Shown piece after piece: positions 1-41,572 of a stretch of 41,572 nucleotides of DNA. The stretch is from a virus. The translations under genes and the position numbers were made by a program. The first letter of the stretch is position 1; each line of letters starts with the position of its first letter. The notes beneath the pieces are model-generated. The model was not told where the DNA came from. It was given only the letters and a program-made list of their open reading frames with translations, and searched no databases. Where the stretch lies: IMG/VR virus record IMGVR_UViG_3300046718_000434, positions 1-41,572 of that record; one strand, 5' to 3'.

Positions 1-909
1 GTCACTGTAAACGCGACCCCGTCTTTGTTGTTCCGTGCTCGGTACTCCGGCGCGACGCTTGTTAAGACGGGGACGGATACATGGGATTTGTTCGGGGATC
101 TCGCTGGCGCTGGTGTCGGAACAACCGGCGCGACTGGTCCTACGGGAGCCACTGGTGCAACGGGAGCGACTGGTTCCGCCGGGTCGGATGGCCTCGATGG
201 TTTGGAGGGCCCTCCCGGCTCGACGGGTCAGCGCGGACAGACTGGTGCTACCGGAGCTACTGGCGCCACAGGGTTCACTGGCCCGTCTGGTCAGGACGGT
301 CTTGATGGTCTGGACGGTCAGAAGGGATCAACGGGCGCGACTGGACCTACCGGCGCGACAGGTGCCACCGGCCCGACCGGGTCGAAGCCAGCGGGGCAGA
401 TCTGGCTGTCCGGAGCAGGAATGTGGGGTTCGAACACATCAGGAGCTGCTGCGGTGACGTTGAACGAGACCACCACGAACCTTCAGGACTACTACACGCT
501 TGGGTTTGTTGATGCCGTAACGAGTTACGCGCAAGGGAATCTGATGCTCCCGTCTGACTACGACGGCGGTACCGTCACCGCGACGTTCGTGTGGACGATC
601 GGGGTCGCTGCGACGGCTTCAACGGGAGCAGTGACATGGGGTGCTCAGTGGAACCAGTACAGCAGCGGCCGCACTCTCGACCAGACGTGGGGCACAGGGC
701 AGGAGGTCACTCAGAACTATCAGTCCGCAGCGACAGGAGCGTTCGAGATGACAACCTCTGCGACCTCAGCGATCACAACCGGTGGTGTGACGGGCGCTGC
801 GTCGAATCTCGCGTTGTTCCGTGTCTACCGTCGTGCTGCCGCCACGGCGGACACCCTCACGGTCTCTGCCGGGCTGATCGGCGTGATGATCGCCTACACG
901 AGGGTCTAA
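1..909 (+). CDS. Collagen-like fibre/decoration protein, 5' partial
   Basis: The reading frame is open from base 1, so the gene begins upstream of the window; the TTG at 25 is only an internal in-frame codon. After a short N-terminal stretch there is a run of Gly-X-Y triplets ([12 protein letters not shown] types) from about base 120 to 385, which is the phage collagen-like stalk pattern. The C-terminal half is Thr/Ala/Gly-rich, without Gly-X-Y repeats, and is probably a globular beta-rich tip. Collagen-like stalks are known in tail fibres and capsid fibres. Because the connector genes lie downstream, this gene sits on the head side of the module, so a head fibre is as likely as a tail fibre. 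One copy of the GTAACNNGTTAC palindrome lies inside it at 516..529. Confidence 0.8.
516..529. repeat. GTAACNNGTTAC palindrome (in gene)
   Basis: CGTAACGAGTTACG inside the collagen-like fibre gene; one of about 17 copies of the window-wide palindrome. Confidence 0.6.
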
Positions 910-1611
910 ATGGCGATCGTCTATGTGCATGAGAACTACGTGAACCAAGCCCCGTCCGGGGCGAGCCTCGCGATCAATCCCGCAACGGCGGTCGCTGCGG
1001 GCAACCACGCGATCTGTTTCTGGGGTGCTAACTCCGCTACAACTGCGACGTTGAGCACAAGCGCGTCTGGTGCGACCGCGCAGACGAACGTCATAGTGGG
1101 AACTGGGACTCTGTTCGCGATCGGTTCTATCTACGCTCCGAATGGGATTGCGACTAGCGACACAATCACTTTTGGTGCAACCTCGGGGGTGTTGCGAGGA
1201 ATCATTATCGAGGAGTTCTCCGGCCTCCTGACGAGCGGGTGGTTTGACGCCTCAGCAAACTCTCCGGGCACCTCTACGGCTGGTGGGGCATGTGCGATTG
1301 GCCCGTCCGGGACAACGAGTCAGGCATCGGAGCTGGTGACTGCTGGTGTCTGTATTGCCACTACTGGGAAAACATGGACGAAAGATGCCGCCTACTCGTT
1401 ATTCACGACGGGGACAGCCGGGTTCGGCACCGCGACCAGGCAGTCGTTTGCGGAGTACCAAATCGTGTCCGCGACGGGGACGCAGAGCGCCACACCGACT
1501 TTCTCTACCGGGGCGGCGGTCGTGTATTCCGGCGCAATCGCCACCTTCAAAGGAGCAGCGCGCACTCCGCGCAACTCCACGATCAACATCAACGATCCCG
1601 GGTTTTTCTAA
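910..1611 (+). CDS. Putative virion surface protein, beta-rich
   Basis: This 233-aa protein starts one base after the stop of the fibre gene and its stop codon overlaps the next ATG (TAATG), so the three genes are translated together. The protein is rich in Ala, Gly, Ser and Thr with alternating hydrophobic residues and few charges, as in beta-sandwich virion proteins. No catalytic motif is visible. Position between a collagen-like fibre and another beta-rich protein suggests a structural or decoration role. I do not recognise a named family. Confidence 0.7.
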   Translation: MAIVYVHENYVNQAPSGASLAINPATAVAAGNHAICFWGANSATTATLSTSASGATAQTNVIVGTGTLFAIGSIYAPNGIATSDTITFGATSGVLRGIIIEEFSGLLTSGWFDASANSPGTSTAGGACAIGPSGTTSQASELVTAGVCIATTGKTWTKDAAYSLFTTGTAGFGTATRQSFAEYQIVSATGTQSATPTFSTGAAVVYSGAIATFKGAARTPRNSTININDPGFF

Positions 1612-2228
1612 TGCAGCTCGGTATTCGCTCCCCAATAAGATTCGTGCCTGCGGCCTTCCCGTTCACTGCCCAGATCGACAACTTCACTCGCGCGGACGAG
1701 AACCCGCTTGCGACCTCATCGAGTGGGGCCACATGGTCGGCAACGTGGAACGGGCAGTCAGGGGTCAATACGGCGCTGAAAGTTTCCACTAACCTGGCTG
1801 CCGGTTCGGCAGCAAGCCTCAACTCGCAGGCGATCAGCACGACTTTCAATCGCGACCAGGAAGCGTGGATGACTGTTTCCGTTGCGCCCACCGGAGGGAT
1901 CATCATTGGGGTTTGGCTCAGACTCGCTCTCACGGGGGGCTTGCAGCGCGGGTACCGGTTCACGTGGGATTCCACCAACAGCGGAGAGTTCGCGTTCACG
2001 TCTTTTGCGGCTAGCTCCCCGAGTGTTCTGGCAACAGCAACGGGGATCTCTCTGAGCCCGGGGGACCAGTTTGGGGCGCGTGCGATCGGAACCTCGTTGA
2101 TTGGCTACAAGAACGGGGTGAAGGTTCTGACCACATCTGATGGCAACAGCGTTGTGGCCAGCCAGATCGGGCTCACGATTCCCCAAACGGTCGGCAGGGT
2201 CTCCGCTTTCGGGGGTGGGAACCTTTGA
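1611..2228 (+). CDS. Putative concanavalin/LamG-like virion protein
   Basis: The start is the ATG at 1611 that overlaps the previous stop; longer in-frame versions would overlap the upstream gene. The 205-aa product contains a DNFTRADENPL segment near residue 30 and later an IGYKNGVKVLTTSD segment. These resemble the opening and late strands of LamG/concanavalin-like jelly-roll domains found in phage surface proteins. Such domains commonly bind polysaccharide, but binding is inferred here. It forms an apparent translational unit with the two preceding virion genes. Confidence 0.68.
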   Translation: MQLGIRSPIRFVPAAFPFTAQIDNFTRADENPLATSSSGATWSATWNGQSGVNTALKVSTNLAAGSAASLNSQAISTTFNRDQEAWMTVSVAPTGGIIIGVWLRLALTGGLQRGYRFTWDSTNSGEFAFTSFAASSPSVLATATGISLSPGDQFGARAIGTSLIGYKNGVKVLTTSDGNSVVASQIGLTIPQTVGRVSAFGGGNL

Positions 2229-2270
2229 TGCTCTCACTTTTTCCTAGTCCAATCCGATAGAAAGGAATAC

Positions 2271-2615
2271 ATGGCCACATACACCGTGAAAACTCTGATT
2301 ACGACGAAGGCGATGGGGAACGCTGCGGCGAACATCGCGACCTGGCAGTATCAGAACACCGGTTCTGCCGAGTCGGCGTGCCGTTCGATGGCGTTCACGG
2401 GTCAGGCCGGAGCGACCGGTCAGGTGAACGTACAGATGGGAGTCACGGGTGCGACAGCGATCGCGTCAGCGCTCTTCGTCGACTCGTACCCTCTGACAGC
2501 GTCGTCCCCGTATTTCGTGAACGGCTGGTACACGGTTCCCGTGAACTCGTTCCTGTGCGGGTATGCGAACAGCGCCACCGTGAACGGGCTTGCTTCCGGC
2601 GTCATCAGCACGTAG
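2271..2615 (+). CDS. Small virion or decoration protein, unknown
   Basis: This 114-aa product is preceded by a good ribosome binding site (AGAAAGGA, six bases before the ATG). It is uncharged and rich in Ala, Thr, Ser and Gly, ending in ANSATVNGLASGVIST, with two Cys and no enzyme motif. The composition and neighbourhood fit a small structural or head-decoration protein. The 42-base gap upstream makes it the first gene with its own clear initiation site in this segment. No family is recognised. Confidence 0.65.
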   Translation: MATYTVKTLITTKAMGNAAANIATWQYQNTGSAESACRSMAFTGQAGATGQVNVQMGVTGATAIASALFVDSYPLTASSPYFVNGWYTVPVNSFLCGYANSATVNGLASGVIST

Positions 2616-2630
2616 TAGACTCACCAACCG

Positions 2631-2867
2631 ATGCGTCGCCTACCGACCGGGGTCCTGGTCCCTGATTGGGTTAATCTGCCCGACACCAGCGACCCGGAGG
2701 ATCTGGAGACGCTGATGTTGCAGCCGGTGAAGAAGGGCGTGCTCACCTACCGCTGCCCCGTCTGCCGGAACACCTACCGTTCCGACATCGCGGGGCTTGA
2801 GCCGTGCTGCACCGGCCCATCGAGTTGGGACGAGCACCCAATGGAAGTCATGGTGTTGGTGCAGTGA
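2631..2867 (+). CDS. Zinc-ribbon microprotein
   Basis: The 78-aa product has a CPVC pair followed about 17 residues later by a CC pair (residues about 44-63), which could bind zinc. It starts 15 bases after the previous stop and its own TGA overlaps the next GTG start. It is one of two successive Cys-rich small proteins before the glycosyltransferase. Function is unknown. Confidence 0.6.
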   Translation: MRRLPTGVLVPDWVNLPDTSDPEDLETLMLQPVKKGVLTYRCPVCRNTYRSDIAGLEPCCTGPSSWDEHPMEVMVLVQ

Positions 2868-3055
2868 CTGATAAATGCGCGATCTGCGGTGGGCCCCTCA
2901 ACGATCACTGGCTCAGCATTGCTGGACCACAGTTCGGCCCCGAGTGGCATATTCATGAGCTCTGCATCGGCTCGTCGGCGAATAGAACTGGTGCGACGAG
3001 TTCTATTCCCTTGCCACACGAACGAAAGATCATGGCAAAGGTAGATCACAGGTGA
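2864..3055 (+). CDS. Small CxxC protein
   Basis: I chose the GTG at 2864, which overlaps the upstream stop as GTGA; an earlier in-frame start would bury it in the previous gene. The 63-aa product begins with a CAICGGP knuckle and has a later His-x-His-x2-Leu-Cys stretch (near residue 30), so a single zinc site is plausible. Its stop overlaps the GTG of the glycosyltransferase, linking the two genes translationally. Function is unknown. Confidence 0.6.
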   Translation: MTDKCAICGGPLNDHWLSIAGPQFGPEWHIHELCIGSSANRTGATSSIPLPHERKIMAKVDHR

Positions 3056-4599
3056 CCTCCGTCTGCCTAGCCCTCAACGTCAAGGACGCGGAGTCACATA
3101 TCGAGCGCTGCATCGAGAGCGCGCTCAAGTTCCCTGGTGTTGATCGAGCTCTCTTCATCGACACCGGGTGCACCGACAACACGATGGAGATCGTGCGTAA
3201 CACGTTACGAGACAGAATCCCGCTCACGGAGTTCCAGGAGGAGTGGAAGCGTCACTACATCAACCGCACAATCCTGCTCAAGAAGGTGCGCGAGACGGGT
3301 GCGGACTACTGCCTGATGCTCGACGCGGACATGGAACTCGTGATTGAGGGTGAGATCCCCGAGCTGGACCAGGACGAGTACATGCTCCCGATTTTCGATC
3401 GCGGGCTTCGCTACCCACTCCCACTTCTCACTTCTACCAAGCGGAGTTTTTTCTACGCCGGTAGAGCCCACTGTTATCTGGCCTGCGACGACGGGCCCAG
3501 TAACGGTATAGAGCTCAACCAGGTTCGGCTGATTGACCACGGTGGCGGGGGGCATCGCCCTGGCAAGATCGAGGAGGACGCGGTTGAGCTCGCCGACGAG
3601 GTTGGGAAGAATCCGGCTGATGCGCGCTCCTGGTTCTACCTCGCGCAGTCCTACCGAGACCTGGACCAAGTAGAGAAGGCGATCGCTGCGTACAAGATCC
3701 GTGCGTCGCTCGGAGGGTGGGCCGAAGAGGTCTACCAGTCCCTCTACCAGGCCGGGATGCTCCTGTGTGAGCACGTGAACTACTACGAGGGTGCGAAGCT
3801 TCTGATCGCCGCCGCGGAGATGAAGCAGAACCGCGCGGAAGCTCTCCGCGCCTTGGCAGGGTGCTCGAACAGCGTAGCCGACAAGGTCCCGTTTCCCACC
3901 GGCGAGGTTCTGTTCGTTGAACCGGGCGCCTACAGAAAGCCAGCGGAGATCGTGCAGCTTCCAACTGGCGAACTGATGCCTCCGTTGCCGGATATCCGCT
4001 GCAAGCACAAGCGTCGCCGTAGGGTTCCGATCACAGCGAAGGAGATCACCGCGATCATCGTCACTCGTGGAGACGTCGATCTCAACCCTTGTCTAGAAAC
4101 GCTCCCTTATTCGGATGTGATCGTCTGGGACAACTCGAAGAGCGACTACGACTACAAGATATTCGGTCGTTACGCTGCGATCCCGCAGGCACGCCACTCG
4201 GTGGTGTACTGGCAGGACGACGACGTGATCTTCGCGAACCACAAGGCTCTGCTCGACAACTACCAACCGGGGGTGGCGATCGCGAACATGGACGATGCTT
4301 GGATAAGGGGAGCGGGGTACGAGCACACCGCGCTGTTCGGCGCGGGGTCTCTCTGCGACGCACACCTGCCGCAGGAGATCTTCTCCAAGTATTTCGAGCA
4401 GCACCCGTGGGACGACGATGTTCTCGTCGAGGCGGACTTCATTTTCGGGACACTGGTGAACTGGGTCCGAGCTGATTTCGGGTACGCGGTCAGGGAGTTC
4501 GCTGATGCCCCAGATAGGCTGTACTTGCAGCCAGGCCAGACGGAGCGAAAACGGAGGATGATCAACAGGTGTCTGGAAATGCAGAAGCGCGCAGCCTGA
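3052..4599 (+). CDS. Two-domain glycosyltransferase with TPR-like linker
   Basis: The 515-aa protein opens as a GT-A/family 2 glycosyltransferase: VCLALNVKDAE near residue 4, FIDTGCTDNT at 35-44 and a metal-binding DAD at 91-93. Residues about 188-275 look like TPR helices (SWFYLAQSYRDLDQVEKAIA). A second GT-like domain starts near residue 330 (EITAIIVTRG) and has a DDD motif at 389-391 (VVYWQDDDVIF). GT2 plus TPR is known for SunS-type protein glycosyltransferases. Cytoplasmic glycosylation of virion proteins by phage GTs is documented in mycobacteriophages; that this enzyme modifies the adjacent fibres is my inference. It overlaps the methyltransferase gene by 31 bases. Confidence 0.88.
   Translation: MTSVCLALNVKDAESHIERCIESALKFPGVDRALFIDTGCTDNTMEIVRNTLRDRIPLTEFQEEWKRHYINRTILLKKVRETGADYCLMLDADMELVIEGEIPELDQDEYMLPIFDRGLRYPLPLLTSTKRSFFYAGRAHCYLACDDGPSNGIELNQVRLIDHGGGGHRPGKIEEDAVELADEVGKNPADARSWFYLAQSYRDLDQVEKAIAAYKIRASLGGWAEEVYQSLYQAGMLLCEHVNYYEGAKLLIAAAEMKQNRAEALRALAGCSNSVADKVPFPTGEVLFVEPGAYRKPAEIVQLPTGELMPPLPDIRCKHKRRRRVPITAKEITAIIVTRGDVDLNPCLETLPYSDVIVWDNSKSDYDYKIFGRYAAIPQARHSVVYWQDDDVIFANHKALLDNYQPGVAIANMDDAWIRGAGYEHTALFGAGSLCDAHLPQEIFSKYFEQHPWDDDVLVEADFIFGTLVNWVRADFGYAVREFADAPDRLYLQPGQTERKRRMINRCLEMQKRAA
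3196..3209. repeat. GTAACNNGTTAC palindrome (in gene)
   Basis: CGTAACACGTTACG inside the glycosyltransferase gene. Confidence 0.6.
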
Positions 4600-5126
4600 A
4601 CACCCCGGAGGCTTGGAGCGCTCGCGCTGACGAGCCCACCTCCCTCGGTGCGGTGATGTGGTCCGCGCAAGGGCAGAAGGACAGGTTTGAGGCTGCTCTC
4701 GATGCGCTCAAAGGATCCCTCTCGACTTCTCTTCTTGACTTCGGTTGTGGGACGGGAGCATTCAGCGAGCACATCCCCTCTCATGAGTATTTCGGCTATG
4801 ACTGGTCGCAGTCGATGGTTCAGCGCGCCAGGGATGAGCACCCAGACCATGAGTTCACATCTGCGCTGTCCTGGCGCCGATTCGACGCTGTTGTGTGCAT
4901 CGGTACGTTCAACCTCCCAGGATCGACTTACGAAACCTGGCGGACTTTGATGTCTCTGTGGGAGATCACCGATCGCGTTCTTGTCGCATCTCTGTACTGC
5001 GGCGAGGATGAGTCGTGTTTGCGCTACGACGAGTACGACCTCTGCGATTTCGCTCGCAATCACGCTGACCGTTGGCGCGTTGAGAAGCACCGACACAACG
5101 ATCTGCTACTGGTGATGTGGCGATGA
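4569..5126 (+). CDS. Class I SAM-dependent methyltransferase
   Basis: The 185-aa product has the glycine-rich SAM-binding motif I LLDFGCGTGAF at residues 55-65, an acidic post-I residue in FGYDWS (Asp78) and a motif IV-like RFDAVVCIGTFN near 104-115. No DNA- or RNA-specific DPPY motif is present, so a small molecule, sugar or protein substrate is more likely than DNA. The GTG start lies 31 bases inside the glycosyltransferase gene and the stop overlaps the next ATG (ATGA). The tight coupling suggests that it methylates a sugar or protein handled by its neighbours, which is inference. Confidence 0.85.
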   Translation: MSGNAEARSLNTPEAWSARADEPTSLGAVMWSAQGQKDRFEAALDALKGSLSTSLLDFGCGTGAFSEHIPSHEYFGYDWSQSMVQRARDEHPDHEFTSALSWRRFDAVVCIGTFNLPGSTYETWRTLMSLWEITDRVLVASLYCGEDESCLRYDEYDLCDFARNHADRWRVEKHRHNDLLLVMWR

Positions 5127-5776
5127 TCGTTACCGCCCACCAAGCGAACTACCTCCCCGGCCTCTCGGTGATCGAGAAAGTTGAGGCTGCGAACGCAGTG
5201 ATTTGGTTGGACGAGGTGCAGTACAGCCACGGTGGTTGGACGAACCGCAACCGTATGCCGGATGGTTCCTGGCTGACCGTACCGGTGGAGCGCAGAACCG
5301 ACATGGGTCCGATCAACCGGGTGCGAATCAGCGAACACGGTGGGTGGCGTGAAAGTCACGCGAAGGCGCTCCGCCAACACTACAAAGGTGGATTGGTGGA
5401 GGATCTATGCGAGGAGATCATGCGTCCCTACCGTCTCCTGGTCGGTCTCAACCTTGCGTTGATTCGTCTTCTGGTCGATCCTACTGGCGAGCAGCGTCGC
5501 TTTGATTCTCAAACTTCCTGGCATTTTCAGTCACACCTGGACGGCGGTCACGCCGTGTGGGCTCAGGGTGACGAAGAGTACGAGCTGCTTCCGATCAGCG
5601 ATCGGATCGCGATGATGGTGGAGGAGCTCGGCGGGGACGTCTACCTCTCCGGCCCATCAGGAAGGAACTATCTGTCCGAGGTCCCGTTCGACCAGCGCGG
5701 CATCAAGGTGGAGTACTGGCAGTTCGAAGGCGCGAACGATTGCGCGGTCGGCAGGTTCGGCAATGTTCGGAGGTAG
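5123..5776 (+). CDS. WbqC-like family protein
   Basis: I chose the ATG at 5123, which overlaps the preceding stop as ATGA; a GTG at 5117 is also possible. The 217-aa protein carries the family signature: AHQANYLPG (residues 5-13), WLDEVQYS (28-35) and WTNRNR (39-44). It also has the late YLSGPSGRNYL segment. WbqC-like proteins are usually found in surface polysaccharide or modified-sugar clusters and their reaction is poorly defined. Here it completes a GT, methyltransferase and WbqC cassette inside a virion operon, so a role in making or attaching a modified sugar is plausible. Confidence 0.85.
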   Translation: MIVTAHQANYLPGLSVIEKVEAANAVIWLDEVQYSHGGWTNRNRMPDGSWLTVPVERRTDMGPINRVRISEHGGWRESHAKALRQHYKGGLVEDLCEEIMRPYRLLVGLNLALIRLLVDPTGEQRRFDSQTSWHFQSHLDGGHAVWAQGDEEYELLPISDRIAMMVEELGGDVYLSGPSGRNYLSEVPFDQRGIKVEYWQFEGANDCAVGRFGNVRR

Positions 5777-5999
5777 CTACTTCGGACAGTCTCCGTTCGC
5801 TTCACCGCCGACGGTCATTGGCACGATCAAAAAGAGCATCAAGTGGCTCGTTGGTGCTCCCGGGCTCCTGTGGAACACGATGCGAGCTCGGTCGGACTGG
5901 ACTCCCGATGCACCAACGGAGAACGATCAGACGCGTGAGCCGGGGACCGGCTGGGATACCGATAGTCCAACGGACGATTGGAAGACAGGTGACTTGTGA
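5763..5999 (+). CDS. Small unknown protein
   Basis: The 78-aa product overlaps the end of the WbqC-like gene by 14 bases and its own stop overlaps the next GTG. It has a central hydrophobic/basic stretch (IGTIKKSIKWLVGAPGLL) that could be an amphipathic helix, and an acidic, Thr/Pro-rich tail. It resembles no family I can name. Coupling on both sides supports it as a real gene. Confidence 0.6.
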   Translation: MFGGSYFGQSPFASPPTVIGTIKKSIKWLVGAPGLLWNTMRARSDWTPDAPTENDQTREPGTGWDTDSPTDDWKTGDL

Positions 6000-6310
6000 C
6001 CGGGCCGCTCGCTGACATCCAAGTCTCCTCCGTATCGAAGCAGTACGTCACCGTGCCTGTCGCTGAGTCGATCACTGGCGGTGACCCGACCGGTGACAAT
6101 GTTGCTCTCTCGTTTCCTGCTCCTGGTGATGATCCGACGGTGTTCGTTGCCGGCCAGTGGCTAACCGAGAACGGGATCTATTACGCGCAAGCTCTGGTCG
6201 GGCCGGGAACGTCAGCGATCCTCATCAATGGGTTCTACGATGTGTATGTGAAGGTCACCGACAACCCCGAGGTCCCTGTGATTAAGGCCGGCCTGTTGGA
6301 GATCACCTAG
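5996..6310 (+). CDS. Unknown structural-module protein
   Basis: The 104-aa product starts at a GTG that overlaps the preceding stop, and its TAG overlaps the next GTG. It is acidic and beta-rich, with segments such as VKVTDNPEVPVIKAG near the end that resemble a small immunoglobulin-like or decoration fold. It lies immediately before the head-tail adaptor, a position often filled by small head or connector proteins of unknown function. Confidence 0.62.
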   Translation: MTGPLADIQVSSVSKQYVTVPVAESITGGDPTGDNVALSFPAPGDDPTVFVAGQWLTENGIYYAQALVGPGTSAILINGFYDVYVKVTDNPEVPVIKAGLLEIT

Positions 6311-6798
6311 TGGGCTGGAACTACAACCCGGAGGCCCTCGACACCGACCCGGTGATGCAGGTGCGCGCGGAGCTGCAGGACACTGATCCAAACGATCAGC
6401 AGCTCCAGGACGAGGAGATCGCTTACGCGCTCGCGGCGGAGCGGAACATGTGGGCTGCCGCGGCCCGTTGCGCCGAGATGATCGGCCGCAGGGTGCTCCG
6501 CAAGGCGGATGTGCATTTGGGTCGCTCGATGCAGATCACGTACTCAAAGATGGCGGACCAGTGGTTCCAGATGGCTCGCATGCTGCGCTCCAAATCACTG
6601 GGTACGACTCCTCCGTGGGTGGGTGGCGCGAACCTCACCGATCAGATCAACTTCGCGACGAACACCGATCTGATCCAGCCGGTGTTCACGAAAACCATGA
6701 TGGAAAATCCTCGCGTCGGTGGGTACACCACGGACAGCCTGATCCCTGCTACCGGTGGCGGTGACGAGGGGGTCGACGAGGAGGTTATCGAGTTCTGA
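6310..6798 (+). CDS. Head-tail connector/adaptor protein
   Basis: The 162-aa protein begins with the typical adaptor layout: an N-terminal helix-turn (VRAELQDTDPNDQQLQDEEI, residues about 17-36) followed by helices rich in Ala and Arg (YALAAERNMWAAAARCAEMI). This matches the all-helical gp6/gp15-type connectors that sit below the portal. It is the first of four consecutive neck genes in the expected order. The start is the GTG at 6310 overlapping the previous TAG. Confidence 0.8.
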   Translation: MGWNYNPEALDTDPVMQVRAELQDTDPNDQQLQDEEIAYALAAERNMWAAAARCAEMIGRRVLRKADVHLGRSMQITYSKMADQWFQMARMLRSKSLGTTPPWVGGANLTDQINFATNTDLIQPVFTKTMMENPRVGGYTTDSLIPATGGGDEGVDEEVIEF

Positions 6799-7202
6799 TG
6801 CCGATCCCCTCCTGTCCTCCGGAGATCAAGCAGATGATGAACATTCCTGTGGTGTGGGAGGGGTTCGACGGGTGGGACGGCCACGCGGAACCTTCGTACC
6901 GTCCTCCAGTCGTGAAGAAATGTTTTCTCGAGGAGCACGGGATGGTGACGGGTGGTGTTGAGGCGATCAGGCTCCCGAACGGAACGGTGGTTGAGCCGGT
7001 CCTCGACCTCTATTTCGACGGTGACGACGCTGACGTGAAGGGCTTCCGGTTGTACGATCGGTTCACACCGCAGAGCATCGGGATCAACGTGGCGGGGTTG
7101 TTCGACCCAGAGCCCCAGTCGTTGCAGGCGGTGTGGATCGCGACGTTCTACGGGCCCCCGTTCGACAATCGGAACGCGTGGGTCGTTAGGGTGACCCTGT
7201 GA
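6798..7202 (+). CDS. Head closure (stopper)-like protein
   Basis: The 134-aa product follows the adaptor with a TGATG overlap, and its TGA overlaps the GTG of the next gene. It is beta-rich, with a VLDLYFDGDDADVKGFRLYDRFT stretch near residues 70-95 compatible with a head-closure fold. The assignment rests on gene order (adaptor, closure, gp10-like, terminator) more than on a diagnostic motif. Confidence 0.6.
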   Translation: MPIPSCPPEIKQMMNIPVVWEGFDGWDGHAEPSYRPPVVKKCFLEEHGMVTGGVEAIRLPNGTVVEPVLDLYFDGDDADVKGFRLYDRFTPQSIGINVAGLFDPEPQSLQAVWIATFYGPPFDNRNAWVVRVTL

Positions 7203-7861
7203 TCTTTGGTGACTCCTCCTATGACGAGCTCCTTACTGCCACGGTGGAGCTCGACACAGCAAGCTTTGAGGCCGCGTTGAAGATGGCTGACATGGCCACG
7301 GAGGCTTTCAAGAAGTCTGCTGGTTCGAGGGTGAAGAGCCGGTCGAACAGCGACGTGGGTCAGGGCATGATCGCCGGTGCGGTCCAGGGGATGGAGGTGT
7401 TCGCGAACCGCGTGATGGTTTCGTCTCTCGCGGAGACACCTGAGGTGTCCGGGACACTGAAGGAGTCCCATGACATTGAGCCCCCTAGGCGGTCGGGAAG
7501 GAAGATTCGGATCACGATGGGGTACGGGTACGGGGATGAGCCGTCCCCGGTGGATGGTCGGCGCGCCTCGCAGTACGCGGTACCGGTGCACGAGATTCGC
7601 GACGCCACACACATGCCACCAACGAAGGACCATTTCTTGCTTGATCCGCTGTTGGAGCATTCGGCTGAGTTCGGCCCGGGTGTTGCTTCGTTTATGCGCA
7701 TCGGGGCGCAACGCACAACTGCTGTGGTCGGCGGGCCTGACCGTTCCGTCACTCTCACCGACCTGGTTGGTCTCCCGACCGGTGTTCCTTCGATCGGCGG
7801 CGGGACATCGTTCCGTGGCGGGAACCCGTTGAACCCAGGCCAGTTCTCTAGGCGCCCATGA
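7199..7861 (+). CDS. HK97 gp10-like neck/tail-completion protein
   Basis: The 220-aa product has a long helical N-terminal part. It is followed by the family's SGTLKESHDIE segment (about 86-96), a VPVHEI turn (127-132) and a PPTKDHFLLDPL segment (138-149), as in the HK97 gp10/minor capsid group. Proteins of this group sit at the head-tail joining region. The GTG start overlaps the preceding stop and the gene overlaps the tail terminator start by four bases. The glycine-rich C-terminus after residue 185 is longer than usual. Confidence 0.75.
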   Translation: MIFGDSSYDELLTATVELDTASFEAALKMADMATEAFKKSAGSRVKSRSNSDVGQGMIAGAVQGMEVFANRVMVSSLAETPEVSGTLKESHDIEPPRRSGRKIRITMGYGYGDEPSPVDGRRASQYAVPVHEIRDATHMPPTKDHFLLDPLLEHSAEFGPGVASFMRIGAQRTTAVVGGPDRSVTLTDLVGLPTGVPSIGGGTSFRGGNPLNPGQFSRRP

Positions 7862-8328
7862 GCTCCCTTGGCGACGAGTTCTGCATCTACCTGCAAGGGC
7901 AGGGGTTGGGCTTGAACTTCAACGGCGCCGGCACGATCAACTGTTTCAGCAGCCACCTGCTCGATCAGCCCGATGTTGCGGTCGCGGTGCTGGAGCGTGG
8001 TGGGATCCGTCCGGTCACGTGGCTGACGGGCCCCGGGTCTCATGCGACAACGTTCGTGCCTCCTGTGAACGAATCCCTTCTGGATCAGCCTGTCGTACAG
8101 ATCTTCACTCGGTCGAGCATGACCGGGTACAACGCCGGCAACACCCTGGCGGAGGGCGTGTTCGGCGCGTTGCAAGGAGTGGTGGAGCAAGTTCTGAACG
8201 TCGGTGGCGCGCTGTTCCACTTGGTGGAGGCGATGCAGTCACCGATGTACCTGGGCAGGGACCACAAGGAGCGGCATCAGTGGTCTCAGAACTTCCGTGT
8301 AATGTGGGAGAATACGCAGAGAGCCTGA
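7858..8328 (+). CDS. Tail terminator-like (minor capsid) protein
   Basis: The 156-aa product has the QIFTRSSMTGYNAGNTLAEG region (about 81-100) and a PMYLGRDHKERHQWSQNF stretch near the C-terminus. These fit the phage minor capsid/tail terminator family that caps the tail tube. It is the last of the neck series and lies upstream of the major tail gene, as expected. The ATG overlaps the gp10-like stop, and its own stop overlaps the next ATG. Confidence 0.75.
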   Translation: MSSLGDEFCIYLQGQGLGLNFNGAGTINCFSSHLLDQPDVAVAVLERGGIRPVTWLTGPGSHATTFVPPVNESLLDQPVVQIFTRSSMTGYNAGNTLAEGVFGALQGVVEQVLNVGGALFHLVEAMQSPMYLGRDHKERHQWSQNFRVMWENTQRA

Positions 8329-8462
8329 TGAGGAAGATCCCACTTTGGGGGTGCGCGAACCACGGAGGCCGATCACGCCATCGAGGTCTGGCGGCGCCGA
8401 AGCGGAACTTGAGTTCGCGCCCGAACCTGAGGCCGAAGCGGTTGCTCAAGAAGCCGGCATAG
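8328..8462 (+). CDS. Very basic 44-aa peptide
   Basis: The ATG at 8328 overlaps the tail terminator stop as TGATG, the same coupling seen between true neighbours. The 44-aa product is strikingly basic, with many Arg and Lys residues and a KRLLKK tail. The stop codon abuts the palindrome at 8462..8477. No homologue is known to me; it may be a small nucleic-acid-binding or membrane-active peptide, or a chance frame. Confidence 0.45.
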   Translation: MRKIPLWGCANHGGRSRHRGLAAPKRNLSSRPNLRPKRLLKKPA

Positions 8463-8477
8463 CGTAACTAGTTACGC
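8462..8477. repeat. GCGTAACTAGTTACGC palindrome (intergenic)
   Basis: A perfect copy between convergent genes. The TTA at 8472-8474 gives the TAA stop of the - strand gene. Confidence 0.75.
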
Positions 8478-8654
8478 CCCGTTCTTCTTCCTACGCCGCC
8501 ACACCACCATGTAGATCCGCTTCCGATCCAGGAGCGCCGGGTCGTCCTTGTGATCCTCATACCATTCCGCCGCGGCCTGTTTGATCGCTTCCTTGTGATC
8601 CTGGTAGTGACGGCGATGCCAGGCTTGCCGGTCGGTGGGGTGCTTGTACGGCAT
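8472..8654 (-). CDS. Small basic protein with HNH-like N-terminal pattern
   Basis: The 60-aa product starts MPYKHPTDRQAWHRRHYQDH and is dominated by Arg, Lys, His, Trp and Tyr. That is the pattern of the N-terminal helices preceding HNH domains in phage proteins, but no HNH motif follows. Its ATG overlaps the stop of the upstream Tat gene by one base, so the two form a - strand pair inside the + strand tail module. A similar MPITDPERKREV start occurs in the gene at 37860..38120. Confidence 0.6.
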   Translation of the reverse strand: MPYKHPTDRQAWHRRHYQDHKEAIKQAAAEWYEDHKDDPALLDRKRIYMVVWRRRKKNGA

Positions 8655-8929
8655 CAGCGTTTCCAATGATGTCCGTTGAACGTGGTCACTTCGTAGTGAC
8701 CGTACTCTCCTAGCCTCCACCACCTGTCCCCGACTTCCGGGTTGGGCGGGGGCAGCGGCCCGAACGGGATCCTCCAAGAGGATTTCTTCATGTACTCGAC
8801 GGTGATGTTCGTCAATGGTTTGGAGACGACGAGCTCCGGCTCAACCGCTTCTGCTTTCGGGAGCTCGACCCCGGCGAACAAGCCGGCCGTACCAACACCA
8901 ACGATCTTGAGGAACTTTCTCCTGTCCAT
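8654..8929 (-). CDS. Exported protein with twin-arginine (Tat) signal
   Basis: I start at the ATG at 8929, which gives a textbook Tat signal: MDRRKFLKI (twin Arg at 3-4), a hydrophobic stretch GVGTAGLFAG and an AEA cleavage site near 26-28. The mature part is only about 63 residues and ends in a GDRWWRLGEYGHYEV segment, probably a small beta domain. Host Tat would export it folded. The gene is transcribed opposite to the tail genes around it, suggesting separate control, for example expression outside the late phase. Its function is unknown; surface or periplasmic interference is possible. Confidence 0.78.
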   Translation of the reverse strand: MDRRKFLKIVGVGTAGLFAGVELPKAEAVEPELVVSKPLTNITVEYMKKSSWRIPFGPLPPPNPEVGDRWWRLGEYGHYEVTTFNGHHWKR

Positions 8930-9016
8930 GGGTCTAAAGACTACGCGTTCCGCATGGTTAGTGCAACTAGAGTCCGATAAGCACCCCATCTTGACCTCTC
9001 TGAAAGGTGGTGTGCA

Positions 9017-9427
9017 ATGCCTGAAACTGCGCTAGCAGGTAAAGGCGGATCCGTGTACGTCCCTGGCACCCCGACGGTGCCGATCGCGAACATCCATCAG
9101 TGGACGATGACGGTGGACGCCGGCAACTACGACGCCTCGGTTCTCGGTGACTCATGGCGCCATTTCATCCCGGGTCTCCGTGGGTGGAACGGTACGATCA
9201 ACGGGTACTGGGACGTGGATCTTGACCCGTCCGGTCAGCAGCAGCTTCACAACGCGCTGCTGAACTCCCTGTCGGTGGTGTGCGTGTTCCAGGGTTCCCC
9301 AGCACGGTTGCAGTACGAGGGAACGGTGAACATCACGCAGTTTGCGATCACCGACCCGGTCGATGGTCTGATCACTCTCGACTTTACGTATGTCGGAACG
9401 GGGAGCTTGCAGCACCCGTATGAATAG
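9017..9427 (+). CDS. Major tail (tube) protein
   Basis: The 136-aa product is preceded by GAAAGGTGG, eight bases before the ATG. It has the tail-tube style of phage major tail proteins: a GKGGSVYV start (8-15), a WTMTVDAGNYDASVLGDSW segment (about 29-47), a WNGTINGYWD beta hairpin and a final ITLDFTYVGTG strand. It lies between the terminator gene and the assembly chaperones, as expected. It is short for the family, which may mean a single-domain tube subunit. Confidence 0.82.
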   Translation: MPETALAGKGGSVYVPGTPTVPIANIHQWTMTVDAGNYDASVLGDSWRHFIPGLRGWNGTINGYWDVDLDPSGQQQLHNALLNSLSVVCVFQGSPARLQYEGTVNITQFAITDPVDGLITLDFTYVGTGSLQHPYE

Positions 9428-9971
9428 GATTTCCGGCAAGGGAGGGAACGTGTGCGCTGTCGGGGACGCGTTCTCGTTCCAGAACGTCCAGCTCTACAAC
9501 TGTGGGGACGGTTGGAGCTGGGCTTCGCCCCCTGGTCTTGGTTGCTGGGAGGGTGACGTGCTGTTCGAGGTGTCTGACGATGCGGAGTCATGGGACGAGA
9601 TCGTCCCGGATGAGATGTACCCGCATCTCGGTCGTGTCGTGTTCCCGCGAGCCCTGATGGAGCATTGGGTTCGTGCGAGCGGGCTCTGTTACCCGACGAG
9701 TCTGATCGGGTGGGGGAGCTCGTGGCGGATCACGATCGACACTGAGGTCAACACGTCCCCTTCCATGACCTCACCGGTGGGGGCGTCTGTGAAAACGTTG
9801 GACACGGTCGCGACCGTGGACGGTGTCATCGCATCCTCGCTTAAGAAAGCGTTCGTGCTGCTCCCGTTCCAGAAGGGGGCGTACGTCGGTTTCGGTGAGA
9901 TGACCCAAGTGAACGCAGGAGTTCAAATCATGTTCGACGATGAAGGAGTGACCTTTGAGCCCTACAACTGA
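9420..9971 (+). CDS. Minor tail-tube-like companion protein
   Basis: I start at the ATG at 9420, overlapping the major tail gene by eight bases, because the N-terminus ISGKGGNVCAVGDAF then parallels the GKGGSVYVPGT start of the major tail protein. A GTG at 9450 has a stronger ribosome site (GGGAGG) and is a valid alternative. The 183-aa product is beta-rich. It may be a second tube or tube-decorating subunit, but sequence similarity beyond the start is weak by eye. It overlaps the chaperone start. Confidence 0.65.
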   Translation: MNRISGKGGNVCAVGDAFSFQNVQLYNCGDGWSWASPPGLGCWEGDVLFEVSDDAESWDEIVPDEMYPHLGRVVFPRALMEHWVRASGLCYPTSLIGWGSSWRITIDTEVNTSPSMTSPVGASVKTLDTVATVDGVIASSLKKAFVLLPFQKGAYVGFGEMTQVNAGVQIMFDDEGVTFEPYN

Positions 9972-10419
9972 AGCACCTGTCAAGCAGCAGGAGATTCCCG
10001 TGGACAACGGGCCTGTCTACCTGACCCGTGACGCGATGCTTTCCGCAGCGAACAAACTGAAGGAGGAGACGAAGAACGTGGAGGGTCTCGGCACCCTGCT
10101 TCTCTCCGAGATCACTGCTGAGACACGCGCGGATCTGATCGGCCAGCAGGCGACAGGGATGATGGCCGATACGAAGAAGTTCGACCGCAAGGGATACGAG
10201 CGCACCTTGATTCAGGCCGGCGTGATGGACCCTCAGTCCCCTCCGGGCGGTCGCTCGACGCTGTTCCGCCCGGGTGACATGGATCGTGTGATGCGGATCG
10301 GCGGCGGCAAGATCGCTGAGATCATCGACACGATCGAGCGTCTGTCGTCTCTCGGTCAGTACTCGGGAGCGGCGGAGGGAAACTCCGAAACCACCCCGAA
10401 CGGCGCTGGTACTTCCTGA
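9955..10419 (+). CDS. Tail assembly chaperone, short product (gpG-like)
   Basis: The TTG at 9955 is preceded by AAGGAG at about nine bases. The 154-aa product is mostly helical and charged and lies between the tail tube and tape measure genes, the canonical location of the frameshifted chaperone pair. The zero-frame product ends at 10419 after a Ser/Thr/Gly tail. The long product is made by -1 frameshifting at 10377..10383. In lambda the two forms recruit tail tube subunits to the tape measure. Confidence 0.85.
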   Translation: MSPTTEAPVKQQEIPVDNGPVYLTRDAMLSAANKLKEETKNVEGLGTLLLSEITAETRADLIGQQATGMMADTKKFDRKGYERTLIQAGVMDPQSPPGGRSTLFRPGDMDRVMRIGGGKIAEIIDTIERLSSLGQYSGAAEGNSETTPNGAGTS

Positions 10420-10625
10420 TCGCTGAGAAGATCGGTTGCACTGTGAGCGAGCTCCTTCAGCGCATGGGTTCCTCCGAGCTGGAGGAGTGGATCGTTGAGC
10501 TGGGGGTGCTCCGCCCGGAAGAGGAGCAGGCCGCGATGGAAGCCTCGGAGAAGAAAAGCAGCGGCACGAACACGTTGAAGCCACTGACTCGCGCTGACAT
10601 CGCCGAACACAATCAGGAGGCGTAA
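9955..10625 (+). CDS. Tail assembly chaperone, -1 frameshift fusion (gpGT-like)
   Basis: The second frame is open through the end of the short gene and continues to TAA at 10623-10625. Read after a -1 slip (9955..10383 joined to 10383..10625), the product is 223 aa. The added region reads WYFLIAEKIGCTVSELLQRM and ELEEWIVELG, the classic T-domain of actinophage chaperones (WYFLIAEKLG-type). The stand-alone GTG at 10443 would lack this conserved part, so frameshifting is much the better reading. The stop codon lies inside the palindrome at 10620..10635. Confidence 0.85.
10377..10383 (+). promoter_or_regulatory. -1 frameshift slippery heptamer G GGA AAC
   Basis: The heptamer has the canonical X XXY YYZ form in the zero frame (GAG GGA AAC TCC). 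It lies 36 bases before the zero-frame stop and connects exactly to the frame that encodes the conserved T-domain. Confidence 0.85.
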
Positions 10626-10635
10626 CTAGTTACGC
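10620..10635. repeat. GCGTAACTAGTTACGC palindrome (intergenic)
   Basis: A perfect copy filling the whole gap between the chaperone stop codon (TAA inside it) and the tape measure ATG at 10636. Confidence 0.75.
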
Positions 10636-13600
10636 ATGGAAGTCGCGGTTCTCACCACTCGCCTTGAGGCTCAAATCTCTGCGTTCCAGTCGCAGATGGC
10701 TGCGGCTGAGCGAATGCTCAAGGAAGTTCAGAAGGTGATGCGCGACCTGGAGAAGACCATGATTGAGCTCCAAGAGACGATGAAGAAGCTCGGGGTTGAC
10801 GCTTCTCAGATGGACAAGAGCATTGGGAAACTCAAGGAACTCGGCAACCAGGTCGGTGATCTTCGCACGAAGTTCCTGGAGGCGAACAAGGCTGCGAATG
10901 ATCTGTCTGTCTCCCCGACGAGAACGGCGAAGAACATCGCCGAGATCAACGCGCAAACCGAAGCGGTGAAGAGACTCACCGACGCCGAGATCGAAGCTCA
11001 ACTCGCATCTCTCCGTGTGCAAACGCGCTCATCTAGTGGGTTGTTCGGACGCAACGCGATCCCGCTTGCTGCGGCATCGGGTGGTGTCGGCGGGATGCAG
11101 GATTACCGCGATTACATGACTCGTCTAGTCCAGTCGCAGGGCGGGGCGAGACTTGGACCAATGACGCAGGCCGAAGCGATTCTCAGAGGATGGAGCCCAC
11201 CGGGCCCACTTACTGGTTCTCAGATCCTTAGTCGAAGGCTTGGTGAGACGGAAGCCCACCGAAGCTACGGTGCGACGCGGGAAGCCGAGTATGGAGTGTC
11301 ATTCCTGAGGAACATCGGACGGTTTTTCAGCGGCGGCGGCGGCAATGCTCGTCGTGGGATCGGGAACTTCTTCGGCGGCGGTGGTCCTGGCGGGTTCTTC
11401 CAGGGCATCCTCCCTGGTGGTCGTCGCGCCGGCGCCGGCGCGGTTCTGACCGGACTTGGTCTTGCTGCTGCCGCTGGGCCTGCCATCGGAGTGGGTGCTG
11501 GTGGTTTGGCTGGTGCGCTGCCAAACATGCTCGGGACTTTGGTTGGAGCCGGGGCCACGCTGAAGCTTGCGTTCGCTGATATCAGCGCTGCGGCGTTCAC
11601 AAGCAAGGCTGCATTTGATGCACTCACTCCAGTTCAGAGGAGCTTCGTGCAGAATCTCCGTTCGATCGACGTTGGGTTCACGAAGCCGTTGGAGCGTCTC
11701 GCTCAGAACAACCTACTTCCGAAGCTCACCTCAGCGATCAACTCTGCCCTGACCCCATCGTCGATCGGTGCGGCCGGGAGCATCGTTACCGCGTTCAGTA
11801 ACTCTTTGGGTACTGGCGCTAAGACGATCGGGAAGTTTCTCGGTTCTTCTGGGTTCGACAGGCAGCTGCAGCAGATGATGATCGGTGACGCTGCCGGTAT
11901 CGAGAAGCTCGCGACGGCGTTCACTCACATCCTCGATGCGGTTGTGCGGATCGGTAATGCTGCTCTCCCGTTCACGAACTGGCTTGAGAATGTTGGCGTG
12001 AAAGCGTCGAAAGCTGCTGACGCGTTCATCAAAACACAGCAGGCAACAGGCGGTCTTGCGAGCTTTTTCGATCGTGCGAAGTCGTCACTGCAAGCGATTG
12101 CGGGATTACTAGGGTCGATCGGGAGAGCGATCGGTGCGCTCGGGAACGCGATCAGTCTGAAGAACAGCATTGATCTGATCCGGCTCGTCTCGAAGTTGTT
12201 CCAAGATCTGGCTGATCTTCTGAACGGCAATCGCCAGTTGTTCAACAACTTCCTTCACGGGATGATCAAGGCCACCGGTGATCTTCTCGCTGTTCTGAAG
12301 AGTCTCATCGGTGCTTTCCTCACGCTTCTTAGTGGGATCAACAGCATCATCCAGCCGCTCAGTAGGCTCACAGGCGGTCTCATTGGGGTGCGCGGAGCGA
12401 TCGACAGCATCCTCCTACTTCTCACCACTAGATGGGTGGTCGGCTGGCTCGGGGCTCTGGATAAGACGGTCGCGGCTGTCGGGACGGTCCGTGCGAGCCT
12501 GTTGAAGCTCGCCCTCCTGAGGATTGTCATTCCCGTCGTGATTTTGTCCACGATCAAAGGTCCTGTTGAGGCGATTTGGCACAAGCTTTTCGGTGGCGCA
12601 ACGATTGGTTCTCTCCCTGACTTCTCGAACTCTGTCGACAACATCAAAACGCCGAACTGGCCTGATGTGAGGGTATTTGACCCGAGTGTTGCCGGGTCGA
12701 AAACTCATGGGTTCGTCAGGTACCCGAAGGGGACCTCGGGGTACGACGATTACAGGGCCGGGTACATGGGAATGCTCCCGCCGGATGGGAACACGAATAG
12801 CCCCGCCTACGTGCAGGGATGGAAAGCTGGGCAGACGGCTAGGTCTGTCGCTGCGATCAAGGCTGGGAAGGGGCTCCCGTTTGGCGGGGACGCGATCGGT
12901 GGGTTCAACCCGAAGGGGAGCGCTCGCCCTGGACATGGGAAGCCGTCTCCGTTCGATCAAACCGGTGGTCTCGGGTTCGCCGGCCCGACTAGCGCTGGTG
13001 GCGCGGTGTTCAACGCGCAGCAGGCTGTTTCCCAGGCGATGACGACAGGCTCTGGAGCGTCTTTTGGTCAGCAGCTTGCGCTCGCGAGAGCGTATGAGCG
13101 TTCAGCGGCGAAAGCCTACGAGCATTTGAAGAACCAGACGGTGGCGTTGAAGGACCAGACGAAGAAGAGAGCGGAGCTCACAACCCTTGCTCGCGCTCAG
13201 GCCTCAGCGGAGAGAGACATTGCGCGCATCCTGGACCATCAGGCGAAGGCTCTCGCGAAAGCGGTTGAGGACTCTCGTAAGTTGCAGATCACTCAGCACC
13301 AGACGGCGATCAGCTCTATCCGTTCGAACCTCACTAGCGGGTTCAGTGCGGCCGCGACCCCCAGCGCGGCGCTTGCTGTCGTCAATCATGCGCTCCGTGC
13401 TGCAGGCAACCAAATGGTTCAACTGAAAACGTTGAAGGACAAGCTTCTGGGTCAGGACAAGCAGACGGTTCAGCTTAAGAACGACGAGAACCGTGTCCAG
13501 AAGGAGATCAACGCGACACAGGAGACCATCAACAAAGCTCAGAAGGATCAGGCCAAAGCCCTGAAAGCCCAGGTTGCGGCTGGGATCAACAGGAAGTGGG

Positions 13601-14283
13601 AGAAGATCTTCGGGATCGGGTCGGGGCAGACGGCATCGATTGAGAGTGTTGTTCGCGCGGAGCACAGTGCGTTGACGCAGATCTTGAGGCATCTTCCGCA
13701 CGCGAAGGGCGTGAACCCGATGAGTCTGATCCCTGGGTTTGCGAACATGACTTTGCAGCAGCAGGTGAAAGCTTTGGAGTCGCACGGAGTTCATTTCTCT
13801 AAGCAGGCGCTGAAAGATTTCGAGCGCATCAGGGGGTACCTGGCTGAGATCAAGGCTTCGGGGGCAAAAATGGACCCGGCGATCAGAGGGAAGATCACTG
13901 ATCTTCTGACCCAGATCAAGAACAACACCGACCCAAAGAAGCAGGCGATCCCGAGCTACCACCTCGCGTCGGTAAAGGACGTGATGAAGACTCTGACGGC
14001 GATCCACGACCCGGCGAAGCGCAAGGCTGCGGCGCAACGGCTGATGGAGATGGAGATCTACGGTGGCCATCTCCCGATCGGCCCTGCTGTTGCGGGTATC
14101 CCGGTGCGCCACTCGGGTCAGAACGTGATCATGCAGGGAAATACCACGATCGTGATCCAGGGGTACGAGAAGGACCCGAAGGTGCTCGCCGCCGAGGTGC
14201 GTAACGCGTTACTGAAGACAAAGCGGCGGAACACGACCCAGACGAGGGGACCGAACGCAGGCAAGAACCTGGGGATGACGTAG
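10636..14283 (+). CDS. Tape measure protein
   Basis: At 1215 aa this is the longest gene of the window and directly follows the chaperones. Residues about 10-150 are a long coiled coil (repeated MxKxL heptads). Then come a Gly-rich segment and hydrophobic, probably membrane-active stretches (VLTGLGLAAAAGPAIGVGAG near 270-290; ILLLLTTRWVVGWLG near 590; further segments to about 635). A long helical region (about 810-960) follows. Tape length sets tail length; at about 0.15 nm per residue the tail would be near 180 nm (estimate). The ribosome site upstream is occupied by the palindrome, so initiation here may be coupled or regulated. Confidence 0.93.
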   Translation: MEVAVLTTRLEAQISAFQSQMAAAERMLKEVQKVMRDLEKTMIELQETMKKLGVDASQMDKSIGKLKELGNQVGDLRTKFLEANKAANDLSVSPTRTAKNIAEINAQTEAVKRLTDAEIEAQLASLRVQTRSSSGLFGRNAIPLAAASGGVGGMQDYRDYMTRLVQSQGGARLGPMTQAEAILRGWSPPGPLTGSQILSRRLGETEAHRSYGATREAEYGVSFLRNIGRFFSGGGGNARRGIGNFFGGGGPGGFFQGILPGGRRAGAGAVLTGLGLAAAAGPAIGVGAGGLAGALPNMLGTLVGAGATLKLAFADISAAAFTSKAAFDALTPVQRSFVQNLRSIDVGFTKPLERLAQNNLLPKLTSAINSALTPSSIGAAGSIVTAFSNSLGTGAKTIGKFLGSSGFDRQLQQMMIGDAAGIEKLATAFTHILDAVVRIGNAALPFTNWLENVGVKASKAADAFIKTQQATGGLASFFDRAKSSLQAIAGLLGSIGRAIGALGNAISLKNSIDLIRLVSKLFQDLADLLNGNRQLFNNFLHGMIKATGDLLAVLKSLIGAFLTLLSGINSIIQPLSRLTGGLIGVRGAIDSILLLLTTRWVVGWLGALDKTVAAVGTVRASLLKLALLRIVIPVVILSTIKGPVEAIWHKLFGGATIGSLPDFSNSVDNIKTPNWPDVRVFDPSVAGSKTHGFVRYPKGTSGYDDYRAGYMGMLPPDGNTNSPAYVQGWKAGQTARSVAAIKAGKGLPFGGDAIGGFNPKGSARPGHGKPSPFDQTGGLGFAGPTSAGGAVFNAQQAVSQAMTTGSGASFGQQLALARAYERSAAKAYEHLKNQTVALKDQTKKRAELTTLARAQASAERDIARILDHQAKALAKAVEDSRKLQITQHQTAISSIRSNLTSGFSAAATPSAALAVVNHALRAAGNQMVQLKTLKDKLLGQDKQTVQLKNDENRVQKEINATQETINKAQKDQAKALKAQVAAGINRKWEKIFGIGSGQTASIESVVRAEHSALTQILRHLPHAKGVNPMSLIPGFANMTLQQQVKALESHGVHFSKQALKDFERIRGYLAEIKASGAKMDPAIRGKITDLLTQIKNNTDPKKQAIPSYHLASVKDVMKTLTAIHDPAKRKAAAQRLMEMEIYGGHLPIGPAVAGIPVRHSGQNVIMQGNTTIVIQGYEKDPKVLAAEVRNALLKTKRRNTTQTRGPNAGKNLGMT
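14201..14212. repeat. GTAACNNGTTAC palindrome (in gene)
   Basis: GTAACGCGTTAC near the 3' end of the tape measure gene. Confidence 0.55.
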
Positions 14284-14284
14284 C

Positions 14285-15699
14285 GTGGCCGACAACGGCC
14301 ATGCCCCCGACGGGATCTGTATCGGGTTCGGTTCGAACTGGAATGACACTTCTCCGACCTGGACTCGTCTCGACGATCCGAAAGTCGCGGTGTGGGGGTA
14401 CAAGGTCGCGGCCCCGCATCACTGCAATGTTGTGTCGAACTGGTCTGTGGATCGCGGGCGCTCCTATGAGCTCGACAAGACGCAGACAGGCACGGCGACG
14501 ATCACGTTGCAGGACCCGAACGGGTTGTTCGATCCGACGAACGCGAGCAGCCCATTCTACTTGCAGATCGGGGCGATGCTCCCGGTGTCGATCAGCTTGT
14601 TCAACCCGGCGAACACCGCATACACGGTGGTGTTCACCGGGTTTGTGGAGTCGTGGAGCTGGACGATCACGACGGAGGAGCGGTTGGAGATCGTGACCCT
14701 CAGCCTCGTCGACGGGTTCGAGCCGCTCTCCCGGGCCGAGCTCGTCCCGGACACCACGGGTGCGATCTACTCGAACGCCGGGAACGGGACCACGGTGATC
14801 GTCGGTGACACAGCCGGGACCGCGTGCCAGACAAGGATCAACGGTCTTCTCGACACGGCGGCGTGGCCGACCGGGGCACGGTGGCGAAACGTGAACACCG
14901 GGAATATCTTTTTGCAGGGGGTCGCTTACAACCCCGGCACGAGCATCCTTTCCGCGATCCAGGATTGTGCTGACGCAGAGTTTCCTGGGGTCGCGAACGT
15001 GTTCATCGCGAAGACGGGGGCGTTGACGTTCTACGGGCGCTACCCGCGGTTCCAGCCGACGAACTTCCCTCAGGACGTGCAGTTTTGGCAGGTCGGTGAC
15101 GCGAACGCCGCGAACACGTTCGGAGCTGCGAGGATCGCTGTGATCGAATGGAACATCGACCAGACGCACCTGTACAACGCGTGCCTCTGCTACCCCACCG
15201 GTATCCAGCAGTCAGATATCGAGGGCCAGCTGTTCACGAACTCTGCTTCCGCGACCGCCTACGGGTATCGAGCGTTGACGCTCCCGGACATTCTTGTGTT
15301 CGGTCAGCCCGCTGGGTCCGGATCTTCGGCGCAGACACCGCAGCCCTTCACTCAGTCCGGCGCGAACGCTGTCTGCGTGTACTACTCCCAGTATTACGTC
15401 GACAACTACAAACTCCCGCAGATTCGGATCTCACGGTTGGAGTTCCATTCTCGGCTCCCTGGTGACAGCCAGACATGGCAGTTCCTATGCGGGGTGGAGA
15501 TCGGTGACATCGTGAACGTGTTCACGAGCGGCCCCGGTGGTGGCGGGTTCGGCAAGGAGACCGACGGGCTCACCCCAGCAGAGTTCTTTGTGGAGGGAAT
15601 CCACTACCAGGTGCAGCCGCTTCTGAACTCGTCCATCGTTGATGTGACAATGACCTTGGACGTATCCCCGCGCGCCTTCTTCAACACGGCTCCCTGGCA

Positions 15700-15703
<4 letters not shown>
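14285..15703 (+). CDS. Minor tail protein (distal tail/baseplate-like)
   Basis: The 472-aa product begins at a GTG one base after the tape measure stop. The first third contains the [20 protein letters not shown] segment and the [11 protein letters not shown] signature (about 77-87). These are common to actinophage minor tail proteins that follow the tape measure, followed by a [14 protein letters not shown] strand pair. These proteins resemble distal tail/hub components at the tail tip. The last four bases overlap the next gene (ATGA). Confidence 0.8.
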
Positions 15704-16931
<1,228 letters not shown>

Positions 16932-16935
<4 letters not shown>

Positions 16936-17120
16936 CGATCGACTGGACCCAGCTCACCCCGACGCACTATCCGGGACCTCGTTACAACTTCGGCGCGAGC
17001 AAGAACATCGAGCTCCAATACTGGGTGAATAGCGCGCAGGCGACGAACGGTCTCGGCGTCGCGATGACAACGGGCGAGGTCGAGGTGTACTGCAACATCG
17101 TTCTGCATAGGCGCTCATGA
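16932..17120 (+). CDS. Small tail-module protein
   Basis: The 62-aa product starts at a GTG overlapping the fibre stop and ends overlapping the ATG of the propeller protein. It is beta-rich, with [13 protein letters not shown] at the C-terminus, and may be a small fibre-associated subunit or chaperone. No family is recognised; double coupling supports it. Confidence 0.6.
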
Positions 17121-19126
17121 CAACTGACGCGATCCTCTACGGCGCCGTTGGCGGTTCAGCCACTACTTCCGATCTGTACACGATCGACCCGCGCTCGGGC
17201 ACGGCAACCTCGATCGGCGCGTGCGGGTTCGCGCTGACCGGGCTCGCCTACGACATCGGCGGCACCACGATGTACGGCGCGACGAGCAACAACAGCACCG
17301 CGCACTCTAAGAGCTTGATCAGCGTGAATCTCTCAACAGGGGCCGGGACGTTTATCGGGTCATTTGGCGGCGGGGTGAACTTCGGCGATATCGTCTGCGA
17401 CTCGACCGGGCAGCTCTACGGGTTCAACCCGATAGATCACAAGCTCTACACAATCAACAAGAGCACGGGCGCGGCAGCCGCGGTCGGCGTGTCTGGAATC
17501 ACTTCCACATCTGGGGGTGGGCTCGCGATCGACGGACATGATGTCCTCTACGTGTTCCCGAATGGCACCGGCGGGTTTGCCTACACGCTCGACAAGGTAA
17601 CGGGCGCCGCGACTATCTACTGCGAGATCGACGATCTATCGGCCCTGAACTACTCCGTTGCGGCGGCAGCTATCGGCGAGGACGGGATCGTCTACGTCTC
17701 CGCAAACGATTTCGGTTCACCTGTCGATCTCGCGCAGGTCAACCTGGCGCGTGGAACGCTCGGGGTGATCGGCCCGACGTTGGCGGGACCGCCGCTCGAC
17801 GCACTCTCATGGAACCAGCCGCCTGCCTACGTTCCCGCGTTCAACGGGCCGACCTGGGTTCACGAATACGCCACTACAGCGCCGACGCTTGATGGCACCT
17901 TCAGTCTTGTGTTGGACAGCGGCAACAGTAAAGTCTATCGCTGGCTCCTCAACCCAGGCGGAGGCACCACGCCGGAACTGTGGTCGTATGACGGTTCCGA
18001 CTGGACGTTGGAGGCCCCCGCGCACACTCCTCCTGGCATCTGGTCGCTCGGTTACGATCCAGTCAACGGCTATCTGTTGACGCTCGCGAACCTCCAGACA
18101 GCGGGAGTGTGGGCATCAGAAACCTGGAAGTACGATGGCTCCGATTGGACGCAACTTACAGTCGCCACCCCTCCTCAGCCACTCTACGGCTACGGGATGG
18201 CGTACGACCTTGCCAGAGGGAACCTCGTTCTCTTCGGTGGCGCGAACCTAAACACCAACGTCCAACAGGGAAACACCTACACCTGGGATGGAACCGACTG
18301 GACACTCGCAAACATCGGTGTACGAGGCACAACCTGCCCCTCCGCAACCGCCGATCCTGGAATGGCGTACGACAAGATCCGCCAGAAGGTCGTCGCGTAT
18401 GGCGGCACTTCAAGCACCGGGGATAGCAACGAGACTTGGACGTGGGATGGGACATCGTGGACGAAGCTATCCCCGGGCCTCGTGCCAGGAAATCAGAACA
18501 TCGGCATTGCCTGGTCGGATAATGCTCACGGAGTGGTGATGCTCCTCAACTCGGCTCGGGTCACGACTGGTCCTACGCAGAATCAGAATCCGACGTTTGT
18601 CTGGAACGGAACGAACTGGGCGCAGGTTCTTCCGTTGACGACCAGACTTTCGCCGCCAGCAGTCGGTACCGGCTCGCCCCCTAATGCACACAGTTCGGGA
18701 CTCGCTGGATCCGCGTTCCTCTTCTCGCTCTTCGACGAGTCTAATACCGGTTCATTCGCCCAATACAATCCTCGTGATCCTTGGCAGTTCTTCTATAGCC
18801 CGACTCTCACTACCAACGCCGCCTCTGGAACATTCTTCTCGGGGACTACCTTGAACGGGACCACACTCGGACTCGATAGCGTGACATGGCAGTTCGAATG
18901 GGGCACAGACAGGACCTACGGAAACACCACTGCTGGTGGAACGGCTTCTTCCGGCACTCAAAGCGTCAGTGAGAACCTCACCGGTCTCACCCCATCTACG
19001 ACGTACTTCTACCGGCTCACCGGGTCATCCTCGGGGTCTCCGGTGTTTTTCGGTGATCCAGTGAGCTTCACGACAGATGCCTTGGTAGATCACCCAACGC
19101 TCTATTGTCAGTTTTCCCTGCACTAG
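17117..19126 (+). CDS. Propeller/kelch and FN3 tail protein
   Basis: The 669-aa protein has three apparent parts. Residues about 1-235 repeat a LYTIDPRSGTATSIG-type motif (also LYTINKSTGAAAAVG and AYTLDKVTGAATIY), a beta-propeller blade pattern. Residues about 240-560 carry kelch-like blades with ETWKYDGSDWTQL, NTYTWDGTDWTL and ETWTWDGTSWTKL. The end (about 565-660) resembles a fibronectin type III domain (TGLTPSTTYFYRL). Propeller proteins in phage tails are candidates for glycan binding at the host surface, which is inference here. It ends the tail module just before the lysis genes. Confidence 0.8.
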   Translation: MTTDAILYGAVGGSATTSDLYTIDPRSGTATSIGACGFALTGLAYDIGGTTMYGATSNNSTAHSKSLISVNLSTGAGTFIGSFGGGVNFGDIVCDSTGQLYGFNPIDHKLYTINKSTGAAAAVGVSGITSTSGGGLAIDGHDVLYVFPNGTGGFAYTLDKVTGAATIYCEIDDLSALNYSVAAAAIGEDGIVYVSANDFGSPVDLAQVNLARGTLGVIGPTLAGPPLDALSWNQPPAYVPAFNGPTWVHEYATTAPTLDGTFSLVLDSGNSKVYRWLLNPGGGTTPELWSYDGSDWTLEAPAHTPPGIWSLGYDPVNGYLLTLANLQTAGVWASETWKYDGSDWTQLTVATPPQPLYGYGMAYDLARGNLVLFGGANLNTNVQQGNTYTWDGTDWTLANIGVRGTTCPSATADPGMAYDKIRQKVVAYGGTSSTGDSNETWTWDGTSWTKLSPGLVPGNQNIGIAWSDNAHGVVMLLNSARVTTGPTQNQNPTFVWNGTNWAQVLPLTTRLSPPAVGTGSPPNAHSSGLAGSAFLFSLFDESNTGSFAQYNPRDPWQFFYSPTLTTNAASGTFFSGTTLNGTTLGLDSVTWQFEWGTDRTYGNTTAGGTASSGTQSVSENLTGLTPSTTYFYRLTGSSSGSPVFFGDPVSFTTDALVDHPTLYCQFSLH

Positions 19127-19161
19127 AGCCGATACTCCTGGCAAGCTACCGGGAGGGACTG

Positions 19162-19365
19162 ATGGGATCGGCTCTGACGCTTCACCCGAAGACAGCAGCC
19201 GCCGGGGTCTCAGGTGGTGCTGGCGTGATCGTTGTTTGGCTGCTCGGGCTCGCTCATGTCGCGGTCGACCCGGTGGTCGCGGGCGCGATCGTTGGTGTGC
19301 TCAGCAGCTTCGGAGCCTGGCTTGCTCCGCTAATCCAGCGCGAGCTCGGACCGAAGACACCGTAG
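19162..19365 (+). CDS. Holin candidate, two membrane segments
   Basis: The ATG at 19162 follows a strong GGGAGGGA ribosome site. The 67-aa product has hydrophobic segments at about 14-34 (VSGGAGVIVVWLLGLAHVAV) and 36-58 (PVVAGAIVGVLSSFGAWLAP), ending in a charged tail. Size, topology and position before the endolysin fit a small holin. No sequence family is claimed. Confidence 0.72.
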   Translation: MGSALTLHPKTAAAGVSGGAGVIVVWLLGLAHVAVDPVVAGAIVGVLSSFGAWLAPLIQRELGPKTP

Positions 19366-19381
19366 TTTGCCCGGGTGAGCA

Positions 19382-19618
19382 GTGGGAGAATACGGGGCAG
19401 AACCGAATGGGATCACACTTGAACGCTTCCGTAGTGTTTGGAGACGACTCGATGCGATCGAATCGACGAAGCCTGAGACAATGGCTCAGCAGCTCAAAGA
19501 CCTGGGGGATGATGTCAGGTCCTTGAAACGAGCGTTCTACACCTTCGCGCTCGCGGTGGTGGCTTCGTCGGTCACCTTCGCGTTCACCGTGTTCGCGCTT
19601 CTCGGTAAGCATCCATGA
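19382..19618 (+). CDS. Coiled-coil protein with C-terminal membrane segment
   Basis: The 78-aa product has a charged helical N-terminus (AIESTKPETMAQQLKDLGDD) and a single C-terminal membrane segment (FYTFALAVVASSVTFAFTVF). This topology resembles XhlA-type lysis accessory proteins. It lies between the holin candidate and another membrane protein, so a role in lysis timing is likely. The GTG start has only a weak ribosome site. Confidence 0.65.
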   Translation: MGEYGAEPNGITLERFRSVWRRLDAIESTKPETMAQQLKDLGDDVRSLKRAFYTFALAVVASSVTFAFTVFALLGKHP

Positions 19619-19881
19619 GGTCGGATCGCTCGACAAAAGTTGCCGTAGCTGTTCTCTCGGCGTTGTATGTCTTTTCGATCTTCATCATCGGATGGTCGTG
19701 GTACTCGTCACACCAGGAGGCGTGCGCTTCCCGCGGTAAGATCCTCGATGTGATTGAGCGCACCCTCCAACGATCGCAACCATCACTTCAAGAGATCGAG
19801 CAGATGCCACCAGACCAGCGCGACCGTGTAATGAAGTTCTACACGTCGACCTACCAGGACATTCAGGAGGCTCGCTGCTGA
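19615..19881 (+). CDS. Membrane-anchored lysis-cassette protein
   Basis: The 88-aa product has one N-terminal membrane segment (VAVAVLSALYVFSIFIIGWS, about 9-28) and a charged helical outer or inner part with two Cys. It overlaps the previous gene by four bases (ATGA) and the endolysin by one (TGATG). It could be a spanin-like or anti-holin component; the sequence alone does not decide. Confidence 0.65.
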   Translation: MRSDRSTKVAVAVLSALYVFSIFIIGWSWYSSHQEACASRGKILDVIERTLQRSQPSLQEIEQMPPDQRDRVMKFYTSTYQDIQEARC

Positions 19882-20540
19882 TGCCCGACTATCGCGCAGC
19901 CCTGTTGAAGCTCATGACAGCGACGCTCGCTGACGAGGACGCGAACCACACATGGACGTACCGTGCAGTTCGTCCCGCCACCCCACCAGCAACGTGGCAC
20001 GCTGGCCAGCACGTAACCGGGGATTGCAGCAAGGGCGTGCAGTATCTGTGCAAGTGGGCTGGCTGCAAGGACCCGATGGGGATGGAGTACGGCCCGTATG
20101 GGAACAGCTACACGCTCTGGCAGCACCTGCAGGACGTTGACTCACCGGCCGACCTGCTGATCGGTGACATCATCACGTTCGGGTTCGACGGGAACGACCA
20201 CGCGGCGATGGTGATGGCACCCGGTCCTGACCCGCTCCTGTGGAGCTTCGGGCACCAGGGCGCTCCGAACAGCTACCGGCTTTCCCAGGACGCCAGACAG
20301 GCGCAGTACCTGCGTAACCCGTTACCCAACTACGTCCCAACCAAGCAGGACAAGTTGCGAGCGAAGACTGGCTGGTTCTCGTGGGTCTCGTGGAAGTTGG
20401 GCGAGGGTGACTGGCTGCCGTACGGCTCCGCTGCGAAGGCGGTGCGTCCGAATGTCCCATCGCTGATCCCCCCGACGTGGTGGGCGCGGTACGCGCGGTT
20501 CCTGGCGAACAGGAAGAAAGGCAATGGGCCGTCCACGTAG
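19881..20540 (+). CDS. Endolysin, NlpC/P60-like cysteine peptidase
   Basis: The 219-aa product shows the NlpC/P60/CHAP-type catalytic layout: Cys49 in TGDCSKGVQYLC, His107 in GNDHAAMVM and a possible third residue at His125 in SFGHQG. The fold's GDIITF strand precedes the His. The enzyme would cut peptide stems of peptidoglycan. There is no signal peptide, so export depends on the holin candidates upstream. The C-terminal 70 residues are basic and Trp-rich and may bind the wall. Confidence 0.83.
   Translation: MPDYRAALLKLMTATLADEDANHTWTYRAVRPATPPATWHAGQHVTGDCSKGVQYLCKWAGCKDPMGMEYGPYGNSYTLWQHLQDVDSPADLLIGDIITFGFDGNDHAAMVMAPGPDPLLWSFGHQGAPNSYRLSQDARQAQYLRNPLPNYVPTKQDKLRAKTGWFSWVSWKLGEGDWLPYGSAAKAVRPNVPSLIPPTWWARYARFLANRKKGNGPST
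20314..20325. repeat. GTAACNNGTTAC palindrome (in gene)
   Basis: GTAACCCGTTAC inside the endolysin gene. Confidence 0.55.
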
Positions 20541-20595
20541 GGTGTAGTATTCGGGACGGCACGTGGGGTTGTGCTGCACTATCTCCTCTCTGACG

Positions 20596-20623
20596 GAAAC
20601 GGGGTCCTCGCGGGCCCCGTTTC
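20596..20623 (+). terminator. Hairpin terminator after lysis genes
   Basis: GAAACGGGG pairs perfectly with CCCCGTTTC across a short loop, followed by a T-containing tail. It lies 56 bases after the endolysin stop and would end the + strand late transcript. Confidence 0.75.
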
Positions 20624-20634
20624 GTTAAACAAGA

Positions 20635-20658
20635 AGAGCCCCGGTTTCCCGGGGCTCT
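20635..20658 (-). terminator. Hairpin terminator for leftward transcript
   Basis: AGAGCCCCGG pairs with CCGGGGCTCT over a four-base loop. On the - strand it is followed by a T-rich stretch (TTCTTGTTT), fitting the end of the leftward transcript; it may also act on the + strand. Confidence 0.75.
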
Positions 20659-20688
20659 CTGCGTGCCGGTCTGCTGACCGAAAGTAGA

Positions 20689-20700
20689 GTAACAAGTTAC
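20689..20700. repeat. GTAACNNGTTAC palindrome (intergenic)
   Basis: GTAACAAGTTAC between the terminators and the last gene of the leftward block. Confidence 0.7.
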
Positions 20701-20716
20701 GCTACCTCTTACGGTG

Positions 20717-21022
20717 CTAGATGTCCTCCCACGTTTCTTTGAGCACGATGAAGGCGACGACACACAGACCGCCGAAGATGAGGGCCATGAACCCTCCGAT
20801 CAGCATGATCGCCGGGGTCCCGTGGTGGAAGGTGTGGTACCCGACCGTTTTCGCGGTTGTTGTGTAGTGGACGATCGGGTCGTGCGGGACCTGAGTCGCA
20901 TATCCGTACGGCCAGGCTGAGAGAAGCGCTCCTGCCGCTCCGAGCAGCCCGACGGTGAGGATCAGGGCCACGATCTGCCCGAACCTGATGTGCCACGGCC
21001 AGATCCTCGTGAGGGCGGTCAT
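20717..21022 (-). CDS. Small protein with two membrane segments
   Basis: I start at the ATG at 21022, overlapping the upstream stop (ATGA). The 101-aa product has hydrophobic segments at about 14-36 (QIVALILTVGLLGAAGALLSA) and 69-92 (IMLIGGFMALIFGGLCVVAF) with a polar loop between. It is the last gene of the leftward block. It may be an inner-membrane protein; no family is recognised. Confidence 0.72.
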   Translation of the reverse strand: MTALTRIWPWHIRFGQIVALILTVGLLGAAGALLSAWPYGYATQVPHDPIVHYTTTAKTVGYHTFHHGTPAIMLIGGFMALIFGGLCVVAFIVLKETWEDI

Positions 21023-21726
21023 GCTCCTAGCTGGCGGTGCGTGAACTCCGCCGCCACGTAGAGCTCCAGCGGGGTCGGGTCGAACTGTCCGAGCACGACG
21101 AACACGCCGCTGTGATACCCGAGGATGATCGGATCCCAGCGGGCGACCTTGGGGCGCTCGATCTTGTCCCCGATAACCCACTTCCAGCTCTCTGGCGGGG
21201 CGTCCGCGAGCAGGAAGATCTGCTCGTAGTTGCCGGCCTCCCTGGTGATCAGCTCACGCTCCTCGTTCGGGATTGTGCCGTTGAACTTCCATTCGAGCCC
21301 GACCCTGCTGCGATCGTCGCGTCGACGCCAGTTGTGGAGTGCTTCGTTGACGTCCCTGTAGTGGTAGCCCTTGATCGCCGGACCAGTTTGCTGACCGTCT
21401 GTCCGGAAAAGCATCGTGTCGCTCTCCATGACTGGGACGAGCGCGAGCTTCGGGACGGGAACGCGGTGCGGTCTCCGAGCGTGACGCCAGTCGAGCACGA
21501 CGGGGTCGAGCACTGGTAGCGACCTGCCTTCGCGAGTGCTCAGGTGATACGAGTTCGCGACGATCTTGAGATTCTCGGCCCTACGGTCGATCCATTCCCG
21601 CAGAACGGTTTCGCCGGGAAGAAGACTTTCGCGCCGCTCTCCGAGCATCACGATCTCCTTCTTGAGCGCGTCGGGGTCGAGTGTCGGGACCGCGACATGC
21701 TTGGAGACTTCCTGCATGACGGACAT
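21019..21726 (-). CDS. Unknown protein, 235 aa
   Basis: The ATG at 21726 is preceded by AAAGGAGAG at an ideal distance. The protein mixes charged helices (about 15-60) with beta-rich parts and many Trp/Tyr residues near the end. I see no catalytic or nucleic-acid motif that I recognise. It is translationally coupled to the membrane protein downstream, so both may act together. Confidence 0.7.
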   Translation of the reverse strand: MSVMQEVSKHVAVPTLDPDALKKEIVMLGERRESLLPGETVLREWIDRRAENLKIVANSYHLSTREGRSLPVLDPVVLDWRHARRPHRVPVPKLALVPVMESDTMLFRTDGQQTGPAIKGYHYRDVNEALHNWRRRDDRSRVGLEWKFNGTIPNEERELITREAGNYEQIFLLADAPPESWKWVIGDKIERPKVARWDPIILGYHSGVFVVLGQFDPTPLELYVAAEFTHRQLGA

Positions 21727-21754
21727 AGCTCTCCTTTGCTGAGAATAAGAAGCG

Positions 21755-21780
21755 GCGGGGGACGCCAAAGCATCCCCCGC
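21755..21780 (-). terminator. Candidate hairpin terminator
   Basis: GCGGGGGA pairs with TCCCCCGC around a ten-base loop, followed on the - strand by a pyrimidine-rich tail (CTTCTTATTC). It lies between 21856..22527 and 21019..21726 and may stop or attenuate leftward transcription. Confidence 0.55.
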
Positions 21781-21855
21781 CCGCGCTACCGCCCTGCGAC
21801 AACCGGCAGCGCGCTCCCCCGCAGAGGAGGAGGCTAGCTTGCCGGCCGCGAGGGC

Positions 21856-22527
21856 CTACAGCAGATCGTAGAGCTCCTTGGTGGGTGCGACCTCGACGGT
21901 CTCGTCGCCGCTCATCTCGAGGACCCGGACGAACTTCTCCAGCTCGGACTCCAGCCGGCCCGGCTTGGACTCCTTCGTCGCCCAGTTGTCGTCCTTGAAG
22001 GCCTCCTCGGCGGCGTCGAGCGTCGCCTTCCAGGAGCCGTCCCGGCCGTAGATCGCCGAGCGGAGGTAGTTGATGATCTGGTCCTCGTGCTCGTCGACGA
22101 AGGTCTTGAAGTCGGCGCGGGCGTCGGCCTCCTTCTTCTCGGCGGCGGCGCGGTCGTCCTGCTCCTTCTTGAGGTTCGCCTTCAGCTTCTCGATGACCTT
22201 GTTGGTCTTGAGGTTGAGCGGCTTCTCCAGGTGCACCGGGAGGTTGACGTGAACTGTGCCCATCTGTGTTGCTCCTCTCTCATCTGCGGGGTTGTCCCAC
22301 CCACCGTTCTGATAGGTGGCGTACACGGTGCCGCTGGCACCGATGATGCGGTACGAGTAGTTCTTGCCGCCCGTATTGGCTGCAAGACACTCGTCCAGGC
22401 CCTCCATGGCGGAGTCGAGGTCGTCGAAGTAGCAGGTGACGTCCCATACTCCCGACCAGCCGGTTTTGATCTTGCGCCAGCCGGGTGACTTGATCTGAAC
22501 CCAGTACTCGTCTTCGTAGTGGGCCAA
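21856..22527 (-). CDS. Unknown protein with coiled-coil core; possible internal start
   Basis: The 223-aa product starts at TTG 22527 after AGAGAGGAGA. Residues 1-88 (EYWVQIKSPGWRKI, YSYRIIGASGTVYATYQNGG) look like a small alpha/beta domain. Residues 89-223 contain a charged coiled coil (KLKANLKKEQDDRAAAEKK) and an acidic end. An ATG at 22262 inside the frame has its own GAGAGGAG site, so the second half may also be made alone. No function is recognised. Confidence 0.7.
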   Translation of the reverse strand: MAHYEDEYWVQIKSPGWRKIKTGWSGVWDVTCYFDDLDSAMEGLDECLAANTGGKNYSYRIIGASGTVYATYQNGGWDNPADERGATQMGTVHVNLPVHLEKPLNLKTNKVIEKLKANLKKEQDDRAAAEKKEADARADFKTFVDEHEDQIINYLRSAIYGRDGSWKATLDAAEEAFKDDNWATKESKPGRLESELEKFVRVLEMSGDETVEVAPTKELYDLL

Positions 22528-22547
22528 CTGTCTCTCCTCTCTGCGGG

Positions 22548-22563
22548 GCGTAACTAGTTACGC
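22548..22563. repeat. GCGTAACTAGTTACGC palindrome (intergenic)
   Basis: A perfect copy ending 20 bases upstream of the TTG start at 22527; it contains the TAA stop of the gene at 22558..23004. Confidence 0.75.
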
Positions 22564-23004
22564 GGTCGGTGTTTGTTCGAGTAGCTCTCGCGCGTCCTCG
22601 AACCAGGCCGCCACTTCCCTCTCGGTGGGGCGAGTGTTGTTGAAGCTGGCGATCCTTCCGGTCTTGGAATCGCCCCCACGCCAGTACCCACTGTGCTCCA
22701 TGTAGCTGTCTCGCCGACCTCTGGCTGCACTGACGCGAGCCTCCAAAGCATGGAACTCTTCTTGTGGAATCGCAGCGTCGAGCAGCTCTTTCATCGCGTC
22801 AGAGACCACCCAGTCACCCTGGCATGACGCGCTGATAAGACCGAGGGCGCAATGAGCCCCTTCGTTGCTCCTTGTTGTGTTTCGGCACCACCTTCCCGAC
22901 CGGATCATCCCAATCGAGTCAGTCACCGCTTGCCACAGCTTTCGCCGCTGCGTCGGCTCCAGCTCCCGCAGGCTCTGCGGCAGCATCGGATGTGTCAGCG
23001 TCAC
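22558..23004 (-). CDS. DUF6197-like unknown protein
   Basis: The 148-aa product has a GRWCRNTTRSNEGAHCALG region (residues about 38-56), which recalls the short Cys/CALG pattern of DUF6197-type actinobacterial proteins; the likeness is weak. The GTG at 23004 overlaps the upstream gene by 86 bases; the ATG at 22986 would reduce this. Its TAA stop lies in the palindrome. Function is unknown. Confidence 0.65.
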   Translation of the reverse strand: MTLTHPMLPQSLRELEPTQRRKLWQAVTDSIGMIRSGRWCRNTTRSNEGAHCALGLISASCQGDWVVSDAMKELLDAAIPQEEFHALEARVSAARGRRDSYMEHSGYWRGGDSKTGRIASFNNTRPTEREVAAWFEDARELLEQTPTA

Positions 23005-23872
23005 TTTTCTTCACCTCCTTCTTCTTGGGTTCGACCTTCTTGGGGCGAGGGAACCCCGGCTTGAGCGTCTGCACCTGGTCGAGCTCTTCGCAGCACTCGC
23101 ACTGCATTGCCCAGTCGGACTCGGGTCCGTTGATACCGGGGCAGCAATACTCGGCGTGCGACCCGAGGCTGTCCATCTTGAACCAGTGCCCGCACCCGCC
23201 GCACCTGATGCGAATGCTCATCGGGACCGCTGGTTTGGCTGGGGGAGGGGGAGTTGCCGGCTTGGTTTCGGTCGAGGCTCCCCTGGCTACAGCAGGAGGG
23301 GGAGAACCGAACCCACCGAAACCGAATCCGTTCCCTCTGCCGCCGCGTTGATCAGCGTAGTGGGACGTAACGGAGTTACCCTTCCGCATCCATTCCGACC
23401 AGTCGAGAGGATGGTCGGGGTCTGGTTGGTTCGCCTCGATGTTCGGAAGGATGTAGATCCGTGCGATGTAGTTCCCGGGACTGTACTCCCCGGTCACCAC
23501 CCACGAGTTGTACCGATCCTTCTCGGCGACCCTCTCTTCGAGGGCCTCCTGGGCCTCCTTTTTCAGCTCCGGGAAGTACTTCCCGGCGTTCCAGATCGGC
23601 TTCGGCGGGATCACGGCCCCTTCGATCCCCGGCCGGAGGTCGTGCACGATCGCGCCGGTCGGTGCGATCGCCATGTTCGGTCGCTTGCCGGTCGACTTGT
23701 CGGTCACGTAATCGAACGGCGTCTTGCTCTCCCACATCTTCCCGGGGAACACGTACCCGGGCATCATGGTTTTTTCTTCGTCGAGGGCGGTTTGGTCAGC
23801 CCCCTGCGACTGCTGCTGCGATTGCGGCTTCGGCTTCGCTGCCGTTGTTCTTGGTCTCCTTGGCCTTGGCAT
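22919..23872 (-). CDS. Unknown protein with C-terminal zinc-binding region
   Basis: The ATG at 23872 has an unusually complete Shine-Dalgarno (AGGAGGTGATC, on + at 23878..23888), which fixes the start despite a 77-base overlap with the upstream gene. Of the 317 residues, about 40-160 form a globular domain (YVFPGKMWESKTPFDYVTD). A Pro/Ala linker follows near 195-225. Then come Cys/His clusters (RCGGCGHWF, HAEYCC, CECCEEL) that could bind one or two zinc ions. The Lys-rich, then Ala-rich tail is low complexity. Role unknown. Confidence 0.72.
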   Translation of the reverse strand: MPRPRRPRTTAAKPKPQSQQQSQGADQTALDEEKTMMPGYVFPGKMWESKTPFDYVTDKSTGKRPNMAIAPTGAIVHDLRPGIEGAVIPPKPIWNAGKYFPELKKEAQEALEERVAEKDRYNSWVVTGEYSPGNYIARIYILPNIEANQPDPDHPLDWSEWMRKGNSVTSHYADQRGGRGNGFGFGGFGSPPPAVARGASTETKPATPPPPAKPAVPMSIRIRCGGCGHWFKMDSLGSHAEYCCPGINGPESDWAMQCECCEELDQVQTLKPGFPRPKKVEPKKKEVKKSDADTSDAAAEPAGAGADAAAKAVASGD

Positions 23873-24398
23873 CCTTGATCACCTCCTCCCAGATGAGTGT
23901 CTCCGCGCCCGGGTATCCTCCGGTGCGGAGGATCGCCATGATCGCGCGGAGCATGTTCTGCATGTTCCCGGTCGGAAGGTCGGAGCTAGTCGGGAACTGC
24001 TGAGCGAGATCGTAGATCAGGCCGACGTTCTTCTTGATCGCGGCCATTGTCGAAACAGGGGGAGAACTGCTGCCGCTGCCAACTGCAGTGTTGTATGCGT
24101 AAACGCGGTATTCGCGCTCCCTGCGAATGTACATTCGCACCGTGTCGAGAGCATCCCTGCCTTCTGCCGCTCTGCGACTTTCGATCGCCACCTGTAGAGA
24201 ACCCAGGGCGATATCTAGCCGCCCCTGGTTTTCGTCAGCTGTGACCCTGTAGGAGTTAGCGTCACTACCCGCTCCGCCGCCCCCCCCTGATGTAGCGGGA
24301 AAGTTTTGGAGGAGCGTACGCAGTTCTCCTGCGATGAAGCGGAGCTTCTTCGCAGCCTCGCCTGGGTGGATGGGTGTTGGTGCTTTCTCGCCGGCCAC
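23796..24398 (-). CDS. Unknown helical protein, 200 aa
   Basis: The GTG start lies one base after the upstream stop. The protein is largely helical (KKLRFIAGELRTLLQNF, LGSLQVAIESRRAAEG, MLRAIMAILRTGG), with Gly/Ser spacers at about 37-45 and 107-113 and a low-complexity Ala-rich end. It shares no recognisable motif with known families. The 3' part carries the strong ribosome site of the next gene within its coding sequence. Confidence 0.68.
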   Translation of the reverse strand: MAGEKAPTPIHPGEAAKKLRFIAGELRTLLQNFPATSGGGGGAGSDANSYRVTADENQGRLDIALGSLQVAIESRRAAEGRDALDTVRMYIRREREYRVYAYNTAVGSGSSSPPVSTMAAIKKNVGLIYDLAQQFPTSSDLPTGNMQNMLRAIMAILRTGGYPGAETLIWEEVIKDAKAKETKNNGSEAEAAIAAAVAGG

Positions 24399-24399
24399 G

Positions 24400-24732
24400 T
24401 TAGTAGCTACTTTCCTCGTAGTGGCGCAGCTTGTGACCGTCGAACGCGTTCACCACCCTACTCATCTGGCTGGGCTGAACGAGCTCGGTACCACCGTGGT
24501 AGTCGACGCCCCACATCTCTGCGACAGCACGAGCCATCCGCTCGTCCTTGAAAGAGATGGTGCTCGATCCGACACCGGTGCAGCCGACGTCCGACAGGGC
24601 CCGGTAGAACAGGCAGCTGGTGGAGTCACCGGTGCGGGAGGTGGGCAGGTCGTGCAGTTGCTGGTGCCCGAACGCTGCTCGTACTGCGTTCACCTGGGCG
24701 AGTGTGTCTCCCAGGTCGTAGTCCCTTGGCAT
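24400..24732 (-). CDS. Unknown protein, first gene after leader
   Basis: The ATG at 24732 follows AGAGAGGAGAAG, while a longer reading would run into the structured leader. The 110-aa product is mixed alpha/beta, with an FKDERMARAVAEMWGVDYHGG segment near 60-80 resembling a ferredoxin-like or small regulatory fold. It is the first gene downstream of the promoter at 24886..24926, with the palindrome at 24760..24771 between them. Confidence 0.7.
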   Translation of the reverse strand: MPRDYDLGDTLAQVNAVRAAFGHQQLHDLPTSRTGDSTSCLFYRALSDVGCTGVGSSTISFKDERMARAVAEMWGVDYHGGTELVQPSQMSRVVNAFDGHKLRHYEESSY

Positions 24733-24759
24733 TGCTTCTCCTCTCTTTTGAGGCCCGCC

Positions 24760-24771
24760 GTAACCAGTTAC
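24760..24771. repeat. GTAACNNGTTAC palindrome inside a hairpin
   Basis: GTAACCAGTTAC flanked by CCCGCC and GGCGGG, so the leader RNA could fold it into an extended stem. It ends 27 bases upstream of the start at 24732. Confidence 0.75.
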
Positions 24772-24885
24772 GCGGCGGGGTTTCAGTGGGGGCTTCGCGA
24801 CGCCCGGCCCCCGGCGGGCTCCCATGAGGAGGGAAATGGTCGCTTGGTGCTGCGCGGCCTGTCAGGGAGCCACGCAACCCCACAC

Positions 24886-24926
24886 CTATAGTATACCAAC
24901 CTATAGGTATGTATGTCTAGGCGTAC
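24886..24926 (-). promoter_or_regulatory. Leftward promoter, copy 1
   Basis: On the - strand GTACGCCTAG is followed after 21 bases by TATACTATAG. Within it TAGACA and TATACT lie 18 bases apart, close to sigma70 boxes. The same two decamers (one mismatch) and the same spacing recur at 40643..40683. It overlaps the 3' end of the transglycosylase-like gene and would drive 24732 and the genes leftward. Confidence 0.75.
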
Positions 24927-25408
24927 TTCAGGCAGTAACTCGCGTAGTCGTAATCGAACCATTGATCGTACAGAAACGAGCTCGAATACCCCGAGGCGGC
25001 GTACGCCCTCTCGGCTGCCTGCTCCTGAACGAGCTGCGAATCATCACTCGCATAACGGCTGGTCCCGTACCCCCAGTACTCGTGCATCTGCAATCCGCCG
25101 TAATGACCATTGGGGTTAACTCCCGCCCAGTTGTCTTTGGACTCGTTGTCGTTGATGCACAGCCAGAGTTGGTGGTGGGCTGGCCATGCTGGTTGCTCTG
25201 CTGCCTGCAACGAACGAACTACCCGTGGTAGAAGCTCCGCCAGCACCTTGGCACCCGCCGGTGTTGCCGCGAGTTGAGGGTGGTGGTGGAAGAACCTGAT
25301 CACGTCCCGATCGTGCCTGGTGATCGTCGACGCTGCATTGGCTGTTGCTGACGAGGCAGCGATGGCGATGCAGTACAGAACAAACCATATGAGAGCGAAT
25401 CTCCTCAC
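24917..25408 (-). CDS. Secreted Rpf/transglycosylase-like protein
   Basis: The GTG start follows CCGGAGG. Residues 1-25 are a Sec signal peptide (hydrophobic FALIWFVLYCIAIAASS, ANA site). The mature part has WLCINDNESKDNWAG (82-96, candidate catalytic Glu89) and GHYGGLQM (101-108), then a Trp about four residues later. This matches the lysozyme-like fold of resuscitation-promoting factors and soluble transglycosylases, which cut the glycan backbone. It is outside the lysis cassette and in the early-type block, so remodelling of the host wall during infection is more likely than terminal lysis (inference). Confidence 0.75.
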   Translation of the reverse strand: MRRFALIWFVLYCIAIAASSATANAASTITRHDRDVIRFFHHHPQLAATPAGAKVLAELLPRVVRSLQAAEQPAWPAHHQLWLCINDNESKDNWAGVNPNGHYGGLQMHEYWGYGTSRYASDDSQLVQEQAAERAYAASGYSSSFLYDQWFDYDYASYCLKYA

Positions 25409-25470
25409 ATGCCTCCGGTCCTAGTGGTTCCTCCTCGGCGTGGACACGAAGGAGGCTGGCGGATGTTTCG

Positions 25471-25704
25471 TTATGGAGTGTTATCGGTTTGTGATGGGGT
25501 GGCGCCAGAACTGCCCGCCCCCTGTTCGGGGCGGGCAGCTTTCCGACGCGTGTTCTCCATCTCGTGAAATCGTGCTTCGGCCCTGTTGTAGGCGACCGCG
25601 GTTCTGACCGACTTCGCTTTCCTCTTGTCTTGCTTCGACTTGGAAGGGAAGCTCGGAGGTCGGGAGCTCTTGATCTTCCCTATGTCATGCCCTTGCTTGC
25701 TCAC
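25471..25704 (-). CDS. Small basic low-complexity protein
   Basis: The 77-aa product starts at a GTG overlapping the ParB-like stop (GTGA). It is rich in Lys, Arg, Ser and Gln and likely disordered or nucleic-acid binding. Its 3' part contains a perfect 11-bp hairpin, which raises some doubt about the true end. No family is recognised. Confidence 0.58.
   Translation of the reverse strand: MSKQGHDIGKIKSSRPPSFPSKSKQDKRKAKSVRTAVAYNRAEARFHEMENTRRKAARPEQGAGSSGATPSQTDNTP
25511..25538 (-). terminator. Strong GC hairpin inside a gene end
   Basis: CTGCCCGCCCC pairs without mismatch with GGGGCGGGCAG over a six-base loop. It lacks a good T tract, so attenuation or mRNA protection is as likely as termination. 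Confidence 0.45.
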
Positions 25705-26621
25705 GAACGGTTAACAGCGCCTGCCTTCGCGCTTTCGAGCGAGCCGGAGCCACGGTACTTCCAGTGCAGCCGGTTCCGTTCGCGCAGGCCCTCGTTGTAG
25801 AGCTCCACCATCGCACGGTAGTAGTTCAGCCACAGCGAGCCACCCATCGTCAGGCCTGTGGCGCGGGCGCGAGTGACGAGCGTTCCCTGACCGAGCGACT
25901 GCAGCCGACCGATGAACCGTTCGCGGTTCGCTTCCTCGGCGTGCTTGTCGATGAACCACGCGGTACCCTTGATGAACGCGGAGTGCGCGTTCTTGCCGCC
26001 GAAGTACTTGAACGTGTCGACGATCAGCTTCCCGGTGTCGCTAAGGAGCTGGCCGTCGTCGTAGCGGTACACCTGCTCGATCGTCGCTACGCAGTTGATC
26101 CCGGTCTCGGGCTGCGCCGCCTGGTTGATCTCCGTTTCGAGCTTCTTCAGGATCTTCACGATCGCCAGGGACTCCTCGTTCCCGGAGCGCAGCTGCGCCT
26201 TGAACCGCTCCAACGGGCGGTCACCGAGACGCTTGTTCGTCTTGAGACGGAAGCCGGCCTCGACGGAACCCGGGTCTTCGTGCTTGCGCAAGTCGATCAC
26301 GCGAGCCCAGATCTTCGTCATGCCTTTCTTCTGCGCTGCCTTCGAACGGTGCTGCCCGTTCACAACGAACAGACCGCCCTTGATTTCTCCGTCAGCTGGA
26401 CGCGTACCGCGGTTCGAGACCAGGATCAGCTCGGAAGCAACGATATCCCAGTCGGCCGCGATTTCATCCACAACCGCTTCAGAGATGTCGCGCTGGTAGG
26501 ACCAGTCGATCTGCAGGCGGCTCAGGAGAACCTCCTCGATCTTCGAGTTCGCGTGGATGCTCTCCACTTCGGTCTCGTCCGGTTCAGCTGCCACCGGTGC
26601 CTCCGCTTGTGCTACCACCAT
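25701..26621 (-). CDS. ParB-fold (ParB/sulfiredoxin-like) protein
   Basis: The ATG at 26621 follows GGAAGGGAG. The 306-aa protein has a ParB N-terminal-like domain: LQIDWSYQRDISEAVVDEI (36-54), a LILVSNRG strand and the NGQHRSKAAQ box (88-97) that corresponds to the G-x-H-R nucleotide-binding motif. A long helical C-terminus follows with no clear HTH. Phage proteins of this type may be CTPase-like DNA-binding proteins or nucleases; true partition function is not shown. It overlaps the winged-helix-like gene upstream by 38 bases. Confidence 0.78.
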   Translation of the reverse strand: MVVAQAEAPVAAEPDETEVESIHANSKIEEVLLSRLQIDWSYQRDISEAVVDEIAADWDIVASELILVSNRGTRPADGEIKGGLFVVNGQHRSKAAQKKGMTKIWARVIDLRKHEDPGSVEAGFRLKTNKRLGDRPLERFKAQLRSGNEESLAIVKILKKLETEINQAAQPETGINCVATIEQVYRYDDGQLLSDTGKLIVDTFKYFGGKNAHSAFIKGTAWFIDKHAEEANRERFIGRLQSLGQGTLVTRARATGLTMGGSLWLNYYRAMVELYNEGLRERNRLHWKYRGSGSLESAKAGAVNRS

Positions 26622-26946
26622 TTGCTCCCTTCCATTTGTTGAAGGCCTCCTCACCAGCTGCTGTCCGCTGCCAGATCTTCCGATCACTTGCACGACCGGG
26701 GGAGTTGGCAACAAGACCCTGGACGTGCATCGCGACAAGCCGCCCGGAGACCATGGAGGTCTTCAGGTGCTTCTGCTGCTCCGGTGTGAACTTCTTCACC
26801 AGCGCTGTCACTGTCTCGCCGAGCGGGTAGAGCCCGAACACAAGCTCACCTTCTTTCGGGAGCAAACCGAGCAGCATGTAGTCGAGAGGGTCCACTAAGG
26901 TGTAGATACCTCGCTCGGCTTTGTTCTTCGTCGCATTCGAAGTCAA
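26584..26946 (-). CDS. Possible winged-helix DNA-binding protein
   Basis: The TTG start at 26946 is preceded by AGAGAGGAG and by a perfect palindrome 13 bases further up. The 120-aa product has a helical core (LVDPLDYMLLGLLPKEGEL) and ends a globular part with WQRTAAGEEAFNKW, typical of the last helix of MarR/PadR-like winged-helix proteins, then a Gly/Ser tail. The DNA-binding assignment is tentative. Confidence 0.62.
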   Translation of the reverse strand: MTSNATKNKAERGIYTLVDPLDYMLLGLLPKEGELVFGLYPLGETVTALVKKFTPEQQKHLKTSMVSGRLVAMHVQGLVANSPGRASDRKIWQRTAAGEEAFNKWKGANGGSTSGGTGGS

Positions 26947-26959
26947 TGCTCTCCTCTCT

Positions 26960-26974
26960 GCGTAACTAGTTACG
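26960..26974. repeat. GCGTAACTAGTTACG palindrome (intergenic)
   Basis: The copy ends 13 bases upstream of the start at 26946, and the TTA within it gives the stop of the LuxR-type gene. Confidence 0.75.
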
Positions 26975-27170
26975 GCTCTAGGAGCCCGAACCGTCGCATC
27001 GCCGCGGGGATCTCTCGTTTCCTGCTCACGCCAAGCTTTGCCTTGATCGTGTCAGCGTGGGACCTGACGGTGCGTTCCATGATCCCCAATCGTTCCGCTA
27101 TCTCCAGGTCCGAGAGACCTTCCGATATGAGGCGAGCAACCTGTAGTTGCCGATCCGTTAGAGGGTTCAA
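26970..27170 (-). CDS. LuxR/GerE-type HTH protein, 66 aa
   Basis: Almost the whole protein is a LuxR-type helix-turn-helix: NPLTDRQLQVARLISEGLSD (2-21), EIAERLGIMERTVRSHADTI (23-42), AKLGVSRKREI. No sensing or receiver domain is present, so it is a stand-alone DNA-binding domain, probably a phage transcription regulator. The TTG start is very close to an excellent AGGAGGTGA site. A candidate promoter lies in the 58-base gap upstream. Confidence 0.88.
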   Translation of the reverse strand: MNPLTDRQLQVARLISEGLSDLEIAERLGIMERTVRSHADTIKAKLGVSRKREIPAAMRRFGLLEP

Positions 27171-27177
27171 ATCACCT

Positions 27178-27218
27178 CCTCTATAATCGCCTACCTATAC
27201 TCTAACAGATGGCACCTA
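27178..27218 (-). promoter_or_regulatory. Candidate promoter upstream of LuxR-type gene
   Basis: On the - strand TTGGTA and TATAGG lie 17 bases apart (4/6 matches each to sigma70 boxes), followed by another AT-rich GATTATAG just before the ribosome site. It is the only AT-rich patch in this segment. Confidence 0.45.
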
Positions 27219-27228
27219 CCAAAGTCCA

Positions 27229-27420
27229 TTAGTCGCGCTGGGTTTTCGCAAGCATTCCAGCAGCCATACGGATGGATGTGCGCACGGCCTCCGAACGATT
27301 GCATCCCAAATACTCCGTGATCCAGACCAGCAGATCCTGGTCTCTCGGGAGCAGGCTCGCGTGAAGAGCAACATGCTTCGAACCGGTGTTGAAGGGCGGG
27401 CCCTCCTTGATCTTCGCCAT
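27229..27420 (-). CDS. Ribbon-helix-helix-like protein
   Basis: The 63-aa product has a HVALHASLLPRDQDLLVWI strand-helix and a CNRSEAVRTSIRMAAGML helix (about 39-56), the CopG/Arc style. The ATG overlaps the upstream stop (ATGA). It resembles the end of 39646..39870 (DAIRTSIRVYAAII), so the two may be paralogues. DNA-binding regulator is likely. Confidence 0.68.
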   Translation of the reverse strand: MAKIKEGPPFNTGSKHVALHASLLPRDQDLLVWITEYLGCNRSEAVRTSIRMAAGMLAKTQRD

Positions 27421-27818
27421 CAGGTGTTCAGTTGGATGACTGGCGTGCCTGAGCTCAGATTCGACAGGCTCGTGTACGTCGAAGAGGACGTGGACGGCAC
27501 CATAGAGAACGCGGTGAAGTCAGCTCCCCTGGCCCCCACAGCACCGACCGGACCGCTCGGCCCCCTGGCTCCCGACTGGCCTTGGAGGATCCCTAGGACG
27601 CGCTCACGGTCAAAAGGGCGCACCACCACTTCGAGCCTGGACAGGTCGCTCATCGCGTCCTCCGGCACCTCGCGCGCCGCGAGCAGCTGCACCTGTGTCT
27701 CGTCCTCGGCGAGCACGGTGTTCACACCCACGAGAACCTTTCCTTCCTCGACCGTCTTCCCCTTCTCCTTGAGGGGCTGCTGAATGACGGCATACTCGAA
27801 CAGCTTCAAGCTACTCAT
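27420..27818 (-). CDS. Unknown protein with short collagen-like stretch
   Basis: The 132-aa product begins MSSLKLFEYAVIQQPLKEK and contains VLAEDETQVQLLAAREVPED and LEVVVRPF. I recall this pattern as common in actinophage non-structural genes of unknown role, but that is from memory only. Residues about 81-98 form six Gly-X-Y triplets (GARGPSGPVGAVGARG), unusual for an early-type gene and suggesting trimerisation. It overlaps neighbours on both sides. Confidence 0.7.
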   Translation of the reverse strand: MSSLKLFEYAVIQQPLKEKGKTVEEGKVLVGVNTVLAEDETQVQLLAAREVPEDAMSDLSRLEVVVRPFDRERVLGILQGQSGARGPSGPVGAVGARGADFTAFSMVPSTSSSTYTSLSNLSSGTPVIQLNT

Positions 27819-27993
27819 TTTCGAGTTCCTTTCTCACGTTGTCCGCGAAATCGCGGAGGGCTTTCTGGCTCCTCTTCGCCCGCTTGTCACAAGCATCGAG
27901 ATCCCAGCAGTAATAGCTCTGAGTGTACTTCGAGTAAATGTGTTTTCCTATTGGAACATCGGCACCACATCGCGCGCACTTCCTCTTAGCCAT
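27811..27993 (-). CDS. Zinc-ribbon microprotein
   Basis: The 60-aa product starts KRKCARCGADVPIGKH and has a second CWDLDAC pair near residue 29, giving a four-Cys zinc site, then a charged helix. It is one of many Cys-rich small proteins in the leftward block. Function is unknown. Confidence 0.68.
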   Translation of the reverse strand: MAKRKCARCGADVPIGKHIYSKYTQSYYCWDLDACDKRAKRSQKALRDFADNVRKELENE

Positions 27994-28002
27994 TTTCTCT
28001 CT

Positions 28003-28149
28003 TCACCATTCGGGGGTTTCTATCTCCTTCGTCCGCATCCAACGCGTGTAGTAGGGATCAAGCTTAGGTAGATCGGAGTGGCCAACGCAAGTGCGCAGCT
28101 GAGAGTTTGCGTTCGCCGCGCCCCCGCAGTAGACGCATCTTCGTTGCAC
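28003..28149 (-). CDS. Zinc-knuckle microprotein
   Basis: The 48-aa reading starts at the GTG one base after the RusA stop; a TTG at 28194 would add 15 residues. It contains CVYCGGAANANSQLRTCVGH, a CxxC then C-x2-H set that could hold one zinc. The start is uncertain, but the conserved-looking motif and operon position support a gene. Confidence 0.55.
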   Translation of the reverse strand: MQRRCVYCGGAANANSQLRTCVGHSDLPKLDPYYTRWMRTKEIETPEW

Positions 28150-28150
28150 C

Positions 28151-28516
28151 TTAGGCGGCGGTGGGATGTTCTGTTTCGGCTTCTGTTTCTTCAATCTCAA
28201 CAACAACCCTGGGGTTCTCCGACCAGATCCGGTACAGATGCGTCTCGCAGATCTGCCTGTCATCGTTGTAGGCGTGCCCGTTGAGGCCATCCGAAATCGC
28301 CTTGAGGACGTTGTCTGTGTCGAGCTTGTGGTTGTTGGTGTAGATCGTGAGCGAGAGAACAACAGGACCCTCGATCTTGCTGTGCATGGCAGCCCTCGCT
28401 GCATACCCAATCAGCTCTTCGTACGCTCTCGTTTTGGGTGGGGTGTACCAGTTCCCCGCAGGTCCTCTGCGCGGGCGTTCCTTGGCGACTGGTTCGCCTG
28501 GGATCGTGAACCTCAC
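28151..28516 (-). CDS. rusA: RusA-like Holliday junction resolvase
   Basis: The 121-aa product fits RusA in length and motifs: FTIPGEPVAKERPRR at the start, HKLDTDNVLKAISDGLNG (63-80) with catalytic-type Asp66 and Asp68, and NDDRQI (84-89) with the third acidic site. RusA resolves Holliday junctions as a dimer, serving phage recombination or debranching DNA before packaging. The GTG overlaps the methyltransferase stop (GTGA). Confidence 0.9.
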   Translation of the reverse strand: MRFTIPGEPVAKERPRRGPAGNWYTPPKTRAYEELIGYAARAAMHSKIEGPVVLSLTIYTNNHKLDTDNVLKAISDGLNGHAYNDDRQICETHLYRIWSENPRVVVEIEETEAETEHPTAA

Positions 28517-29943
28517 AGCGCGTCCATCAGGTTGAGCTGCCCTGTCGACTTGACTCGCTCCTGCCGTGCTTCCGATGCTTCCTTCTCGGCGGCGATGCGC
28601 CAGCCGTCCTCACCGTGCTGCTGCCAGTACTGCACCCGCTCTTTCGCGATCTTCATGTAGTCGGGCTCCCGTTCGATCCCGATGAACGTGCGGTGTTCCA
28701 GGAGAGCAGCGACCGCGGTGGTTCCTGAGCCAAGGAAGCAGTCGAGCACAACCCCGTCGGCGGGTGTGACTAGCCGGACCAAGTAGCGCATCAGCTCGAT
28801 CGGCTTCACCGTGGGATGATCGTTTTCACGTGAAACTCCGGCGCCGCGCTCCGTCCTGGTGGTCTTGGCGCAGTAGAAGAATCGTGACGCCCCACCCGTG
28901 TCGTTGTACGGGCTGTTCTCAACACGCTCCCACACGCCATAGATGCCTCCCTGGCCTGTGTGTGACGGCTCCGTCCCTTTCACCTTGCCGCCGGCCGGAC
29001 GGTCACCGGACTGTTGATCCATGATCTTGACCGGGCAGTCGTCGGTGCAGTCCCAAGACTCGAACGGTTCGTCAGGCGTCGTCTCCTGCGTGCTCGGATG
29101 CCCCTTCCCGCCACCGAACGGTTTCAGCCCGTCCGTATACCGGTTCATCTTTCTCCCCGGGCCCGTGAAGGTGCCCACGTACACACAGTCAGGGTGGTGG
29201 GAGAGGATCAGATTGGCGGGCCAGCGCCCAATGTCTGTGTCGAACCCGGTGCCTAGTCTTCCTTCCCCGGTCTTGTACGCCCCGTAGGTGAGCGTACTGT
29301 CCGTCTGCGATGGGGAAGCGGGCGCTCGTTTCGACTCGCCGACCCTGGTCTCATCAATGTTCATGGCTCCGGTGCCGTAACGCGTTACGTTCTGCTCCAC
29401 CGTCCCGTCCAGTGGTTTGCGTGCAATCACGATCGGCTCCCACGCTGGCTTCAGTGCCGTGCCCAACCCACCGGGGAGGTTCAGTGACTTCGGGAACCCG
29501 GAGCCGTACAGCCACATCAGACAGTCGCGTATCTCAAACCCGGCATCCTCCAACCCTGCTGTGAGACGATGGTAGGTGCGTGTCCCTCCGAACGAAAGCA
29601 GGTACCCGCCTGGCTTTAGCGATCGGTACGCCTCCGTCCCCCACGTCTCGCACCACGACTGAAACGAGCGCATCGCAGGACGAGGGTCCTTCACGTAGGA
29701 GCCTGTCCCTGATGGGCGCACCTTCATCCGTCCCATCGGGCCGGGCGATACCTGTAGATCGTCCTTGAACGGCTGGCGCATGTCACCGAACGAGTCCCAG
29801 TCTTTGCCCATGAACTCCAACCCGTACGGTGGGTCGGTCACGACAGCATCAACAGACTCCATTGGGAGCTCGCGCATCTTCTCGATGCAGTCACCCAGCA
29901 GGAGCTTCAACGACGTTGTCCTGTGACGTAGCGCACCCAGCAT
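28513..29943 (-). CDS. Beta-class DNA N-methyltransferase
   Basis: The 476-aa product has the catalytic motif IV TDPPYGLEF at 36-44 and SAM-binding motif I CFLGSGTTAVAALL at 402-415. This order (IV before I) defines the beta class that makes N4-methylcytosine or N6-methyladenine. The middle (about 170-380) is a long variable target-recognition region. No restriction partner is visible, so protection from host restriction or regulation is the likely role. A parS-like 13-mer and one palindrome lie inside the gene. The ATG start overlaps the upstream gene by 37 bases. Confidence 0.9.
   Translation of the reverse strand: MLGALRHRTTSLKLLLGDCIEKMRELPMESVDAVVTDPPYGLEFMGKDWDSFGDMRQPFKDDLQVSPGPMGRMKVRPSGTGSYVKDPRPAMRSFQSWCETWGTEAYRSLKPGGYLLSFGGTRTYHRLTAGLEDAGFEIRDCLMWLYGSGFPKSLNLPGGLGTALKPAWEPIVIARKPLDGTVEQNVTRYGTGAMNIDETRVGESKRAPASPSQTDSTLTYGAYKTGEGRLGTGFDTDIGRWPANLILSHHPDCVYVGTFTGPGRKMNRYTDGLKPFGGGKGHPSTQETTPDEPFESWDCTDDCPVKIMDQQSGDRPAGGKVKGTEPSHTGQGGIYGVWERVENSPYNDTGGASRFFYCAKTTRTERGAGVSRENDHPTVKPIELMRYLVRLVTPADGVVLDCFLGSGTTAVAALLEHRTFIGIEREPDYMKIAKERVQYWQQHGEDGWRIAAEKEASEARQERVKSTGQLNLMDAL
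29376..29389. repeat. GTAACNNGTTAC palindrome (in gene)
   Basis: CGTAACGCGTTACG inside the DNA methyltransferase gene. Confidence 0.55.
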
Positions 29944-30101
29944 TGAGCAGTGGTGTGTTCGCCGTTGCAGCAGATCTCACAGCGCTTGTATCCGAAGAGG
30001 ATTTGTCGCATGAGTTCAAAACGAGTCAGGGGCCAAACCCACGCCTCCATCGTCAGCGCATCGACAGCGTCGTTGGGGACTCTCCTATTCATCAGTTTCA
30101 C
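29907..30101 (-). CDS. Cys-rich microprotein
   Basis: The 64-aa product starts at a GTG overlapping the upstream stop. It contains KRCEICCNGEHTTAQCW (about 39-55), a Cys/His knuckle similar in style to CCHC zinc knuckles. The 3' end overlaps the methyltransferase start. Function is unknown. Confidence 0.6.
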   Translation of the reverse strand: MKLMNRRVPNDAVDALTMEAWVWPLTRFELMRQILFGYKRCEICCNGEHTTAQCWVRYVTGQRR

Positions 30102-30289
30102 CCTCCGAACCTCGGCTCACCGGAGCGGTTGAACCAGCGACGGTCGGAGCACGACTGGTTCATGCACGAGTAGCGTCCAGCCGTTGGGCCTTCCCCGCGG
30201 TTCTCGTGACCGGCGCGGACAAGTTGCGACCCGCACGACGGGCAGAGACCTACCGGTTTGTCAGCCCAGTTCGGTGAGGTCTTATTCAT
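30098..30289 (-). CDS. Zinc-ribbon microprotein
   Basis: The 63-aa product has CPSCGSQLVRAG (16-27) and CMNQSCSDRRWF (42-53), a typical two-knuckle zinc ribbon like that of small Ogr/TraR-style or rubredoxin-like proteins. It overlaps genes on both sides. Function is unknown. Confidence 0.7.
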   Translation of the reverse strand: MNKTSPNWADKPVGLCPSCGSQLVRAGHENRGEGPTAGRYSCMNQSCSDRRWFNRSGEPRFGG

Positions 30290-30926
30290 CGCTCAGGATT
30301 CGGTCGGCGTTCTGGACGAACAGAGCCAGGGCTGTGGCGAGCGGGTAGTACCGCACCTTGTTGCCTTTGTCGTAGTGGAGTCCTGCTTTGTCGAGCTCGT
30401 CACGCACCTCTTCGAGCAGGGTGTCGAGAACCTCGTAGCCGTTCTCGCGCTCGTCTGCCGGCACTGAGATGGCCCAGGTGGCACGGTTCTTCTTCTCCTC
30501 GGTCGCGGTTTCGATCTTCGGTTTCGGTAGGGCGCGCCCACAACCAGGGCACACGGGCTTCTGTTCTCGTGTGTGAACGTCGGCTTCGCTCGTGTCCCCC
30601 ATCTTGGGGGGCTGGTAGGCGAGCACGTTGATCGCGGCACCACCCATCGACCAGTAGAACACCCCGTTGTCGTACGTGATCGCCGCGACGTTCTCGGTGA
30701 CCATCTGGTGGTGGTTCACGCACATGCCGGTGAGGTTCCCCACCTCGACACCGTCGGGCATCCGCACCCAGTCCTGGAAGTCACCAGGAAGGAATGATCG
30801 ACGGACGATGTGGTGGGCGTGCTCAGAGATCTTGTGGCAGCCGGGGACACTGCAGTACGGGCCCACCTTGAACGCAGGTCCGTCCAGCCCCTGCATATCC
30901 CAGGACTCGGTCGGAAGCTTGGTCAC
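30282..30926 (-). CDS. HNH endonuclease-like protein
   Basis: I use the GTG at 30926, overlapping the upstream stop. The 214-aa product has an HNH-type centre: CSVPGC (25-30), EHAHHIVRR (35-43) and NLTGMCVNHHQMV (64-76), with Cys and His residues placed for the beta-beta-alpha metal fold and structural zinc. A later CPGCGRALPK pair adds a second zinc site, followed by a helical end. It could be a homing-type, packaging or host-DNA-degrading nuclease; context favours DNA metabolism rather than packaging. Confidence 0.82.
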   Translation of the reverse strand: MTKLPTESWDMQGLDGPAFKVGPYCSVPGCHKISEHAHHIVRRSFLPGDFQDWVRMPDGVEVGNLTGMCVNHHQMVTENVAAITYDNGVFYWSMGGAAINVLAYQPPKMGDTSEADVHTREQKPVCPGCGRALPKPKIETATEEKKNRATWAISVPADERENGYEVLDTLLEEVRDELDKAGLHYDKGNKVRYYPLATALALFVQNADRILSDE

Positions 30927-31105
30927 TTCGACGCTGGGTTGAGAGGAACGTGCGGGTACGTGAAGTTGGCGCGACGAAGACCCTTCTGTGTGCAGTTGCA
31001 CTTCCCTCCCGGATACATGGTCGCGCACCCGTCGTCATGAATCGACTCATTGTGGAGGCGCGCGAGTTTCTCGTTCATCTCGTTTTCGGCCATGCCCATG
31101 TTCAT
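30923..31105 (-). CDS. Small Cys-containing protein
   Basis: The 60-aa product starts at ATG 31105, overlapping the nuclease stop upstream (ATGA). It has HNESIHDDGCATMYPGGKCNC (about 18-38), three Cys and two His that may bind a metal. No family is recognised. Confidence 0.6.
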   Translation of the reverse strand: MNMGMAENEMNEKLARLHNESIHDDGCATMYPGGKCNCTQKGLRRANFTYPHVPLNPASK

Positions 31106-31917
31106 GCTGTCTCCTTCCATGCGACGCAGTGGTTGCCGTACTTCGGGCCGGCGAAGCAGTAGCCGCACAGCCAGTCGTGCAGGACACCGTTCGTGGGCCA
31201 CGCTGCGTCGGGTCCGTACCTAGCCCACAGATCATTGAGGGTGTGGACTGCCTGCCCCAGTGTTTCGAGGGTGGCGTCCCGGTACCCGTTCGCGATCATT
31301 AGATCGGGTGCCTCCTCAGCGGTGACCACCTGCGGTGTTTTCTGCTTCGTGATCACCTGGTACTCAACGGGTTTGTCGAGCACCATCGAATAGATCCTTC
31401 CTTGCAGTGTCCACCTTGACTTCGGTTTCGTCAGACGGTTCTTCGAGGTTTTCCGCTCGATGATCCTGTCGTTTGTTTCCACGTCCGGGTAGCCGATGAT
31501 CGGAACGGGCAGGCCGGGCAGGGTCTCCTCGAACCTCTCCTCCACACGGATCGGGTGGATGGTGGGGGATACGCGCTCGTGGTAGAGAGACATCATCTGC
31601 AGCCCGGTCTCTTTGAGTGCGTCCGGGTCGTCCGCCATCCACTCGGGTTCACCCTCTTTGTCGATCGCAAGGTCCCATTTGGCGCGGTACAACCCGAGCA
31701 TGTAGTTGCTGTCCATGTCCTCGTCCGTCTTGATCTTCTGCTGGAAGTTCTCAGCGTGGACGGTGTGGTCGACGATCCCGATGAACCTGTCGGGCCCGAA
31801 CGTCTGCGGCATCTTCTTCACGTACCTGAGTCGGTACATCTCCGGGCACTGGATCAGCATCGCGAGTGAGCTCGCGCTCAGATGCTCGACCGGGACATGG
31901 AAGCCGCTGAGTCTCAT
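31102..31917 (-). CDS. RecB/Cas4-like PD-(D/E)XK nuclease
   Basis: The 271-aa product opens with LSASSLAMLIQCPEMYRLRYV (13-33), the N-terminal helix and first Cys of the RecB/Cas4 family. The nuclease core is GYPDVETNDRIIERKTSK (about 140-157) with the PD...ExK pattern, then a WTLQGRIYSMVL helix. C-terminal Cys residues at 251, 254 and 264 with Cys24 match the four-Cys iron-sulphur set of Cas4/AddB-type nucleases. A DNA end-processing exonuclease for phage recombination is likely. No cas genes or repeats are near. Confidence 0.85.
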   Translation of the reverse strand: MRLSGFHVPVEHLSASSLAMLIQCPEMYRLRYVKKMPQTFGPDRFIGIVDHTVHAENFQQKIKTDEDMDSNYMLGLYRAKWDLAIDKEGEPEWMADDPDALKETGLQMMSLYHERVSPTIHPIRVEERFEETLPGLPVPIIGYPDVETNDRIIERKTSKNRLTKPKSRWTLQGRIYSMVLDKPVEYQVITKQKTPQVVTAEEAPDLMIANGYRDATLETLGQAVHTLNDLWARYGPDAAWPTNGVLHDWLCGYCFAGPKYGNHCVAWKETA

Positions 31918-32099
31918 GCTCGTCGCTTCGCGATCTCTGCGCTGACTCTCGCTTCGAGCTTCTTCAGTTGCTCGTATCCAAGCTTGTCGAGAACCCCATC
32001 AGGGTTGTTGCCGAGGAAGCTGCGCGCGACGGTCGTCCAGATCCGAGCACCGAACCACACCCCGATCACGAATGCGAGCACCACCCACAGCCACATCAT
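31914..32099 (-). CDS. Single-span membrane microprotein
   Basis: The 61-aa product has one N-terminal membrane segment (WLWVVLAFVIGVWFGARIW) and a charged helical tail (YEQLKKLEARVSAEIAKRR). Both ends overlap neighbours by four bases. Function is unknown; membrane anchoring of a complex or superinfection interference are possible. Confidence 0.65.
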   Translation of the reverse strand: MMWLWVVLAFVIGVWFGARIWTTVARSFLGNNPDGVLDKLGYEQLKKLEARVSAEIAKRRA

Positions 32100-32392
32100 T
32101 TCTCTCGCTCCGCCATGATCTCCAACACCAGGGCGACCGCTTCGGGGTGCGCGATCAGTGCTTCATGCTCGGTGATCTTCGTGACGTGGTCACGTGTGTA
32201 TGTCTCAGTGCGTCGCACCACCCCCGCGAGGATCTTGATGATCTCCGGGTCGTCGAAGATCAGCCACGCGTGATCCCTCGACTGGGTGGTGTACGAGAAT
32301 CGGCATCGACGGATCGCATCCCTCTGCTCCGGGGTGAGCGGGATTGGAATGTCGGCGACGTTCCCCAGTGTGGTGTCCCGGAGCCCGCTCAC
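32096..32392 (-). CDS. Unknown small protein
   Basis: The 98-aa product starts at a GTG overlapping the upstream stop. It contains PLTPEQRDAIRRCRFSY and DHAWLIFDDPEIIKILAGVV, a mixed alpha/beta pattern without known motifs. Coupled on both sides in the run from SSB-like to nuclease genes. Confidence 0.65.
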   Translation of the reverse strand: MSGLRDTTLGNVADIPIPLTPEQRDAIRRCRFSYTTQSRDHAWLIFDDPEIIKILAGVVRRTETYTRDHVTKITEHEALIAHPEAVALVLEIMAEREK

Positions 32393-32670
32393 TGGAAGTA
32401 CCCGGACGGCAAGCCCGCTGCCGGGAGTTCGTACTGGTCAGCCAGGTGCTCGCACAGAGCGACCGCTGTGGCCGCGAGCTTAAGCGCAGCCTGGATGCCG
32501 GAGGCGTTGTCCAACCCGAACAGCGGTAGGCGCTGCTCATACGAGGCGAACTGCTGCAACCAGTACTCAACCGGGCGTTCCTTCTCTTTCTCGTAGTTGA
32601 ACTTGGTGGTCTGGTAGCCGCGCTCCTCCGCGAGCCAGTCGAGAACCTCAGCGAACCCCTGCTGGCTCAC
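32389..32670 (-). CDS. Unknown small protein
   Basis: The GTG at 32670 follows AAGGAGGGG. The 93-aa product (MSQQGFAEVLDWLAEERGYQ) is helical, with an ALKLAATAVALCEHLADQY helix near 66-84. Longer in-frame versions have low-quality N-termini and lack a ribosome site. No family is recognised. Confidence 0.65.
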   Translation of the reverse strand: MSQQGFAEVLDWLAEERGYQTTKFNYEKEKERPVEYWLQQFASYEQRLPLFGLDNASGIQAALKLAATAVALCEHLADQYELPAAGLPSGYFQ

Positions 32671-32729
32671 AACCCCTCCTTGTTCATGTCGTCCAAGGTC
32701 CCTGCTCCACGAGCAGGGTGCGTGTCTCA

Positions 32730-32921
32730 TCAGGCACTTCGATCCTCTCTGATCGCGTATCTGCTGGTCACTGTCTTGTATCCATTCTCGAACTCGACCA
32801 GGATGCTGTTCATTCTCCCTCGTACAAGCACCCGGCAGCGTCTCCCTTTCAGCTTCGCGCGCACCGAGTTGTTCCCCCACGCGTAGACGTGGTCAAAAGG
32901 TGGGAGCGAACGGGATGTCAT
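32730..32921 (-). CDS. Small basic protein, SH3-like barrel candidate
   Basis: The 63-aa product overlaps the SSB-like gene by 29 bases. The alternation in RAKLKGRRCRVLVRGRMNSI and LVEFENGYKTVTSRYAIRE suggests a small beta barrel. The basic strands could bind nucleic acid. Function is unknown. Confidence 0.55.
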   Translation of the reverse strand: MTSRSLPPFDHVYAWGNNSVRAKLKGRRCRVLVRGRMNSILVEFENGYKTVTSRYAIREDRSA

Positions 32922-33582
32922 CGTCGCTCGGCCACCCTCCTGCCGGCCCGGGGTCCCCTTCGATCGCTGAATCCGGGATGAACTGGTTCTGCTGTGCGTT
33001 CTGCGCTTGCGCCGCCGGTGAAGGCTGCGTCTGGGTAGCGTAACTAGTTACGCCTGCCTGAGGCAAGTCGGGCTCGAGCCCGGTCGCGTAGAACGTCATC
33101 AGCTGGCGCACGTTGAACCAGAACTCCTGCGGTGTCGCAGACAGATGCACGGCCACCTTCGTGGAGGTCTGACGCCAGATCGACCAGTCCTTCTGTGTCC
33201 CCTCACCCTCGTGCTTGATCGCGGGATCGTCTGTGCGTGGCGGCGAAACAGCGGCCTGCTGCACAGGGATCGCTTCCTGCCGCACAACAACCTCCTGCTG
33301 TGGTGGTGGTGGTGCCGGCAGACCGCCCGGCTGCGGCGCCCCTGTCGCCGCCTTGATGTCATCGAGGTAGCGGTTCTCGTACGAGCCGTTCTGCTCCACC
33401 CGCACCTGGAACTCAGCGACTTGGTTGAGCAGCCTGTTGGCTTCGTTCGCGATGTCCCTCCGACTCGTCGCGTTCGTGTTGCCGGCGGAGTCGGTGACCT
33501 CGTAGATCGTGATCGTCTTGTTGTCTTTCTTCCGTGTAACGGTGCGGCCTGTCACGCCCGTCACGGTTGCGGTGTACAGCAT
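32893..33582 (-). CDS. SSB-like single-strand DNA-binding protein
   Basis: The 229-aa product has an N-terminal beta-rich domain (YTATVTGVTGRTVTRKKDNK), a Pro/Gln-rich linker and an acidic end DDDIPFAPTF. That end resembles the SSB C-terminal tip (DDDIPF), though not at the extreme terminus. The ATG follows GAGAGGGGAG. One perfect palindrome lies within the coding region at 33038..33053. The assignment rests mainly on the tail and on the recombination-gene context. Confidence 0.68.
   Translation of the reverse strand: MLYTATVTGVTGRTVTRKKDNKTITIYEVTDSAGNTNATSRRDIANEANRLLNQVAEFQVRVEQNGSYENRYLDDIKAATGAPQPGGLPAPPPPQQEVVVRQEAIPVQQAAVSPPRTDDPAIKHEGEGTQKDWSIWRQTSTKVAVHLSATPQEFWFNVRQLMTFYATGLEPDLPQAGVTSYATQTQPSPAAQAQNAQQNQFIPDSAIEGDPGPAGGWPSDDDIPFAPTF
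33038..33053. repeat. GCGTAACTAGTTACGC palindrome (in gene)
   Basis: A perfect 16-base copy within the SSB-like gene, read there as part of its GVTSYAT segment. Confidence 0.65.
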
Positions 33583-33647
33583 CTCGCTCCCCTCTCTTAA
33601 GGATCGGAGCGCTTAAGCTAGTACGGGTGCGCGGGTGTGTCAAGACA

Positions 33648-33677
33648 TAAAAAAAGCGCCCCCTTGACGGGGGCGCT
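33648..33677 (-). terminator. Strong intrinsic terminator (leftward)
   Basis: On the - strand AGCGCCCCC and GGGGGCGCT form a nine-pair stem followed by a run of seven T. It would end transcription coming from the right, immediately before the SSB-like gene. Confidence 0.85.
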
Positions 33678-34036
33678 AGTCTTGCGGTGTCGGATCGACC
33701 GGGACGAACGGTAGCACACCAACTAGTCCTATTCTGGTCGCGGGTCAGAGCCGCCTTTCTTTTCGTGCAAGAACGACCGGGCTTGAGCGCGCCTAGGGAC
33801 GCGCTGTGGGTGTGACGACGGACTCACCGATCGCATGCTCCACCCTTCGCTTCCTCCTTGGGAGGGGGCGGGGGGTGGGGATCTGAGCGGATCTTCCGCT
33901 CGCATGTAGACAGGCGCTGAGCGAAGCGAAGCGGCGATGCACTTGATCTTCTGAGAGCCGGGGCGCAAACGCTCTGCGCTCCGTTTTTCGCAATTGGGTT
34001 TTGCTGACTTTTTCAAAACGTTTCCGCTTAAGAAGA
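33678..34036 (-). other. Gene-free segment between two terminators; ncRNA candidate
   Basis: This is the only long stretch without a convincing gene. It is bounded on the right by the terminator at 34037..34064 and ends into the terminator at 33648..33677. It contains local inverted repeats (GAGCGG/CCGCTC at 33885..33901; CCTCC/GGAGG at 33853..33865; a TTCGCTTCGCT patch), and frames through it lack ribosome sites and have low-complexity products. A short non-coding RNA or a promoter region for the SSB-like operon are possible; the sequence does not decide. Confidence 0.4.
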
Positions 34037-34064
34037 AAGAGCCCCAGGGGGGCCTGGGGCTCTT
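34037..34064 (-). terminator. Intrinsic terminator (leftward)
   Basis: AGAGCCCCAGG pairs with CCTGGGGCTCT, followed on the - strand by TTTCTTCTT. It lies 24 bases after the stop of 34088..34573 and resembles the hairpin at 20635..20658. Confidence 0.8.
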
Positions 34065-34087
34065 CTCTGCGGTGTTGGGCCGCAAGC

Positions 34088-34573
34088 TCAGTAGCTGAGT
34101 TCGAGCGCGCGCTGGAACCACACTTTTGCTTCTGCTGGACTTTTGAGCGAGTCGTTGTAGCTCATGAGAACGGAGGCTTTGCCACCGAGAGTCTCAATCC
34201 TCTCTGGAGAGAGACTTCCGTTCTCAAACCACTTCGTGGCGCGCAGGAGTAGATCAACGGTTCTCTCGTACTCCGATCCGCCGACCTCGTGGATCACGAG
34301 CTGAGCGTCCCGGTCTAGGACTTCATTGATCCAGCTAGAAACATTGTGCGAGTAGCCCGCGGACGCAAGATCGGCCTTGAGGTGATGCCCACTCTCCGCG
34401 TGTCCATACGTCAGTATCAACGGCGTCGATACAGAACTGGAGAGCGCGCTGCTCTGGGCTTGGATCGAGAGGTACGACTGTCTGTACCTCCGGTACGCTC
34501 GGTGTCTCCACACCAGTATCGCTGCCACTGTTGTGAGCTCCACCAGCGGTCCGATCAGAATGAAGTAGTGCAC
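34088..34573 (-). CDS. Membrane-anchored unknown protein
   Basis: The GTG at 34573 follows AGGAGAAA. Of 161 residues, 1-22 form a membrane anchor (YFILIGPLVELTTVAAILVW), followed by a basic stop-transfer region (RHRAYRRYRQ). The remainder is soluble, probably cytoplasmic, with no known motif. It is the last gene before a terminator and follows a palindrome 23 bases upstream. Confidence 0.68.
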   Translation of the reverse strand: MHYFILIGPLVELTTVAAILVWRHRAYRRYRQSYLSIQAQSSALSSSVSTPLILTYGHAESGHHLKADLASAGYSHNVSSWINEVLDRDAQLVIHEVGGSEYERTVDLLLRATKWFENGSLSPERIETLGGKASVLMSYNDSLKSPAEAKVWFQRALELSY

Positions 34574-34596
34574 TCACGTTTCTCCTTTCCTGGTTG

Positions 34597-34612
34597 GCGT
34601 AACAAGTTACGC
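34597..34612. repeat. GCGTAACAAGTTACGC palindrome (intergenic)
   Basis: The copy ends 23 bases upstream of the GTG at 34573 and begins two bases after the preceding stop codon. Confidence 0.75.
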
Positions 34613-34613
34613 G

Positions 34614-34793
34614 CTAGTCGACTCTGCCGCCGGCGGTGAACGCGGACGGACGTGTTCTTGCGGTGGCCTTCGCGGTCGAACGGGACGCGTCCATCGTTGC
34701 TGCTCTCTGCGCTTCCGGGCAGTTCACGTTGTGGCACACACCGGCGATGTCGAGGTTGTGGCCGCACGCACACACTTCTACTGACTTCGGCAT
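34614..34793 (-). CDS. Zinc-ribbon microprotein, 59 aa
   Basis: The ATG at 34793 follows GAGGAGGAGAG. The product has CACGHNLDIAGVCHNVNC (8-25), two Cys pairs for a zinc ribbon, then an Arg/Thr/Ala tail. It stops just before the palindrome at 34597..34612. It is a small gene that simple length cutoffs miss, but the ribosome site and motif are convincing. Confidence 0.7.
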   Translation of the reverse strand: MPKSVEVCACGHNLDIAGVCHNVNCPEAQRAATMDASRSTAKATARTRPSAFTAGGRVD

Positions 34794-34805
34794 TTCTCTC
34801 CTCCT

Positions 34806-36131
34806 CTAGCTGTTGTTGTCTGACAAACGCGGCACCGTGTTGCGCACCGCGAGGAACCACGCATTCGAGTCCATCTCCACCTGCCGGTGTTCCGGAGGTC
34901 TGTTCGCACGAATGTTCTCCAGGATCGGATCGTGGAACATCGTCCCTCGCACAAACGTTCCTCTCGGGGTTGGGATCACTTCCGTGGCTGTGTGCCCGGT
35001 CCCGTAGATCATGAGTTTCTGTCGGAGCCGGTACCCGGCGTCCGTGCTCGCGAAGGGGGACAGCCCGCCATTCCCGGTGCCGAACAGCTCCGCGCGGTAG
35101 TACGCACGGTGGTCACGCAGGTCGTCACTGGTCATGTCTGTTTCAACGGCAAAGATGTCCCCCTGGCGGAAAACACGCCTCCCCTCTTTTCGCGCTTTGT
35201 GCACGATCGGGGGTGCCAGCAAGCGGATCGCGTGGGTGATGTAACGCACCCCGCCCTTGTCCGGTAGCTGCGCGAGAAAGTACATGGCTGGGTTCTCCAA
35301 CTGATCGAACCCCGACAGCCACCGGTGGCGTTCCCCGTTCCCGTCCACAGCCCAGAACACGGACTCGCCCAGGCGGTGCATGCGCTCCACGACCAAGTAG
35401 GTCTCCTGAGAGAGATCCTCGATTTGATGCCACGCAGCCATCGGAGCGAAATCGGGTTGGTGCATGATCTCCAGGGCTTGGTGCGGCTGCCAGGACCAGG
35501 ACCTGAACCTGTACAGACGGCCGCGCCACAGGAACTCTTGTCCGGTCCCCGTAACGTTCTTCCCCGAGATCCTGTTCGCGGCCATGAGCGCCTCGCTGGG
35601 TTTCGGCACCACAACACGGTTCGAGACCTGTCTGTCTGTGCTGACGTGGATCGGCTCGATCGTGGATGGGTCCAAGCGGGCCGCGTTCATCGCCGCGTAC
35701 GGGATCACCATTCGCATGTCTACTCTCGGGAAGCTGTTCTGCACCCGGGCTCGAAGTTGCGCCTGCACGTTCTGCAGCAGCCGGTCCTCGAACCCATCCC
35801 CGTTCAGAAGTACGAACGGTTCCAGCTTCCGCGACGCCGGCCACACCACTCGGGCGAGCTCAATGATCGGCTGCACCCCGCGTCCGATGCTGCGAACCGT
35901 CAACTGCCCTTCCGGCCCCGTTCTTACCTCGAACCCCGGGTTCGTCCGATGCCACATCGCTATTGCTCGTTTCTCGTCCCCACCAGCCTGTTCCAGGAGA
36001 TCCGTCCATTCTGTCGTGTACCTGTTCGGCTGGTTCACGAGACGCGAGAAAAACTCGGTGGGCGGGTACACGAAGCTCTTCTTCGATTCGCGCCACCACC
36101 CTTCGAGCATGGTCTCCTGCTCTATCTGCAA
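34806..36131 (-). CDS. Large unknown protein, about 441 aa
   Basis: I place the start at TTG 36131, eight bases after AGGAGG; an in-frame GTG at 36140 overlaps that site. The protein is globular throughout, with aromatic-rich central segments (LYRFRSWSWQPHQALEIMHQ near 210-230; ESVFWAVDGNGERHRWLSG near 255-275) and a GTFVRGTMFHDPIL segment near 400. I recognise no catalytic motif or fold. It is the largest leftward gene without an assignment apart from the methyltransferase. Confidence 0.75.
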   Translation of the reverse strand: MQIEQETMLEGWWRESKKSFVYPPTEFFSRLVNQPNRYTTEWTDLLEQAGGDEKRAIAMWHRTNPGFEVRTGPEGQLTVRSIGRGVQPIIELARVVWPASRKLEPFVLLNGDGFEDRLLQNVQAQLRARVQNSFPRVDMRMVIPYAAMNAARLDPSTIEPIHVSTDRQVSNRVVVPKPSEALMAANRISGKNVTGTGQEFLWRGRLYRFRSWSWQPHQALEIMHQPDFAPMAAWHQIEDLSQETYLVVERMHRLGESVFWAVDGNGERHRWLSGFDQLENPAMYFLAQLPDKGGVRYITHAIRLLAPPIVHKARKEGRRVFRQGDIFAVETDMTSDDLRDHRAYYRAELFGTGNGGLSPFASTDAGYRLRQKLMIYGTGHTATEVIPTPRGTFVRGTMFHDPILENIRANRPPEHRQVEMDSNAWFLAVRNTVPRLSDNNS

Positions 36132-36154
36132 GACCCACACCTCCTATTCTCTAG

Positions 36155-36170
36155 ACGTAACTTGTTACGC
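36155..36170. repeat. ACGTAACTTGTTACGC palindrome (intergenic)
   Basis: The copy lies between the stop at 36175 and the start of the 441-aa gene, ending 14-23 bases before that start. Confidence 0.72.
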
Positions 36171-36174
36171 GAAG

Positions 36175-36315
36175 CTACGAGACGGTCGGGCTGGCACGAA
36201 CGTCCAGCTCGTAGAACGATCTCGCGCAAAGCGTCGAACAGAACGGGTCCCCGTGCGTGACCGCAACCCCCGGTAGGGGCTTCTGACACACGAAGCACTT
36301 CCCGTCCTTTCTCAT
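36175..36315 (-). CDS. Zinc-finger microprotein, 46 aa
   Basis: The ATG at 36315 follows AAGGA. The product has CFVCQKPLPGV (7-17) and FCSTLCARSFYELD (about 25-38), the MYM/TRASH-like pattern of two CxxC knuckles. It lies 13 bases after the upstream gene. Function is unknown. Confidence 0.65.
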   Translation of the reverse strand: MRKDGKCFVCQKPLPGVAVTHGDPFCSTLCARSFYELDVRASPTVS

Positions 36316-36328
36316 CGAAGGATCCTTC

Positions 36329-36535
36329 TTAGGCACCCTCGACGAGGACGGTGGCCCCCGCTCCACTCTTGTTGTCTCTACCGATGTCACGAACTACCCC
36401 CTTTGTTTCAGAGCCCCCGCACATCCGATCCAGGTCACGCATAAGCCCGCGGTTAGCCGAATCGGTGCGCTTCACTACCCCCCTTCGGCGGGCGTCAATC
36501 TCCCGCCTCAGAAACTCCCTCGTTGATTTGTTCAT
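36329..36535 (-). CDS. Small basic unknown protein
   Basis: The ATG at 36535 follows GAGG at six bases; a GTG at 36547 is an alternative. The 68-aa product is Arg-rich (TREFLRREIDARRRGVVKR) and probably helical at the N-terminus. It overlaps the upstream gene by 41 bases. A nucleic-acid-binding role is possible but not shown. Confidence 0.55.
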   Translation of the reverse strand: MNKSTREFLRREIDARRRGVVKRTDSANRGLMRDLDRMCGGSETKGVVRDIGRDNKSGAGATVLVEGA

Positions 36536-36896
36536 CGAGATCCTCACTTGTGTGCCAACCAGTCCCGACCACGCTCACCGACTCTTCTCCGGTCGTTGAT
36601 CGGGCCCTCTCGTTCCCGGTCGGGAGCCGCGACAGCACCTCGAACGACGGGACACCACCCACCACGCTCTCCAACCAGCACGACAGGTGATACCCACATA
36701 CTCGCATCACACGGTCACCAATGTCAAGGTCGAACCCGCCGAAAATGCGTTCGCTACAGGCTGTCAGAACCCCGCGATCCGTTGGCCGAATCGGGGTGTT
36801 GCACTCGACGCACCGCTCCCCCATCGGTGTCTCCACGCGGTTCTGTCGTTCTAGGCTGTCCGACCACGGATTCGACCCGAACCATCTGAGAATCAC
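36495..36896 (-). CDS. Zinc-binding unknown protein
   Basis: The GTG at 36896 overlaps the SLOG gene stop (GTGA). The 133-aa product has RCVECNTPI (28-36), a later Cys in LTACSER and CGYHLSCWLE (about 67-76), a spacing that could form a treble-clef or RING-like zinc site. The acidic Ser/Glu-rich tail is likely disordered. Function is unknown. Confidence 0.62.
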   Translation of the reverse strand: MILRWFGSNPWSDSLERQNRVETPMGERCVECNTPIRPTDRGVLTACSERIFGGFDLDIGDRVMRVCGYHLSCWLESVVGGVPSFEVLSRLPTGNERARSTTGEESVSVVGTGWHTSEDLDEQINEGVSEAGD

Positions 36897-37423
36897 GACT
36901 CACCTTCCAGCTTCGCTTCCGCTGAGAACACCAAGGTGAGGAACCACTCCACGAACGATTCGATCGACTCGTCCCCGTTTCCAGCGACGTTCACCACCAT
37001 CACCTGACGATCGACGAGCCACTGGGCCACCGTTTTTGCGTACGAGTACTGATACCCGAGCCCTTTCCCCCCCACAGACCAACTGTCGTTGTCGTTCCGC
37101 GCGAGAGGAACATCGAAATGAGGCTTCTTGTACTGCTCGATGAACCTCAGGGTCGCGCGCTCACCGGCGGATCGCCAGTTGTGCGCCAACCTGATCGTTG
37201 CGTCCGCCATCTGCACGTTCTTCCTGGTGCGCAGCGGGTATCCGGTGCTCTCGGTTTCGACCGCGTTGAACTCCCGCACCGTCTCGTAGTCGAGCGGGCC
37301 GTGCAATGTACGGAACCCTTTCGGCATATAGCCGAACGTGTCGATCCCGCACGCTTTTGCTGCTCGCAGGCCGGCGATGTCCGCCCCATCCTGCAAACCT
37401 GAAATCACCATTTTAAGCGGCAA
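36893..37423 (-). CDS. SLOG/YpsA-like (putative molybdenum-carrier type) protein
   Basis: The 176-aa product has the Rossmann-like start MVISGLQDGADIAGLRAAKACG (5-26), PKGFRT (34-39) and RTRKNVQMADATIRL (65-79). These match the nucleotide-binding core of the YpsA/putative Mo-carrier branch of the SLOG superfamily. SLOG domains bind nucleotides or NAD-derived ligands. The TTG at 37423 has GGGAGG upstream; ATG 37411 is an alternative. It follows the NADAR gene directly, suggesting a joint NAD/ADP-ribose function (inference). Confidence 0.78.
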   Translation of the reverse strand: MPLKMVISGLQDGADIAGLRAAKACGIDTFGYMPKGFRTLHGPLDYETVREFNAVETESTGYPLRTRKNVQMADATIRLAHNWRSAGERATLRFIEQYKKPHFDVPLARNDNDSWSVGGKGLGYQYSYAKTVAQWLVDRQVMVVNVAGNGDESIESFVEWFLTLVFSAEAKLEGES

Positions 37424-37841
37424 ATCGCCTCCCTTCGTCCCTGATTTTCATCAGCAAACGCCCGAGATGGTTTTCCCCAACTCCCTTACAGACACCCCAG
37501 AACGTGTCGCCCCACCAGTTCCCCTCGACCAGCTCCACCGGAGCAGTCGAAGTGAGTTTGTCTCGCAGCCGCTCGTCAGCGAACTTCATTCGAAGGATCT
37601 CCTCCATCACTACCAGCTTCTCCGACTCCCACGTTGGGCGCAAAGGAGCACCCCTGCCGAGCTTCTTAGCCGCGTTAGGGGATGAAGCGAGAGCGATCCG
37701 GGCTTTCCAAGTCGGATCGTCAGTTTTGGCGGCTGCATATGCGGCTTCCGCTGTCGCGAACCTAATCCCTTCGCGTTCGATCACGGACTCGTAGAAGTTG
37801 GAGAGAAACCGGTATTCCCCTTCGAAACTCTCGATTTTCAC
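37413..37841 (-). CDS. NADAR (YbiA-like) ADP-ribose glycosidase
   Basis: The 142-aa product matches NADAR over its full length: YRFLSNFYES (10-19), the TAEAAYAAAK helix (30-39; Glu32 in the usual catalytic place), AKKLGRGAPLR (58-68), LRMKF (83-87) and VEGNWWGDTFWGVC (105-118). Some NADAR enzymes remove ADP-ribose from guanine and counter DarT-type toxins, and phage NADARs have been reported as anti-DarTG factors. A counter-defence role is therefore a reasonable inference. The start follows the palindrome at 37851 by nine bases. Confidence 0.86.
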   Translation of the reverse strand: MKIESFEGEYRFLSNFYESVIEREGIRFATAEAAYAAAKTDDPTWKARIALASSPNAAKKLGRGAPLRPTWESEKLVVMEEILRMKFADERLRDKLTSTAPVELVEGNWWGDTFWGVCKGVGENHLGRLLMKIRDEGRRFAA

Positions 37842-37850
37842 ATCAGCCTC

Positions 37851-37863
37851 CGTAACGAGTTAC
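37851..37863. repeat. CGTAACGAGTTAC palindrome (intergenic)
   Basis: The copy lies nine bases upstream of the NADAR ATG and contains the TAA stop of 37860..38120. Confidence 0.75.
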
Positions 37864-38120
37864 TCCATATAGTCGGCCGGTTTTCCCACTGCCGGCGCGG
37901 ACTCCAGGAGTCGCTCCAAACGTTGGATGATCCATGTGGGTGTTTCTGAGGCTTCACGGGCCGAGTGAAGAACGTTTTCCAATCCCATCCTCAGTGTCTC
38001 TTCGTTCTTGTAGATGTGAGCTCGCCGCCGCCACAGGGCTTTTCCGTACCCCTCTTTCATCTTCTTCTCACGCCACGCCTTCGTGACTTCTCGCTTTCTC
38101 TCAGGATCAGTGATCGGCAC
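37860..38120 (-). CDS. Small basic helical protein
   Basis: The 86-aa product (GTG start) begins MPITDPERKREVTKAWREKK, similar in style to the N-terminal helices before HNH domains and to the gene at 8472..8654. No HNH motif follows. The C-terminal half is a helix (TWIIQRLERLLESAP). It is adjacent to the tRNA gene. Confidence 0.6.
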   Translation of the reverse strand: MPITDPERKREVTKAWREKKMKEGYGKALWRRRAHIYKNEETLRMGLENVLHSAREASETPTWIIQRLERLLESAPAVGKPADYME

Positions 38121-38138
38121 CGATCATCACCCCTTTCA

Positions 38139-38209
38139 TGGGCCGGGCAGGAGTCGAACCTGCACCGTCGGGCTTAAAAGGCCCACGCTCACCACTGAGC
38201 CACCGACCC
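38139..38209 (-). tRNA. tRNA-Lys (anticodon UUU)
   Basis: The 71-nt sequence folds into a full cloverleaf: acceptor GGGTCGG/CCGGCCC (one G-U), D stem GCTC/GAGC, anticodon stem TGGGC/GCCCG around loop CTTTTAA, and T arm GCAGG-TTCGACT-CCTGC. Positions 34-36 are TTT, so it reads AAA and AAG. CCA is not encoded. It is the only tRNA seen in the window. Confidence 0.93.
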
Positions 38210-38218
38210 AACCTCATG

Positions 38219-38650
38219 CTAATCCCAGAGAGCGCCGAACCACTCACCGAGCAGATCCATGCCCCGAGTGAACTTCGCTTCCAGGTCTGGGCGTTCGTGG
38301 AAGTACCCTCCCTCGTCCCACCACGCCTGGAAGCCCTCCTCGATCTGCGCGAGGATCACGTCCCAATCCTCCCAGGAGTCGAACTCGGACGGATACCCGG
38401 TCTGCCACTTCCGGAGGTTCTGGACACCACCGACGATCACTCTCGCGAGATGATGGTCGAGACCCCAGCAGTCCTCATCGGAGTAGCCCCTGGCGACGCG
38501 CTGCCACGACATCTTCGTTCGCCAGATGGGACGGCCGATCCAGTAATGCTTGCTCTGGAATCGCCTGTAGAGAACCTTCGGCGAGCCCAGGCCGAACTGG
38601 TACCAGCGCTTGTAGGGCCTCTTGATTAGATCCTCCCAGGATGAGGTCAT
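38219..38650 (-). CDS. Widespread phage unknown (Trp/Tyr-rich)
   Basis: The 143-aa product has RGYSDEDCWGLDHHLARVIV (54-73), NLRKWQTGYPSEF and EDWDVILAQIEEGFQAWWDE. I recall this helical pattern from many unrelated phages as a protein of unknown function, often near tRNA or nucleotide genes; that is from memory. Its ATG overlaps the upstream stop (ATGA). Confidence 0.72.
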   Translation of the reverse strand: MTSSWEDLIKRPYKRWYQFGLGSPKVLYRRFQSKHYWIGRPIWRTKMSWQRVARGYSDEDCWGLDHHLARVIVGGVQNLRKWQTGYPSEFDSWEDWDVILAQIEEGFQAWWDEGGYFHERPDLEAKFTRGMDLLGEWFGALWD

Positions 38651-38844
38651 GGCTCGACCACCTCCACTTGGTCATCAGGACGCATGCTGAGAACTTCATG
38701 ACCGATGAATACGACATCGATTGTTTCATGTATTTCGAGAACCTCAGCTTTCCATCCTGAGCCAAACGCAAAGGCTGTATGCGGATGTTTCTCCGAAACA
38801 GCGATCACATCTCCAGGAACGAGATCCCTCGCCTTTTTTTTCAT
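38647..38844 (-). CDS. Small beta-barrel-like protein
   Basis: The 65-aa product (KARDLVPGDVIAVSEKHP...AEVLEIHETID) resembles short Hint-like or SH3-like barrels that start with a DLxPGD turn, but no splicing residues are present. It is one base downstream of the Ku gene stop. Function is unknown. Confidence 0.62.
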   Translation of the reverse strand: MKKKARDLVPGDVIAVSEKHPHTAFAFGSGWKAEVLEIHETIDVVFIGHEVLSMRPDDQVEVVEP

Positions 38845-38845
38845 G

Positions 38846-39616
38846 TCACGCCTTCGCCTTCGCCTTCGGCCTTCGCGCCTTCACCGTCTTCTTCAGCTCC
38901 TCCACCAGGTTCGGAGGGTCGGTCGTGGGCCCATCCGATCTGGCTGCGATCAGATCGTTCTTACGCCGGCGGGACTCCGACTCCAGGTCCTCCGGGTCCA
39001 GATGTCCCATTAGGGCCAGGACCCGAGGCTTGAACTCCGCCAGCGCCGCCTTCGACGGTACCGGTGCCGTGAAATCAGGCTCGACGAGGTCCTCGTGCAG
39101 GTTCAAGGTCGCGAGCATCAGCACGCCGCCGTGAGGGTAGACCGCGATCGGATGCTCTTTCCCCCAGATGGTCGTTGACCCGATCCCGGCCGCTCTCATC
39201 GTGGTGAGCACCTGATACAGCACCCCGTACCTTCCAGGAACCACCTTGTCGGGAACAAGGTAATACTGGCTCGCGAGCATCGTCAGGTCGAGCTCCTCGT
39301 AGAGAACGAACTTCGTCACGTCGATGAACGGCGTCTTCTCCACGTCGAGCGCGTCGAGCTCAGGTCGCGTGAAGACGATGAACTCGTCTTTCGCGTACTC
39401 GTACCCGGAGACGAGGTCCTCCTGCTCGACGGTTTTCTCGCACTTCGAGCACGTTTTCGGTTCCTTGATCGTGCCTCCGCACCCTTCGTGCATGGTGCGG
39501 AACTTCTTGTCCTTCGAAGACACCGCTCCTGCGAGGCCCACTTGCACAACGTCCCGTTCCTCGGGGTTGAGTGCGGGGGAGCCGAATCGGAGCCCAGCTT
39601 TTCTGGACACGTGCAT
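38846..39616 (-). CDS. Ku-like DNA end-binding protein
   Basis: The 256-aa product matches bacterial Ku over residues about 23-180: KKFRTMHEGCGGTI (37-50), TCSKCEKTV (55-63), EDLVSGYEYAKDEFIVFTRPELDAL (from 66), then the core ASQYYLVPDK and GVLYQVLTTM and the VLMLATLNLHEDL region. Ku binds DNA ends and recruits ligase D for end joining. Phage Ku is known in mycobacteriophages Omega and Corndog, where it works with host LigD to close short cohesive ends. The extra Cys trio (46, 56, 59) may bind zinc. No ligase is visible here. A palindrome and AGAGAGGAG lie upstream. Confidence 0.88.
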   Translation of the reverse strand: MHVSRKAGLRFGSPALNPEERDVVQVGLAGAVSSKDKKFRTMHEGCGGTIKEPKTCSKCEKTVEQEDLVSGYEYAKDEFIVFTRPELDALDVEKTPFIDVTKFVLYEELDLTMLASQYYLVPDKVVPGRYGVLYQVLTTMRAAGIGSTTIWGKEHPIAVYPHGGVLMLATLNLHEDLVEPDFTAPVPSKAALAEFKPRVLALMGHLDPEDLESESRRRKNDLIAARSDGPTTDPPNLVEELKKTVKARRPKAKAKA

Positions 39617-39639
39617 TGTCGATCTCCTCTCTTTTAGAC

Positions 39640-39655
39640 GCGTAACTAGTTACGC
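39640..39655. repeat. GCGTAACTAGTTACGC palindrome (intergenic)
   Basis: A perfect copy ending 23 bases upstream of the Ku ATG; it contains the TAG stop of 39646..39870. Confidence 0.78.
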
Positions 39656-39870
39656 GGTGGTCTTGTCCGCTTCATCTGAGTGATGATCGCGGCGTACACA
39701 CGGATTGAGGTACGGATTGCATCTGACATACTCGATCCGAGTTCGTCCTGAATGATCTTCAGTTGTTCTTCGTCACCGGGCAGCAGATAGACGGACGTGG
39801 AAGTCCCCTTCGCGGTGATTCCTCTCCGCGCTCGCTGAGTTACCCGAGTTTCTTTTTGTGGTGCTCCCAT
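39646..39870 (-). CDS. Ribbon-helix-helix-like protein
   Basis: The 74-aa product has STSVYLLPGDEEQLKIIQDE (24-43) then SSMSDAIRTSIRVYAAIITQ (46-65), the strand-helix-helix of CopG/MetJ-like DNA-binding proteins, with a basic N-terminal arm. The ATG overlaps the upstream stop (TAATG). Likely a dimeric repressor or regulator; it is one candidate reader of the palindromes. Confidence 0.7.
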   Translation of the reverse strand: MGAPQKETRVTQRARRGITAKGTSTSVYLLPGDEEQLKIIQDELGSSMSDAIRTSIRVYAAIITQMKRTRPPRN

Positions 39871-40052
39871 TAGACGAGGACTGGGTCGCCGCGCTCGTCT
39901 TCATCAGTGAACGAGACCACCGACACCTGAGAGTCCTGAGCGCCCTCGAAAGGCCCGTTCACGAGCTCCTGCCACTCCCACCCGGTCGGATGGTCCGTGA
40001 GTTCGTCATCCCACGTGATGCGGAGACAGAGATCTGTTTCCCGTTTCGTCAT
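39870..40052 (-). CDS. Small acidic unknown protein
   Basis: The 60-aa product begins directly after the upstream stop codon (TAG then ATG). It is acidic (VVSFTDEDERGDPVLV end), with a CLRITWDDELTDHPTGWEW segment. No family is recognised. Confidence 0.6.
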   Translation of the reverse strand: MTKRETDLCLRITWDDELTDHPTGWEWQELVNGPFEGAQDSQVSVVSFTDEDERGDPVLV

Positions 40053-40256
40053 CTACGTCGCGTACCACGGACGTAGTTCCGCAGAGTACGCCTCCATCTC
40101 GAACCCATCCCCGAATCGAACTAGGAACGCCGGCCCTGTTTCGAGAGTGTTGTTGCTCTCCTCTCTCTCGACGATCTGACACACAGTCCCCTCCCGCGCG
40201 GGCTCGTCACTCGGGATCGGAGGTTCGAACATGAATCCTTCCACCACCTTACTCAT
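40053..40256 (-). CDS. Small acidic unknown protein
   Basis: I choose the second ATG at 40256 because GAGGAGG lies six bases before it and it overlaps the upstream stop (ATGA). The 67-aa product has a FLVRFGDGFEMEAYSAELRP beta-rich end. Function is unknown. Confidence 0.6.
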   Translation of the reverse strand: MSKVVEGFMFEPPIPSDEPAREGTVCQIVEREESNNTLETGPAFLVRFGDGFEMEAYSAELRPWYAT

Positions 40257-40501
40257 GACCATCCTCCTCGTTTGACTGGTTTACGAAATGTCTTCACGTG
40301 CGCGTCGATCGCTTCGCGTATCAGCTCTGCTCGTGTAATCCCACGTTTACTCGCTTCCGCTGTCAGAGCATCCCTCACTTCGTTCTTGATCGAGAGATGG
40401 ATGTACGTGTGAGTCTCGTGATACCTCCTGGCATTCTCCTCATGCGCTTTGCGAGCGTGCGCGGCGGCTCTGACCATCTGCTCACGGCGTTCGTCACTCA
40501 T
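40253..40501 (-). CDS. Ribbon-helix-helix-like protein with basic arm
   Basis: The 82-aa product follows GAAGGAGAG. Residues 1-28 are a charged helix; THTYIHLSIKNEVRDALTAE (30-49) and KRGITRAELIREAIDAHVKT (52-71) give a clear RHH/CopG strand and helices. It is the first gene of the whole leftward block, right after the promoter, leader and a palindrome. That is the position of an autoregulated early regulator (inference). Confidence 0.75.
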   Translation of the reverse strand: MSDERREQMVRAAAHARKAHEENARRYHETHTYIHLSIKNEVRDALTAEASKRGITRAELIREAIDAHVKTFRKPVKRGGWS

Positions 40502-40521
40502 CGCTCTCCTTCTTTAGCGTC

Positions 40522-40535
40522 CGTAACGAGTTACG
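40522..40535. repeat. CGTAACGAGTTACG palindrome (intergenic)
   Basis: The copy ends 20 bases upstream of the start at 40501 and forms the 3' border of the structured leader. Confidence 0.75.
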
Positions 40536-40613
40536 TGGGGCGGCTCTGTTTCCTAAGGGAAGGAGAAACAACCCTGTCGCGGGTTCTCCCCGCGCACCAT
40601 GCGCCGCCCCACG
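40534..40613 (-). promoter_or_regulatory. Structured mRNA leader
   Basis: The leader has perfect 11-base arms (GCCGCCCCACG and CGTGGGGCGGC, 58 bases apart) that enclose a CGCGGG/CCCGCG hairpin and a GTTTC/GAAAC hairpin. A 15-codon frame (ATG at 40600 to TAG at 40553, product MVRGENPRQGCFSFP) runs through the enclosed part. This resembles an attenuator or a protein-binding leader. Confidence 0.5.
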
Positions 40614-40642
40614 GCTTTGGATAGAAGCATTCGGCCCGCTAA

Positions 40643-40683
40643 CTACAGTATACCCCTCTTCGGGTAGATATAGCTAGGCGTAC
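40643..40683 (-). promoter_or_regulatory. Leftward promoter, copy 2
   Basis: On the - strand GTACGCCTAG is followed after 21 bases by TATACTGTAG, matching copy 1 at 24886..24926 in both boxes and spacing. TAGCTA and TATACT lie 18 bases apart. It would drive 40501 and the leftward genes beyond. Confidence 0.75.
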
Positions 40684-40711
40684 GTCAACCACAGACGCTA
40701 TCCTGCGGCCG

Positions 40712-41248
40712 ATGCGCCTCTACCAGCGTCCGTTCAGTGTTGGGGCCCAGTTCCGCGGGCCCGTACACGACGCTGAATCTTTCTGTCGAAAGCATCTCGA
40801 CGAGGCTTTTGCGCGCTGGGGGATGTTTCTTCGCCCCGAGTTCTACGATGACTCCCTGATGGAGCTCGTCGCTATCTTGTGGGGGCTTGAGTCAAGCTTC
40901 GACCCGGAAAGGACCGACAGATTTGACATCTACGCACGCTGGATCGTCTCAGCAAGAGCCGTCGACGTCGGACCAAGGCGAATACTCGGACGGAACGGAT
41001 CAAGAATCAACGACTACGTCTTCGACGACTTGGAAACCTCCGTCGGAGATCGACTGGTCGAAGATCTCGGAGAGAGGCAAAGCGATCAAGTTCAGAATAG
41101 TGGACGAGATGCTCGATGGCTACAACCTGACTACGATCGCAAACGAGCTAGGGCAGACGCCATCCTGGGTCTCGGATCGACTGGCGGAACTGCGTCGGGA
41201 GATCATGCTGACGCACGGAGACAATCACGTCTACCCCTTGTCGCGTGA
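40712..41248 (+). CDS. Sigma-like protein; 3' part probably out of frame
   Basis: Residues about 24-110 resemble the N-terminal half of sigma-like phage regulators: helices SFCRKHLDEAFARWGMFL, a DSLMELVAILWGLESSFDPE region (as in sigma region 2) and YARWIVSARAVDVGPRRI with GRNGSR. After about residue 115 (base 41055) the frame loses protein character. The sequence that looks like an HTH (TTIANELGQTPSWVSDRLAE) is in another frame. Either the gene really ends at 41248 in a long overlap, or a frameshift joins the two. No ribosome site is seen before the ATG. Confidence 0.6.
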   Translation: MRLYQRPFSVGAQFRGPVHDAESFCRKHLDEAFARWGMFLRPEFYDDSLMELVAILWGLESSFDPERTDRFDIYARWIVSARAVDVGPRRILGRNGSRINDYVFDDLETSVGDRLVEDLGERQSDQVQNSGRDARWLQPDYDRKRARADAILGLGSTGGTASGDHADARRQSRLPLVA

Positions 41249-41572
41249 CGAGATCGACTCCCTCAAAGACAGCGTCAAAGAGCATGGGATTCAGACGCCT
41301 GTACTGATCGGCGACCATTCGATCATCGACGGCCGGCATCGCTGCGTCGTCGCGCAAGAACTCGATATTGAGGTTCCAGCGATCTTCATCCAGGGGCTCA
41401 CGTTGGAGCAGGAGCATGAGATCGCTTTGGCGGTCAACACGGTCCGCCGGCAGATGTCCCAGAAGCAGAAGCACGAGATCGTCCGCCGCGAACTGCTCGC
41501 AAACTGGCAGAAAAGCGATCGCAGTCTCGCCACCTCTTGTGGTGTGTCAGCCCCGACGATCGGACGGATTCG
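41100..41572 (+). CDS. HTH plus ParB-domain protein, 3' partial
   Basis: The frame runs open to the window edge. An HTH comes first (MLDGYNLTTIANELGQ, then WVSDRLAELRREI). The ParB N-terminal domain follows: YPLSRDEIDSLKDSVKEHGI, QTPVLIGDHSIIDGRHRC (with the GRHR box) and LEQEHEIALAVNTVRRQM, and a second HTH-like RSLATSCGVSAPTIGRI is cut by the edge. I start at GTG 41100, but coding character (DWSKISERGKAIKF) continues upstream in the same frame to about 41040 without an ATG. ParB-type proteins bind DNA and CTP; here a regulator is possible. Confidence 0.75.
   Translation, partial: MDEMLDGYNLTTIANELGQTPSWVSDRLAELRREIMLTHGDNHVYPLSRDEIDSLKDSVKEHGIQTPVLIGDHSIIDGRHRCVVAQELDIEVPAIFIQGLTLEQEHEIALAVNTVRRQMSQKQKHEIVRRELLANWQKSDRSLATSCGVSAPTIGRI

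Follow-up and report, generated by a model that had tools for sequence, protein, structure and literature searches.

The DNA studied here, referred to as the window, is the 41,572-base IMG/VR virus record IMGVR_UViG_3300046718_000434, positions 1-41,572. It carries tailed-phage features (tape measure, tail fibres, head-tail connector), and its minus strand is rich in dense, short, overlapping genes. Within that strand, a NADAR gene runs directly into a gene for a SLOG protein. The features discussed below are as follows:

37413..37841, minus strand: NADAR protein, 142 aa, YbiA-type (PF08719, phrog_1017, alignment to YbiA and 8bau, model)
36893..37423, minus strand: circularly permuted YpsA-type SLOG protein (cpYpsA), 176 aa (PF12694, model, 3imk fold match)
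37413..37423, minus strand: overlap of the NADAR end and the SLOG start, 11 nt (sequence)
36495..36896, minus strand: zinc-ribbon-like protein (CxxC...CxxHxxC), 133 aa, next gene after SLOG (ORF, sequence)
36175-36390, minus strand: second small Cys-rich, zinc-ribbon-like protein, downstream of SLOG, without family match
34806-36140, minus strand: 444-aa protein, downstream of the pair (phrog_29643, 1.6e-27)
38138..38210, minus strand: tRNA-Lys (UUU) (ARAGORN; Rfam tRNA, 64.4 bits)
38846-39616, minus strand: phage-encoded Ku (PF02735, 3e-24)
28513-29943, minus strand: N6/N4 DNA methylase in the minus-strand gene run (PF01555, 4.4e-35)
25-909, plus strand: collagen-repeat protein at the contig start

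The initial annotation described a full-length NADAR gene followed by a YpsA-like SLOG gene with overlapping ends; its coordinates are exact, and Pfam and fold matches confirm both domains. Both ORFs are intact, in the order NADAR then SLOG, and each has its own ribosome-binding site. The NADAR ORF starts with GTG, preceded by GGAGG 5 nt upstream, while the SLOG ORF starts with TTG, with a Shine-Dalgarno-like GGGAGG just upstream, inside the 3' end of the NADAR gene. An alternative SLOG start (ATG) is found four codons into the ORF, 1-2 nt past the NADAR stop. Because of the 11-nt overlap and the Shine-Dalgarno-like site, the two genes are predicted to be translationally coupled. A misassembly is an unlikely cause of the overlap, since another contig, IMGVR_UViG_3300046678_000785, matches the window at 100% identity over 10.7 kb, pair included; this contig is the same virus and gives no independent support.

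The GTG start of the 133-aa gene in turn overlaps the SLOG stop (GTGA), and its product has no Pfam, PHROG or PADLOC match. Upstream of the pair and in the same gene run, tRNA-Lys(UUU) is the sole tRNA gene of the contig. It fills the gap between two genes upstream of NADAR, and its anticodon loop is ordinary. tRNA-Lys is a classic target of host anticodon nucleases. At another cpYpsA locus (L073), a lone tRNA-Lys(UUU) lies about 1.2 kb from cpYpsA. The Ku protein, also in the gene run of the pair, is 33% identical to mycobacteriophage Ku proteins. The 444-aa protein resembles hypothetical proteins of Gordonia and Microbacterium phages, which hints at an actinobacterial host and is at odds with the planctomycete affinity of the cpYpsA described below. 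Positions 1-25000 of the window have no near DNA match in phage records.

The NADAR protein matches the Pfam family (PF08719) at E=3.6e-21 and 76.5 bits (cut-off 35.1), and phrog_1017 at 1.1e-41. Its AlphaFold model, built from a viral alignment, has a mean pLDDT of 93.8, and its best Foldseek matches are YbiA (2b3w) and an ADP-ribose-bound NADAR (8bau). Alignment with YbiA, 8bau and viral homologues shows that catalytic E32, K39 and E106 are kept, as are D112 and W115. The three catalytic residues align with E43, K50 and E125 of the P. nicotianae NADAR, which contact or process the distal ribose in the ADP-ribose complex (PMC11543638). Since the third catalytic position, on the last strand, is a Glu (E106), the protein is classed by sequence as YbiA-type, and as neither DarT1-antitoxin type (Asp) nor T4 gp30.3 type (His). 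The YbiA/RibX family, represented by E. coli YbiA, is indeed its best match in both sequence and fold, with a similar length and the same Glu-Lys-Glu residues. However, the aligned proteins are 40% identical, the score against TIGR02464 (69.9 bits) is just under the equivalog cut-off of 73.7, and the phage context is without riboflavin genes. The DarT1-linked NADAR antitoxins (BC4488 family; DarTG1) have in common with the window protein the NADAR fold and the first two catalytic residues (Glu, Lys), but they have Asp at the third position, a basic N-terminal extension for ssDNA, and a DarT partner. The window NADAR begins at the core and consists of the 142-aa core fold only, without an N-terminal DNA-binding extension. 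DarT (PF14487) has no match anywhere in the 41,572-nt contig, which makes the NADAR an orphan, and a DarT-NADAR toxin-antitoxin reading was rejected for this reason. Membership in PDC-M42C (PADLOC match of 24.6 bits) and in NCBIfam DS32_2 (47.9 versus a cut-off of 240) was likewise rejected. Q36, near-invariant in viral relatives, is an Ala in the window protein. In the searches run, its best matches are phage proteins, with up to 57% identity. Taken alone the window NADAR is ordinary, since similar NADARs are common among phages (438 GenBank records).

The SLOG protein matches cpYpsA (PF12694) at E=1.5e-22 and 80.3 bits (cut-off 26.2). Its AlphaFold model, also built from a viral alignment, has a mean pLDDT of 96.2, and its top Foldseek match is the cpYpsA structure 3imk (E=1.5e-11); capsid chains of hepatitis E also matched, at about E=0.01, and these matches were taken as chance. 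The 3imk protein, a "putative molybdenum carrier" of the same family, has the same fold and, in part, the same conserved motifs, and its entry gives no established function. Eighteen residues are listed as invariant in 26 viral cpYpsA proteins: S8, G9, Q11, G13, D15, L19, G31, G42, Y62, R65, T66, N69, T76, G87, T91, N145, A147 and G148. When the 26 relatives are mapped on the model, these residues lie mostly in loops at strand ends or at helix starts, and they would form a nucleotide pocket at the usual site of the SLOG fold. In the GGQxGxD and TGG loops, the window protein keeps S8, G9, Q11, G13, D15 and G31, but it has Leu and Phe at two usually-glycine positions (G10L, G30F), and because of these two changes its ligand may differ. 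No ligand of a cpYpsA protein, or of a close relative of the window SLOG, was found in the literature searched. The initial annotation also mentioned Thoeris-type immunity. The SLOG domain of ThsA belongs to the same superfamily but is not circularly permuted, no TIR partner was identified for the window, and ThsA gave no sequence or Foldseek match to the window SLOG. In a tree, the window cpYpsA groups on a long branch with four planctomycete sequences, with moderate support (92/86). The two genes of the pair probably have separate histories, since this cpYpsA groups with planctomycetes while the best matches of the NADAR are phage proteins.

The pairing recurs loosely in other genomes. A 527-kb phage (L272) has the order cpYpsA, an unassigned gene and a gp30.3-type NADAR, with overlapping ORFs. 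In a 224-kb phage (L284, 3776-6526), a NADAR carrying the motif EASPFDKIWGIG, an unknown gene, cpYpsA and an RNA ligase (PF09414, 6e-12) form a closely spaced run. In a 340-kb phage (L281), a YbiA-type NADAR and cpYpsA are 3-4 genes apart. Two planctomycete loci carry a NADAR of a divergent planctomycete subtype. In Zavarzinella formosa (L098) it is adjacent to cpYpsA, and in a Planctomycetota MAG contig (L103, 1058-3935) one strand carries NADAR, a dual-specificity-phosphatase-like gene (HCSAGIDRTG), an unassigned gene and cpYpsA, possibly a chromosomal ADP-ribose-processing operon. Proximity is thus seen with several NADAR subtypes, among them the YbiA, gp30.3 and divergent planctomycete types. 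The two domains also seem to meet in single polypeptides: in L053, L063, L065 and L067, giant phage ORFs with lengths near 2,740-2,775 aa, cpYpsA scores about 100 bits and is followed about 385 aa later by a NADAR-like stretch which retains the E, K and His residues of NADARs and is below the Pfam cut-off on its own. L095 has a similar but weaker arrangement, and the weak NADAR matches in L072 were discarded, as they flank and overlap the cpYpsA domain. More generally, cpYpsA forms part of very large phage ORFs, about 1,700-3,200 aa long (L051 393-10013, L063 1011-9281, L072 60-8681, L084, L091 and others), and the one in L051 weakly matches the large polyvalent protein LPD38.

In four of the 19 viral records that carry both genes, gene midpoints lie within 2 kb, versus 0.63 expected (P=0.002, or P=0.014 without the window), in a test whose threshold was picked after viewing the data and whose null is uniform, while phage accessory genes cluster anyway. 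Around bacterial cpYpsA, a NADAR lies within 5 kb at 2 of 80 loci, against about 0.1 expected under an assumed NADAR density. Because thresholds were set post hoc and accessory genes cluster, this recurrent proximity is modest evidence for a functional link between NADAR and cpYpsA, and not for a conserved operon. The co-occurrence survey called for in the initial annotation therefore gives a divided answer, with proximity or fusion in a few genomes and no linkage in most. Conservation of a NADAR-SLOG unit is not supported by it: outside this virus the genes are hardly ever direct neighbours, and most genomes that carry both have them unlinked. A NADAR above the Pfam cut-off is found in a minority of the roughly 100 viral cpYpsA records, usually far away, and the genes touch only in this virus. 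Conversely, cpYpsA is present in 3 of 24 NADAR-bearing virus records, namely the window virus, its identical twin, and one in which the genes are 18 kb apart. The 95 Gemmataceae genomes include 37 with cpYpsA and 50 with NADAR, and Z. formosa is the one adjacent case.

How should the pair be read? Passages of Iyer et al. (2022; PMC9503650) propose that Macro, NADAR, SLOG and Nudix genes serve phages mainly against low-molecular-weight ADP-ribose derivatives of the host, their combination allowing more than a single bond or molecule to be attacked, and predict this countering role for phage NADAR and YpsA-like SLOG genes. The most likely interpretation here agrees with that proposal: at about even odds (roughly 0.5), the pair is a co-translated accessory phage cassette that clears host-made ADP-ribose-type damage or signals, as a form of counter-defence. 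The NADAR would be an orphan YbiA-type N-glycosidase/ADP-ribosyl hydrolase which splits a base, or a group resembling one, from the ribose of ADP-ribose, either on modified nucleic acid or in small derivatives of ADP-ribose. The SLOG protein would bind, and perhaps also cleave, an ADP-ribose-like nucleotide, so that both proteins together lower a NAD-derived toxin or messenger during infection. We infer the enzyme activity, ligand, expression time, joint action and counter-defence role of the pair. The poor conservation of adjacency, the loss of Q36 in the NADAR and the two changed glycine positions in the SLOG protein count against this reading. The interpretation given in the initial annotation is partly supported, with both domain assignments, the overlap, an intact NADAR catalytic site, the orphan status and a published prediction in agreement (PMC9503650, in the passages cited); its further suggestion, that the SLOG protein sequesters a NAD-derived signal, describes what the cpYpsA could do. 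Compared with the genes in those passages, the pair has in common both domain superfamilies, the YpsA-like SLOG clade, the arrangement as neighbours or fusions, and the phage setting. However, the published domains are mostly in larger phages, whereas here they are stand-alone overlapping genes on a 41.6-kb contig; the SLOG is the circularly permuted cpYpsA (PF12694), and the exact pair is not named in those passages.

The same evidence must be weighed against other explanations. Two accessory genes that are useful independently of each other, in separate roles, could simply have come to lie side by side in a dense region. This chance neighbourhood stays a serious rival because the minus strand is full of short overlaps, amid which 11 nt is unremarkable. 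It is also consistent with the lack of linkage in most genomes carrying both genes, and with the adjacency test, in which the window alone of the 19 viral records has the genes within 600 nt (P about 0.17). NADAR is absent from the families that recur beside viral cpYpsA; judged by their sequences, these are mostly DnaJ-like and thymidylate-synthase-like genes from one related lineage, and not NAD genes. Against chance stand three other phages and two planctomycetes in which at most a few genes separate NADAR from cpYpsA, with differing NADAR subtypes and orders, and the giant phage proteins that hold both domains; we consider a chance neighbourhood rather unlikely. Those same observations could instead be taken further than the cassette reading does. 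The pair would then be a two-step unit with a single substrate, reassembled by convergence: NADAR would free a derivative of ADP-ribose from a base, and cpYpsA would capture or degrade the freed molecule. Phages and planctomycetes would have built it several times from different NADAR subtypes, in either order, and by fusion in giant phage proteins. This scheme is improbable. Phage NADARs reportedly neutralise DarTG1, and the initial annotation saw the window gene in that light. Here the NADAR would mimic an antitoxin and strip guanines in phage DNA of the ADP-ribose added by a host DarT1-like toxin, with the SLOG protein as an accessory. Its catalytic residues are intact, and its orphan status fits this reading and the general cassette equally. 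In vitro, hydrolysis of guanine-ADPr is documented for NADARs from a number of subfamilies (PMC11125620; PMC11833690), YbiA and the phage T4 NADAR included, but the latter two failed to protect E. coli from DarT1 toxicity (PMC11125620). With the YbiA-type Glu in place of the Asp of DarT1-linked NADARs, and a core lacking their basic extension, DarTG blocking is a weaker reading than the general cassette, and is improbable.

The neighbourhood suggests two further roles. In one, the pair would form an RNA-repair or tRNA-maintenance module alongside the tRNA-Lys(UUU) just upstream, and would process marks or by-products of ADP-ribose that come with RNA damage. The RNA ligase directly after cpYpsA in the 224-kb phage points the same way, as does Maribacter phage Molly, where an RNA-repair-type HAD gene is found four genes away from cpYpsA. 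But each of these associations is a single case, viral cpYpsA has tRNAs nearby only sporadically, and no RNA ligase, kinase or KptA was seen among the window proteins scanned; such a module is very unlikely. In the other, the NADAR would work like YbiA, as an N-glycosidase on intermediates of riboflavin, serving metabolic damage control with no defence role. That its nearest solved relative is E. coli YbiA, and that it falls so little short of the TIGR02464 cut-off, speak for this. Against it, the protein is nonetheless below that equivalog cut-off, no riboflavin gene was seen among the window proteins scanned, and YbiA-type NADARs also hydrolyse guanine-ADPr (PMC11125620); we give it hardly any weight.

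Published work already covers both families and, in general terms, the combination of SLOG with NADAR in phages. The window adds a compact pair of overlapping genes in which the SLOG is of the cpYpsA type, and the survey adds evidence for the proximity of cpYpsA to several NADAR subtypes and for the rarity of strict adjacency. That the pair acts against DarTG or Thoeris in particular is a hypothesis. NADAR and SLOG genes are widespread in phages. At 142 and 176 aa, and with confident models for both proteins, the coupled, compact pair described here offers a tractable case on which the published idea that phages split the labour of destroying ADP-ribose signals can be put to the test.
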